Source: Pilaira anomala
Lineage: Eukaryota > Mucoromycota > Mucoromycetes > Mucorales > Mucoraceae
Assembly: GCA_025716855.1 (NCBI GenBank)
Contig: JAIXMQ010000072.1
Span: 1 to 64,000 of the forward strand
DNA length: 64,000 nucleotides
Direction of reading: 5' to 3'
Of the stretch, positions 1 through 64,000 are shown one piece after another. The notes under the pieces are model-generated. The model was given only the letters and a program-made list of their open reading frames with translations. It did no database searches and was not told where the DNA came from. Positions within the stretch are counted from its first letter, which is position 1; each line of letters starts with the position of its first letter. The position numbers and the translations under genes are program-made.

Positions 1-467
1 AAGTGCGCCTTGGTGATTGGCGGGTTCAAAAAATCGACCAATTACTCGGCAATAGAATCAGATAGAGTAAAGTTTGGCAAGCAAATACGAATAACTTACC
101 ATGATCTTGTTTTCCATCGAGTTCAAAATCACGCTGTTTGTGGCATCATCTGTCAAGAAGATTATATACTCACCTACTATATGGATACGAAATCTCCTAA
201 GCTATATCGGATGGTCAAGGTCTCAAAGGTGAAATTGTTCAGAAATGTGGAAAAACTATATTTCCTCCCGCACATCATTTCCAGTATCGTGCAATTAAAA
301 GTAAGAATGGATTTAATAATAATCAAACAGTGCATCTTGAGCTAACTAAATTTTCTGTGTTATTTAAACAGAACATTGCCTTTGAAACCAGTACGAAAGC
401 AGAATTGTCTATAATTAAAACTGCAGAAAACAATCACCGAAATACACCAATCCCGTCAACAACATGA
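1..467 (+). CDS. C-terminal end of lineage-specific hypothetical protein (5' cut by window edge)
   Basis: Reading frame 1 is open from the first base, so the gene begins outside the window. The visible exon runs to 300. A GTAAGA donor at 301 and an AACAG acceptor ending at 371 join it to a second exon (372-467) that keeps the frame and ends at TGA 465-467. The visible protein is about 130 aa with no recognised named domain. Its last part (KSPKLYRMVKVSKVKL, then VEKLYFLPHI) has the same order of a hydrophobic strand block, a basic stretch and a terminal helix as the C-terminus of the 511-aa protein encoded at 58960-60580. I infer that they belong to one family. Function unknown. Confidence 0.5.
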
Positions 468-563
468 CTTTCTTCTGAAAGCTATTGTCTTTCTCGAAAA
501 AGAAAAAGTACCATCGAATGAACAGTCATAAGTTTACATAGTATAGTAACTCTCCTTCTTCTA

Positions 564-960
564 TTACAATAAAAAACTATATCTGATGTTCAATTTAAGT
601 TGTAGAGGGACTTTATTTGAGCAGTTTTCGAAAAGATTTTTAGAGTGTTCAGTAATGTTTACAAGTTGAGATAGAGGGACTTGGTTACATGCTTCAGTTA
701 TTCTTTGTGCGAGCGTTTCAAACTTCATAAGTTTATTATGCTTAACAATAGCCCAGAATTGCTCAATTGGATTCATTTCTGGATATTATGGAGGGATATG
801 CACGCATTTATAGTCTTTGTTTCTATTCTCTACCATCTAACTTACTTCACTCGATGAATGAATTGGGGCATTATCTATGATAATATAAAGATCTTTCATT
901 TCAGGATATCTGTTCGTCCAAGATGTCGAAAAAATTAAAGAGATGAACAATAATGTTCAA
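564..960 (-). pseudogene. Tc1/mariner (IS630-type, DDE_3) transposase remnant
   Basis: Read on the minus strand, the segment gives YIIIDNAPIHSSSE, which holds the second catalytic aspartate region of DDE_3 transposases (normally IVMDNAPIH). About 25 residues later comes PP-stop-YPEMNPIEQFWAIVK, where the conserved PPYSPxxNPIEqfW motif carries the last acidic residue. Two in-frame stops (one inside the PPYSP motif) and the missing N-terminal DNA-binding half show that it is dead. The C-terminal helix (ITEACNQVPLSQL) is typical of transposases of this kind known from Mucorales. It lies just left of the TIR element at 1009. Confidence 0.85.
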
Positions 961-1008
961 TGTTCCATTTTATTTTCGAGAAATGTACGATTTGAGAGTG
1001 AAGGCACT

Positions 1009-1264
1009 GTACTGTATTTCCACCGTCAGTTGGTCAACCTTATTTTTTTTTTTTTTTTTTTTTTTTTTTGCTATAACAGCATGTTATAGCAAATAGGAGT
1101 ACGAAAATAGCTATAACATGCTATAGCAGGGATTGTTTTTGATTGGCTAGTTTATAGCTGTTCAGTTTGATATTTTAAGAACTATAACCAGTTGTTATAG
1201 ATACTTTTTTTTCATATATTTGCGTGTTATACTGTTGTTATAGCTAAAAAATTTATGGCAGACG
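1009..1264 (+). repeat. Left terminal inverted repeat of the 1.78 kb element
   Basis: Inverse complement of 2536-2787 with few mismatches and a length difference in the homopolymer. It contains a T tract of about 27 nt (from about 1043), short palindromes (GCTATAACAGCATGTTATAGC), and an ATG at 1255 at its inner edge that mirrors the start codon in the right arm. Confidence 0.85.
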
Positions 1265-1447
1265 ACATCAAATTGTTTAAATGATTTCCTTTTAATGCTA
1301 CAACAATGCCTCTCTACGCAATTTATACGCTCAACTATTAAACGATCCTTTGTTGGTTCTTAATGCTTAGAATAAATTTTTTTTCTATTTTTTTTTATTA
1401 ACTATGATAAGGGGAACATATAAATAACCTAATGTCAAAAATTCAAT

Positions 1448-2546
1448 TTAAGATGATGGCTGTCTTGTCCCGGGAGGTGATGATGATGATGATGATGGTG
1501 AAGGCGCTACGACAGGTGTATCCTGTTGGTGTTCAGTTTGTGTAGATTGCTTTTGCTTTTCCTTAGAGCGGTGATAAGCACTTTGAGCACTTTTGTACGA
1601 CTTATACTGTTCAAATCGGCCTAGTATTTTCCACTGTTGGAATTGAGCTTTCCATGGTATGTATCCATTTTTATCTGCAAATTCGAAACCGGATAATGAA
1701 TTCTCTAGATGTCGCTTTTGTGCTATTTCATCAACATACGCAATGACATTATTCAGAATATTTACAGCTGCTTCAATACGTGCGTCAGCAGGTTGGTCTT
1801 GATCTTCAAGGGTTACCTTTGCTTTAGAGCATTCTTATTTTGATTGGGCACATACACTTTTTAATAGATGAATAGAGCTTTCGTTATCATGGATATGATC
1901 ACCAAGTATACTTTTCATTTTGGCATAGAGACAAATTAAGGTTGGGTCATTGCAAAGTTAATAAGCGATGCCTCTTGTTCAATAAAACAGTGGATAAGTG
2001 CAAGTAATGGGTTTAGCGGTGTTTCATTGAGATAAGGTGCAATAGTCTCTGTACTGAAAAACAAACATTAACTGGCTCAGCCAATACTCGATAGATGCTT
2101 TGCGAAAGAGATATTAGAGCCAGGTATTTCAGTTTCAAGTAGATCTCTGGTTGTCGAATTAATTACAATTGCCACAACAATGGGAACTTAGACGTTTATG
2201 TTGTCTAACAACCGAGCGCGAGTAATCTATTAGTCGTTGGTAAAAAGTCATATCTGCCTTATTTTGAATCTCAATTAGAATGCGAGGTAGATCATTAGAG
2301 GAGTTAACTGGCTCGTACACGCGACATCAGACCGCGTAAAATCAATCCATTCAGTTGGAATGGCGACGTATTGATCTTTGGCATTTGGTCCTACACAAAC
2401 GAAAAGAATTAGTATCATGCTAACAGAAATTTTAAGATCATACCAATAACATCTTCATCAACTAACAACAGCTTGCTCATTAAATCAGTTCCAGATAAAT
2501 AATTTCTTGGAAGAGGAAAAGTCTTGAGATTAATGCCGCCTGCCAT
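1448..2546 (-). pseudogene. Decayed spliced gene for PD-(D/E)XK nuclease-like protein
   Basis: The start is ATG at 2546-2544, followed by MAGGINLKTFPLPRN. A canonical intron (2391-2443, GTATGA...TGTAG) joins DEDVIG to PNAKDQYVAIP. After that comes TRSDV (candidate nuclease Asp) and, after a frame change, LIEIQNKADMTFYQRL, resembling the E-x-Q/K strand of the Rpn/PDDEXK_2 type. PIVVAIVINSTTRDLL is the next predicted strand. A further frame gives NETPLNPLLALIHCFIEQ and NDPTLICLYAKM, then a tail (GFEFADKNGYIPWKAQFQQW) and a Ser-rich end at TAA 1448-1450. Frameshifts occur near 2310, 2170 and 1950, with a stop near 1835. The PD-(D/E)XK assignment is by motif only. Confidence 0.6.
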
Positions 2547-2787
2547 AAATTTTTTAGTTATAACAACAGTATAACACGCAAATATATGAAAAAAAAGTAT
2601 CTATAACAACTGGTTATAGTTCTTAAAATATCAAACTGAACAGCTATAAACTAGCCAATCAAAAACAATCCCTGCTATAGCATGTTATAGCTATTTTCGT
2701 ACTCTTATTTGCTAAACAACATGTTACAGTAAAAAAAAAAAAAAAAAAAAAAATAAGGTTGACCAATTGACGGCGGAAATACAGTAC
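2536..2787 (-). repeat. Right terminal inverted repeat of the 1.78 kb element
   Basis: Inverse copy of 1009-1264. Read outward-in on the minus strand it runs GTACTGTATTTCCGCCG, a T tract of about 22 nt, then the palindrome block, and ends in ATGGCAGGCGGC. That ATG is the start codon of the element's gene, so the repeat carries the whole presumed promoter and 5' leader. Confidence 0.85.
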
Positions 2788-3207
2788 TTTAAAAACGTTT
2801 CTTTTTGCTGATATAGTTTGGAGACTAGTGTAACTTTATTTACAAAGAGGTAGCTCTAAGAATTAATTGCGATATGGGGAAGCCAAGGGTTTGGTTCGCA
2901 TCCAGTGTCATCAGTTTTTACATATATGCATGCGTTTTTATATCTCTTTTAAAAAAACCCCCAAGTAAGACTGATCTATTCCCACTCACTCTGTTTCCAG
3001 ATTGACTATCATCTAATTTCATAAGATTAGTAACAATAATAAAATAAGTTTGCGAACATTTAGTACCATCTAATTGAGTATAAATATCTACTATTAGTAT
3101 AAGGAATAGTAAAATATAGCTTTTGTGACCAAAGTATCAAATAGTTTTATAAACTTATTCAAGATATAATTTCAAAAAACAAATAATAAAAATTGCATTT
3201 ATTTCAT
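2788..3207. other. Gene-free stretch
   Basis: AT-rich DNA between the TIR element and the desaturase exon. I see no coding frame, RNA gene or repeat in it. Confidence 0.6.
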
Positions 3208-3389
3208 TTAATTATTATAAAAGACAACATCACCTTCGTCCTCAACAAAGCGACAATATTTCATATTTTTCCATAAAGCAAGAATTGTAGGCGTATCATC
3301 ACTCAAATAATACTTTCCAAGTGTTTTCTTCAAATGAACAGTAGCTTCTTCACAGTTATAATGAGGCATCCTTGAGAAAAAGTGATGAG
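3208..3389 (-). pseudogene. Orphan last exon of delta-12 (omega-6) fatty-acid desaturase
   Basis: The segment encodes [20 protein letters not shown], then [17 protein letters not shown] and [15 protein letters not shown] followed by TAA. This is the C-terminus of membrane delta-12/omega-6 desaturases (family pattern H-V-x-H-H-x-F-S-x-M-P-H-Y, then EEAT, then CRFVEDxGDVVF), with the third histidine box HxxHH split by the exon border. A normal acceptor (TTTATGTAG, ending at 3390) precedes it, so it keeps a true exon boundary. Upstream on the minus strand there are only about 100 bp before the F-box pseudogene, and the rest of the desaturase is absent. It is best read as a truncated gene relic. 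Confidence 0.8.
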
Positions 3390-3489
3390 CTACATAAAGA
3401 AAAGGTAATGATAGATTTATGAGCTTCAGGTTAATATTATTATTTATTGAAAAAAAAAAGATTAAAATATCCAATCAAACCGATGTGAG

Positions 3490-5172
3490 CTAAACTTCGA
3501 GCACACTAGTTACAAGTTTAGACAGATTTCGACAGGTAATATCAAGGCGGAAATAATATTGATAAGGCTCATAATTATTATAATTATTTTTACTTATTAT
3601 TAACATACCTGCCTTATTACCTTCATAAAAGCTCGCTCCTTTGTCTGTATCCAGTCTAATAAAGGCTTTAAAATTGCTGTTCTCAGCAGATGGAGGATAA
3701 TTTGTTGATATTAATAAATAGAGCCAGGTGTTCGGCATAAAAACAGTTTCCGTACGATAAAACATTCTATCACTGTAGAATAATGAAAGCTTTCTAATAT
3801 TTGGAGCGTGCAATGACATATATTTGAGAAAATGAATAGAGTTTGGTGTATCTCGAATGTTAAAAACTTTCAATTTTTTTAATCCCTTATGTCGAAACAC
3901 AAGATTGCTTGACTGAATTCCATAAGCAGAGACAGCCACTGTAAGCTTCTTCAATGAGGGACATAATTGAAGCATTCCAAAAACCCAATCTATACCAATA
4001 AGTTCAGTGAAAAAAACAGAATCTGCATCAGCCATAGATCTAATATCTGCAACATCCCGTAATTTAAGGGATCGAATCATACTTCCTGCATCAGAGAAAA
4101 AATCAATATAGGGCAATTCAACCATTTCGTCATATAACCAAAATTGTAATATTGACAGAGTATCGTCCGCTGTGTCGCAACGTTGATCATCATCAATTAA
4201 TTCAATAGTTACATCTCTACGTATATCATCCATATTTATAAATTCAATCCAAATCACAGCTAAATCTTGTGTTGCTATTGATATTTCTATATCATAGTCT
4301 GGTATTGTATTTACATAACGCAAAAATTCTATTATAGCATTGGAAGGACAGTTTGCTGTTATAATTGTACCATCATTTTCATCAAATCCAGACAATATAC
4401 CAAAGCTTTGAAGATTGGGAAACTTTTGCATAAAATACTTTAATTGGATTTCATCGTCTATCAGTTTCCAGTCATATGAATATCTAGATGAGGATTAATT
4501 TTTGCAACTGGTTTTGTCATGATTATTAGTTCCTTCTTCGTAGATTGTAAGTAAAAACATATGCTTTTTGAATGCAGACAAGATCCTATTGTTGCGTCAT
4601 AATCACTCAAGCGTTTAGTGGCTTTTTCAAGATAGATACGGAGGCTATGTAAATTTTTAAATTCGCTTATTTGGCTGATTAGCGTTTTGTATGCTTCTGA
4701 GTAAGCATAGTCACCCGCATCATCTAAAACCATTAAATTTTTCAAAGTTGATTTAAAAACAAGGCGAGACAGATATAACTTTCCATACTCTCACTGCCTT
4801 CGGCTATTGGCAGAATTCGTAAGCGAGATAGTTGACCTTGAGCCAAAACGATAAATTTAGAACGTAACTTTTTATTTCCAATATATTTGGGCAAAGTCGT
4901 ATATGTACACTTATCAATTTATGATCACCCCTAAACTGTTTGTTCCTTTTACTCAGAAAGATACCTGGTATCGATAACTTCGAGGAAGCTGTCTAATCGT
5001 AAGGAATTCGATATTGTCTGACCAAATTGACGGTATTTATTTTTACTTTGGAATATAAATGCTTTAACGAAGCTTCATGCCATTCTTTACTTGTAAGTTG
5101 ACATTGCAGCAAGCCTTTTCTTTCTAAATAGTTGAAGGTAAGTGTTAGGACTTCTAAAGGTAATGATAACAT
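3490..5172 (-). pseudogene. Decayed F-box/LRR-type gene
   Basis: ATG at 5172 opens MLSLPLEVLTLTFNYLERKG, then LLQCQLTSKEWHEASLKHLY. This is a clear N-terminal F-box (LPxEVL...L...C..VcK.W...a...LY) of the kind expanded in Mucorales. The rest is leucine-rich-repeat-like text spread over three frames, e.g. FKNLHSLRIYLEKATKRLSD at about 4.65 kb and LQLCPSLKKLTVAVSAYG at about 3.95 kb. Frame breaks lie near 5030, 4920, 4745 and 4460, and no plausible introns restore the frame. F-box proteins recruit substrates to SCF ubiquitin ligases; this copy should be non-functional. Confidence 0.75.
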
Positions 5173-6019
5173 TCTGTTGAAATAGCATCTTCGTTTATAT
5201 GTTTTTTTTAAAAAAAAACATTAGTAGAGTAATGAGTGAAACTGACTATAGATGTTTGACTTTTTTTTAGGCCAATTAAGGGTGCTCATAAACCTCCGTT
5301 CTATCACTGGGTGACTTTTTTTGTTTTTCATTAATATCTAAACTAGCCAGGTATCTAACTTGCAAGATTTGAAAGAAAAAAAAATCTTTTACTGGATATG
5401 CTCGCAAGTCTTATTGTTCTTGATTTCATTGATTTTTTTGAGAAGCCGGTGAAAAAGATACTTTGGCGGGTGAAGGGATCATGGCCAATTCTTTCCTTTG
5501 GTACCAATATGGAATCTATTTCTGATAAAACATGACAAACTTTAAGGTCACCAAATCTCTCTATTTTTTTTTGTCTTGCTTTCTCGACATTCTTAGACCA
5601 TAGCTACTATTACATTGTATACTTGATTCCACAACTCTTAAAATTTAAAAACTAAGTTAAGATCTGATTTCAAGTCAATTGTTCCCTGAAAATCCAATAA
5701 GATTGGAAATATGTATTGACGAAATGTTTATATTTCTAAACGCGTACAAAGGAAAATTTACTTATATAGTAAAAAAACTTCTTTATAAAACACGTATCAC
5801 TTTATTTTTGGGGGGTGGAACGGAATTTGTATAAATAGGACGCGCTTTTTTGGTTTTACAAAATAGAAAAAAAAAATATTTTTTGTAATTCATTGTGCTC
5901 AAAAAACATATGTTGTGTTGTATTTGTTGGATGACGACAACCTTTTAAGAGCAGAAACAGAGGGAAAAAAAAAAAAAGATAATTTCCTTTTCATACAGAT
6001 AAAATTATTACCACATATT
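5173..6019. other. Intergenic, presumed promoter of the CDK gene
   Basis: No coding frame seen. AT-rich with several A/T homopolymers; a TATA-like motif lies at 5829-5836. Confidence 0.5.
5829..5836 (+). promoter_or_regulatory. Candidate TATA box of the CDK gene
   Basis: GTATAAAT about 190 bp before the chosen start codon (6020), directly upstream of a poly-A-rich leader. Position and sequence fit a TATA element; there is no other support. Confidence 0.3.
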
Positions 6020-6396
6020 ATGGCCGAAAATATCTTACCTAGCTATAGCAAAAAACTGCAACCACCACCTTTTAAATTGAGAATGGAAAGACAACATGAA
6101 GTTGGTAGACGTGAACATGCGCCAGCAATACCTAAAAATAAAAGAGATCAAGATGTAAAGAAGAAAGGTAGGGCGTACGATGAATTAGCCGACCCAAACG
6201 ACTTGGCAGGTTATCAAAAAATCAGTAAAATTGGCGAAGGAACATACGGTGTAGTCTATAAGGCACGCCAAAAAGAAACGAATAAGTTGGTTGCTTTAAA
6301 AAAGATACGCTTAAATTTACAGGAAGGTCTTCATACTACGACAATTAGAGAGATAGCAATTTTAAAGGAGGCCAACCATGAGAACATTGTCAAGTA

Positions 6397-6437
<41 letters not shown>

Positions 6438-7475
6438 TTTATATATGTTGTATCTTTATATATAACACTTCAAATTGAAACTTGATAGACTTATTGATAT
6501 GATTCAAGGACATGAAATGATTTACTTGGTTTTTGATTTTTTCGAACTTGATTTAAGAAGATATATGGATAATGTAAAGCGACCTGGATTAACTGCTGGA
6601 CATATCAAAGTAAAAATCAAAATAATTTTTTTTTTCAACACGCATTTTATTTCCTTTGTATATAAATGTAACTCACTCTATACAAAAAAAAATATTAGAG
6701 TTTCATGCATCAATTATTAAGAGGCTTACATTATTGCCATTCACATCGCATTCTTCATAGAGATTTAAAACCACAGAATCTACTAATTGATCGACACGGT
6801 AGACTTACAATTGCAGATTTAGGTTTATCTCGAGCATTTGGTGTGCCTATGAGAGTCTACACACATAATGTTATGACATTATGGTATCGAGCACCTGAAA
6901 TTCTATTAGGCAGTTATCATTATTCTACTGCAGTTGATATGTGGAGTGTAGGATGTATTATGGCTGAAATGATGACATTTTCGCCAGTGTTACCTGGTAA
7001 ATGATTTTATTTATATTTTTATTAATATAATATTTAAACATTATTCTTGTAGGTGATTCTGAAATCGATCAATTATTTCGTATATTCAGAGCTTTCGGTA
7101 CTCCTAATGAAGAGATGTGGCCTGGTGTATCTCATTTACGCGACTACAATCCTAATTTTCCATGTACGTCTAATATTCATTGTTCAACTACATTTTATTT
7201 ACTTTATTTTCATTGTTATAGCCTGGAAGCCAAGAGATTTGAGAGAGATGTTCCAGACAAAATACCAAAAAAGATATATAGACCTTCCAGAATCTGCCTA
7301 TGATTTATTAAGAGTAAGAACATATGCACACATATATTTGACATACTTAATTTTACCTAATTCGTTCATCTTCTATTAGGAACTACTCAGATACAATCCA
7401 GTAACTCGTATATCCGCTGTGCGAGCAGAAGAACATCCGTACTTCTATGACGATATCTCCATGCTACAATTATAG
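6020..7475 (+). CDS. Cyclin-dependent kinase, Cdk1/Cdc28-like but divergent
   Basis: Six exons: 6020-6393, 6489-6609, 6699-6996, 7053-7163, 7222-7313, 7380-7475; 363 aa. Serine/threonine protein kinase acting with a cyclin. Visible landmarks are the glycine loop GEGTYGVV with the Thr14/Tyr15 pair, VALKKIRL (catalytic Lys), a helix-C motif HTTTIRE in place of [20 protein letters not shown] in place of DFGLA, the T-loop [15 protein letters not shown] with its Thr, and GCIMAEM. A 60-odd residue basic N-terminal tail precedes the kinase domain and is absent from classical Cdk1. The start is the first ATG in frame; the frame is open further upstream but only through an A-rich leader. The altered PSTAIRE suggests a paralogue with its own cyclin. 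Intron 1 contains a (GA)n tract. Confidence 0.93.
6395..6436. repeat. (GA)n microsatellite in CDK intron 1
   Basis: About 20 GA units with two interruptions, lying just after the 5' splice site of the 95-nt first intron. Confidence 0.9.
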
Positions 7476-7688
7476 ACATTACACATACAACAACAACAAC
7501 AACAACAATCATACTCATGTTATTTACCTTCAATATACACGCATCCATTTTTTTTTCTTTTTTTAAAAATAAAATTATAGATTTTCTTGTGAATAGTACA
7601 AAGAAAAAAAAAGAAGGTGATTTATTGTTTTGATTATTATTATTATATATTTATATGGACATATTGAAAAAAAAAAAAGATAAAACTA

Positions 7689-10600
7689 TTAAACTTCAGT
7701 GACAGGATGATAATCAGATGCTTGAATAACAACAAGACTGGCTAAAGTACCAGCTGATAAAATCTGATAAGCGGTATTACCTAAGGCAGACTTGAATCCT
7801 CTACTATAAGCAGGTACGGTCTCTAAAGGAGTAGGTGTGGTATAAGCAGGCACTTGATCATTTGAAATAACAATGGATCTGCCCAGAACTACTAAATCAT
7901 GTTTTCCTAATGGTTTTTCAAGTGAATCAAGTACATTTGTAAATTCAGTTTGTCGTTGTGTTTGATAGACTGAACGAAGAACAACGTGACTAGGGGATTC
8001 ATTTGAAGAGAATAGTGTTTTCAAGAGTTCTTCGTATGTACATTGTTGTATATCAAACTTGTTTAGAACATTTTGAACAGATTCTGAAGAAGCGTATAAT
8101 AATGAATCACTGGATGATTCTTGTTGACCTATCGTACCGGGCTTAAGAACTAAAACCTCTGCTTGACGATAGATTTGAAGCCGAAGTGCAAATACGAGTG
8201 CAGCACGATCATCTGATCCACCGTTTGTAAATGGTACGATAATTTGAAAGTGACTCTGTTGTTTAGGGTTTCCATCAATAACATGACCAAATCCTTTGTC
8301 AATAAATAGACCAACTGTAGTGCGTCTAATGGAAAAAGCACTGGTAGCAAAATCAGCATCTGAAACTTGATAAGGGGATAGATCGCCATTCAATTGATCC
8401 ATTGGATTAATTTCTTGTAATTGTTGTTGCTGTTGTGTAACTATAGCTTGATTACTGATCCAAGGTAATAAAATCATATCAGCAGATACACTTTCACCAT
8501 AATCAGCAACAGTAGAAATGAAGTCAGATGGAGCTCTAAAATCGAGACGTGTCTGTAATGATTCGATACCAATTAAACTTGTAAAAGTTCTCAAAACGTT
8601 CAAAACTGGGTCTTGTTTTTGTGTTTCACGGAGATCTTGAATTCGCATCACATCAGAAGACCGTTGCGTTAATTCCAATAATCGAAGTGCATGAATATCA
8701 AGTCGATTCTTACTAAATTTAACGGTTAATGACCCGGAGTCTTCCTTTAACAATCGAATCAATGCCATCATTGAAGGAACATGGTCAATTCTATTCAACA
8801 TGGTAACAAGACTAAAGTAATTCTCTGGTTCAGCAAGTCGAGATACATTCATTATACTTGGATCTGTCTTTTCTGCTCCTAATTCATTGTTATACAATTC
8901 ATTTGCAGCATAAGCCTCTGCTGTTTGTTTTTGGTACCATTCTGGATAAAGCCAGACAACAACAGGCGTTGTCATGAACGTTGTTACTAATGCCATGACT
9001 ACCATAATTACAAACACTAATAAAAAGTCATTATATAAGTTATTAGCTCTTTAAATTGTTTGTTCTTCTTACCTTGATCATTTAGTACTCCTGCATCATA
9101 ACCAATATTCAATACAATTAATTCTACTAATCTAGATATTACAAAAAAAAAAAAAAAGGGTTGCATAATGCGTTATTAAGAAAGCGTGTAACATAAAAGT
9201 CATTGGACCAAAATAAAGTTGAAAAATCAACTTTATTTGGATAGCACAATGGTGACACATACCCTTTACAACTCATCAATACGCCAACTGTAAATGATTC
9301 ACGTGTAGTCATACCAGTAAGTTTGGCTGCTCCCGTACAACCAACTATTTTACCAAAGCACGCAATAAAGATAACAAGGATCACGTATCCCCACACAGTA
9401 CCAGAGTTTAATAATCCAATTTGTGTCTTTAGCCCAGACAATGTAAAATACTAAAAAAACAACATAATAATAAGTTTCATATAATTAATTAAACACACAC
9501 ATAAAACTTACCAAGGGTAAAAATATAATGTTTATAATATCCTCAATCTTTTCAGTTATCTTGATAGACAGGTCATGTTCATGAGGAATAATTAACCCCG
9601 CAATAAACCCACCAAAAATAGCATGAATACCCACTATAAAAAAATTAAACAATGAAAAACGATTAATTGCCTATTCTAGAATTTAAACTTTTTTTTTGGC
9701 TTTTACTCACGTATACTAGTAACAAACGAACAAACTAAGACTAGCATTAAGGTAACAAGCATTAAAACAGGTGAAGGACCATCCACAAAAGAGTTTGTTC
9801 GAACACATAACTTATAATACAAAGGACCAATAAAAAATATCACAAAAAATGCAAATCCCATACCAGATAAAAATACATATAATGCTTCAATTCCACCCGT
9901 TGAATTTAATAATGCAACTACAAGTGCAAGTAAAACCCTAAAAGAAATGAATAGTGGTTATATAAATAAAAGTTTTTTTTTTTCATTCATGTTGTACGAC
10001 TATACCATGCTACACAATCATTCAATAGACCCGCTGACATGGTGATCACTCCAACTCTTGTACGTAGTAATTTAAGTTCAGCCAAGATACGCGCCAATAC
10101 AGGAAAAGCCTAAAATAATATGAATTTCATAATTATAAATATAACGTAACCATGAGTATTATCATAATAACTTACAGTGATAGCCATAGCTACGCCTAAA
10201 AACAAAACAAAACTAGTAAAGGAAACACTACTGTCATTCTGAATCTTATAAAGTCCAACACTCACACCAGCGCCAAGACCAAACGGTAAAGCCATACCAG
10301 CCACAGCAATTGACACACTTTGTTTCCAATCTCGCTTCACAATTCTTAAATCAACTTCTAGTCCAACTTGAAACAAAAAGAAGATTAAACCCAATGTAGC
10401 AACCAAGTTTAAGAAGGGCAATGAAGCTTTAGGAAAAATTGTTTGTTGAAAACCAGGGATACGTCCCATTACTGTAGGGCCCAGAATAATACCAGCAATT
10501 ACTATAAAGTAATTTAGTATATTTTTTTGTTTTTCCCTCCTCTAGCTATAATAAACTTACCTTCTGCAATCACACGAGGTTGGCGAAGGTACCCTAATGG

Positions 10601-10834
10601 AACAGCTAATAATCTGCAGAATGTCAAGATAATAACTACCTAAAAAAGTTACAGTTTTTTTTTAGTTAATATTCATACATTACATGTAAAACATGTAAGA
10701 AGTAAGCTAGCGTAAATGTTTATATATACCTGAATGATAAACAATACAACTGGATCAGCCGGATTTACTAACGTTGGGTTTAATCCAGAGAACACACCTG
10801 CTTGAGGTGCTGCCTTATCAGTACTATTATCCAT
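7689..10834 (-). CDS. KHA1: K+/H+ antiporter, CPA2 family (Kha1-like)
   Basis: Nine exons (10730-10834, 10561-10639, 10176-10501, 10006-10109, 9711-9937, 9512-9633, 9263-9450, 9073-9131, 7689-9016); 845 aa, close to yeast Kha1 (873). Monovalent cation/proton exchange, probably in Golgi or other endomembranes. The first half is a Na+/H+ exchanger domain with about 12 hydrophobic segments and typical blocks: [36 protein letters not shown], and [13 protein letters not shown] with the Asn-Asp ion-site pair of the Kha1/plant CHX branch. The last roughly 400 residues are a soluble tail with two universal-stress-like halves, as in CHX/Kha1. Exon joins give an uninterrupted domain, so the gene looks intact. 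It is tail-to-tail with the CDK gene. Confidence 0.92.
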
Positions 10835-11075
10835 AGGTAAAAAAAATAAAATAAAAAAAGAATAATAAAGAAAAAAGACTTATCGAGATCCAAAATTACG
10901 ATTTATATACTTAATGATTTTGTGATACATACAAATCTAGCGTAACAAATATATCTTTTTATTTATTTATTTTATTAATGACCAGTAAAATAAATGTCAT
11001 TAGGTACGAATCATATGGTTTTAAAAAACGAATTCATATTTTGAAAAGGAATACAAAGAAAAAGGTCTAGGTATC
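10835..11075. other. Intergenic between antiporter and thioredoxin reductase
   Basis: AT-rich 5' region of the antiporter and 3' region of the reductase. Nothing else seen. Confidence 0.5.
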
Positions 11076-12106
11076 TCAATCTTCTAATTCAGTCAAATAC
11101 CTTTCGGCATCCAATGCCGCCATACAACCTGTGCCAGCAGATGTAACTGCTTGACGGTAATGTTTATCTTGTACATCACCCGCTGCAAACACGCCTTTTA
11201 CTGAAGTATGCGTTGTACCAGGCACTGTTTTTATATATCCAGCTTCATCTAACTCGATCTGTCCCTTTAATAATGCGGTTGCTGGTGTATGGCCAATCGC
11301 ATAAAATAATCCATTCGCTTCAATCACGCCTTCTTCTCCAGTTTTTGTATTTCGTGTAGATACTCTGTCTAATAAATTTCCATCCCCTAAACACTCTACA
11401 GGTACCGTATTAAAATGAACTGTCACTTTAGGATGATTCAACAATCGATTTGCCATTACTTTAGAAGCACGAAGTACATCACGACGAACCAAGACATGAA
11501 CATGAGATCCATACTTTGTCAAATACGTTGCTTCTTCTGCTGCAGAGTCGCCACCACCAATAACCACCAACGGCTTATTTCGAAAGATTGGTACAGCTCC
11601 ATCACATACCGCACATGCAGAGATACCATTTTGCCAATAAATATCTTCTCCAGGTAAATGCATACGCTTAGCAGATGCTCCTGTTGCAAAGACAATAGCA
11701 GTGCTTGTATCGGTAGGTTCAGGCTGTTCTTCAGTTCCTTCTCGCCATATTTTAAATGGACGTGTAGTTATATCAATTTTTGTAATAGTCTCAGTTTCAA
11801 TGACCGTGCCACAGTGTACGGATTGCTCACGCATACGCTCCATAAGCTCACCGCCTTGAATACCATTTGGGAAACCAGGGAAGTTCTCAACGTCTGTTGT
11901 GGTTGTGAGCTGTCCCCCAGGAGCAAATCCGTTTGCCATCATACCTTCAAACATGATGGGCTCCATTTGTGCACGGGCCAAGTAAATAGCGGCAGTATGA
12001 CCTTTACATATTTATTTAGTATATCTTTTCTTTTAACTAAATGTCAAAAAAAATTACCAGCTGGTCCAGATCCAATAATCGTAACACGGTTATATATAGG
12101 AGGCAT
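11076..12106 (-). CDS. TRR1: Thioredoxin reductase (NADPH), low-molecular-weight type
   Basis: Two exons (12058-12106 and 11076-12001) joined in GPAG/HTAA; 324 aa, normal for the fungal/bacterial type. It reduces oxidised thioredoxin with NADPH through FAD and a redox disulphide. Visible are the FAD dinucleotide fold [18 protein letters not shown], the active-site Cys pair in [11 protein letters not shown], the NADPH fold [13 protein letters not shown], and the C-terminal FAD motif [16 protein letters not shown] with [17 protein letters not shown]. No signal or mitochondrial presequence is evident, so it is probably cytosolic. The short first exon carrying part of the FAD motif removes doubt about the start. 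Confidence 0.97.
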
Positions 12107-15100
12107 ATTATATATATATATATATATTTTATTTATAGAAAAAAAAAAGGTTTTTTATAAAAAAAAATTCAATAGCGATTTATAAGAAACCCAAGATAAA
12201 AAAAAAATAATTTCTCTTTTGACATGTTTAGTAAAAATCTGATAACAAATCCCCTGGCAACCAATTTTATGAATATAATCAAATCCATTGATTCGATTTT
12301 ACATGTCTCAAAAAAAAAAGCATTTCTACCTTGTGATTCACTTGGCTTTTTAAACATGATTCACTTTCTTTTTTTTTTTTAAATGTGTCTAAAACCTTAC
12401 CCACAATTGACGAAAACTTTCTAAAATAATGGTACGCTTCTCTAATACTAACACTACCTTCTTTTTAAACTCTTAAATACATTCGCAAAAATGAATTAGC
12501 ATATAAATTCTGAAATAGTCATAAATCAATAAAATATACTCGCTAGAGAAAAATTATTAAGTACATTTCCTTTCTAAATGATGCTTTAAGATGTAAGTAT
12601 ATGATATGTAGGTAAATTGCCAAATTGTATGAATGTATCTATGTCTTGAAAGTTTATCTCCAGTTAATAGATGCATAATAAAAAAAAAATTGTATTATTA
12701 TAATTGATATATATGGCTATTATTTAGCCAAGTAGTCAATGGCTATGGCCACAACAGATATAGCCTCACGATAGACCACATGGTACGACTTGGTCATGTT
12801 TAGTCTATTTATATTCTCATTTTGCGAAATCTGCAAGTATTAGAGGATATCCTCTTTTTCTCGAAAATATTTAACCATAAGATTGTTTGAGAAGTGAACG
12901 AATAAATCTCTTTCTTTTTCATTGGGTCCAAATATGTAGAGATAAGGAAATGCTATACTTGTCGTATTTAAGGAACCGTGTAACACAAAGAACACCTTAC
13001 ATTATTATGTATGCATTTTACAAACAGCAAGTTAAAGCTACAATCAGCATTTGATGAAAACATCTTGAGTGTATTCTAAGTTCGTATGCTGCACAAGCGA
13101 ATTTCGTTAATGTAATTTTCGAATACGGAATATAACTTGACTAAAAATAAAAAAAAGAGTAGTTATAAATTTATGAATATACTTGTAATAAAAGATAATT
13201 CTTGTCAATTCAAGTATGCACATTTATCAATGAAGTCTGAAATAACGGACCCTAGGCTCGTGCCAACCATGAAAATATAATTACAAGGTACTCTTTAGTC
13301 AGAAAACTAGTAGTTCATCTATATTCTATTCCTGAAAAAGATGTCTAAACTAGCTTTTTATCATCTCCCTTTGTCTTTTTTCTCTTATTTTTAAAGACAT
13401 CTTGTTATTTTTGCGATGGCAACGGCAACGTTATAGCCCTCATATCATATTGCGCTGGAATTACAGTCCTCGAACTATCTGTGCATTGACGAAACGCCAA
13501 ATCTGATATAAAGCTCCTTCTCAAATTATTTGTTGGTACGATGTTTTTGATTATCTGCGAACACTTACTTAACTCTTTCAGGGGAAAAAGACGAATAATA
13601 CTATTACATACGAGACAAGTTATTATGGCTTGATTTGCAACACCTACCGTTACACAGCCGATATTAAATTTTGGTTAATCCCAAGAATGAAATAAGTAAC
13701 AAAAGTCTTGATTTGTCTAAAATGGTCTGTTTATGACTGAACACTTCAGACCGTTCTTCAAATATCATTTTGAACAGTAGGATGCGTCATATCGACTATG
13801 ACGCCAATATTAGCTTTTATAACCCAATTTTTGTTTGAGCAGTAATTCACAGCACTATTAGCTCCCTCAGAATTCGTGTTTTTTTTTGCCCAAACTTGTA
13901 AATTTAATTATGTAGTTTACTTTCATATTAAAATTAGATTATTTATAAAAAAAAAGGAGGAAAAAAAACTTTATTTATACTTCTTTCTTCTACTCTAACA
14001 AAAATGCCAGATATATTAAAAGTTTTATAGCCATTTCAATTACTTTCCTATTATATGGTTTTATATACCAAAAAATAAAAATAAAAAATGGGAGGGAGAA
14101 GGCCTATTGTTCTAAATTAATCACGTCGTGCTTAATACGCATTAAACATCTATCGCATGAATAGGTGAAACATCACCTTCAATTGACTATAATGCTTCTC
14201 ATAAATAGATTTATTCGTTGATTATCTACTAAGTGTTACATTTGGCTGCTGTGCCTGGTAGTTATATTAAAAGGAGCTTTATGGATTGTAATTACGATGA
14301 TGTGACGTACTTACATAAAGAGTCAATTAGGTAATCAAAGTTTATAAGTTAGTGTATGGAAAAGTACAGAGAAGTTAGGATACGTGTCATTCACATGAAC
14401 GAAAGTATAATAGACAATGTTTATAAATATTTCTTGTAGTTGGTTGGTTAGCAGAAATAGACTCACATAAAAAGTCATATATAAAAAAAAAAAAATAGCA
14501 AGTGAGAATACTTGCAAGAATTCCAAAGAAGAGGGTAAAACAAAAAATACAATTTATGGAGGATAATTTACGTAGGAGGATTTCAACTATTACATCAAGA
14601 AATTATAGTAGCATGAAAATAAGGCGTATAATTCAAATGAAAGAGGAAACCTTCCGTGTGACGTCAAAATAAGTTTGAAAAAGAGGTTTCGTGGTTTGAA
14701 TGCCAAATTTCATAATAAACAAGCTTTTTTTTTTTGTGTGTGTCGTTTCCTTTTTCCTTTTTTTTTTTTTCTTCTTCTTCTTCTCTCTCCTCTCTTACCC
14801 ACCTCCTCCTTTTTGTATTACGAAAGGACGTGTGAGTAACAAACAAAGTACATGTGAGCCTCTTTTTATTATTATTATTTTTTTCTATTTCTCTAACACA
14901 CACACACCTACTTCGAAACATATACGATTAGTTTTATATTTCGCCATTGAGAAACGAAAGATATAAGTGTGTGTTTTTTTTTAAAAAAAAAAAGAAAGAC
15001 AAAAACGAGCGAGAGTTTTATATTTATATATATATATTTAAGTCAGTCGATTAATATATAATATGGTAAAATAATAATAATAAAAATCAATTGTGCTACA

Positions 15101-15179
15101 AGTCGACATATTACTTATATACACTTTAAAATAGAATGAATATACACAAGATATTAAGATTATCTGTCAAAATCATATA
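12107..15179. other. Long gene-poor interval (3 kb)
   Basis: No convincing gene. It holds (TA)n near 12109-12127 and many A/T tracts. On the minus strand near 13.78-13.88 kb a short open stretch reads EGANSAVNYCSNKNWVIKAN, which faintly recalls zinc-type alcohol dehydrogenases, but the neighbouring sequence is full of stops. The right end, with (CT)n/(CA)n stretches at 14.76-14.91 kb, is the presumed promoter of the YEATS gene. Confidence 0.5.
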
Positions 15180-16388
15180 ATGAAAGGTACTTTAAAAGCA
15201 TCCGAAGGACATCCTTGGCGAACATGGAAGATCAAAGTAGTTGCAGTAGATCATAATCGAGAAAGAAAAGGCAAATTATCCTATTTATTGGATCATGTTG
15301 AATATATCTTGCATCCAACATTTGAAAATCCTAGAAGAGGTAAGAAAGGGAGAATGATTGAATTATATTTATTCACACTGTCTAGTATTTATGAAGGAAC
15401 CTTACTTATTACAAGAAAAAGGTTGGGGAGAATTTGATATGCGTGTAGTCTTGTTTTTCGCAAATAATTTAGCAGAACCAGAAAATATCTTTTTTGATTT
15501 ACATTTTCGAGAATCAACTTATACCATTTTGCATAAAATTCATTTCAAAAATCCATCACCGGAATTCATAAAATTACTAAATATCGAATTAGCACCAAGT
15601 GATCATCATTTTTTACAACAAAATGATCATCATATTAAAAAGAGACGTACAAGTCCTTCTGCAAGTACAAATACGAATAGTAAAAAAATAAAAACTCCTC
15701 CATCCATCTCTTCACCAGCGGATGGTCCTTTAACACCCACTTCTTATTATAAATACCCATTACCTCCTACTTCTCCTGCCATTTTACATCAACAACAACA
15801 AAGAGATGGTCAAGAACTGTTTTCAAATATGATGGCAACTGATGATTTATTTAGAGCAATTCATGGGTTTAGACAAAATATAGATGAAGATATCATTATT
15901 GATGATGTATATCAAGAAAAAGATTTAGACACTGTGAATCCAATACATGGTAAATTAATAGAAGAAAATGTACGAGTTGCTTGGGGCTTACCAGAGGTAG
16001 TGTAAATGCACATAATTTAAATATATGTAGGTATTCATGTTATTTTATAATAACTACAGGGCTTGGATATGCTGGAATTAGCAAAAAGACTTAGTTTACG
16101 AACACCAGAACAAACAGAGGAGATAGAAGCATTAATTAAAAATCATAAACGAGATGGTATTTATGTAGAAGAAAATGATGGTAATAAAGATATATATGTA
16201 TATATATTTAAACTAGGAATCTAACTTGCTTATTATTAGATGAATTCATTGTAGACCTTTATTCATTAGGCCCAGAATTACTAAACCAATTATGGGATTA
16301 TACCGAAAGAAAGAAAATGTATTCACGCACAGTTTTGTCCCCATTCTCGCTTGTACAAGCGAATACAATCATGATCGAAGACGATTAA
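15180..16388 (+). CDS. YEATS-domain protein (Taf14/AF9-type chromatin reader)
   Basis: Four exons (15180-15339, 15386-15996, 16060-16180, 16240-16388); 346 aa. The YEATS domain spans about residues 1-105: HPWRTWKIKVVAVDHNRE, VEYILHPTFENPRR across the first splice, then LLQEKGWGEFDMRVVLFF. The GWGEF block and LHPTF are the Taf14/AF9 signature of readers that bind acyl-lysine on histone H3. The middle is Ser/Pro/Asn-rich with a basic HHIKKRRTSPS stretch (likely nuclear signal). The C-terminus (LDMLELAKRLSL...ELLNQLWDYTERKK) is a helical partner-binding module, as in Taf14/AF9 proteins. Whether it serves TFIID/TFIIF, SWI/SNF or an elongation complex cannot be told. Its stop is 22 bp from that of the convergent Hel2 gene. 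Confidence 0.87.
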
Positions 16389-16410
16389 ATAAAATAAAAA
16401 AATTATTTAT

Positions 16411-18121
16411 TTATAAACCTACACGGAATAAAACTTGCTTTCCTTTCTTTCCTTTCTTTTTTCTGTTACTGGTTGAAGTATCTGAATCTTCAGTTTCTGT
16501 TGTATTTGTAGAGTAATTATCTCCTGCCCATGCGTTTGAATTAGATTTTTTTAGGTATGCATTGATATCTGCTCTACGACTGGATCCAGAGGAAGATGGT
16601 AAGGCAGGAAACAAGTGTTCAGATTCAACTGATTGTTGATGACTACTTGTTGATCCACTCCATGGTGTTGAGGACTGGATAGGTAGTGAAGGTGGTGGTG
16701 ATCGAATGGCACCTGCATCTACTGCAGCAGAAGCTACTTTATCCCAAACACCTGCCTTTTTCTTTGGTGCAGTTGTTCTTCTTGATCCATTAGGAGCATT
16801 CACAACCAACACACGAGGTGATTCCTCTCTCTATGTATATATCTGTAAGTCAAGATTACACACACACACATATATATATATTTATTCAACTTACAGGGTT
16901 TTTTAATTGATTCCAAGTACGCACCATGTCTGATTTCAATGTTCGATTATCCACTAAATCCTTTGCACTCATTAATATTTTCGCAGTAAAATCTGCATCT
17001 TTTCCACATAATTCGTAAATTGAATTCACATAGGTCTCTGCGTTTATACTTAAACTTGTAAAGGCGGTCGTGAGTTGACGAAATTTAACTACTTTTTCAA
17101 AATTTTTAAACATGTCTGCAATACCATCTAATGCAGCAGCGTGACGTGAGACTATGCCTGTGTCAGATTCGTTGGAGGGAGAGGAAGAAGAAGGTTCTTC
17201 TCCAAGTGTTGGCCAGTGATCTTGTTCGGTTAGTTGAAGTGAATTGACCCTAGTGTTTAATGAGCTGGTTGAACCATTCATGTCAGGAAAATCTTCAGGG
17301 GTTAATCGAATTGGTTGACGTTGACCTTGTTGTAATTGTTGTCTTCGTGGTTGTCCATAATTCAAATTGACGTCAACACGACGTGCTTCTGTTTGCTTAC
17401 GACGAGATAATCCATTTCCATGCACATTTACCTTTTTTGAATGAATATATCAGCATACAAAGAAAGAAAAAAAAAATCTCCCCACAATGATTTATATGTT
17501 TTACTTTACCTCATGTGCCTTTAAATCAATATCAGAGTCAAATACAACAAACTTATTATCCAAACACTCCTTATACATGCACAAATAGTGATCTTGTTTA
17601 AAATGTTTTTCCAAACTATCGTAATTTGCGTAATACTGACGTTGAATTCCTTTTTTCAAACACAAGTGACATTGTTCATGTTTATCACGACAATGTTCAA
17701 ACAATTCATCCGCGCCATAAAATCTCGATTGACAAAATACACATTCTGGGTGACCTGAAAACCCCGTTTCATCCTCTTTATTAAACGTACTATCACCTTC
17801 CAAATTATGTTTCTGTAATTGTTCTTTGGTATATAAGGTATGTTCATGAGCAAAAATTTTCTTGTTTCGGATGCACAAGTCACAAAAGAGTCGATGATGG
17901 ACTTGCTTGACATGTCGTTTTAACTCGTGCCAGTTCTCAAACGCTTCCTCACACTCGGGTTCGGGACAATTGTGTTGTAAAAGGATCATGGTATCCTTGT
18001 ACATACTCTCGGTTTCGAAACGAATACCGTATTTTGGGTCGTAAAATGGTGTATCGTCTCGTTTATAATCATCGTAAAGCTTCTCGCTATCCGTTGTAAA
18101 TACAACTCGTTTTGCCTCAGC

Positions 18122-18154
<33 letters not shown>

Positions 18155-18592
18155 AGGTGTCTGTGAATAAATATACTAAATAGCGCCCATTATTTATCTT
18201 ACCTTGCAGTAAGCACAATTTTTTGTCTTGTAAAGTACTCTTAAACGTAAGGTACATAAATGACACGTACGATGGTTACAAGGACCTAATGCATAGTACT
18301 CTATAGGTCTTGTACAAATAAAACAACCTTCTGCATCTTGATCTCCTTCTTCCTCCTCTTCAACAACCTTTTTCTTGAAACCTTTTAAAGGTGCTTTCGT
18401 AATAGCCGCCTTTTTAGTGTCTTTATCTTTAGTCACCTTCTTTTTATCAGCTGCAGTAGAGGACGACGCGTCTACTGTAGAATTTTCTTCTGTTGCCTTC
18501 TTTTTATTGGATCGGTTACGATAGTTTCTTTTCTTTTTGGAGGCGGTTTCAGAAGAAGAAGAGGATTGGTTTACAGCTTGATTAGGTTCCAT
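16411..18592 (-). CDS. HEL2: RING E3 ubiquitin ligase of the Hel2/ZNF598 family (ribosome quality control)
   Basis: Four exons (18203-18592, 17510-18121, 16895-17431, 16411-16830); 652 aa. Hel2/ZNF598 ubiquitinates 40S proteins on collided ribosomes. The protein starts with a Lys-rich tail, then a RING (GCFICTRPIEYYALGPCNHR, TCHLCTLRLR, then NCAYCK), the family's conserved linker VVFTTDSEKLYDDY and YDPKYGIRFE, and several C2H2 fingers (CPEPECEEAFENWHELKRH, FCDLCIRNKKIF, CVFCQSRFYGADELFEH, CHLCLKKG). A helical Hel2 C-terminal segment (LTTAFTSLSINAETYVNSIY) follows, then a Ser-rich end with KKKGKKGK. Exon 4 begins after ATACATAG; the frame demands this acceptor rather than the upstream CTTACAG. 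A poly-A tract serves as the intron 1 acceptor region. Confidence 0.93.
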
Positions 18593-18891
18593 TAAAAAAT
18601 AACTTTTAAGACAAAAAAAAATATATACATGTATTTAGGTTAAAAAAAAAATCATTAAATGACAACTCAGTTGAACCGCAGTATTACAAGCTACCAATAG
18701 AATGGTTTGTTGTTTAAACAGATGCACAAAATAAAATATTATAAATATGAGGTACTGATTCACATGTTTTTTATGTTAAAAAAGTGTTCTGACTTTCTAT
18801 GAAGATATAGATGATTTGTAAGCTGCTCTTAGTGATCGTGTATTTTATTAAATTAAGTCATCACCTCAAGGCAGTTTAACTTTTAAGAAAA
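18593..18891. other. Intergenic between Hel2 and PSD genes
   Basis: Presumed promoter of the Hel2 gene and 3' flank of the PSD gene, both on the minus strand. AT-rich; no further feature seen. Confidence 0.5.
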
Positions 18892-20049
18892 TTAAATAAA
18901 ACATCCAATTCTTTCTCCCATGACTACAAGTGTCTCCAAGGACTTTTCTGAATTTGTTAGCAAGTCTTTATCCCATTGAACTGTGTCTTTGGGAAATACG
19001 ACAATTACTGTTGAGCCTCCGTATTGAAAGTATCCCATCTCTTGTCCCTTTTTCATTTCTTTTTCTTGTTTTGCTTCTGTCATCACTATTGATCCTACTA
19101 ACAATGCTCCAATTGACACGTAGGCATAGTTGAACCCTTTATGACTTTTGATCTTTGTAATACTACGATGGTTTTCTGTGAATACATCGAGTGTTTCATT
19201 CACTGTACATGGATTCACTACAATAATAAAGTAAGATATCTTGTTTGATTACTTATTTCTTAATGATAGTTTACCTGTATAATAACTGCCTTCAATTGAT
19301 TGCATACTTTCGATGGTTCCCTTTGCAGGTATATGGAACCGATGATAGTCTTGTGGTGCTAAACGAAAGATAGCCAAAGATCCACCTTCTAATTCATCAG
19401 CAAATGCCTGATCTTTTAAAAGATTGGATAAATTAAAGTTTTTTCCTTTAATCCTTTTTTGTTTAATAAAATGTAAGAATTAATATTTATACATATGTAT
19501 GCAGTTATAAATACCAAAAATTCGTTGCCGTATCCACAGAGTTGAACACGTTTAATCTACAATCTGCAGCAGAAACAATCACATCCTATTGATTATTGTT
19601 TAGTCTTTCATCTTTTCTTGAAGCAATAAATCTCTTACATCATCTTCTAATTGAGCAATAGGTCTCTTTTCTGGTAGAATAGCTCTTGTAAAGAACTCAT
19701 TAAAATTCTGATACTGAGAGATATCGGAGATCACAAAATCGTCCATTTCAATCATATAATGTTGTACAAAACTTGGAATTTGTTTCACGGATTCTGGTAA
19801 AGTAAAATAAAGCCCTTGACGTAAAGTTTCTTTTAAAAATAAAGTTTGCATCATACTACTACCCACGACTTTTTTTTTTTAAAAAAAAATTAGTTTTTTA
19901 TTTCTATTCTCTTGGTTATAATATATACCTTTTCCTCTGTAATAACCACCAAATAATAAATGCATACCAATACGTGTATAAATTGGCATTTCTTCATAAT
20001 GATACTCTCCTGTCTAATATAATGCATTTTGTAAGAATGACGATTGTTT

Positions 20050-20129
<80 letters not shown>

Positions 20130-20587
20130 TATCATTTACCGATCGAATAATCACAAAGTTACCATATCTTTTCTCAACAGCACTTCGAAAACCTTCAGGA
20201 ACAAGGTATCGATGAATCCAGCCACTTACTTTACGACGATACCAGCGTTGAGGAACTTGAGATGAAGGTGAATAAATACCAGTTTCTGCTTATAAAAAGG
20301 TATTAAGTGGTGTGGTACCAACATGCAAGATATTCTACATATTTACCTTCAAGAGATGTTTCTTCTGGATTTGTACTCATGTCAACAATCTTACTAAAAG
20401 ACTAAATATCATCTTTAACGACCCTGCGTATTATTATTTTTTCTACAAGAAAAAAAGAAAAGCTTACTCTCATTAAGGCAGCTTGGTCCTTATTTTGAAT
20501 ATATTCCTCTACTTCTTCCTGAGCAGGATTAAATTCCTCAGAAATAAGTGGATTTTCGTCTATAACAACTTCTTCATCAATAGCCAT
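18892..20587 (-). CDS. Phosphatidylserine decarboxylase proenzyme
   Basis: Eight exons (20468-20587, 20347-20401, 20140-20288, 19929-20013, 19639-19868, 19515-19585, 19275-19453, 18892-19217); 404 aa. Converts phosphatidylserine to phosphatidylethanolamine. The family blocks are present: FNEFFTRAILPEKRPI, DVIVSAADCRLNVF (with the Asp of the self-cleaving triad), APQDYHRFHIPAKG (His) and YFQYGGSTVIVVFPK, where cleavage before the Ser of GGST makes the beta/alpha chains and the pyruvoyl group. There is no N-terminal transmembrane segment or C2 domain, so it resembles the shorter PSD2/3-like class rather than the mitochondrial Psd1 (which has LGST). Intron 3 contains a 75-nt T run. Substrate and location are family inferences. 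Confidence 0.92.
20053..20127. repeat. 75-nt homopolymer T tract inside a PSD intron
   Basis: An uninterrupted run of 75 T on the plus strand (poly-A in the transcript), within intron 20014-20139 of the PSD gene. It makes up more than half of that intron. The true length may be uncertain because of sequencing or assembly of homopolymers. Confidence 0.95.
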
Positions 20588-20803
20588 TTTAAACAAAAAT
20601 AATAAAAGTATTGAAAAGGGGAAGAAGTAAAAAAAAAAAAAAAAGTTTAAAACACAAATAATTTATAGTAGTACCATAAATAACGGAACTGATTTAAATT
20701 GTCCAATTATAGAAAAATTTACAAAAAAAAGTAAATTACCGCATTGTTGGTGATTATCAATTACATCATGCTAAAGTTTGTTTATTATTATTTTATTATT
20801 TGT

Positions 20804-21788
20804 TTAAATATCCTTTTTGTTTTCATTTTCTAGTTGAACGGGTTCAAGTTTAGTTACATTGGCCTCAATAGGAGCAGTATCAACTTTTCTACTGGCATCA
20901 CGAACAAGAGGGTCCTTAGATGTCTATAATATAAGGTGTTAATATCCTACACATATATCTATACTAAAAAAAAAAGCTACTTACAACTCCTTCAAGTTGA
21001 ATAAGTTCATCTTCCAATCTGATATATTCAAGAGACATGTTCTTAATCTTGTTTAAAATACTATATACAAAAAAAAAAAAAAAATTAATCACTTATAAGT
21101 TACTTTTTTTTTATTAAACTTACAGTAAGAGCAACATGGTGAATCCAGTAAGATATAAATTTCTTTGAGCATAAAACTTCTTTGCAGCTTGACCAACTTG
21201 AGCTCTGAAATCAGTAGACCCTAATGCTGCGGCTGGGTTCTCTTCTTCTTTGTTAACGACTTCATAGAATGCTTTCAAGGTATTAACGGCATCTAAAAAA
21301 AAAAATATTCGTTCATCAGCATGAAATAAAACCCTCTCCCGGGAAAATTAAACTTACCCAAGAAAAGTACGAAAATGAAACTACATGAATTAAAATTAGT
21401 TTAAGCTGTTTCAATTTCTCTCCATCTAATGTATATATCACTTACGCAAACACCACCTTCATAATATATTGTGCATGGGCGACCTATAAGATATAAAAAA
21501 ACTTAAAAACAGGTTTTTTTTTTTATAGTATTATCCTTTACTTACTGCAGGTGAAGTCATTAACCAGCGAAATACAGGTTTTTGCCAGCGTGTAGGAATA
21601 GGTAGCTATAGAAACGCGTTAGTTTTATGAAAACTTGTTTGAACTAGAGATAAATACCAAGAATAAGAAGAATGTGATGACCTATTATAAAGCTTTTTTT
21701 ATGAATATCCAATTATTTATACATGTATTTAATAAAAACTTACCTCGAGGGTCAAAATACCGAATACGATACCGTAATAAAGTGCCAT
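20804..21788 (-). CDS. BAP31/Yet-family ER membrane protein
   Basis: Eight exons (21744-21788, 21658-21681, 21546-21605, 21446-21483, 21358-21380, 21124-21292, 20985-21060, 20804-20923); 184 aa. Begins MALYYGIVFGILTLE, followed by a second hydrophobic part, a TM segment around FAFIFVLFLDAVNTL and a third at NLYLTGFTMLLLLIL. After that comes a coiled-coil-like charged stretch (IKNMSLEYIRLEDELIQLEG) and the C-terminal end ENENKKDI. The order of three TM segments, the LFLDAVNT block and the coiled coil is that of BAP31 (yeast Yet1/Yet3), which helps membrane cargo leave the ER. The last four residues KKDI fit the KKxx ER-retrieval signal. Two exons are only 23 and 24 nt long. Confidence 0.9.
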
Positions 21789-23718
21789 TGTAGTTTTTTA
21801 TATTTTATAAAATCAAGTTGAAAAAGCGTTATTAAACAAATTAAAAAAAGTTGATCCATATATATTGCAAAAAAAAAAAAAAAAAATTACTCTACGTCAT
21901 GTTGAGACCATCAAGAACCAAATCGGGCTGATTTTAGTGTCGGCTTTTTAACGCAAAATACGTGTAAAAGCAGTTTTTTTTTTTACAATTTTTAATATTA
22001 CACATGCAGAATGTATTCGTCTAACTTGATCTGCTTTGTACTCCATCTTTCAAAAATTTCAGAAAAAAAAAACACCCACAAAAACGCTAAGCTACTCAGA
22101 AATCTTTTTCTGTAATTGTTTGACAATAAAATTTTAATTTAAAAGTTGAGATTAAATCCTTTTTAGCAGAAAGTTTAGTAAATTATACATCTGTGTGGGG
22201 AAAAAAAAATGATTGTATCAGTCACTCTCAATTCATTCAGAATAGTATTTTAAATCCTACTAGGAGATTAGTATTCTGTCAAGCTTTTAAACTAGAATCA
22301 CAACGGGGGTCATATATTTTATATACTCATCTTCACAATGCATTAAAAAAGATCTAAAAGATAAATCATACAGCATGTATTGGATTTGTTTCATTTTCAT
22401 TTATCTTTTTCATCATCAGCGTGAAAATTATTTTTTCAAGTTCGAAAAACCGCATCTTTAGATCATGCTTTGTTCTTTCTTCATAATTACCTAAATTTCT
22501 AGCTCTTTCCATCTTTTTATTCCTCAATAAAACAAGAAAAATCATCTACTGAGACAATAACATCAGGTATATACACGATACAGTGTTTTTTTTAGTAGGT
22601 GGTCCAAAACGGTTCATCTTTTTATCTCTTTCACGTTAGACACCAGTATATGTACATATAACAACAACATTTGAGGGACAAAGTGCTTTTTTCTTTTCCT
22701 AGCTACTCATTCTCCAAATTGAACTGAGTATCTGGTTCTCGAGATTTATCGTAAGAGAAAAAAAAAACGAGGGATATGTGTTGAATGTTGTGAGATATAG
22801 TTCTGGTAATTCAGAGAATTCCGACTCTTCACTCTTTTTGACAAACTCTTTAAGGTAGCTTGCTTAGTATCTTCGTTCTTTCTCAGATTTAATCAATTTC
22901 TTCTATTTCCAGCAGCTTTCATCTTCTTTTAACTTCTACTTCTAGCCACTTTCAACTTCTTTGATCATTTGCTTCCGTTTGTGGTTAACTGCATTGCTAC
23001 ATAGTCTTTATCCGTCAGTCCAACTCTAATATCATTTCATTAAGGGCAGAAGCATTTTTCTTCTGCTACTTGCCGTACAAGCAGGAGCTCTTCTTATAAT
23101 TTGGCAGAAAGAGACATGTTTGTAAATCGTTGACAGAGTTTGACGAGTAGGTATTCACCATTTATTTCGTGCATTTAAGTCAGCAATTTGATAAATTGAC
23201 GAACTCTTTAATCTTTTTTTACAGCGGCCTCAGCTTGTTGATAAATATGTCTTTGTTTTGCATCACTTTCAATAATTTCTCTCGACTATACTTCTTGATT
23301 TATTTCACACGGCAGGGCGTCTGAAGGCTATCAAATAAGCCAACCATGCTTTGTCTCAATTGATTGACCTTATGTTTATGGTTCCTACTATTCCCAACTT
23401 TGAAAGGTCCTTAAAAAAAACCCAGAGAATCGAAGCACATATTGAAGGGCATGGTAGAATGTACTGATTCAGAGATGGATTATAGCAGGTACTTTATGAA
23501 ATCAATAGGCTCCTAGACCCTTTATAGCATGCTTTTCTGCTACCGGTTGGCATGGTAAGTGATTTTTGAAGCTTTATTGTTACAATGAATGATGTTAAGT
23601 TTCAGATTTGAGAGTTATGAACCGTGACTTTCTTTCAAGATTATGTTTGGAAAGTCAAGTTTGGGAGGTTCTTGATTTTTTTTTTTTTTTTTTTTTTTTT
23701 AATTATAAAAAAAAAACA
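21789..23718. other. Gene-poor interval with a weak coding trace
   Basis: Upstream region of both flanking, divergent genes. On the minus strand between about 22.9 and 23.3 kb a helical-looking stretch REIIESDAKQRHIYQQAEAA is followed by stops in every frame. It may be a very old decayed gene. A poly-T tract (23678-23700) sits right before the start of the SPF45 gene. Nothing else recognisable. Confidence 0.45.
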
Positions 23719-25429
23719 ATGTCGTTCTCGTTGTATGGAGCACTTCCTCCATCCAAGTCAGGAAAAGATTCAGAAAAAGCCGAGAACAATACCACAACTA
23801 CAACTTCAAATAGTATTAGTAGTCTTTATTCCTCTTTACCAGCACCTGAATCAAGCTCATTCCAAAAAGATGTTCTCAAGGACTCATCGACTCCTTCAAT
23901 AGAAACACCTTCACCAGCTACAACTTTACCTACACCAATAACAACTCAACCAACTGGTTAGATATTTTACCTAGGCCCCCTTATTTATTTTTTTTTGTGT
24001 ATTGAAAATATATTTAAAAAAATCACTTTTTTTGTAGGTTGGTCCGCTTTCAATAAATTTAGACCTGCTTTACGTCGACCTACAATTCAAGCCAAACCTA
24101 AATTAAATAAACCGTTTATTCCTGCAGGTGCAACAGTTGTTTCCACAAAAACTATCACAAAAGAAGAAAGAGAAAATGAACAGTCTAGTTCAGTACATAT
24201 CACTACATCCAATACTCCAAAATCTATCTCTGAACAACAACCTAAAGATAATATTGATCTTGGTGCAATTCCGTATTTAACAACTGCAGATGATGTGAAT
24301 GGGTTCCGAGCTAATCAAAAATCAAAGGTAGAGCCTCCTCCCCTCCTCCCCTCCTCCCCCTTATACATTATATAAACATATATGAAAATAAATACTAACT
24401 ATTATACAGAAAAAAGGAAAAAAAGGAAAAGTCAATGCGAATAATCCTCAACCTTTACCTACTGTATTTAATATGTTGGAGGATTATGATCCCCATAGAC
24501 CAAATGATTATGAACAATATAAAGAAGAACGTAAAGAACTTCGTGGGCAACAAAGAAAAAAACGAGAATGGGAAAGACGTCGACAAATGTCTAGATCAAG
24601 GTCGAGATCGAGATCCAGATCCAGATCCAGATCCAGGTCTAGATCCAGATCTCGTTCGCGTTCGCGTTCACGTTCACGTTTGCGTTCACGTTCACGCTCA
24701 CGTTCACCTTATTCTTCCCATTATTCTCGTTCTCAAAGTCCTGAACGTAAGTTAAGATGAATATATAAAAGTAAAACTGAATATATAAATTCTTTACATT
24801 TGTGTAGCTGTTTATGTACCTCCACCTGTTAGAAATGAACCACCTAAAATTAATGTAAGGGAATCTGCAGAGGAAGCTTATAATCGTAGAATGATGATGA
24901 GTCAACAAAAATCAATGGAGCCACCTAGACCAAAGTAAATTCATTGGACACAAAGTTGATTTATTTACTGGCTATTAACGTATAAATATATGTTTGTAGA
25001 ATGGATGGTATTAATCCAGCACAAGAAATTGCACAAAAAATCCTTGCAAAATACAATTGGCAAGATGAGTCGGCACAAAAAAATAATATAGAGGTGCCGG
25101 AAAAGATATCACCTGTTATTTTGTTAACAAATATGGTTGGACCTGGAGAAGTAGATGATATGTTACAAGAAGAAACTGCAGACGAATGTTCAAAGTATGG
25201 CAAAGTAGAGAGATGTCTGATATTTGAGGTACCTAATGGAAAGATTGATGACGATAAAGCAGTTCGTATCTTTGTCAAGTTTTCAAGTATTGAATCGGCT
25301 AGAAGAGCAATTAATGACTTGAATGGTAGATTCTTTGGTGGTAGAGTTGTAACTGCCTCCTTCTTTGATAATGATAGATTTGATAGATTGGATTTAGCTC
25401 CATCACCACAAGAATTTGTTCGTTTTTAA
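23719..25429 (+). CDS. Splicing factor SPF45/RBM17-like
   Basis: Five exons (23719-23956, 24038-24327, 24410-24746, 24808-24934, 25000-25429); 473 aa. SPF45 acts in 3' splice-site selection in the spliceosome. It starts MSFSLYGALPPSKSG and contains WSAFNKFRPALRRPT, an RS-dipeptide tract (about 20 repeats, 24590-24700), AQEIAQKILAKYNWQ where a G-patch should begin, and a C-terminal UHM-type RRM: VILLTNMVGPGEVDDML, CSKYGKVERCLIFE, AVRIFVKFSS, LNGRFFGGRVVTASFF. The R-F-F motif is the UHM ligand-binding feature. The glycines that should follow KYNW in a G-patch are missing, so that domain looks degenerate. The start ATG lies directly after a T- and A-rich leader. Confidence 0.92.
24593..24700 (+). 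repeat. RS-repeat coding tract
   Basis: Tandem AGATCC/CGTTCG hexamers coding Arg-Ser dipeptides in exon 3 of the SPF45 gene. The codon pairs switch from AGA-TCC to CGT-TCG halfway, so two separate expansions are likely. Confidence 0.9.
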
Positions 25430-25626
25430 AAAAAAAAAAAAACTTAGCTCCGTTTGAAAATAAAATTCTTAAAAATGATTTTCCAGAATGAACACGTAAA
25501 AACGTCACTACCAAACACAACAATAGCCTCTTTTTTTATCCTTTTTCTTCCTCTTTTCTCTCTCTTTCTCTCGTTTTTTTTTCTTTGTCTTTTTTCATTT
25601 GTATAGATACTATTCTAAATTAAATT

Positions 25627-28600
25627 ATGAATAGGTAAATACATATATAACTTGAAACTTGTATCAGAATAGATTTTAAAAAAAAGAATTATTGTGGTAA
25701 TAGACTCGACTACGACCTACACTCTCGTATTCTTGTTAGTTTAGCCGGAGTGTTAGCAGACACACGAGCGAAAACAACCGACGTTGAAATTGAAAGGCTT
25801 GTTTCGAAATGTCCTGATGTCACTCTCTTACCTATTGACGACATGACTATTTTAACTCCTTTTCAAGTTATTAAAGGACGCATGGTAAGTGAAACTCGAA
25901 TAGTGTTACACAACCCTTTTTTTTTATTTATTTATAATTTTAAAAATAGACAAATCGCTACCAACAAACTCTTGATGCACTCGTAAAATATGCTGTCAAG
26001 ACAAATGAAGTGAGTCAGATTGAACTTTTGCCTCGAATTCTTAGTTATTTAAAGCATTTGCCTGCGTATGGATGGGACGATATTATTTTGACAAAGGGTA
26101 AAGTAGTGTGGTTTTCGAAAAAAAAAAATTGAACTAACACATGTGAAAAAGGTACTACAACTCCAGATAACGTTACTTATAATTTGGTGTATGGATTATT
26201 AAATATTGCTCATCAAAGGCCAGAACATGCAGAGCTTATTTATGAAACATTATGGAGTTATGGAAGATGTATTATTGATTTAATAGATACATATAATAAT
26301 AGTAAGTTATACTCTACATACTTCATATACTATTTACTTTTTTTTACTGACCAAAAAAAAAAAAAAAAGGTGATTTTACGGTATCTTTTATTTTACCATC
26401 ATTAGCTGGACTTGCAAGAGCTTTACAATTATCGCCTTATCTATATAAACCAGAACAGCTTCAAGCGATATACCTCAACATGCAACCACTTCTTGTTGAT
26501 AGAACATTAACTAATATCAACTTGGCAACTGATACATGTCTTTCCGAATGCGATAAAGAAGCCTACAGCAGACGTGTATTATCTAGTTATTGGGAGGCCG
26601 GTATGCCATTAAGTTCTAACCGTGTCATTCATGATTTTCTCATTACCTTAAGAAATGTCACCGCACGCATGATTGCATCGTCTTCTCCAGTGCATGAAAC
26701 TGTGACGCCGAAAGAGTTCAGGAAACTACATTTGACTACAAATATCGAAAGTGCTTGGTCCGAATTAATGAAAAAGACTGCAGAGGGTATTCGACCCGAG
26801 GATAGGCAATGGACCGATTTGGACAGAACGCTAGATAAGAATCTGAGGAGTATTTATGTTTTTAGTTTAGGATATTTTGATGATATTAGAAAGTATGCTG
26901 AAAGAAGAGAAACTGAAGGTAAAACCTGGTCTCCCAGATCTTATATGAAAGAAATTATGGGTACCAGTTTGGTAAGTATATATATATATATATATATTCA
27001 TTCAGATATAATTTCTGATTCTATTATTTATAGCAAGTAGCAGGTTTAGCATCGGTTTATCTGCATGAAGTGGATGATAACTTGATAAATTATATTTATG
27101 AATGCTTATTTGAAAATCCACACTATAATGATTCCTGGATTCATGTCGCTTCTCTTGATACGGCCGTTTTGTTGGCAGTCAAGTAAGAATAACTTTGTTT
27201 CTTTTTTTTAAAAAAAAAACATAATACTAACCATTTATTAGTTTTCGAAATTTAAACAGTAAAATGACCAATATGATCTGTCGGTTCTTGGCTACACCGT
27301 CCCCAGTATTTGAGCTTAAAGTAGAACAAGAGAAAGAAGACATTACTATGCAGAAGTTTGCCATTATTCGATTAGCACAATGCGTTCAAGTAAATATATA
27401 TATATATATATATATATATACATTTTTAAAAGAAAAATATATTAACTCATTATTTAGACGAAACCCGTAACACAGATGCGCCAGGCAGCTGTTTCCACAC
27501 TCTATGCACTTTTAAATGAAATTACTCGATACTCTGATGAAGAAGTTCTTGACCAGAAAACTCCTTTTGACGGCTCAAATGATACTACAGATATACCCGA
27601 CGCTGAATCATTGACAGAGTCTCAAAAGCAACAAGTGTGTGTAAATGCACTTTCTGCTATCGTAAACGTAGCTGTTTATCTCGCCGATGAACCTGTAAGT
27701 TGATTATTTCTACCAAAAGGAAAAAAAAAAAAAAAACTCAGTATTGATTTTCTTTACATAGATTATAATCCAAGCTTACTCCATGTTATCTTTACGTCGA
27801 AAAAGCTTTTCAATTTCAGGAATTACAACATTAACCAGGAATCTAGTCGACTTAGCTCTGGTCAGCCCATTATCTGTCTTTAGAGATATCATCAACTTAT
27901 TTGCAGTATTAAGTCGTGAATCACTCATGGTAGAGAACAAACAATTAACAGTTGCCATTTTAGATGCACAAACTTCACTTGCACAAAAATTGTCTTCTCG
28001 ACCTGAATATTATGATGATTACTTGACGAATTTACTTACTTTATTTGTGGATAATGGAAATACTATACAGCGTATGATATCAAAAAATAAGAAGGAATCT
28101 GAGATTCCGTGGGTATCCAAGTTGGGAAAATTGTTACCAGTGATTCGTACACTTTTAGAGCATGATGATTTTAATCCTCACTTAACGCCAAGTGAGGATA
28201 CAGTCTCTTTATTTCGAAATACATGGTTTCATTGCACATTATTTGGGTACATGACAGAATCAATTTGGATACGTGAATGGCAAGATTCTTTATTATTAAT
28301 TGCAAAAAAGACGCCTGTGCTCGTCATTGAAAGTGCAACTAACTACTTGGAAAGTGATTTAGAATATAATTCAGTGCTACGTGGTGGAAACTCTATGGAC
28401 CGTGATGTTGTAGCTATGAGACAAAAGTTAATCACTTTTTTACCAAGTCTTTCATATGATGCCAAAAGCTTCTCGTTTGCTCAGATTGTGTTTGCACTAA
28501 GTGTATACCATATTGAAATGAAGAGAAGTAGAGCCGGTGATTGTAGTTATGTATTAAGATACTTTATGAATGATGGTGTGAATAACAGTAATATGTTGAC

Positions 28601-31600
28601 TTGTCTTGAGACTATTTCAGATTGTGTAGTGACCTCCTATATCAAGGATGCTTCTTACAAGGCTGCATCTCAAAACTTGGATAGTGAATTAAGAACTCAA
28701 ATGACGGATTTACTCAAGTTATGTTGCCATAGACTTCGTAAAGTACATTCTTTAGCTATTAGAGTTACTGAACGTATTGTCACTGCGTTTCCTCAAGTAT
28801 TTGCAGATAAATCCTTACTTACACTTTTATTGGAATTGGTTCAGTTACTTTGGTTGAGTTGTGAAGCAGAATACCGTGAAGAATACTATCCAACATTTAC
28901 ATTTTATTCACCTCGTGTGGATGTCACAATTGAACTTGGAGATTCTATCGCGTACCGTAAAGAAATTTGCTCACACATGTACGAAAATAGTAAAAAATGG
29001 CTTCAAATATCTATGGATAGAGCACCTATGGAAATCGATGGTCTTTTACAAGATTACCTTGCAGAATACAAACGATTTGAAACAGGTGTACCTATTGATG
29101 TAGCTCATCTTGGTAGATCCTTGGCTTTGGATGTAGGTAAAGCCGCTGCCAAGAATGAAATGACAGTCGATTTTGTCCCTCGTATTCATGGTATTCAGTT
29201 AGATGATTCTTCTGCTTTCGTAGATGGATTTACCTCAAGAAGATATTATATTGGTGAGGTGAGTGGAATTGAATTTTTAGCAGGAATGAGACACGGTGCA
29301 GACAAATTACCAAGTAGTCATACCGGTGCTGGTCTAAGTGATCAAATACCTATTGTAATAACAACATTGCATACATTGTTGGATGATGTTAAACAAAATA
29401 GAATTGTTGCTGTGGATCGATTAAGACGTACAATGTTACAGGCTGCTAGTTTTATTGTTTCCTTGCCCAACATTCATCCTGACCTAGTCACTCTTATTGT
29501 ACGAATCCCAGTTCATATATTTTCACCAGAGTCTTTGGAAATTGGTACAGATGTCTGGAATTGGGTGCTTGTTGAACGTCCAGATATTGAAAAGCGTTTA
29601 ATGGTAGAAATTCTAAATATGTGGAACTGGGCTCAACGTTATCGAAAAGGACTATTCTCACCTAAAATGAATTCGAAGCATCCATTCGTAAGTCGAATGA
29701 CTTATGCACCTTCAGATAGATCCATCATTGATAAAAAGAACAAGAGTATGACTCGTTTATTTACACCCCATATGACATGGATTAAATTCTTAATCAGTCG
29801 TTTTTATGCTATTCGTCATCGCAACAAACATTTGATCAACATGTTGGTTCGATTATTACAAGATACCTTTAAAAACTCACATTTAATGAGTACTCATCCT
29901 TTTGCTCGTCTCCCTCGATTCCAACTTTTGTTCTTGGGTATGAAGATTCTTCATTATGCACAAATGGAAGCACTTGCTGAATACAAATTTCGTTCACTTG
30001 TTTTTGAATCTGCTTTTAATTGGTTTGCGTTACCTCCCCAATGGCATTATGGGTCTCGAAAGAGTTATGCATTAATGGAACAGAAAATCTTGACAGCCTT
30101 GTATAATGTAGTTGAAAAAGATGAACCCCGTTTAACAGACTTGATCACTAGCTCTTCCTTGCGTAACTCAAATTCCAAGGTTGCTTCAGGGCTTTATATG
30201 TTCTTGAGTGACAAGACCAAGGACGACATCAAGCGTGAACAAATATTAACAAAGCGTTTATTATTGCTATTAATGGATAGTGAATTATCACGTTTATCAG
30301 TCTGGGATAATCCTTTAAATGCGTTGGGACCAGGTTATCCTGTCAATTATATTGGAAATACGGAGAAATCATTTACTACAGACGAACATTGGAAAGAAAT
30401 GATTCGCTTTGCTTGGGAGACATCACCTAAAGTAGCAGTACAAATGGCATCACGATTTGTTCAACCAGCAGTACAAAGAGAACTTCATACATTAATTGCA
30501 AACAATACATTAGATGTAGTAGACGTTCCTGAAGCATTAGAAATTTTATTAGGTGACAAAGTACAACCAAACGCTCGATTGGATTTAAGGTATTTAAAGT
30601 ATTGGGCACCTGTACCTGCTATTACCGCTGCCAATTATTTTATGCCAGAGTACAGCAATCATCCATTGATTCTTCAATATGCTATGCGAAGTTTAGAATA
30701 TTATCCAGTTGATACCGTCTTTTTTTATGTACCACAAATTGTTCAAGCACTTCGCTATGATGAATACGGGTATGTGGAAAGATATATCATGGAAGCTGGA
30801 CAAGTGTCTCAATTATTTGCTCATCAAATTATTTGGAATATGAGTGCTAATTTCTATGTGGATGCAGATAAAGAATGTATCAAGCCAGATCCATTGAAGC
30901 CTACATTGGAAAAAATTATTAATAACTTGGTGTCTTCCTTTACGGGTGCTGATCGTGATTTCTATGAACGTGAGTTTAAGTTTTTTGGTGATGTTACCGC
31001 TATTTCTGGATATTTGAAAGAATATATCAAGTATGGTCAAAATGAAAAGAAGCCGATGCAAAAGGTTTGTTATAAACATGTTATACTTAATCATAGAATT
31101 GTTATTTATTAAATTCTATTTATACATAGAAACGTTTGGATGAAGAACTTTCTAAAATTAAAGTAGATGTAGGAGTTTACCTTCCGAGTAATCCAGATGG
31201 TTATGTTGTAGATATTAATCGTACCTCAGGTAGACCTCTTCAAAGTCACGCAAAAGCGCCCTTCATGGCTACTTTCAAGATTGAAAAAGAAGTCGAAGAA
31301 GATGAAAATATTGAAGAAAACATTATTCAAAAACCCGAAGAGGATCATTCTGTCATTACATTATGGCAAAGTGCTATTTTCAAAGTAGGGGATGATTGCA
31401 GGCAAGATGTGCTTGCATTACAATTAATTGCTGTTTTCAAAAATATTTTCACAAGTATTGGATTGGATTTGTACGTGTATCCCTACCGTGTTGTAGCTAC
31501 TGCTCCAGGTCGAGGTGTGATTGATGTCATTCCTCGGTCCATCTCTCGCGATCAATTAGGCCGTGAAAAAGTGAATAGCATGTATGATTATTTTGTAGCC

Positions 31601-32143
31601 AAGTATGGTAGTCCCAACTCAATCAACTTTCAAAGGGCAAGAACAAACTTTGTACAAAGTGTAGCAGCTTATTCCCTCATCTCTTACTTGTTACAATTTA
31701 AAGATAGACATAATGGAAATATTATGCTGGATGATGACGGTCATATTATTCATATCGATTTTGGGTTTATCTTTGATATTGCACCGGGTGGTGGTATTCT
31801 CGAGAGCTCGCCCTTCAAATTGACAACAGAAATGGTACAAGTGATGGGTGGTAACTCAGAAGAACAGGCCTTCAGACAGTTCTCAGAACTAGTGGTGAAA
31901 GGCTATTTGGCATGTCGTCCTTATGCTGAATTGATTATGCAATTAGTCACATTGATGCTTCAATCTGGTTTGCCTTGTTTTAGAGGGGATACCATTAGAC
32001 GAATGCGTACTCGATTTCAAACAGATAAATCTGATAGAATTGCGGCTGATTTTATGATACAACGAGTCAAAGAATCCTTTGAAAATCAAAGAACTGTCCT
32101 TTATGATTACTTTCAAAAGGTTACTAACGGTATTCCGTATTAA
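25627..32143 (+). CDS. STT4: Phosphatidylinositol 4-kinase III alpha (Stt4)
   Basis: Ten exons (25627-25634, 25668-25884, 25950-26097, 26152-26301, 26370-26971, 27034-27182, 27242-27389, 27458-27694, 27762-31064, 31130-32143); 1991 aa, close to yeast Stt4 (1900). Makes PI4P at the plasma membrane. A long helical-repeat region fills most of the protein. The kinase domain is at the C-terminus: ILE-x-S-x-type blocks, KVGDDCRQDVLALQLI, the catalytic loop QFKDRHNGNIMLDDDG, HIIHIDFGFIFDIAPGG and the end YFQKVTNGIPY. The start is the weak point: an 8-nt first exon (ATGAATAG) with a 33-nt intron is the only solution that gives an ATG close to the conserved N-terminal block HSRILVSLAGVLADTR. The true first exon may lie further upstream. 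Confidence 0.93.
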
Positions 32144-32858
32144 GAGCTCTTTTTATATTTAATAACTTTAATAAACCACCACTTTAATTAAGTCCATATT
32201 TTCAGAGCATAATATTTACTTATTTATTAAATCTGGGCTTACCATCAATAACAAGATTCATATTCATCTCTTATTAGTTATCTTATTTTCTTAGTTCCAA
32301 TAAACATTCGCAATTGTTTGTTCTACATACAAGTTTTTTCCTAATTATAATATAACAGGGAATAAAATTCAACCAGCTGTCAAGCATTTAAAAGATTTAG
32401 GACGCGATAGTTTTTAAACCGTTATAATATATATATATAGTAAGTGGAGGTGTACATATATGCCTCTTTTCGAAAATACAGCTTCTTGAAAGCCTTTGAG
32501 CAATTATATGTGTATTATCTGTTTGAAGCATAAGATGTATCACATTTTTATTATTTATGTGAGACTTCCTCTATCATTTTATCACAAATTATTTAAAACC
32601 CATTTGATTAACTAAAGGATGAGACCATTTAAATGTTTGATGTAGTAGTAACATTTAATTACTAGGTCTTAACCAATCAATGGACATATGTAAAACAATA
32701 AACCTGAATCCTTTACATATCTTTCTTGCTTATTTCTATTGGCTTTCTTCAATTAAAAGTGCGAGCAAATATTTTTTTTTTTCTCTCTTTTGACCCATCT
32801 ACATAAACAAAAAAAAAACAATTCTTATATTTTCTTCTTTCAAACTCAAAAAAGAAAA
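32144..32858. other. Intergenic between Stt4 and SUMO ligase genes
   Basis: 3' flank of Stt4 and presumed promoter of the SUMO ligase gene (same direction). AT-rich; (TA)n near 32428. No gene seen. Confidence 0.5.
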
Positions 32859-34641
32859 ATGAATTTGACGTTGTACAAGCAAAGAAGGTTTCGGCAAAAA
32901 CCACATATCTTGACTATTGAACAATCCCGAGAACTAGGTCAATTGACAGGAAAAAAAGTATTAAAGCATATCACAGACCAAGGCCTGGTTCGTAAAAATA
33001 TAAAGCAATATGCAAATATACATATGTTGACATTCATAAAACCTTAGATCCCGATCAACTTGTTTAGACTTCGAAAAAAGAAACTTGAAATGATTTACAA
33101 GTACTTATTTGATCATCATTTAATTCATGATAAGCAACCTGTATTAGAGTCTTTACAGACACATCAATTGGCCGAATATTTATTAAACATAATTTATCCT
33201 GGTTATCCTGCTTGTAAAGCTAAAAATCAAGCCTTTATAGAGTATCGATTGTGGTACAGTACACATATTTAAACTTTTTTTTTTTTTTTTTTTTTCAGTC
33301 ATTTATTCTTTCTAAATCTTTAGTCGGGAAAAAGATTCTGGTCCAATCCCGCTTGCTTATGATTATGTACCTACAACAGAAGTATACGAAAGGTTGGATG
33401 AATTATATCGTATGAATGTTGATTTAAAAGAAAAAACAACTTTTGATATATCAACAAGTACTCTGAAAAGAGCAATAGAACGAATACGAGCTGCTAATTT
33501 CACAAAATCTTTTGAACATATTCAATATCATTTGTATTTTTGGAATTCGACTCGTACTTTGTTAAAACCACAATGTACATCACTTTGTATAAATAATCAT
33601 GAAATATGGACTGAAAAGAAGGAGGTAACGTATTATTTCGTTCTTTATTACTCTCTTCTTAAATCAGTGCATATAAAATAGAAAATAGTAGATGAAGGGT
33701 TTATGCATATTGATATTACTGAACAAGTGAAACGGTCTATTGATTCTAAATCCAAAAAGATCAAATTCGATATTAAACTTGTAAATAATGATGAATACAA
33801 TATAAACCATATTTCGATATCAGCTGTCATTAAAAGACCTACAGAAGATGTAAAGTACAACAAAAAGTTTTTTTTTTTTTTTTTTTATAAAAAAAATAGA
33901 ACAAATAATTTATAACAAATATATATATTTATAGTTGGTTTGTGATTTATATCTTCAAACGACAACAGAATGCATTGCAAGATCAATCCAAAGTAGTTCA
34001 TTTCCACTGGATACGCAACAAATTGCTATTCATCTCTTAAAACAGTATCACGAATCCAAAGATAAATTGAAGTCAGCCGAGAACTTATTCTTGACCTTTC
34101 TAAGTAATACATCCAACAAGAACTTGTCTTCAAGTGAAGAAGACGAAGAAGAAATAAAAGAATTTCAAGATAATGATGAAGAAAGTATTGTGTCGCTTAT
34201 TGATCCTATTTCGGGCACGCGAATACAACACCCTGTCAGAAGTTTACATTGCAAACATCGCTCCTGCTTTGATGCTGCCGTATTTTTTGATCGCAATGCT
34301 GACATTAAACTTTGGCATTGTCCAATTTGTCTTGTGCATATCAAAAACACCGAGGTATCTATTAAATAACAAAATAATAATATTTTCCTTTTTACTTCTG
34401 CTTCTTACCTTTACTTTAGGAATTACGAATAGATTATGTAAATAAAGTGGCACTCATTCAATATCCTCAAGAAGAAAAATTGTTTGTACTTCAAAAAGAT
34501 ACCTTGTTATCGGAAGCCGAAATGTTTGATGAAGAAGAAGAAGATGAAACCATCTTGATAGATTTCAAGCGTTCACTCCATAAAGAGGAAAAACAAGAAC
34601 CTGTTCAAAAGAGATTACGTACTATGACACATGTCATGTAA
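32859..34641 (+). CDS. PIAS/Siz-type SUMO E3 ligase (SP-RING)
   Basis: Six exons (32859-33025, 33068-33253, 33324-33624, 33682-33849, 33935-34354, 34420-34641); 487 aa. Transfers SUMO from the E2 Ubc9 to nuclear targets. The N-terminal helical part (ELGQLTGKKVLKHITDQG) stands where a SAP domain is usual but is not clearly one. A PINIT-like beta region (FEHIQYHLYFWNSTRTLL to HISISAVIKRPTED) follows, then the SP-RING: HPVRSLHCKHRSCFDAAVFF and WHCPICLVHIKNTE, giving the C-x-H-x-x-C and C-P-x-C zinc ligands of MIZ/SP-RING fingers. An acidic tail EEEEDETILIDFKRS looks like a SUMO-interaction motif (hydrophobic ILID next to acidic residues). Intron 1 is only 42 nt and was chosen because it keeps the frame. 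Confidence 0.87.
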
Positions 34642-34844
34642 AGAAGAAGAAAAAAAAACTTACATAAATAAATATTATTTTTCCATGTAATTTTTTTTTT
34701 TTTTTTTACGGCCGAGTGCTCGGTTGACTTTGGTATATTTGTAACACCTTCAATTTCCCACTAAAAAAAAAAAAAAAAATAGATAAAATAAAATACATTT
34801 CCCACCATAATTTTTACTTCTTTTTTCCCTATCTTTTTATCGTT
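34642..34844. other. Short spacer with small hairpin
   Basis: Between the SUMO ligase stop and the M20 peptidase start. Contains poly-T, a small inverted repeat CCGAGTGCTCGG at about 34714-34725, and poly-A. Possibly 3' end and promoter elements. Confidence 0.4.
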
Positions 34845-36486
34845 ATGGGTTCTATTCGTCTTGAAGATAACACCGAAACTACTGGTTGTTTATCTAGTAT
34901 TTTCTCTAGCTGTTCTCGTCCTCAACAACAACAAAAACAACAATACAATGAAAAATTTGTATATTCAGCTATTGAACCCATGGAGCAACTACCTGCCTAT
35001 CAAGATATCACCAAAGTAAGGACAAAAATGATTCGCCATCGATATATCTTTGTTACTAAATACTTTCTATTAGGGTATGAAGAAGCTTGACCTCAAGGTA
35101 GATAATGAGATTGAACAAACTGTCGATCGTGCCATTAACGAAATTAGTGAAGAACTTAGAGCTATCAGCCTTGACGTAAAGCAAAAGAGAAAGAAAGAAA
35201 GAAAGAAAGAAAAAAACTTATGAAAACTTTTTTATTATAGCTTCATGAAAATATGGAGACCGGTATGAAGGAAGTCCATGCCCACGCTGTCTTGACTGAT
35301 TTTCTCGAAAAGAAGGGTTTTAAAGTCACTCGTCATGCTTTTGGTATGAAGACTGCATTTACTGCTGAATATAGCCGTGGTTCTGGTAGAAGAGTAGGTG
35401 TCTGCTCCGAATATGATGGTCTCCCAGGGTAAATATTTACATATGTTAATGTAATTCAAATTTACTAAAAAAAATCCCTTTTTTTTTTTTTTACTAGTCT
35501 TGGTCAAGGTTGTGGTCATAACTTGATTGCAATCAGTGGTCTTGCTACTGCTATTGGTATCAAGGCTGCGCTTGAAAGTGGTAAAGCTTCAGGTAAGGTT
35601 GTCCTTTTCGGTACACCTGCCGAAGAATTATCCATTGGTAAGATTGTGCTTGTTGAGAAGCGCGCTTTCCAAGATAATGTAGATGTTTGTTTAATGTTAC
35701 ATCCTGCGTAAGTATTACAATACAATTTTTTTTTTATTTAATATTCACTGTATTATTAGTGCTTATGATCATCAATATGCTGCACTTATCGCAATTCACG
35801 ATGTCAAAGTTGAATTCTTTGGTAAGCCTAGTCACGCCTCTGCAGCACCTTGGGAAGGTGTAAATGCATTAGATGCTCTCGTTCAAGTCTGGAACGGTAT
35901 CAGTATGATGCGTCAACAACTTTTACCTACTGATCGAGTTCATGGTATTGTGACAGATGGAGGTCTTGCACCCAACATCATTCCAGCTCATACCTCTGCC
36001 TTCTTCTTCATTCGTACTACTAAGGCACATCAAGCTGGTCGTCTTCAAAAGAAGATTGAAGCTTGTTTTGAAGCAGCTGCTTTAGCTACTGGCTGTGAAG
36101 TGAAATATACCTGGAGAGAGATTGGTATCACTAAGGATGTAGTTCAAAATCAAGTGATGGCAGATACTTATGCTGCTCATATGGAAAAGTTTGGTATTCA
36201 ATTCCCACCTGAAGATGTACAAATGCGGGCTGGTGGTGGTTCCACTGATATGGGTAATGTCAGTTATGAAATGCCTTGTATTCATCCCATGTATGGTATT
36301 CATACGACTGCTTCGAATCATACCGTCGAGTTCACTGCGGCTGCAAAGACCGTGGCTGCTCATAAAGATACCATTCAAGCTTCTAAATGTCTTGCTGCTA
36401 CTGGTATCGAGGTTTTGCTTAATGAATCTTACTATAATAATGTACAAAAGAATTTCAAAGATAATCTTCAACAATCCAATGTTTAA
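34845..36486 (+). CDS. M20-family peptidase/amidohydrolase (PM20D2-like)
   Basis: Five exons (34845-35015, 35074-35175, 35241-35428, 35498-35707, 35760-36486); 465 aa. Metal-dependent hydrolase of amide or dipeptide bonds. Blocks seen: VCSEYDGLPGLGQGCGHN (metal-binding Asp and His region), LFGTPAEELSIGK (catalytic/metal Glu pair), VKVEFFGKPSHASAAPWEG (lid/dimerisation domain entry), GLAPNIIPAHTSAFFFIRT, AGGGSTDMGNVSYEMPCIHP (metal-binding) and a C-terminal His in NHTVEF. The GHN...PAEE...GSTDMGNVS pattern is that of the PM20D2/p-aminobenzoyl-glutamate-hydrolase branch rather than aminoacylase-1. A poly-Gln run and a Cys/Ser-rich N-terminus (about 57 aa) precede the domain. Substrate unknown. 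Confidence 0.9.
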
Positions 36487-37040
36487 ATAATAAACCAATT
36501 TGTAAATTTCTCTACTACTATTTTTTTTTTTTTAAAAAAATATTTTGTGTCTGATACAATATATGATGATCAGGAGTAATCTGTTGATTAGTTTATTTAA
36601 CCTCTCTTTTTTTTTTTCCGAATTGTCATCACTAGAAAATGTCCCTTTTATGTAGTAGACTAAATTAAAACTAAGCTGTTAAATGCGTGATGATTGTATC
36701 ATACTTAAACAGTTCATATTCTTATTTCAACTCTTTTTTTTTTTTTAAATCGTAATAAAGATGAATAGTATTTAATGTAAACTATCTATATGATGCGATT
36801 GATTATAGGCGGCTATATGATAGAAAACGATGTTGCTTAACAACCCTGCATCCTTTATGTATTGATTGACATTATAGGCAGTGTGTTTTAAGAGTATTTA
36901 ATTTAACGCCTCTCTTTTTTATTTGTTTCCTCTCTGGAAAAAAAAAAAAAATAGCAGTCTTTATATATGGATGAGTCTGTGTATATTGTGTAATTGTTTG
37001 ATCAAATTATCTTTTTATCACTTTTTTTTATACCATTTAT
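36487..37040. other. Intergenic
   Basis: Poly-T/A tracts, 3' flank of the peptidase and presumed promoter of the zinc-finger gene. Nothing else seen. Confidence 0.5.
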
Positions 37041-37512
37041 ATGTCTAATCCAAACCATCACGATCATCATCAAACTGTCGGATATTTCGGCATGGAAAAC
37101 TGGAGAAAGGTTTTAAACATCAATTCTAAAAAAGTACTCAATTGTTCTTGTCGAGGAAATAAATCGGATTATAAAAAGACACAAAGTTTATTATATCACT
37201 TTGAGAAAAATCATCCAGAACATTATGATGAGATAAAACGTGAACTTCGTCAAAAAAGAACATTAAGGTAAAAATTAAAAAAAAGTATCTATCATTCAAA
37301 ATTAACTCCTTGTAATAATGTGAGTCATATATAGTCATGAAACAAGACAAAGTTCAACAATACCTCAAGATGTGCTTGCTGCTACTACTAGTTCCTCACA
37401 TGAAAAGGATCGTTCAAGTACGTCTGAAATAAGATTTATTTATGAACATCCAGGTAGTTCTTTTTCAAATGTTGAAGCAGTAGATGAAAGAGACAACACA
37501 GAACGAAAATAA
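37041..37512 (+). CDS. Small BED/C2H2-like zinc-finger protein
   Basis: Two exons (37041-37267, 37335-37512); 134 aa. The core is VLNCSCRGNKSDYKKTQ then LLYHFEKNHPEHYDE. The C-x-C followed 17-22 residues later by H-x4-H resembles a single BED- or C2H2-type zinc finger with unusual Cys spacing. A His-rich start (NHHDHHQ), a charged helix (IKRELRQKRTLR) and a Ser/Thr-rich, probably disordered C-terminus complete it. No specific family recognised; DNA binding is only a guess from the finger. It could be a solitary domain derived from a hAT-type transposon BED finger. Confidence 0.6.
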
Positions 37513-38508
37513 TCAGTACACTCATCTTTTTTTTTTTTTTTTTTTTTCCTGGCTGATTAAGTATCTCCTCTATAATGAAATTCTGTCAAAACACGAATAT
37601 ATACCCTCAATTGTCAAATTAAAATAATAAAGTTAAAGAGATGCATCAAACAATAAAGACTGAGTGTCATGATACTCGTCGTTATTTTGACATTTTTATA
37701 ATCATAAATAAACCTTTCTTTAAACTACATGTATGTTAAATGATCTTCTTTTTCTTTTTCACATGGTTTAAAAGAAAAAAGTCCGAGATTTGTAATAAGG
37801 CTGTGAATGGACATGTATCCCGGTGTATAACATCATATATAATTTTGAATCATAAATACGAAAAAGTAATGATATATATCATGATTTGATAGAATAATTA
37901 CCTGGTCATTCACATATATACCACATGATAACTTATCAACTTTGTTGTTTTATTGATAGGTAGAATACCTATTAACATTTAAAAAATAAAAGAAGGAGGT
38001 CGTCGATAAAAAAAACAATGTTTACTCAATTATACAAAGAGATATGTAATAAATCGAGTATTTTATATAGTACAGTCGATATTTATTATAGGTAGCATAA
38101 TTTCATGTGACAAAACTTGGCACTAAAATAAAAAAAAAAAGTGTATATGCGGGCGGCCATTGATAAATTATTGACCAATAAAGAAGCTAAAATATGCAAA
38201 ATAAAAGGGGGCTAAACCAGTTTTACTGGACTAGTTGGATCGATTAAAAAAAAAATAAGCATTTTTAGTGTGGTGTGTCTCCGTTCAAAGACTAAATGAA
38301 ATAGGACGAAAGAGATGAATGAAACTAAAGTTAAACTTTTTATTGGTTCGGAAAAACTCTAGGCACTTTTTTTTTTTTTTTTTTTTACTATATATACAGG
38401 GGAAAAGAAGAGGAAAGAAAAAAAAATTTTTTAATCAAGAACTTCTTTTTTTTTTCCACACACACACACACTCTATCTCTTACTTTTATCAAATAAACAA
38501 AAAAAAAA
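37513..38508. other. Intergenic (1 kb)
   Basis: AT-rich with poly-T (37530-37547, 38368-38386) and a (CA)n run just before the PRELI start. A TATATATA stretch at 38388-38396 may serve the PRELI promoter. No gene found. Confidence 0.5.
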
Positions 38509-39207
38509 ATGAAATTCTTCAAGTCTGTTCATACTTTTGATTATGAGTGGAACTTAGTTTCAGCAGCTCAATGGCAAAAGTACCCAAACGATCATTGTCC
38601 TCATGTTCAACATGTTGATGTATTAGATAGAAGAGTGGACCCAAATACAGGTATCCTAACAACCGAAAGATTAATTACAGTCAAACAAAATATGCCTAGA
38701 CTCTTATTAAAGGTAAAGTAAACATAGAAAAAATTTAATGATGTAATATGGACTGATCTTTTTGTTTACTTTTTTTTTTTTTTTTAGATTATGGGTGCGG
38801 ATGAAACACAATATGTTAGAGAAGTTTCCACAATTGACCCAAAACAAAAGACATTTACTTTAACAAGTCAAAACCTTTCTTTATGTAATATCATGAAATG
38901 TAATGAAGAAATTTCATACATTGTATCACCCGAAAATCCAGAAAAGTGAGTAAAAAGAAAATTGAAAATAACAAAATATATTTTCTAACTTGTTAAAAAA
39001 AAAAAAAAAAAAAATAGGACACAATTTACTCAACAAGCTACATTATCTGTTGGTAGTTTCTTATCACGATGGGAAAGTACGATTGAAGACTTTTCAATTA
39101 AACGATTTCAGCAGAATGCTCAAGTCGGACGAGAAGGATTTCTGAAGGTGTTGGAAAAATTCGTTGTCATGGCAGAATCCTCAACACCATCACCAACTTC
39201 TGCATAA
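38509..39207 (+). CDS. PRELI/MSF1-domain mitochondrial lipid-transfer protein (Ups-like)
   Basis: Three exons (38509-38712, 38788-38945, 39018-39207); 183 aa, the normal size. The family moves phosphatidic acid or phosphatidylserine between mitochondrial membranes as a complex with Mdm35. The start MKFFKSVHTFDYEWNLVSAA, then WQKYPNDHCPHVQHVDVLDR, the strand pair GILTTERLITVKQNMP, and SLCNIMKCNEEISYIVSPEN match the PRELI fold. The C-terminal helix (FLSRWESTIEDFSIKRFQQN) is also typical. Whether it is the PA-type (Ups1) or PS-type (Ups2) cannot be told here. A small hairpin (CCCGG-loop-CCGGG at 39216-39234) lies just after the stop. Confidence 0.92.
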
Positions 39208-39433
39208 TATATTACCCGGACCCAAAAGCCGGGAAAGAACTAAAAAAAACAAATTTATATGCATTTTTCTCTCTCATTCATTATCATCAGCTGGAACTGT
39301 AGTACAAGTTTTAACATAATAAACGCCTCCTCTTTTTTTTTTTAAAAAAAAAAAATAAAAATCTTTTTCTTCTTTTACATATATTTCTTAAAACGTCTTT
39401 TTGTTTTTTTGTTTTTTTTTAAAAAAAAAAAAA

Positions 39434-41232
39434 ATGGGTACAAAAGCAACACAAAATAATAGTAAACCGTCTTGGTTAATAAATTGGTTTTCACAAATTA
39501 CAACACCAAAGACAAATAATACGAGACATAGTAGTAATAGTAGTGGTAGTAGTAGTAGTAGTTCAAATAAGACAACAAAAGAACCAGTGAATAATAGTAA
39601 TCTGATATTACCGTGGAAAAAAGAAGTGACGAAGGCATCTCCTACTTCATCTGTAGTTACAGAAGCATGTGAATGTGGATCCAGATATAGTAATAGCATA
39701 AAGAAAAAGAAGAGTAATCAACATCTGCATCGACCCAGTATAACCATCTCACACTCACCATCGACCGATAGAAGAAATTCACAACAAACAACACATAGTT
39801 CAATCAATACATCAGATGATCAAAATTCATATTGTAGACGTGATAGTAGTAGTGATAAAAGTATTTTAGCTGATTTATGGACCAAAGCAAAACAAAGGCA
39901 TCCACACTATCCAAGATTTCATTGGCCACATCATCATAAAAAGGATGAAACAACAACTCAACCACAACAACAACAACAACAACAACAATATCAGCTGAGA
40001 CCTGCTAGTATCGATTATTATGATGCCTCATTACCTTCTTCTTTACGACAAGCACATTTCTTTCCAAAACATTTAAAAAGGTATTCTGTTTCTTCTTCTA
40101 TTTTACAACAAGAACAAACTACACCTTGTGCTTCAAGACCAAATTCAATCATTTATACCTCTCAGCCTGCTTCGCCTAATTTTGCTGCTTATATGTTGAA
40201 TACAGAAGTAGATCCTTACTGGTTAAATGAAAGTCCACCTAAATTAAAATGGCAAATTAAGCATGAATTAACAAAGTTGGCGATTGAAGGGTAAAAAAAA
40301 AAAAAAAAAAATACAAAGTGTTTAAAAATAGATTAACATAGACTAATAAAAATAAATATAGATTATTTTCTATTCCAGAATTAGTTACACAATCACATCA
40401 ACAAGGATCTTCATCATCATCAAGTATTGAAAAGCAGGTATTACAAATTGGCTGTGGAGAAGATGCAACATGGGCAATTGAAGTGGCTTCAAGGAATTCG
40501 AAATGGATTGTGATTGGATTAGATGAGATAGATAGTTATCCATCCAATGCACCCAAGAATTTTAAATTGATGAAATGTCGAGATATCTTGCAAGCTTTGA
40601 AAATGTTTTCAAATGCTACCTTTGATTTTATCGCTCCTCGATTTTTAAATATGAACTTTAGTTTTCTTCAGTATCAACAAGTCGTGACGGAATGTATAAG
40701 GATAACGAAACCAGGTGGTTTGATTGAAGTACTTGAGATGGATTTAAGAATTTATTATGATCGATTATTATCATCTTCCGTTACTCAGTTATTAAACACA
40801 GAAGGTATTTAAAATATATGTATATGTATATATATATACATATATATGTATGTGATATGTAGAAAAAAAAAAAAAAAAAAAAAAAAACTCTAAAAAAAAA
40901 AATTCTCTGCAGTGATTAAAGTGGTGGAATCAAAAGGTTTCGATCCAAGATTAGCGCGTCATTTACAAGACTTGATATTAGATTTAGACGTTCAAAGTGA
41001 AATCAGGTACATTTCATTACCTTTAGGTGTTTGGGGAGGTAAAATAGGTGTCATGTTTCGTGATGATGTTCATAATTTAATCGAATTATTTCAATCCGAT
41101 ATTGCAGAAAATAATGGAAAATCGTGTCGTACAGAAGGTGAATTAGAGTATAAAACAGATGTTATGGATATTGAATTAGATTCAAATCGTGCATTTATGA
41201 ATTTACACATCATGGTAATTCATGTCAAATAA
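39434..41232 (+). CDS. SAM-dependent methyltransferase-like protein with long disordered N-terminus
   Basis: Three exons (39434-40290, 40362-40804, 40913-41232); 539 aa. The first 250 residues are low-complexity (Ser, Asn, His, poly-Gln). The C-terminal half starts with DPYWLNESPPKLKWQIKHEL, then the SAM-binding motif I VLQIGCGEDATWAIEVA, an acidic turn IVIGLDEIDSYP (motif II), FDFIAPRFLNMNFS, and ITKPGGLIEVLEMDLRIYYD (motif for the fifth strand). This is a class I methyltransferase fold of the kind common in Mucoromycota, often near-LaeA in layout. The substrate is unknown. Motif I has Gly-Cys-Gly-Glu as expected. The last intron carries poly-A and (TA) palindromes. Confidence 0.82.
39963..39989 (+). 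repeat. (CAA)n coding poly-Gln
   Basis: Eight to nine CAA codons in a row in the methyltransferase-like gene's disordered N-terminal region. Confidence 0.9.
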
Positions 41233-41388
41233 AAACATTTTTTTTTTTTTTTTTTTTTTACTCTAAAGAGCGTGACTGTTTTTTTCTTTTTTTCTTTCAA
41301 CCCTTGTGCGAAAAAAATACCTACTAAGTTTTTTTTTTTTTTTTTTTTTTTGTTCATTTAAAACTTTATACATATATAAATTAAGAAA

Positions 41389-41735
41389 ATGTCATTCTTT
41401 GGTGGAAATATGCAAACACAGCAACAAGCTATTAACCCTCAAAATATTGCTTTAGCTGAACAAGAACTTGAGATGGTAACTGATTTATTCAACAGGTAAA
41501 AAAAAAAAAAAAAAAAAAAAAAGGTGTTGTTGTCAAAAACGAAATGTTTTGACATGTTTTTTTTTTTTTTAGAATTACCGAGTCTTGTCACCAAAAATGT
41601 ATTTCCAAAGAATATACTACAGGTGACTTAAATCAAGGTGAAGCAGTCTGTATCGATCGTTGTGTTGCCAAGTTCCTTGACGTCAATTCAAAGGTTGGAG
41701 AAAAGATGCAACAAATGGGTGGTGGAGCTGCTTAA
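41389..41735 (+). CDS. TIM10: Mitochondrial import chaperone Tim10
   Basis: Two exons (41389-41495, 41573-41735); 89 aa, the usual length. Works with Tim9 in the intermembrane space to escort hydrophobic carriers. The twin CX3C motif is clear: ITESCHQKCISKEY and EAVCIDRCVAKFLDVN, with the spacing of small Tims. The start (MSFFGGNM) and the end (GEKMQQMGGGAA) fit Tim10. The single intron lies just before the first CX3C and is largely poly-A and poly-T. No presequence, as expected for Mia40-dependent import. Confidence 0.96.
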
Positions 41736-42800
41736 TCGCATCATTTTTTGAAACTCGATTTAAATATATAAATAAAAAAGTATCTTATTTGATAAACACA
41801 CACACACAAAAAAAAAAAAAAAAGAAAAAGAGGAGTGAAGAATTTGAGATCGATCACAGAAAAAATATAGGTATAGATTTACAAGTGACTGCTTCGATAA
41901 AAAAGAACAAACTAGACTTTTTTTTTTGTTGTTGTTGTTGTTGTGTAATTGTAAACAGAAGAAACAGTTTTATATATTCTTTTGGTTCAAGATGTTATGT
42001 ATGTGTGTGTGTGTGTGTGTGTGAAAACGGAGATAGCAAGAATAAAGGAAATAGATTATCTAAAATGTGTGGTATGTTGATTTGTATTTATGTACCTGCA
42101 CATTTGCAGCGGGAATACCTTTAAATGGCCTGTCAAAAGAAGTGGTAGAGAATCCCAAGGAGTCAAAGTGTTAACCCGAGTCTTGTTATCTCGAAAATTA
42201 AACTCCTTGGGAAGCAAATTAAGGAAATTAAGAACCTAAAAAGAATATTTATTTTTACCGTCATTGTATGACGCATAAAAAAATACGTTGTTTAGTAGCT
42301 TCAGAAGGTCAGAATTAATTGGTTACTTCCCCCCTCGAACCATTTAAAAGCTCCGTGTGTAGTAAAATAAATTACCTAAAAGAAACCAAACTGGGAGGAT
42401 CGAGTAAAATTGATTTTACCTTGGAAAAAAAAAAATGTCAAAAGAGGAAGGATCCGAAAATCAATTGAATGACTGGTTTATATACTATTTGTTCTTTTTT
42501 AATCTTTTTTTTCTAGCCTCGAACAAGTTTTGATAAGGGGAAAGTTAAAACCAGTTGATTAAATCGGTTTTATTATTAAAGGACAAGAATGTTCTTTAAT
42601 ATTCTTCTGATCCAGAAAGAAATTGATTTTTTTGTTTTGTTCTTTTATGTTCTTTTCAAACCTCCCTCTTTTTTATATAAAAGAATAAAAATGTGAATAA
42701 AAAAAAGATTCCGACAATTATTATATTTTCTTTTTTCTTCCCTCGCTTTTTTTCTTTTTCAATAAAAAAAAAAAATAAAAAAAAAAATAAAAAAAGAACC
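41736..42800. other. Intergenic (1.1 kb)
   Basis: Contains (GTT)n near 41928-41943, (GT)n at 42001-42022, and an 11-bp inverted repeat (TCCCAAGGAGT at about 42153 and its complement at about 42202). A TATATAAAAG-type motif lies at 42673-42682, about 120 bp before the next start codon. No coding frame of note. Confidence 0.5.
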
Positions 42801-43274
42801 ATGAATATTGCCACATTAGTTTTGCCTTCATTTTTTTCACCCATGTCTACATCCACATTATCAAATAGTGATCGTAACTTGATCGAGTTTACACGTTGTT
42901 TATACAAGTTAAAGTCAGTTGTGAACGAACTACAAGTGTTTGAAAAGGCAGTGAAACCATCATTTGCTAAAGGAGATTATGATTATTTTCAACAAGTCAA
43001 TTTATATCTAGAACAATCATTTCAAAAATTCAACCATTTGTGTAAAGTGTTACTAATCGTCTTAACCAAATTGGAATCAAATCATCCTGTGCGACAAGAA
43101 CGAATTAACTCTTACCGTCAAGAGCTCATCATTGAATGGAAAAAGGCGATAAAAGTCAGACAAGAACTAGTGATATTTATTGAAAAAAGTGAATCTCAAT
43201 TTCCAAGTATAAGTGATGAAGATTCAGATACCACAATAGAACCATTTACTTCTTCAGATTCCTCCTCTTCATAA
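42801..43274 (+). CDS. Hypothetical helical protein with acidic-Ser tail
   Basis: A single ATG-to-stop frame of 157 aa, directly behind an A-rich leader and a TATA-like motif. Not recognised. The body is almost all helix with heptad-like hydrophobics (FTRCLYKLKSVVNELQVF, LYLEQSFQKFNHLCKVLLIV, IIEWKKAIKVRQELVIFIEK), suggesting a small helical bundle or coiled coil. The end (DEDSDTTIEPFTSSDSSSS) is acidic and Ser-rich. No intron, signal peptide or TM segment. It is probably real because the codon pattern stays protein-like to the stop. Confidence 0.6.
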   Translation: MNIATLVLPSFFSPMSTSTLSNSDRNLIEFTRCLYKLKSVVNELQVFEKAVKPSFAKGDYDYFQQVNLYLEQSFQKFNHLCKVLLIVLTKLESNHPVRQERINSYRQELIIEWKKAIKVRQELVIFIEKSESQFPSISDEDSDTTIEPFTSSDSSSS

Positions 43275-43377
43275 TTATAATATAGCATTTACATTTTTTT
43301 TTTTAAAAAAATAATAATAATAAACAAAAAACAGTAAAAAATAAAAATACAAAAAATTATATATATATATATATAAG

Positions 43378-43408
<31 letters not shown>

Positions 43409-43459
43409 ATCTTTTTTTTTTTTTTTCTTCTTCTTCTTTTATAAGGGTTTAAGTTATTC

Positions 43460-45204
43460 TTATTCTTGAGGTGATTTACAGACAGCACGATGTCCAAGCT
43501 TCCAATGTTCCTTTTGACATTCACGAGAACAATAAGAAACTCTTTGACATCTACCACAACGTTTAAAGCTTCCTGGTTCTTGTTCTTTCTTTTCACAATT
43601 CATATTTGCGCACTGACGATGAGTAGCACTATCTGGAGTAGCATCTTTTGCAAGTTGACGGATCAATTTTTCCTTATCAGCCTGACTCAACTTTTCAAAA
43701 TTCTCTAAATTTTCTTTTTCAAGTGCAACACGAGCTGCCATCTTGGCTCTCAAGATACGTACAAGGTAATTATAGGCTTCAAGATCTCCTCGAACAAGTG
43801 CTAATTCCATATAATTTTGTGCTTTATCCATATCATAGAGTCCATAATCTTTACTTCCAAAAATTAATCCAAGCATCATCATTGCATCTGCATCTCCATT
43901 GTTGGCAGCATCTTCCATTAATTCAATACCCGTCACAATATAATCTTCGGGTTCACTACCTGGGTTGCCTGCTTCTTTTGCTAATTCATCATTTTTACTC
44001 ATTAATAAATACATTCTACCGACTGTATATATGATCAGTTAGTGATAGGCTCAAAAAAAAAAATTTTTTTTTTCTATTGTTTACTCACGTGCATTGCATG
44101 ATGCAGAATATCCCCATTGTTTTGCACGTTCGAAATATTCGATGGCCTTCTTAATATCTCTAAATCTGGCAGTATCTTCAGCATAGCCTTGATAGATGAG
44201 ACCTAAATTATGAGCAGAATCAGGATAGCCTAAATAAATAATTTTTTTTTTTTTTTTTTAGTATGTAAATATTTAAATCTTTTTTTTTTTTTTTTTTTTT
44301 TTTTACCTTGTTCATAAGCCTTTTGATAATATTCAATGGCTCTTTTAATATCTTTTTTACATCCAATTCCATTTTCAAAAAAGAAACCCAACTTATGACA
44401 TGCCATCTTTACACATATAAATATATTAAAAAAAAAAAAAATAAGGTTAGAATAGTCTAGAAAATTCTAGTGATTTGACATACAGGGTTAGAAGTATCGG
44501 CAGCTTTTTTATACCATTCATACGCAAGGACTTTAGGATCTTGACCTTTCAAATTAGCACCAGCAGCTAATTTCTCTTCTTGCATATAAAAAGAACCGAT
44601 TTGAACAGCGGCCATTGTATATCCCTTTTCAAGCGCACGTTCTAATAAACGTTTAGCACCTTCAAAATTAGGACTGGCTACAGGTGACATGGAAGCACGA
44701 TCATCAGGTCCAGAAGGTTCACGACGAATACCTCCATATAATAAACTACCCAAGACTAAATCATGAATACTACCATCTTCTGTTTCTTCTAAAACTAATC
44801 CTTCAGCTGCTTTATCAATGTTCATGTCAGTTGTAGATAATTTCTCTACTGCTTCATGTTGAACGTCGTCAAATAATTTATATTCTTCTGCCCACTTGAC
44901 ATTAGCACGTTCCAACTAAAAATAATAAAATGAGGCTGTTAATTTTTATTTTTCTTTCTTTGTTGTTTTTCTCTCGCATTACCTTCTTTCCAACACTGTT
45001 TCTCTTTTCGTATTCGTTAGATAATTGTTGTGCTGCAACTGGTAATGCAGTTGGCATATTCTTTGCAAACTCGGGATCGGTTTCGTTATATAACGCAACT
45101 AATAACCGACTTTGTTGTTCAGTCATACCCAAGAAGGCTGGAATTTCTAAAGGTTCTCCTCCTCCAACAACTCCTTCATGCATATGCTCTGACACGGACT
45201 CCAT
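43460..45204 (-). CDS. Sel1-repeat protein with C-terminal MYND zinc finger
   Basis: Five exons (44983-45204, 44484-44915, 44307-44406, 44089-44229, 43460-44022); 485 aa. Sel1-type helical repeats in the middle: GAKRLLERALEKGYTMAAVQ, AYEWYKKAADTSNPMACH, AIEYYQKAYEQGYPDSAHNL, GADAM-type repeats in exon 5. A MYND finger ends the protein: CANMNCEKK, then RCGRCQRVSYCSRECQKEHW and GHRAVC, with the full Cys/His ligand set. Sel1 arrays and MYND fingers both bind proteins, so an adaptor role is likely. The pair recalls fungal MYND/Sel1 (SKT5-like or Mub1-like) proteins but no exact family is assigned. The gene is convergent with the unknown gene ending at 43274. Confidence 0.85.
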
Positions 45205-46499
45205 TTTTTTATGAATACAAAAAAGTGTTAACAAAAAGATTTTTAATGTTGTAAAGAAAAAAAAAAAAAATTTGTGTGGCTTGTTAAAGTTTTTGAATTA
45301 ATGCAAAAAAGTGGCTTATGTCTTCATATACGATTTTTTTTGTTTTTTTTTTGTATAAATTAGGGTTGAACGTGTTGCTTCTATAAAACTGTGAATACCA
45401 GTTTTTTTTTTTCTTTTGGAAATATAACAAGATAAAAGTATCATCCTGTTTTATGCATCTGTAATTTTTCATACTGTGTAGGTCCTGCTTATATCCCAAA
45501 AAAAAAAAAAAAAAGGGACAGAATTTGTTAATTTTTGATCGCCGCTGATTTTAATCACGAAGGTAGTAGCCCAAGGAAAAAAAAAAAAATGTCTGATTTT
45601 TCTGTAAAAGATGGTTTATATTAAACAAACCTGTTTATATCTTTATAAATAAAAATAAAAACTCGTTATATATATATAAGATATCAAAGAATCATCCTTT
45701 TATGGAATTTTCCGTTTCTCTCTCTTTCCCTGTGAGCACAGAAGTTGCATGTGTATGTATGTACATATGAGTTATGGAAAACTGGCATGTGCTTTGCATC
45801 TGGCGTAAAAAAACCCTATTTACATTCCGCTTTTTACACCATTCAAATCTAGTTTTTTTGCATTTAATGATTTTTGTTCTTCTCTCTTCTACACATTTAC
45901 TACGAATTTTAAAAATACTGGTTTTTTTAAATTATCATCATGACGTAAAAATAATAATAATCGGTTCAATCAAAACAAATAATAAAACCAACTTTTTTTT
46001 TTTTTTTTTTTTTTTATTCTCTTTTCTTCTAATACACGTCATATTGAATTTAACATGTTTCGAAAGGATAGAAGGCTTTTTTTTTTTTCTTTAAAAAGAG
46101 GCAAACACATACATAATACACGCGCAATATTATAAGATCAAACTAGTTTTTGAGGGTCTATCCTCTTTTACACAATGCATCATATAATTTAGAGGAAAAG
46201 TACAAAGTAATTAAGATGAGCACATGATTCGTAACTTTTACATACGTAATAAAGAGATCTCTATCTCGTATATCAATTCTAAATGACATAAGTATAGTCA
46301 TGATTTAATAAGTTTCACGAGAGAAAACTATACAAAAATTATAATTCTGATTTAGCAAGATCGACATCTTGATCGTAGCGTTGACACATTATCTGCCATA
46401 TCACATGATTTTTTTACGCTTTGACCTTCTTTTTTGGACACTAATCCCATACTGAACGTTTACCATAATGTCTCAATTATTACATATAAAAAGATAACT

Positions 46500-46620
46500 G
46501 TTACAGTACCTGCTCTATTTAAGGCCGTTTTCTGTCATATTTAATTTTCTCAAGTCGGGAAATAAGGTCACAGAAGTCTGTTTTTTTTTTGCAGCCTTAA
46601 ATAGAACGGGTACCAGTAAC
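46500..46620. mobile_element. 121-bp MITE-like element with 26-bp imperfect TIRs
   Basis: The left end GTTACAGTACCTGCTC runs to TATTTAAGGC. The right end, read on the other strand, is GTTACTGGTACCCGTTC to TATTTAAGGC. AACT occurs immediately outside both ends (46496-46499 and 46621-46624), which looks like a 4-bp target duplication. The inside has no coding content. The family is unknown. Confidence 0.65.
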
Positions 46621-48210
46621 AACTCTCTTATCAGTCTCTCCTATTTCAACATATTATCTTTTTTTATTGGATTACATTAATGATTTCTAAGTCTTGGTGT
46701 AATTGACAAAAAATAAATAATTAGGAGTGTTGTTACTTCTCATTTACTTTTTTACTTTTCTATGACTGTTGGTAGATACTCGTTTTTTTTTTGGTAAAAC
46801 CCAAAAATAAAAGCATAACAAAACATGTCTTTTATAATACTATGCTCTTCGCTCGCTTTAGCTTCATAAATTTTCTTTAAATTAAAATCTGTTGTCGACT
46901 GTAGTGTTGTATTTAATAACTAAAAAATTGATATATGAACAGAATTTTTTTAAGTACTATCTAGCTTAACTTTTTAATGGCATTTGTATTCAGTTCTTTC
47001 GGGGGAAGGGGTTGTAAGAATAATAATAAAAATTACACTATTCAAATCTCTCCCATGCAACTGTCAAAATTTTTGATTCAATATGACATATAAATTGGTT
47101 TAGATAAGTCGTATATTCACGCAATAATCTTCATATATGTACTCTCCTGGCTTTAAATTTTGTGCTACAAAGATAGCGCAAGAAGTTCAAGGAGTAATCA
47201 GATACACATAGAAATGATCATTCTATCTGTGAAAGTTTTTCCTTTGAAAAAAAAAAAGTGTTTATACAGATTTTTGATTATTTGGTTAATATACTCGTAA
47301 GTAACTCGGGGTTTTTTTTTTTTTTTTTTTTTTACCAAGAGTATTACCAAAGAATGGTTTTAGAATTGATACATGTTATTAAAGCTGGGTACTTTGGGTA
47401 CAAGTCCATAGATGTTATATTTAAAATAAATGTCCACCATGTTAAGTTGTAGATAAAATAATCACAACGCTAAAGATTCGGTATACAGTTTTTTTTTGTT
47501 TTTTTTTTTTTATAGAATGTAGTCAAATCTTATCTTTTTAAATAATCTTGGCATCAAATCACATGTATAAAGATAGTAATGAATGCCCAAAAATTGATGT
47601 ATAATAGCATTCAAAATCTAGTCCCTTTATATTTGGTGAAGTATTCAGTTCTTACCATAAAGTCTACACTGCGGTATTAAAATTATGCTGATTTAGATAC
47701 AAGTTGTGTCGGCCTAAAGAATGATTAAGTGAGATGAAGCTACTAATCGCCATTTTAATGGAAATATATATTATCGATGTTGATCTGCTTTCGTAAGCTA
47801 ATAAAATACCAACCTTAGATAAAAGTCAATTAGTAAAGAAGACCCTTAATTACCTGAAATGATATAGATAGGATAGGCATCAAAATTAGTTTTTTTTTTT
47901 TTTTTTTTATCTTAACCCTTTTTTATGCTGAAATGTAAAGTAACATCTCAATTTCATGCAATTGGCATCTTTTTTTTTAATCAGTCTATAGATATCCGCT
48001 TTTTTGTCTTTCCTCTTCAAACATTTTATCTCAAGTAAATCCTCTCTCTCTCCACTCTTAAATAGAAATGAAAACGTGTTTATACAGAAAAAAAAAGGGC
48101 TTTTTGCTTTTTAGGAGCACAGGTGTGTTTATTCATTTTTTAAAAGGGTATTGTAGCACAGGGACTTGTGATATTTATGAATTATTGTTTTTGTTTTAAC
48201 TACTTCGGCT

Positions 48211-48235
48211 TGTGTGTGTGTGTGTGTGTGTGTGT
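48211..48235. repeat. (TG)n microsatellite
   Basis: About 12 TG units in intergenic DNA. Confidence 0.9.
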
Positions 48236-49023
48236 TTTTTTTAGTTAATCGTACGCGGTAAGAAAAAAAAAAAAAAAACTCTGATGTAAGAAATAAGTTG
48301 ATTCATGCTTAAGTTTCTTTTTATTCAATTGAGAAAGGTCACCTCAAGGGCCTGTAATATTGAATGTGTCTCCACCAATTTTGGGCTTCTTGTAAACAAT
48401 CCAGTTGAGTAAAAGGCAAGCGATGCTGTTTTCTCTTGAATTGTGTGACAGTGTTAGTTTTAAAATTACGAAAAATTCATGTAACAGAAAGACACGTATA
48501 ACCTAGTTGAAAGAGAAAACAAAACGATTGAGGAATAAAGAGAAAGCAAGCGAGATAATATAAAAGAGATACAGAATGAGTCTTTGGTAAAATAAATACT
48601 AAAGGGTTAGATAAGAATATTCATAAGAAATAGCACATTGCTCAAGTTGTATTAGATAAAACAAGAGTTCCCATTTACTTAATTGAAATGAATTTCCCAT
48701 CGTGTGTCCAGCAAACGGGAAGTACTTTAATAAGATGCGCGTGCAGCTTTTAACTACATTCGGTTACTGCTATATACACAAAAAAAAAAAAACGGATGAC
48801 TTCTCTTTAATGACTTTCCTTTCTTTCCACGTGTATATAGAGTGTGAATAAATCCAGTTTTCGCTTGAGAAAGTATGAAAGGCTGATTGCACAATTGTTT
48901 AGAAGCTATTAAAAATCGACATGTTACACAGCGATCCTGTCACCTTCTTTTAGATATTCCCTTCTTACCGATCTAATACTAAATTAATGTGACAATAACG
49001 GGCATCATTTAAAAAAGGGACAA

Positions 49024-49033
49024 TATATAAAAG
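49024..49033 (+). promoter_or_regulatory. Candidate TATA box of the F-box gene
   Basis: TATATAAAAG about 95 bp upstream of the start codon at 49128, followed by a CT-rich leader. Confidence 0.4.
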
Positions 49034-49127
49034 TAATACTACCTTGATTCAAATCCTCTTTCTCTCTTTTCTTTTTCTTATTATTTTTTTTTTTTCAACT
49101 TTTCATTTTCATTTTTTTTTTTTATTT

Positions 49128-49964
49128 ATGATGGATAAATCATTAACACTAATACAAGATTTACCATTAGATGTACTTATACAAATTTTAGATTATTTTG
49201 GTGAAAAGGAACTTTATGAAATTGGAGTTTGCTGGAAATTTATTTCAAGTACAAGTTTTCAAAGATTGTGGCACACACCAAAATGTAATTCGATAAGACA
49301 ATTAAAGTCGATTTTATGGACATTAAATTCAAAAGATACCATTTACCCATATCATGACTGGATCATGGGCATATACATTTCACTCGAAATGATGCAAACT
49401 ATACCCGAAAATTTATTTCACAATATGCAACATCTAGTCTTGAACATTAAGACATTACAACTTGCCAATGTTCATTTGACCAAGACGACAAGTGAGCTCA
49501 TGACCAACATATTTTTGTCAAGTCATATTCAACAGATTTTAATTGAGAATTGTTCAGTCCCAATTATTTCAAGTCTATCAAGTAGGATTGGGGTATTGGA
49601 TACGAAATTATTAAATCGAATATGTATAAAAGACTGTTATATAACCGATGTGTGGGTCAAACAAGTGGTTTGTTACACACCCAACTTACAATACTTTAGT
49701 TCTCAGAGGTCTGGTTACGTGTCTGACATTACTATCTTGGCCATTGCACAAAGTTGTCCTTTGATCGAGACATTAATTGTTACATTACCGAGACATATCG
49801 TTCAATCAAACACAATCACCTTTCTATCTTTACAGTCTTTAGCTACCTGTACTCATCTTAAAAAATTCGTTTGTCGTGGTCAAGTCAGGATATCAAATCC
49901 AGAATCTGAAGCATGGCTGTATGCTCATTGTCCACAATTAGAACATTGTGATTTATCTTTTTAA
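49128..49964 (+). CDS. F-box/LRR protein
   Basis: Intronless, 278 aa. N-terminal F-box: LIQDLPLDVLIQILDYFGEK, LYEIGVCWKFISSTSFQRLW, the usual LPxEVL...C..W...a...LW layout. LRR-like strands follow (LFHNMQHLVLNIKTLQLANV, CSVPIISSLSSRIGVLDTKL, NRICIKDCYITDVWVKQVV, APS-like CPLIETLIVTLP). Such proteins bind Skp1 through the F-box and select targets of an SCF ubiquitin ligase; the target is unknown. Either ATG at 49128 or the next at 49131 could be used (MMDK). Unlike the F-box gene at 3.5-5.2 kb, this copy is intact. Mucorales genomes carry many such genes. Confidence 0.85.
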   Translation: MMDKSLTLIQDLPLDVLIQILDYFGEKELYEIGVCWKFISSTSFQRLWHTPKCNSIRQLKSILWTLNSKDTIYPYHDWIMGIYISLEMMQTIPENLFHNMQHLVLNIKTLQLANVHLTKTTSELMTNIFLSSHIQQILIENCSVPIISSLSSRIGVLDTKLLNRICIKDCYITDVWVKQVVCYTPNLQYFSSQRSGYVSDITILAIAQSCPLIETLIVTLPRHIVQSNTITFLSLQSLATCTHLKKFVCRGQVRISNPESEAWLYAHCPQLEHCDLSF

Positions 49965-50242
49965 ATAAATGTGCTTCTTAATTTTTAGCCTTTTCTTGTA
50001 CGTTTTTTTTTTTTTTGTTATTGTTATCGCTTAAATTTTTACGAGCTGTGTCATTTCCGTTCATTCGGATCTTTTTACATATTAAAATGCTACAATCAGG
50101 GATTTGTGACCAAAAGGTAACAATAGTATAACAATAAAAAAAAAGGCAGATTTTATTTTTTTTACATTTGTTTTAATGATTGACTCATCACATTCAAAGA
50201 AGTTTAATATATAGTAAATATATTTTGTTATTGTTTGTATAC

Positions 50243-50245
<3 letters not shown>

Positions 50246-50320
<75 letters not shown>

Positions 50321-51198
50321 CAAAACAATTTATTCATGGATTGTAATATGTAAAATGTAACGCTACACTTGTTTTTGAACGACTCTTTAATTTGTGATGA
50401 TAGACGGGATCGTATCATGAAAATGTGTTATCTCAAAAGCTTTCTTTCGTGTAGCCTAAAAAATTGGAAATGGCGTGATAGCACTCAAAAAAATATACTA
50501 TCCAGTTTCTTTTTTTTTTTCTTCGAACAGTGTAAAAGCCAGAAGATATGAGGCTTTAGAACAAGAAGAAATGAAGTCTATAATTTTTAAGTTCTTTTAA
50601 ATAGTTAGAAGCACGGGAAATAACAAAGAAACTATCAAATGTTCAATTTCCCAAACTCTGTTTACGCCCATTTCCTCAGCCTTTTATATTTAACTATTTA
50701 TTTTTATCTCTGACAGCATAAACTTGATATTTTTGGCTTGTACTCTACTTGATCTCTTACGCGTAAATACTGGTTTTTTTTTTTTTTTCGTTGCTACTAT
50801 TTACTTAATAACTAATCTGCCAAAGAAAGAGAGAATTATATTTTGTTTAATGCAGAGCTTTATTTGTTTTTTTTTTCTGATGAGAATGCAGAAATATATG
50901 TATTTTTAAAACTGAAATAACGGAAATCTAATCCAGAAAAACGTCAAAGCGTTACATGTGTTTTCTTTTTACTTATTTGGCAAAGAAAAGCATATGACAC
51001 ATTGAGTTCATTAGCCAATCATAAGATATCATAATAAATTGATAAAGCTTTTTGTATTTCCCAGGGCGTATTAGATGATCAAATTAGATGTTAAATAGAT
51101 GAGATGATAGTATGCTACTATCTTTTCTGTTTTTTTTTATTTTATTTTATATAAAGAGGGATATTTACTTTCTTTTTACTCTTGTTCCTTTCTTTCAT

Positions 51199-51232
<34 letters not shown>

Positions 51233-51360
51233 CTCTACTTATTATACCATACTGTCGCTTTTTCAATCGAATTATAAACCCCACTTTTTTTTTTTTACTA
51301 TATTTCTATACTCATGCATTATCATACTTAATCAACAATAAAAAAAATAACAGCAGTAAC
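50246..51360 (-). repeat. Copy A of a dispersed repeat (at least 1.1 kb) with poly(A) end
   Basis: Starts with a run of 70 T (50246-50315), then a sequence repeated almost exactly at 62927-64000. On the minus strand the unit ends in an AATAAA (50329-50334 on plus) 13 nt before the poly(A), as in a polyadenylated, retroposed transcript. Differences between copies are a few substitutions and homopolymer lengths. No recognisable protein is encoded. Its other end cannot be fixed because copy B runs out of the window. Confidence 0.85.
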
Positions 51361-52033
51361 CACAGCAAAAATAAATTGATACCACAAAAATTAAATGTTA
51401 CCATAACAACTACATATTTGACAAGTAAAATGTACCTGAAAGCTTTAAAAAAAAAGCAGGGAAGATAATAAGATTACTATACTTTAATGTAAATGTTGGG
51501 GAAGGCTCATTCAGAAAACAAAAACCTGCGGAGTCGGACTTGGATGGATTCTTTTTTTTTTTTACACTTTTTTTGCCTGTTTCCCTGACGAATTATTTAA
51601 TCATTCGTGTTCGATTTGAGGATAAACGATATAGAGATAAAGAAAAAAAAAAGGTTTAATTTAGTATACGTTTAGTTATTTATTTGGAAAGGTTAAATGA
51701 AGTAGGATGGCATTATATTGTCGTTTTTGACGGCAGAAAGGACAGAGATAGAGTTAAATAAAATATGGGGAAAGAGGGGATCGACTAAATAAAAGTAAAA
51801 TGCAGCCCATGATATTTTTTTTTTTTTATTCCTTTTCTCCTTTAAGGTGTATTCTCTTTTAATGTTCTCCGCAAGAGATAATTAAAAAATGAAGAACCGC
51901 TTCTTTTTCTCTATTGCTGTTGTTTCTTAAGAAAAAAATAACGTAAACCCTTTATTTTCAAAAGCAAATTATGGAAAAGACTAAATTTATATATAATACA
52001 AGTTTTCTTTATTTTTGTAAGTAGGGTATAATA
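51361..52033. other. Gene-free AT-rich stretch
   Basis: Between repeat copy A and the palindrome. No coding frame or RNA gene seen. The true left end of repeat A may lie within the first part. Confidence 0.5.
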
Positions 52034-52097
52034 TATTAGTGGGTTTCATTTCTAGTCGTCCCAAAAGTGGGACGACTAGAAATGAAACCCACTAATA
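52034..52097. repeat. Perfect 64-nt palindrome (30-bp arms, 4-nt loop)
   Basis: Arms TATTAGTGGGTTTC...CGTCCCA and the exact complement, with loop AAAG. No mismatch in 30 bp. It starts and ends TA, so it could be a very short mariner-type MITE with the TA target duplication at its ends, or a tight hairpin in a transcript. Confidence 0.9.
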
Positions 52098-52109
52098 CAA
52101 TAAAGCTGG

Positions 52110-52378
52110 GAAATCTTGGTTAATTAGAAATATAAATGGTGATTATAAAAAACAATTTGGAGAATACTAAAATAGAAATTGGTAAAAGTCTAAAAAATAA
52201 TTGATTTAAATTTCAAATTGACACAATTGAAAGATAGCTTTAATAAAAAAAAAATCACACTAGTTACTATTTTGTAATCTTTTAAGAACGAACTTTTCAA
52301 ATGTAAAAACGAACTTTCGGCGACAAAAGTAATCTTAGTACTTTGGAAAATGGACTTTGGGGGTAGAGTTGCTGTATA
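52110..52378. repeat. Left arm of a large inverted repeat
   Basis: Reads AAATCTTGGTTAATTAG, then ATAAATGGTGATTATAAA, GGAGAATACTAAAATAG and CACACTAGTTACTATTTTG. Inverse copies in the same order lie at 62858 down to about 62716, continuing at 61659 down to 61562. The inner end (ACTTTGGGGGTAGAG) also matches but with a small indel. Confidence 0.8.
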
Positions 52379-52619
52379 CTCATCACATCATATATTGCAG
52401 CAGTTACATAATAATGTTTAAGAATAAATTTTTGATCTGCAGAAAATGTTACATGGTTCGCATGTAGCATGGAATCCCATGCATGTACCTGATATAAAAT
52501 CTACGCGATGTTGCTTTGGTGCCGGTCTAAATGCTTTTTTGTTTATATATTCAAAAAATAAATAATTGTAAAGTAAAAATATGAAGTATAGGAGGTATAA
52601 GTGTAACAAGAGAATTCTA

Positions 52620-54450
52620 TATAATCCAATCCTTTGTAACTGTCTTGAATACATGGTGGCCCATTAATTTTGCAACAAGATCACTCATAGTTTCCTAGTT
52701 CGACAATGGCTTCAATGGAGCCTGCTGCATAAGTCTGCCAATAAATTTGAATTTTTGCACTAAGCCTTTCTTTTACTGATCGCATCTTCATCTACCATTG
52801 TTTCACCACCCTTTGTAATTTGACAAAGCTCATCAAAATTTTTGTGCCATAAAATAGCTTGGCGTTGTTGTAATAGTTTTCGAGCAATTTATACTGAAGG
52901 GAGAGAAGTTGGGAGTGATGACTTTGTACGAAGTGAACCTGACAAGGTGATTCATAATTTTCTTGCGGACTTCGGTAGAAATGAAAGTTTGTATAGTTAA
53001 TAAATTCTCAACTCACTATAAATGTGCTGTTCATGCTCTAGTATTTGACCATACACTTGGATAGGAAAAGCGTCCTTAGTGATGCGTGGTTCCATTTGAG
53101 CCAATCCAAGCATTTGACAAGCAAGCTGATGTTGTCTTCTAAAAATTGTCGTATGGAGTCGACAATCAAGCCAACACATATGTATAGCGATGTTATTGAG
53201 TATTTTCTTGAGAAACCAGAAAGGCGACTTTTGAAAACTGAATACCTGTAGCAATGAGTAAACCAGACAAGTGCTTTTGAAGCATTTTTTGAGCCCAAAC
53301 TGGCCAGAGTAATTGATCTATAATGAGCACTGCCAAAATAGCAAATGTAGATGTCAAGGTTCTTTTTCAGACTGGGGTAAAAAGATATTCTTTATTAAGG
53401 TCAACAATAAAATAAAACCAGTTCGAGGGTACTTGCAGGCTAAAAAACAGAACCACATGTATTTAAAATACAAGAGTTAAAATTCTGAACATGTAAGGTC
53501 TTTCATTTTAATAAACAGATGTATCCGGCAACAGCACCAATAATCGTGGCTAAAAGATGAAACAAGCGTTGAAGTGCAGTAGATCCCACAGTGAAATTAA
53601 ATGCAACCATTGCGGAAAGTAAACCCCATTGACCATGGTTATTCTGCGTAAAAACTTATAGAGTTATTAACAATTACCACTGAAATTGTATGCATAATTA
53701 CATTATAAAGCTCATTTACTGCAGGGAATCTAGGACGCCATGTCCTGAACAGTCGATTGCATGTCCACCTTCATATAAGTCGTACTATCAAATACTAAAA
53801 TAAAGTAGGATTAGTAATATACGAATCAGCCATAAACATTGTGTTAGTCATTTAGTACCTGAAGCTTCAATAGATGAAACAAAGAATACAATCTGCCTTA
53901 TATACACAGGTGGTATCGGAGAAGTGTCTTAAACCTCTTTACCCTATATAAAAGGCACTGTCAAAATGAAGTGATCGTTTCCTGGAACCACCCAAGAAAG
54001 ACCGTTTCCAGCCTTCATTTAATATGCCTGGAAGCATATCTAGGACGCCATGTCCTGAACAGTCGATTGCATGTCCACCTTCATATAAGTCGTACTATCA
54101 AATACTAAAATAAAGTAGGATTAGTAATATACGAATCAGCCATAAACATTGTGTTAGTCATTTAGTACCTGAAGCTTCAATAGATGAAACAAAGAATACA
54201 ATCTGCCTTATATACACAGGTGGTATCGGAGAAGTGTCTTAAACCTCTTTACCCTATATAAAAGGCACTGTCAAAATGAAGTGATCGTTTCCTGGAACCA
54301 CCCAAGAAAGACCGTTTCCAGCCTTCATTTAATATGCCTGGAAGCATATCTAGGACGCCATGTCCTGAACAGTCGATTGCATGTCCACCTTCATATAAAT
54401 CGTACTATCAAATACTAAAATAAAGTAGGATTAGTAATATATGTATCCTG
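52620..54450 (-). pseudogene. Decayed aromatic-acid-exporter/FUSC-like membrane protein gene
   Basis: Read on minus: AGTATTTGATAGTACG... gives VFDSTTYMKVDMQSTVQDMA after an intron. RFPAVNELYN joins across a 59-nt intron (GTAATT to CGCAG) to NNHGQWGLLSAMVAFNFTVG then STALQRLFHLLATIIGAV, the W-G-x-x-S...VG-x-T...R-x-x-x-T-x-x-GA pattern of FUSC/ArAE transporters. Further on LGLAQMEPRITKDAFPIQVY, LSGSLRTKSSLPTSLPS and IARKLLQQRQAILW match the C-terminal cytosolic part of the fungal DUF2421/BRE4-like members. Stops and frameshifts throughout, plus a 310-bp tandem duplication of one exon-intron unit. Dead copy; family assignment from motifs. Confidence 0.65.
53729..54441. repeat. 310-bp tandem repeat, about 2.3 copies
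   Basis: Units start at 53731, 54041 and 54351 (TAGGACGCCATGTCC), period exactly 310. The copies are nearly identical; the third breaks off at about 54441. Each full unit spans part of an exon, an intron (GTACTA...TTTTAG on minus) and part of the next exon of the transporter pseudogene. Confidence 0.95.
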
Positions 54451-54839
54451 ATGGTACTTTTGTCATCCTCTTAATTATCTTATCGCAAAAGCAATGAAAA
54501 TAGAAAGTGGAGCATAACCTTTTACTATGCATATAAGAGGTGGTATACCCACTGAATGAATGCTAGATTTATATTGTCATAAAAGCATATCTTTATGCTA
54601 GGGGAAAAAAGTTGGTAAAACTGGTAGTCATATAAATAAACAAAGAAATGAGATGAAAAAATGATGAGGTACACTTCGGATGACGTATCTGGTTCATTTT
54701 AATATTTTTATAATCCAAATTTTATTTAGATTTTAAAAGTCACATGTCATGAGAGAGGGAGGAAATATGTAAAAAATAAATATAAATATAAAATATGCTA
54801 TGAGATTAGAGAGACGGTAGTAAGCTACCGGGGAGTTAA

Positions 54840-55793
54840 AGGTGGTGCGGTATATTAGACAATGTTGAAAGGTAGATAAGTTAATCTTGACTCAAAGTTG
54901 TCGAGATTAGCTTGGTTGAGGTATTGAGAATATATTTTGATGACTGTGTTCACGACATGGTCCGGAACAAAAGGGACATCACCAAATATAAATCGCCAGT
55001 AATGTAACCAAATGGCTTCCAAAATGGATCTGAAGAAGAAGGCTGGAGGGAGAGGGGAGTGAAAGAAAGGTGGAAACTTGTAAGAATACAGAGTAACATC
55101 TACTTGAGTGGGAGAGAGCAAATGGAGGCGAGTCTGACGTGGAAAGATATACACATGAAGGATTTCTTCCAGATTTGCCATACTCGTTGGCAGAAAATGA
55201 ACATATGTTCAGGGCTTTGTAAGGATTAGGGTGTACAGAGAGGGCAGAGGGGTGATTGTACTATATGTGACATATAGCGATGAGTGACAACCCGTGTATT
55301 GATCTTGTTATGTAGGAGTTGAAACCAGATATTTTTTCACTCTGAAGTTGTGGCGGGTCTTCCAAAATTTAAGCCATAGAAATTCCGATATACGATCAAC
55401 GGTAGGGTGACCAACGATCATTAAAGATAGTAGTTCAGTACGATGGATCTTTTTATTGAACCTAGCAGGCGCGAAATGTTCACTACATGACTTGTTGAGG
55501 GCGAATGAAGTCAATGGAGGAGGTGAGGAGTTGGGAGCAACACTAGTCGAAGGCTGAAGTAGGGACCCGAAGGAAGAATAAAATTGAATTTGCTGATTGA
55601 AAAAGCAATCACGGAATTTATAACCTAGACGAGGGAACAGCCGTAGAGGATCTCCTGGTAAACGGAAGAGCAATTGTTGTTGTAGTGGGTCATACCGGAA
55701 AAAGTCTTTTACGAAAACCGCTTTATATGATGAGTATTGGATAGGGCAGTCATCAGATGAAGAAAACCATATATCATTCAAATAAAATTCCAA
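54840..55793 (-). pseudogene. Non-LTR retrotransposon (LINE) 3' remnant
   Basis: A first open frame (55308-55793) ends in WLKFWKTRHNFRVKKY. After a frameshift the minus strand gives LHNKINTRVVTHRYMSHIVQ, PLCPLC, and then EHMFIFCQRVWQIWKKSF, i.e. the C-P-L-C ... E-H-x-F-x-x-C ... W zinc-binding segment at the end of LINE ORF2 reverse transcriptases, followed by helical sequence (FFRSILEAIWLHYWRFIFGD). The reverse transcriptase and endonuclease domains are not present. Sequence further right (to about 56.1 kb) may belong to it but is not recognisable. Confidence 0.6.
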
Positions 55794-56135
55794 GATGGCA
55801 GTTTTTTTTTTTTTTTGCTTCTTGTAAAAAAAGCAATGGCTTATTTAAGAGGCGGGCGCAAGTTAAATTAATAATTATAAGTAAACGAGGTTTTTTTTTT
55901 TTTTAACTAGGAATAGGGAATGAGATAACGAAAAAGGAATTGAATAATAAGATTCTGAATAGGGGAACAGTTAAGAGGGAAGTCAGGACCTTATTACAGC
56001 CTTGAGTGAACGCGGTCCTCTTCTAGGTGGGAGCTAATATCATGTTTGGTTTGTAGGTAGATAACTTGACCAAGGAAAGAAGTAAAGTCAAAAGAGCTTC
56101 GAAAGCGGCTTGCATAGTTTTTTAATACACAATAC

Positions 56136-56165
56136 GGCTATTCTCAAGTAGGATTTTTGCCCTGG
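56136..56165 (+). repeat. 30-bp direct repeat, left copy
   Basis: GGCTATTCTCAAGTAGG...GCCCTGG, identical to 58513-58542 and in the same orientation. The two copies bracket the Harbinger gene pair. Similarity continues a little (ACTGAG) after a 5-bp gap. Confidence 0.9.
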
Positions 56166-56259
56166 CTTGGACTGAGCTGTGATGCACCATTTCAACTAAT
56201 TCCAGCAAACTTTATCTTTTGTACCTTTTTCCTTTTTTAAAAATAAAATTAATATTATT

Positions 56260-57561
56260 ATGAATTCTGAATTAATCAAATCTCAAAAAGAGAAAATGTT
56301 TTATATTGTTAAATGTATACCGCTTCTACTTAAGCAACTGGAAGACGATAAAAACGTAGGACTCCTTAATGCATTGAAGATTGTTTTTGAGGAATATCGT
56401 CAATCATTGTTAGATACGATCAATATTGTTTCTGGAGTAATGTCCACCGAGTTTGAAGAAGACGTCTTCCAGCCAAGTCCAATACACTTTAGACTTGTTA
56501 AAAATTAGGGGTGCTGGACATACATTCATGATAATCTAAGAGACGATGATAAAACACAAAGTTATATGGCCCATTGCAGAATAAAAACGGTAACATTCCA
56601 TAGCCTTGCCCAAATCTTGGATGAGCATCCAGCATTTATATTGAAATCAAACAACAGTACACCAACATACATGCAAGTAGCAGTTGTTGTATGGAGATTT
56701 GACAATTGCCATTTTGGATACATAATGATGGAAGCAGCATTGGGATTTAGCCAAGGATCTTTGTTCAACTTTACTGAAAGATTCCTCGAGGCAGTAAATG
56801 ACAAACTAGGTCATTTAGTTTCTTGGCCTTTTACTGAATATGAGTTTAGAGATGTAAAGAACAAATTCGAATATCCCTACCCCAATGACAGAACTATTAG
56901 AAGACTTCCAAATGTTATCGGGGTTGTTGATGGCAAGTTGGTCGTTATTCATAGACCAAAAGTCACCTCCGAGAGCTATAGGGATCGTAAGTCAAATCTT
57001 TCAGTAAACCTGACAGCTGTCGTTACTTTTGATTGTAAGTTTAGCTACGTATATGCTTGTGAGAGTGGAAGATGTCATGACGCCCATATATTCAACGTAT
57101 GTGACCTTTCGACAATGCTACAAGATCCCCAGAGATACTTTTTCGAAGATGCTTATTTGCTGGGAGATTCAGACTACCCACTGAGCTACCATTTGATAAC
57201 CCCCTTTTCTCAATTGGAATCAAACGTTGACCCAGAAAAGGCAAGATTCAGTGCAATGCGACAGGTTGTAGAAAGAGCATTTGGGATTCTTGTGAAGAGA
57301 TGGAGGTTTCTATAGAAATACGTATTTATCTTGGATCAATTAAGGTTAGTCAAGATCATTAATGCCAGTTTTATCTTGCATAACTTCTGCATTAATGCTA
57401 AGGATACAATTGAAATATCGGATGAAGAAATTGTAGAATTAGCTCTTCAACAAACAACCTCTGATCGCACAGCTTTCATGGCAGCTAACCCATTAGACAG
57501 ATCTGCTGGAGCTCGTCGAAGAGACTTGCTGAAAAGCTATGTCAATACCGTCTTAAACTAG
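56260..57561 (+). pseudogene. PIF/Harbinger transposase with two in-frame TAG codons
   Basis: One reading frame, otherwise open over 1.3 kb, broken only by TAG at 56506-56508 and 57313-57315. DDE_Tnp_4 motifs: LPNVIGVVDGKLVVIHRP (first Asp), LLGDSDYPLSYHLITPF (second Asp), RQVVERAFGILVKRWRFL (Glu) and the end INASFILHNFCI. N-terminal part has a helix-rich region, then FTERFLEAVNDKLGHLVSWP. PIF/Harbinger transposases act with a Myb-like partner, which lies next to it on the other strand. Both breaks could come from CAG or AAG codons. Translation through UAG is unlikely but not excluded. Confidence 0.85.
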
Positions 57562-57667
57562 TTGTTTTAAGAAAAAAAAATGATGTATTTATTTAAAAAA
57601 AAATTATTATAAGCCCTTTCTCGTAATGTCAAAAAACTCTTCTCATCAGAATCAACAAGCTGAACAA

Positions 57668-58375
57668 CAAGAGACTTGCTCATAATTCCTCAAGCTTGCT
57701 TGTCATGTTTTCAGTTATATTCTTCATCTAATCCAAGGCTTCATCTCTTGACTTCAAGCGAGTTACCTCCTCCCTCTCATCTTGAACTGAGGTTCTTGCT
57801 TTCTTTTGTTTTTTTCTCTTTTGCAGAGAAAGCAGAAGAGGTGTAAGGGACAGAAGGAGCGGAAGGGGTAGAGGCAGAGGTAGAGTCAGAGGTAGAAGAA
57901 TCGCCAGACAAGTCAAGATCCTGCTGTTCTTCGTCATCATCTCGAACAGTATAGCATCTTTCGAGAAAGCTATATACCGCCTTTGGATGGAGCTGGGATC
58001 CTCATGAAGAAACTCATGCATTTTCATAAGGTGTCTACCAATTGGACCACCACCGGAACTAGTCGACTTGATGCTATCTTTTTTAATTTGATACGGACCC
58101 CTCATAGCAAGCCATTTATCATTAAGGCCTTTTCGGTTCTGATTACACCTTCGTTACTGGGAATAGCCTCTTGGCGCTCGTTGTACCTAGCAGTTAACTC
58201 GGTATAATGTGTCTTGTTGATTTAAATTCTGTTTGGCGAGAGAACATTTCCACTCTTATTGATTATCAAGTAATAGCTCTCATACAACTCTGCAATATGC
58301 ATCATATCATCCTTAGTGTAATGCTTAGTGCATATCGTGTCATCTGTTTCTACTTTCCTCTTTCCTTTATGTCCG
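57668..58375 (-). pseudogene. Harbinger-associated Myb/SANT-like protein, decayed
   Basis: Read on minus: KHYTKDDMMHIAELYESYY, a TAA, then THYTELTARYNERQEAIPSN, RTEKALNDKWLAMRGPYQ: the trihelix/SANT pattern (RT...L..KW..L) of the second Harbinger protein. GGGPIGRHLMKMHEFLHEDP follows, then after a frameshift KAVYSFLERCYTV with an acidic-Ser tract, a second frameshift, and a terminal coiled coil (REEVTRLKSRDEALD, TAG, MKNITENMTSKLEEL). Convergent with the transposase, the usual arrangement in these elements. At least two frameshifts and two internal stops. Confidence 0.65.
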
Positions 58376-58512
58376 AAATATCTTTATTCATATATTATAT
58401 CCGAAATCCAATTAGTATAGATATCCCCAAAGTTTTATTCAATAAAAAGATTATTCAAGTTTTAATTAAGAAAATAGAAAGTACTCTTTTTATTTTTAGT
58501 TCTTTATATTTA

Positions 58513-58542
58513 GGCTATTCTCAAGTAGGATTTTTGCCCTGG
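58513..58542 (+). repeat. 30-bp direct repeat, right copy
   Basis: Same sequence and orientation as 56136-56165. Confidence 0.9.
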
Positions 58543-58959
58543 ACTGAGTTAAAATGTTGAGTTGCCTTAAAAGGGCATTTGTGGGGTAAAAAGTCCAGGG
58601 AACTTTTTCTTCTAATTTGACGAAAGAACTTTCGTTTGACATTTTTTTTTATTTGATATTTTTTTATTTAATTTGACATCTCCTTTTATCTTTTTTAAAT
58701 AAAATTATTTTTACAACGGAACAACAATTAATTCAAGTAACTCAAAAGAAAGAATCTCAAACAAAGAAGCCATACAGACATAAAGTAATTAACGGGCATA
58801 ATAATACTGAAGGAATAAGAGCAAGACCGAAAAAGGAAAAAGAAACATAGACGTGACTTGACAAACGTCACATAGTTTAATAAAAACTTAATTTACAAAA
58901 AAAAAAAAAAAAAAAATTCATAACGTTCAATCTAAACAACATTAAATCTTTCTGGTAAC
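58543..58959. other. Presumed promoter region of the 511-aa gene
   Basis: AT-rich, with poly-A (58897-58916) about 45 bp before the start codon. No coding frame. Confidence 0.45.
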
Positions 58960-60580
58960 ATGAGCGATTCTAATACCAAATGGGTTCTCTCGAACTATAA
59001 ATCTGGCACTCAATTTCCAGCACTAGGCTTCGCGAAACACTCTCGGTGTGAAGACTGGTCATCATGCGTTTCGTCATTTCGTGTTGCGTTGAATGATATT
59101 GCGCAGCTGAAGCTTCATAAAAAAGACGATCATAGAGACTGTATACTTTGGGCTAGAAATGCGCGACGTAAGCCGGAAAAGGTAAGGAAACCTAGTATAT
59201 TTATGGCATTGCCTATATTAATAGTGACTCAATATCTAGACCCTGAACACCATACTTGTCAAACAGTATTTTTATTTAAAAGCTCGAGAAAAATTTATGG
59301 TGAACAAGAGCTTCCTTAAGCAGACGATGAAAAATAAGACAATCGAGAATGAAATTGCGCTGCTAGAATCTCAAGCTCCAGAATCTCAAGTCCCAGAATT
59401 TAATACCCTAAGTAGTCCAGTTGTTGAAGAGCATAATGCAGAATTTGAAGCAATGTTTAAGAAATTGGATAACTCTTTAAAATGGTTTCTCTCTACTGGG
59501 AAGTGCGTAGACGACGAATTATTCGTATTTGGGATTCAATGTTCTGCAGATCATCCTAGCAGGTCGCTGATTATAGACCCGTATGACGAGAATTATGCGC
59601 AGTACAATATTTTCACACCAGAGGAACTCGAAGAAATCAAGCTATACCAAAAAAAACCAATGCCACTCCCGACAAAAGAATTCAAAGCCTTTTTAAACAG
59701 TTATAATCACGACTCCTCACAAAAAATTCGTACTGCATTAGGTGCGAATCATCAATTTCATGCTGATTACGACAAAGATATAAACGCAGACAAAGATTGG
59801 GTCAACTACGTGGTACATTCGTTAGTCAGGGAATATGAATTCGGAAATATGGATCGTCAACACACTGAAGCCTGGTATCAATCTCACATTTGGTCAATGA
59901 TAGAGTCCTGTTTCGACAAGGTCAAAGGGATCGAGGCTGTGACAGGTGAAAGCGCTAGCCTTGGTAGCAAAAGAAGAATGAATCAAAATCGCACCCCAAC
60001 AGCAATCAACAACATGTCTCGTCTCGCCTACGGTCATAAATGTGATCTTGTGTTCCGGCAATATGATCATGGCCACAACTTACCATTGGAGTTTGGTGGT
60101 AGTGAGGCAAAACCCAAAATTGAAGAAGATTATGGCACCAATTTCATGAAGGAAGGATTGATTAAACTGCCTAGAATGCTCAAAGACATGATGGATGCAT
60201 TGCTTAAAGAGATTGGCTATGACAACCGATCAACTGCGATTCGTACTGTTGGTATTTTACATTCCGGATTGTCGTGTACCATGGTCGAATTAGATAGACC
60301 TACTACTTATGTTTCTCGTGTTTCCCGTAGCAAAAAGATTGAGATCAGCAACAAAATAGAAAAATTTGGTTCGACGGTATTACCCGCCATCTTATCTTCT
60401 TGGGTTTGTTGCGAGATTGTGAAAGATGTGCTGAATGTTGTTGTGAATACCCCCCATGCAGATAATAACGATGATTTTTCTTGGCTTGATACCTGTTTAG
60501 AGAGGCCCTTACTGCCTTCAATGCCCGCCACCTCCTCCTCAAGTGAAACAAGCCGAAAGAAGCAAAAAAGTCGAGTGTAA
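58960..60580 (+). CDS. Hypothetical 511-aa protein, putative PD-(D/E)XK-like core (intact)
   Basis: Two exons: 58960-59181 and 59267-60580. The 85-nt intron (GTAAGG...AACAG) keeps phase 0 and restores one long frame of 511 aa. N-terminal part has Cys/His residues (HSRCEDWSSC, then HKKDDHRDC) that could bind zinc. The middle is helical and acidic. At about residues 310-335 comes KCDLVFRQYDHGHNLPLEF followed by GGSEAKPK, a D-x(n)-E-x-G-x-E-A-K pattern compatible with a PD-(D/E)XK-type nuclease core. The C-terminal strands (AIRTVGILHSGLSCTMVELD, TTYVSRVSRSKKIEI) are shared in style with the partial gene at 1-467. Ends in a basic KKQKSRV. No named family recognised; nuclease activity is an inference. 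It is the only undamaged frame in this graveyard. Confidence 0.65.
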
Positions 60581-60719
60581 GATGTGATATTTGATATAAA
60601 TAGCGCAAATAATGAAAACAAGTAAATAAACATGAATACCACAAAGGATTTTGAACAAGACAGATATTTCTATTCAATAAAAATAACTATACTAGTGTTC
60701 AAAAATACTAATAATAGTA

Positions 60720-61283
60720 CCAAAGTTGTTTAATTTGAACTATCAGAATTTGTTTGTTCTGGCTTTCCTAGTGTTTTTCAGACAAGCGACCCAATTCTTT
60801 TTATACTCTTCCCTCACTTTCTTTTGCTTAAATTCAACGACAAATTTTATGGCTGCTTAATACATGTTATTATTTTTATCAACTTTAGTAGTGGCTGTGG
60901 ATAACGTTGGTGATGGGGCAGTTGCATTTTTTTTTTTTTTTTACTAGATGAGGGTTTTGCAGTAAATGCATCATCGTCATATTTCCTTTTTCATTGTGAG
61001 GGTTCTAGATTTTTCATCGTTAACTGCTTTTCCAGCAGTTGTTGATTAAGTGTATTTGCAAGCGTCATTAGCATATCGTATTCTCTGAGTTGAAGATATA
61101 TCAATGTAAATGGTATATCCTTATAAATAAAGTCAATTTGATGATGGGATAATGCTGAAGTATACAGATACTGACTTGTTGGATCATTTTTGAAAGGGTG
61201 ATTGGTTATTGATAAAATACTGCTTGTGAAAAATGAACCGAGTGCGATCAATGGATTCAGGAGGGTTGGGTTGCCATATTATC
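60720..61283 (-). pseudogene. C-terminal fragment of the PD-(D/E)XK-like protein family found at 1.4-2.5 kb
   Basis: Read on minus: NPTLLNPLIALGSFFTSS, then FKNDPTSQYLYTSAL, IYLQLREYDMLMTLANTLNQ, and a Lys/Ser-rich tail (KRKYDDDAFTAKPSSSKKKK). The first two blocks line up with NETPLNPLLALIHCFIEQ and NDPTLICLYAKM of the gene inside the 1.78 kb element. The upstream nuclease-like part is missing, and the fragment abuts Tc1-type transposase sequence at about 61283. No TIR like those at 1009/2787 was seen next to it. Confidence 0.5.
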
Positions 61284-61560
61284 TAGGATACTTTCTTTGG
61301 AAATGATATATATATATAGCAATATTCGGTCCATGGTTGAGAAAAGTATGAGAAATCGTCGTAACCATGAAAACCGTTACGGTCCAAACAATCCATCATG
61401 GAATTCAAGTAACTCAAAAAGTGCTCTGTACCCCTTTCATTTATTTGGACTTTTTTGCCTTCTTTTTTTCTTTTTTTCTTACGTATGGCTGAAGTAGGCT
61501 TTTTCAACGAAATGTCAATACATAACACCGTCAGCGGAAATTGTTCCCAGCAGTATGGTT
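61283..61560 (-). pseudogene. Tc1/mariner DDE_3 transposase fragment (middle part)
   Basis: Minus strand: TEHFLSYLNSMMDCLDRNGF then HGYDDFSYFSQPW, the segment before and into the second catalytic motif (normally GYYIVMDNAPIH, here lost). A preceding stretch reads ISADGVMY and VEKAYFSHT in broken frame. It lies at the inner end of the right inverted arm. Confidence 0.6.
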
Positions 61561-61689
61561 ATAGATACAGGGGCTCCACCCCAAAGTTCGTTTTTACATT
61601 TGAAAAGCTCGCTCTTAAAAGATTACAAAATAGCAACTAGTGTGATTTTTTATTAAAGCATTTTTCAAAATTATTAACAGAATGATTGG

Positions 61690-61925
61690 CGATATTGTAG
61701 AGGGTCTTTCTACTAACACATCCGCTGACTTCGGCAACACTGATTTTCAAATCTTCTGTTTCCGTAAAGGCACTTCGTTTGATAGAATTCTTGACAATGG
61801 GACCAGAAGTTTTCAATAAGATTGAGCTCAGGGGGAATATGGGGGAAGATATATAGCTATGTAGTCTCTCATTTCAATCAAGCTAGTGATAACATCTGAG
61901 GTATAGAACGATGCATTATCAAATG
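61690..61925 (-). pseudogene. Tc1/mariner DDE_3 transposase fragment (catalytic end)
   Basis: Minus strand: TFDNASFYTSDVITSLIEMR then DYIAIYLPPYSPELNLIENF (with one base shift inside the PPYSPEL motif). Typical second and third catalytic regions, DNA(s)xH and PPYSPxLNxIExFW. Lies in the insertion that splits the right arm. Confidence 0.75.
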
Positions 61926-61950
61926 TGTGCAAATGGTTTTTAGATTCAGA

Positions 61951-61979
61951 CAATTTTTTTTTTTTTTTTTTTTTTTTTG
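61951..61979. repeat. Poly-T tract of about 28 nt
   Basis: Homopolymer run next to the transposase fragment, with unrelated sequence to its right (61980-62110). Confidence 0.9.
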
Positions 61980-62259
61980 CTAGAACGCTAGGACACCTAG
62001 CAACCTTTATTGAACATAAGATGTTGGATTGGCGGGCATTTTTTTTTATATTTATTTATTTGTTTAAAGGTAATCTATTACCGAGGATAGGTGCTTTCTT
62101 TATAGTCAGCTAGTCTGATCACATCTTGTTTTTTGTTTTCATACTTTGGATATTAAGTTCTGCTTGATACTACACATTCTGAATCGTTTTTGGATAGATG
62201 TATTAATAAAGAAGTAAAATTGAGGTGACCATAAAGTGTCTCCATCTATATACATATAA

Positions 62260-62650
62260 AAAAAAAAGATGTCTAAGCAAAAGTGTCTCGAAATTAAAAA
62301 ATAGTTCGTCGCATTTTTATGTCGTACATATCTAAAGTTTATGAACGAACTGATTGACATCATGGATTTTTTGGACAAAATTTTAAAGGAATCTTATTTT
62401 GTTATGGATAACTTCACCATTCACGAATCCTATCCCATGATAAGAAAGATCGAATTCAGAGGCTACAGAGTCATGTATTTGCCGCCGTATTTCCCAGAGT
62501 TGAACGCAATTGAGAGCTTCTGGGCTCTTGTAAAGAGCATGATGAAGCGTGAAAACCTAATGACCGAACAGACTTTATCTCAAAGAATTGCTGACGCCTG
62601 CAAAAATGTCTGTGTAAGTGAACTTCGTGTTTTTTTGCAGCCATTCTAAG
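62260..62650 (+). pseudogene. Second Tc1/mariner DDE_3 transposase fragment, opposite strand
   Basis: Plus strand: MDFLDKILKESYFVMDNFTI (second Asp in VMDN), HESYPMIRKIEFRGYRVMYL, PPYFPELNAIESFWALVKSM (third acidic residue), and TLSQRIADACKNVCVSELRV. The N-terminal half is missing. An upstream stop separates KCLEIKK from FVAFLCRTY in the same frame. It faces the fragment at 61690-61925. Confidence 0.85.
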
Positions 62651-62898
62651 CAACATATCAGTTACTGCCGGGATAAAATTCACTTTTAATAAAATGCTCC
62701 AATTTTAAAAGTGCCAAAGCTATCTTTCAATTGAATCAATTTGAAAATTTAATAATGACCAATTATTTTTTAGACTTTTACCAATTTCTATTTCAGTATT
62801 CTCCAAATTATTTTTTTATAATCACCATTTATATTTCTAAATTAACCACCAAGATTTCCTGAACTGACGCAAAAAAAAAAGAAAAAAAAATCTGGCAG

Positions 62899-62931
<33 letters not shown>

Positions 62932-63828
62932 CAAAACAATTTATTCATGGATTGTAATATGTACAATGTAACGCTACACTTGTTTTTGAACGACTCTTTA
63001 ATTTGTGATGATAGTCGGGATCGTATCATGAAAATGTGTTATCTCAAAAGCCTTCTTTCGTGTAGCCTAAAAAATTGGAAATGGCGTGATAGCACTCAAA
63101 AAAATATACTATCCAGTTTCTTTTTTTTTTCTTCGAACAGTGTAAAAGCCAGAAGATATGAGGCTTTAGAACAAGAAGAAATGAAGTCTATAATTTTTAA
63201 GTTCTTTTAAATAGTTAGAAGCACGGGAAATAACAAAGAAACTATCAAATGTTCAATTTCCCAAACTCTGTTTACGCCCATTTCCTCAGCCTTTTATATT
63301 TAACTATTTATTTTTATCTCTGACAGCATAAACTTGATATTTTTGGCTTGTACTCTACTTGATCTCTTACGCGTAAATACTGGTTTTTTTTTTTTTTTTT
63401 TTTTTTTTTCGTTGCTACTATGTATTTACTTAATAACTGATCTGCCAAAGAAAGAGAGAATTATATTTTGTTTAATGCAGAGCTTTATTTGTTTTTTTTT
63501 TTTTTCTGATGAGAATGCAGAAATATATGTATTTTTAAAACTGAAATAACGGAAATCTAATCCAGAAAAACGTCAAAGCGTTACATGTGTTTTCTTTTTA
63601 CTTATTTGGCAAAGAAAAGCATATGACACATTGAGTTCATTAGCCAATCATAAGATATCATAATAAATTGATAAAGCTTTTTGTATTTCCCAGGGCGTAT
63701 TAGATGATCAAATTAGATGTTAAATAGATGAGATGATAGTATGCTACTATCTTTTCTGTTTTTTTTTTATTTTATTTTATATAAAGAGGGATATTTACTT
63801 TCTTTTTACTCTTGTTCCTTTCTTTCAT

Positions 63829-63870
<42 letters not shown>

Positions 63871-64000
63871 CTCTACTTATTATACCATACTGTCGCTTTT
63901 TCAATCGAATTATAAACCCCACTTTTTTTTTTTTTTACTATTTCTATACTCATGCTTTATCATACTTAATCAACAATAGAAAAAATAACAGCAGTAATAA
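62899..64000 (-). repeat. Copy B of the dispersed repeat (cut by window edge)
   Basis: A run of 28 T (62899-62926), then the same sequence as copy A through to the window end. Same orientation as copy A. The AATAAA (62940-62945 on plus, inverse) and poly(A) are conserved. Internal T tracts are longer than in copy A (e.g. near 63384-63409). Confidence 0.85.

What the first reader, a model, noticed from the sequence alone, without database searches (positions are those of the whole stretch)
1009..2787. TIR element whose only gene is a PD-(D/E)XK-like protein
A compact 1.78-kb unit with about 250-bp terminal inverted repeats, a possible TA target duplication, and one spliced gene. The gene product shows TRSDV and LIEIQNKAD blocks compatible with a PD-(D/E)XK fold of the Rpn/PDDEXK_2 kind, and nothing resembling a DDE transposase. 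Either it is a non-autonomous element that captured a host gene, or the nuclease-like protein drives its movement, which would be an uncommon type of eukaryotic DNA transposon.
Basis: partly seen in the sequence, partly recalled or inferred. Interest (0 to 1): 0.75.

Follow-up and report, generated by a model that had tools for sequence, protein, structure and literature searches.

The report
Decayed mobile-element-like nuclease gene unit
In a dung fungus, a broken gene for a DNA-cutting type of protein sits alone between mirror-image ends that match a common family of jumping genes, which makes it most likely a hitch-hiking gene rather than a new kind of jumping gene.

Summary
The unit is real: 1.78 kb, arms of 263 and 258 bp, TA on both sides, one gene. 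The protein is PD-(D/E)XK-like: D..ExQ is conserved in most relatives, and two AlphaFold models resemble EndoMS at middling Z. The window gene is broken (three frame breaks, three stops). The genome shows one full unit, one partial copy and one 70-bp end, all abutting the same kind of Tc1-like end, so no independent insertion is shown. The outer 26 bp belong to a TA-flanked end family, some members of which carry IS630/Tc1 DDE genes. Best reading: a decayed non-autonomous Tc1/IS630-type element with a nuclease-family gene as cargo. Two facts keep a bolder reading open: the arms carry palindromes, one exact form of which occurs in the genome only in these units; and the two copies diverged with dN/dS 0.37 while no close donor copy was found. 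Whether the nuclease binds its arms is untested.

The parts
1010..1011 (.). left TA (putative target duplication)
   Evidence: TA precedes 22 of 26 ends found with a pattern that did not include the TA
1012..1271 (+). left terminal inverted repeat: family end, poly-T, palindromes, inverted copy of promoter region and start codon
1070..1090 (.). palindrome GCTATAACA-N3-TGTTATAGC
1110..1127 (.). second palindrome, imperfect here; the C171 copy has the perfect 9-base-arm form
1182..1200 (.). third palindrome CTATAAC-N5-GTTATAG
2601..2619 (.). mirror of the third palindrome, in the right arm
2674..2691 (.). mirror of the second palindrome, imperfect, in the right arm (the mirror of the first is degraded)
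1448..2390 (-). second exon of the PD-(D/E)XK-like gene, with three frame breaks and three stops relative to P0001
2264..2266 (-). codon for Q of the E-x-Q motif
2270..2272 (-). codon for E of the E-x-Q motif
2326..2328 (-). codon for D of TRSDV
2391..2443 (-). intron, GT-AG with TACTAAT
2444..2546 (-). first exon (MAGGINLKTF...)
2530..2784 (-). right terminal inverted repeat, contains the promoter region and first codons
2785..2786 (.). right TA
1..1009 (-). flank: remnant of a separate Tc1-like element, transposase-like C-terminal frame at 564-785, its end (CAGTG.. read inward) abutting the TA
   Evidence: the transposase motif is recalled, Pfam did not call this fragment

Best explanation
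The unit is the decayed remnant of a non-autonomous DNA element of the IS630/Tc1-mariner kind. Its outer ends would be recognised in trans by a DDE transposase encoded by other elements of the same end family, cut at the TA and pasted into another TA. Its only gene is a passenger: a member of a family seen in Mucorales, with an N-terminal PD-(D/E)XK-like domain and a C-terminal W..G.F..Y..S..Y.R segment. The long arms probably arose by an inverted copy of the promoter region and start codon. The TATAAC palindromes are most simply operator sites of that promoter, doubled with it. Shown: the arms, the TA, the end family and its DDE-bearing members, the active-site pattern, the broken frame, past selection on the protein. 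Inferred: mobilisation in trans, the capture, the role of the palindromes.
For: The right end matches 24 of 26 bases of the end at C124, and the left end 22; there the end and its TTGGTCAC repeats run on into a transposase-like fragment (tblastn E 4e-14). C168 (21 and 19 of 26) has the same layout with a related fragment, which passes the DDE_3 cut-off. More distant ends (18 and 19 of 26) stand in pairs around open DDE_3 frames at C11, C45, C72 and C62. The relaxed end motif gives 93 hits against 9 for the reversed control. The only frames of 60 aa or more wholly inside the unit are those of the nuclease gene. Active site; fold. dN/dS 0.37 over 253 codons, P 3e-4.
Against: No independent insertion or empty site of the unit was found. 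All three unit ends sit beside the same kind of Tc1-like end. Inside the first 33 or so bases the arms match no other family member in the genome search and lack the repeated TTGGTCAC. Only one end was found at C124, its DDE part is a fragment, and Pfam did not recognise it or the short fragment at C1:866 kb. The list was capped (150 of 296 candidates scored).
Confidence: 0.66

Rival explanations
1. The PD-(D/E)XK-like protein is the element's own mobility or maintenance protein: it binds the palindromes in both arms as a dimer and cuts, alone or together with a borrowed DDE transposase.
For: Palindromes in the arms: three in the left and two in the right with at most one mismatch, and 7 and 6 TATAAC/GTTATA hexamers against at most 2 in any 260 bp of the window outside the unit. 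The exact 9-base-arm form occurs in the genome only in the two units. The protein was under selection before decay. No other close copy. Other paralogues of the family lie about 130 and 175 bases inside family ends at C150 and at C197 and C4.
Against: The outer ends are those of a family with DDE members. 34 of 40 family loci have no such end within 3 kb, and no exact TATAAC-N(0-6)-GTTATA pair was found in the 10 other nuclease loci scanned. One full copy only. The right arm is the gene's promoter region, so the palindromes may be operators.
Confidence: 0.13
2. Not a mobile unit: an ordinary decaying nuclease gene whose 5' region was copied in inverted orientation, caught in a patch of Tc1-like elements whose ends happen to lie just outside it.
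For: All three unit ends adjoin a Tc1-like end. Five of nine nuclease loci fetched have long inverted arms (L069/L070 and L076/L077 are near-identical pairs, and L071). No empty site.
Against: Both ends carry the same 26-bp family end, outermost on both arms and directly beside a TA, with none in 100 shuffles of the window. The C171 copy keeps the same left end.
Confidence: 0.18

Closest known systems
Non-autonomous IS630/Tc1-mariner elements
   Same: TA at both ends, inverted ends shared with DDE-bearing relatives, no transposase frame inside
   Different: arms of about 260 bp, palindromes of its own, and a full-length nuclease-family gene as cargo
TET/JBP-carrying fungal DNA transposons (PMC12730594; abstract and passages seen)
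   Same: fungal DNA transposons that took up a gene for a DNA-acting enzyme
   Different: a dioxygenase, carried by several other transposon lineages; Tc1 and mariner do not occur in the text. Here the enzyme gene is the only gene
ISL2EU transposons with a second, YqaJ-domain ORF (PMC4482050; passages seen)
   Same: a nuclease-class protein encoded by a cut-and-paste element
   Different: most autonomous candidates there also encode a DDE transposase; this unit does not
Bacterial Rpn (YhgA-like) nucleases (PMC5350276; abstract and outline seen)
   Same: PD-(D/E)XK core; weak profile likeness
   Different: far below the family cut-off; here eukaryotic, with an intron, between inverted arms

Membership tests
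IS630/Tc1-mariner element (non-autonomous) | TA target duplication | tested here: inconclusive
   TA on both sides, but the left flank is another element and no empty site was found
IS630/Tc1-mariner element (non-autonomous) | terminal repeats shared with DDE-bearing members | tested here: met
   24 of 26 (right end) and 22 of 26 (left end) with C124, 21 and 19 with C168, both running into transposase-like fragments; 18-19 of 26 with paired ends around open DDE_3 frames
IS630/Tc1-mariner element (non-autonomous) | several copies at independent sites | tested here: not met
   one full copy, one partial (positions 1-1248 of 1779), one 70-bp end, all with the same kind of neighbour
autonomous IS630/Tc1-mariner element | DDE transposase gene inside | tested here: not met
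   only the nuclease gene's frames of 60 aa or more lie wholly inside
PD-(D/E)XK superfamily | core fold | tested here: inconclusive
PD-(D/E)XK superfamily | D ... E-x-K/Q residues | tested here: met
   D64, E82, Q84 in P0001. Of 13 relatives that I chose to scan, 12 have E-x-Q after an SD; P0015 has K-x-Q and no SD. Among those not scanned, P0010 and P0011 lack the segment, P0014 reads E-x-L, and P0003 has lost the D
PD-(D/E)XK superfamily | nuclease activity | not testable with these tools
   needs protein
Rpn family (TIGR01784) | score over the curated cut-off | tested here: not met
   15.1 against 52.1 bits for P0001
DUF2887 (PF11103) | score over the gathering cut-off | tested here: not met
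   22.6 against 24.1 bits for P0001
ISL2EU | DDE plus YqaJ ORFs | tested here: not met
   no DDE frame; no YqaJ match in Pfam for the read-through or P0001

The most novel reading that the evidence does not exclude
A eukaryotic TIR element whose single PD-(D/E)XK-like protein binds palindromes peculiar to its own arms and takes part in its excision or copying, with outer ends that also let it use a Tc1/IS630 transposase; the same end family has taken up several different nuclease paralogues.
Probability: 0.13. Interest if true: 0.85.

Novelty: new variant of a known kind. Interest (0 to 1): 0.42.

Why it matters
On the ordinary reading, it records a nuclease gene family that repeatedly lies beside or inside Tc1/IS630-type ends in a Mucorales genome. 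On the bold reading, a non-DDE nuclease would be serving a eukaryotic TIR element, which would be rare. Either way the palindromes give a direct and cheap binding test.

Tried and rejected
Rejected: that the open 484-aa DDE frame at C4 owns the CTGTATTTCC end there. It looked so at first, but comparison with C113 and C197 shows a separate nested element with its own end CTGTTTTTTGAATATG; C197 is its empty site with one TA. Rejected: clean second nuclease units at C203 and C1:1297531; there the nuclease fragment lies between or beside Tc1-like pieces, at C1 with another gene in between. Rejected: L076/L077 and L069/L070 as transposon copies; the pairs are 99.8% identical over nearly all that was fetched, so no element borders show.

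Enrichment test: 4 of 38 other nuclease loci lie within 3 kb of a family end, 0.37 expected, P 6e-4; within 1.5 kb, 2 of 38, 0.20 expected, P 0.02. It used all 54 listed matches, merged to 40 loci, and 51 of the 52 ends with two mismatches or fewer (the one on C158 was left out by oversight; one search has no nuclease match on C158). It assumes even placement, which fails in repeat-rich genomes. Reading the four places gave no clean unit, so I give it little weight. C150 was found only with an HMM and is not in that count.

Led nowhere: relatives in viral contigs (none); sequence search of solved structures (none); Foldseek on PDB (nothing at E 0.001 or less). The DNA around homologues in other Mucorales could not be read with these tools. 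P0025, from an unnamed source, reads past the stop and matches the unit's 3' region in translation to about window 1261, ten bases into the arm; suggestive only. Terms for PD-(D/E)XK found no occurrence anywhere and probably cannot match the bracketed spelling. 'Transposons to toxins' (NAR 2016) and 'Cut-and-paste transposons in fungi' (GBE 2017) are not held and are recalled only; in PMC6416283 only a term search was run, without a hit.

Full report
What is there. Window 1009-2787 is bounded by inverted arms of 263 and 258 bp (246 of 263 aligned columns identical) with TA at 1010-1011 and 2785-2786. The 26-bp end occurs in none of 100 shuffles of the window. Between the arms one minus-strand gene runs from the ATG at 2546, through a 53-bp intron, to a stop at 1448. 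The right arm contains the promoter region and first codons, so the left arm holds an inverted copy of them.

Which organism. A homologue labelled Pilaira anomala lies on a contig of 825,559 bases, the length of C171, and another, P0023, on one of 128,330, the length of C196, which holds the window. The genome is therefore P. anomala, inferred from lengths and labels; that it is a dung fungus of the Mucorales is recalled.

State of the gene. Against the intact 359-aa Mucor circinelloides protein P0001 (77% identical to the read-through), the second exon of the window copy shows three frame breaks and three stops. The C171 copy shows one frame break and two stops and lacks the N-terminal part. 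Over 253 shared codons the copies differ by about 26 silent and 36 replacement changes; dN/dS is 0.37, P 3e-4 against equal rates. The protein was thus under constraint for part of the time since the copies split.

Copies. The genome search found one full unit, a copy of positions 1-1248 of 1779 at C171, and a 70-bp end at C68. Each abuts the right end of a Tc1-like element (CAGTGTCTCC read inward) at the same TA. At C171 this neighbour is a short form also present at C214 and C151; at C68 and in the window it is a longer chimeric form shared with C161. The junction thus occurs with two forms of neighbour, by separate insertions or by recombination; neither is proved. The right flank of the window unit matches C171:165570 only from 101 bases out, so that is not an empty site.

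The ends. A search with an end pattern that leaves out the TA gave 26 hits against 2 for the reversed control, and TA stands before 22 of the 26. The exceptions are both ends of the C160 element, which read TC, and two hits that look like chance. A relaxed pattern gave 93 hits against 9. Some relaxed ends, 18 or 19 of 26 bases like the window's, form pairs around open DDE_3 frames (C11, C45, C72, C62). Closer ones, C124 (24 and 22 of 26 to the right and left window ends) and C168 (21 and 19), run through TTGGTCAC repeats into related transposase C-termini, with no other end seen in between. Pfam missed the C124 fragment; its identification rests on tblastn. At C197 and C4 a family end is followed about 175 bases inside by a nuclease fragment, the C4 copy being split by a nested DDE element whose empty site is C197. 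At C150 another nuclease paralogue starts about 130 bases inside a family end, with no partner end found in the 5 kb read.

The palindromes. The arms hold 7 and 6 TATAAC/GTTATA hexamers; no 260 bases of the window outside the unit hold more than 2. The left arm has three palindromes and the right arm two, with at most one mismatch; the mirror of the first is degraded in the right arm. The exact form GCTATAACA-N(2-4)-TGTTATAGC occurs in the genome only at C196:1070 and C171:176027, once in each unit; looser forms were not sought genome-wide. Two-fold symmetric repeats are what a dimeric binding protein would use, but the same sites could be operators of the duplicated promoter.

Judgement. A decayed passenger of an IS630/Tc1-type element is the best-supported reading. 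A nuclease-served element is not excluded and has a direct test. I saw no paper on such a unit in the listings; some searches were probably blind to the bracketed spelling of PD-(D/E)XK, so this is weak evidence of novelty.

Noticed in passing
window 1-1009: Remnant of a Tc1-like element, a chimeric form shared with C68 and C161, ending exactly at the unit's TA.
   Followed up: yes
L084 from 255, L088 from 323, L089 to 1768; empty site in L082 near 270: An open 484-aa DDE_3 element with end CTGTTTTTTGAATATG, matches in opposite orientations at C4 and at C113, with a clean TA empty site at C197.
   Followed up: partly
L066 251-2188 and L028: A 645-aa frame, DIRS-gag-like by recall (no Pfam hit), begins shortly inside family ends at two places, 98.9% identical over 649 bases; possible insertion preference.
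   Followed up: no
L069/L070, L071, L076/L077, L019 with L078: Nuclease-family genes here lie as inverted pairs or inverted duplications, L071 with a tandem-repeat core between its two copies.
   Followed up: partly
P0013 (Mucor saturninus): The annotated protein joins a Harbinger-like transposase part (recalled motif) to the start of this nuclease, which hints at insertion into another transposon.
   Followed up: no
window 3208-5220 minus strand: Broken F-box/LRR-like gene pieces to the right of the unit (recalled resemblance); window 2889-3395 is duplicated at C171:165570 at 94% identity.
   Followed up: no
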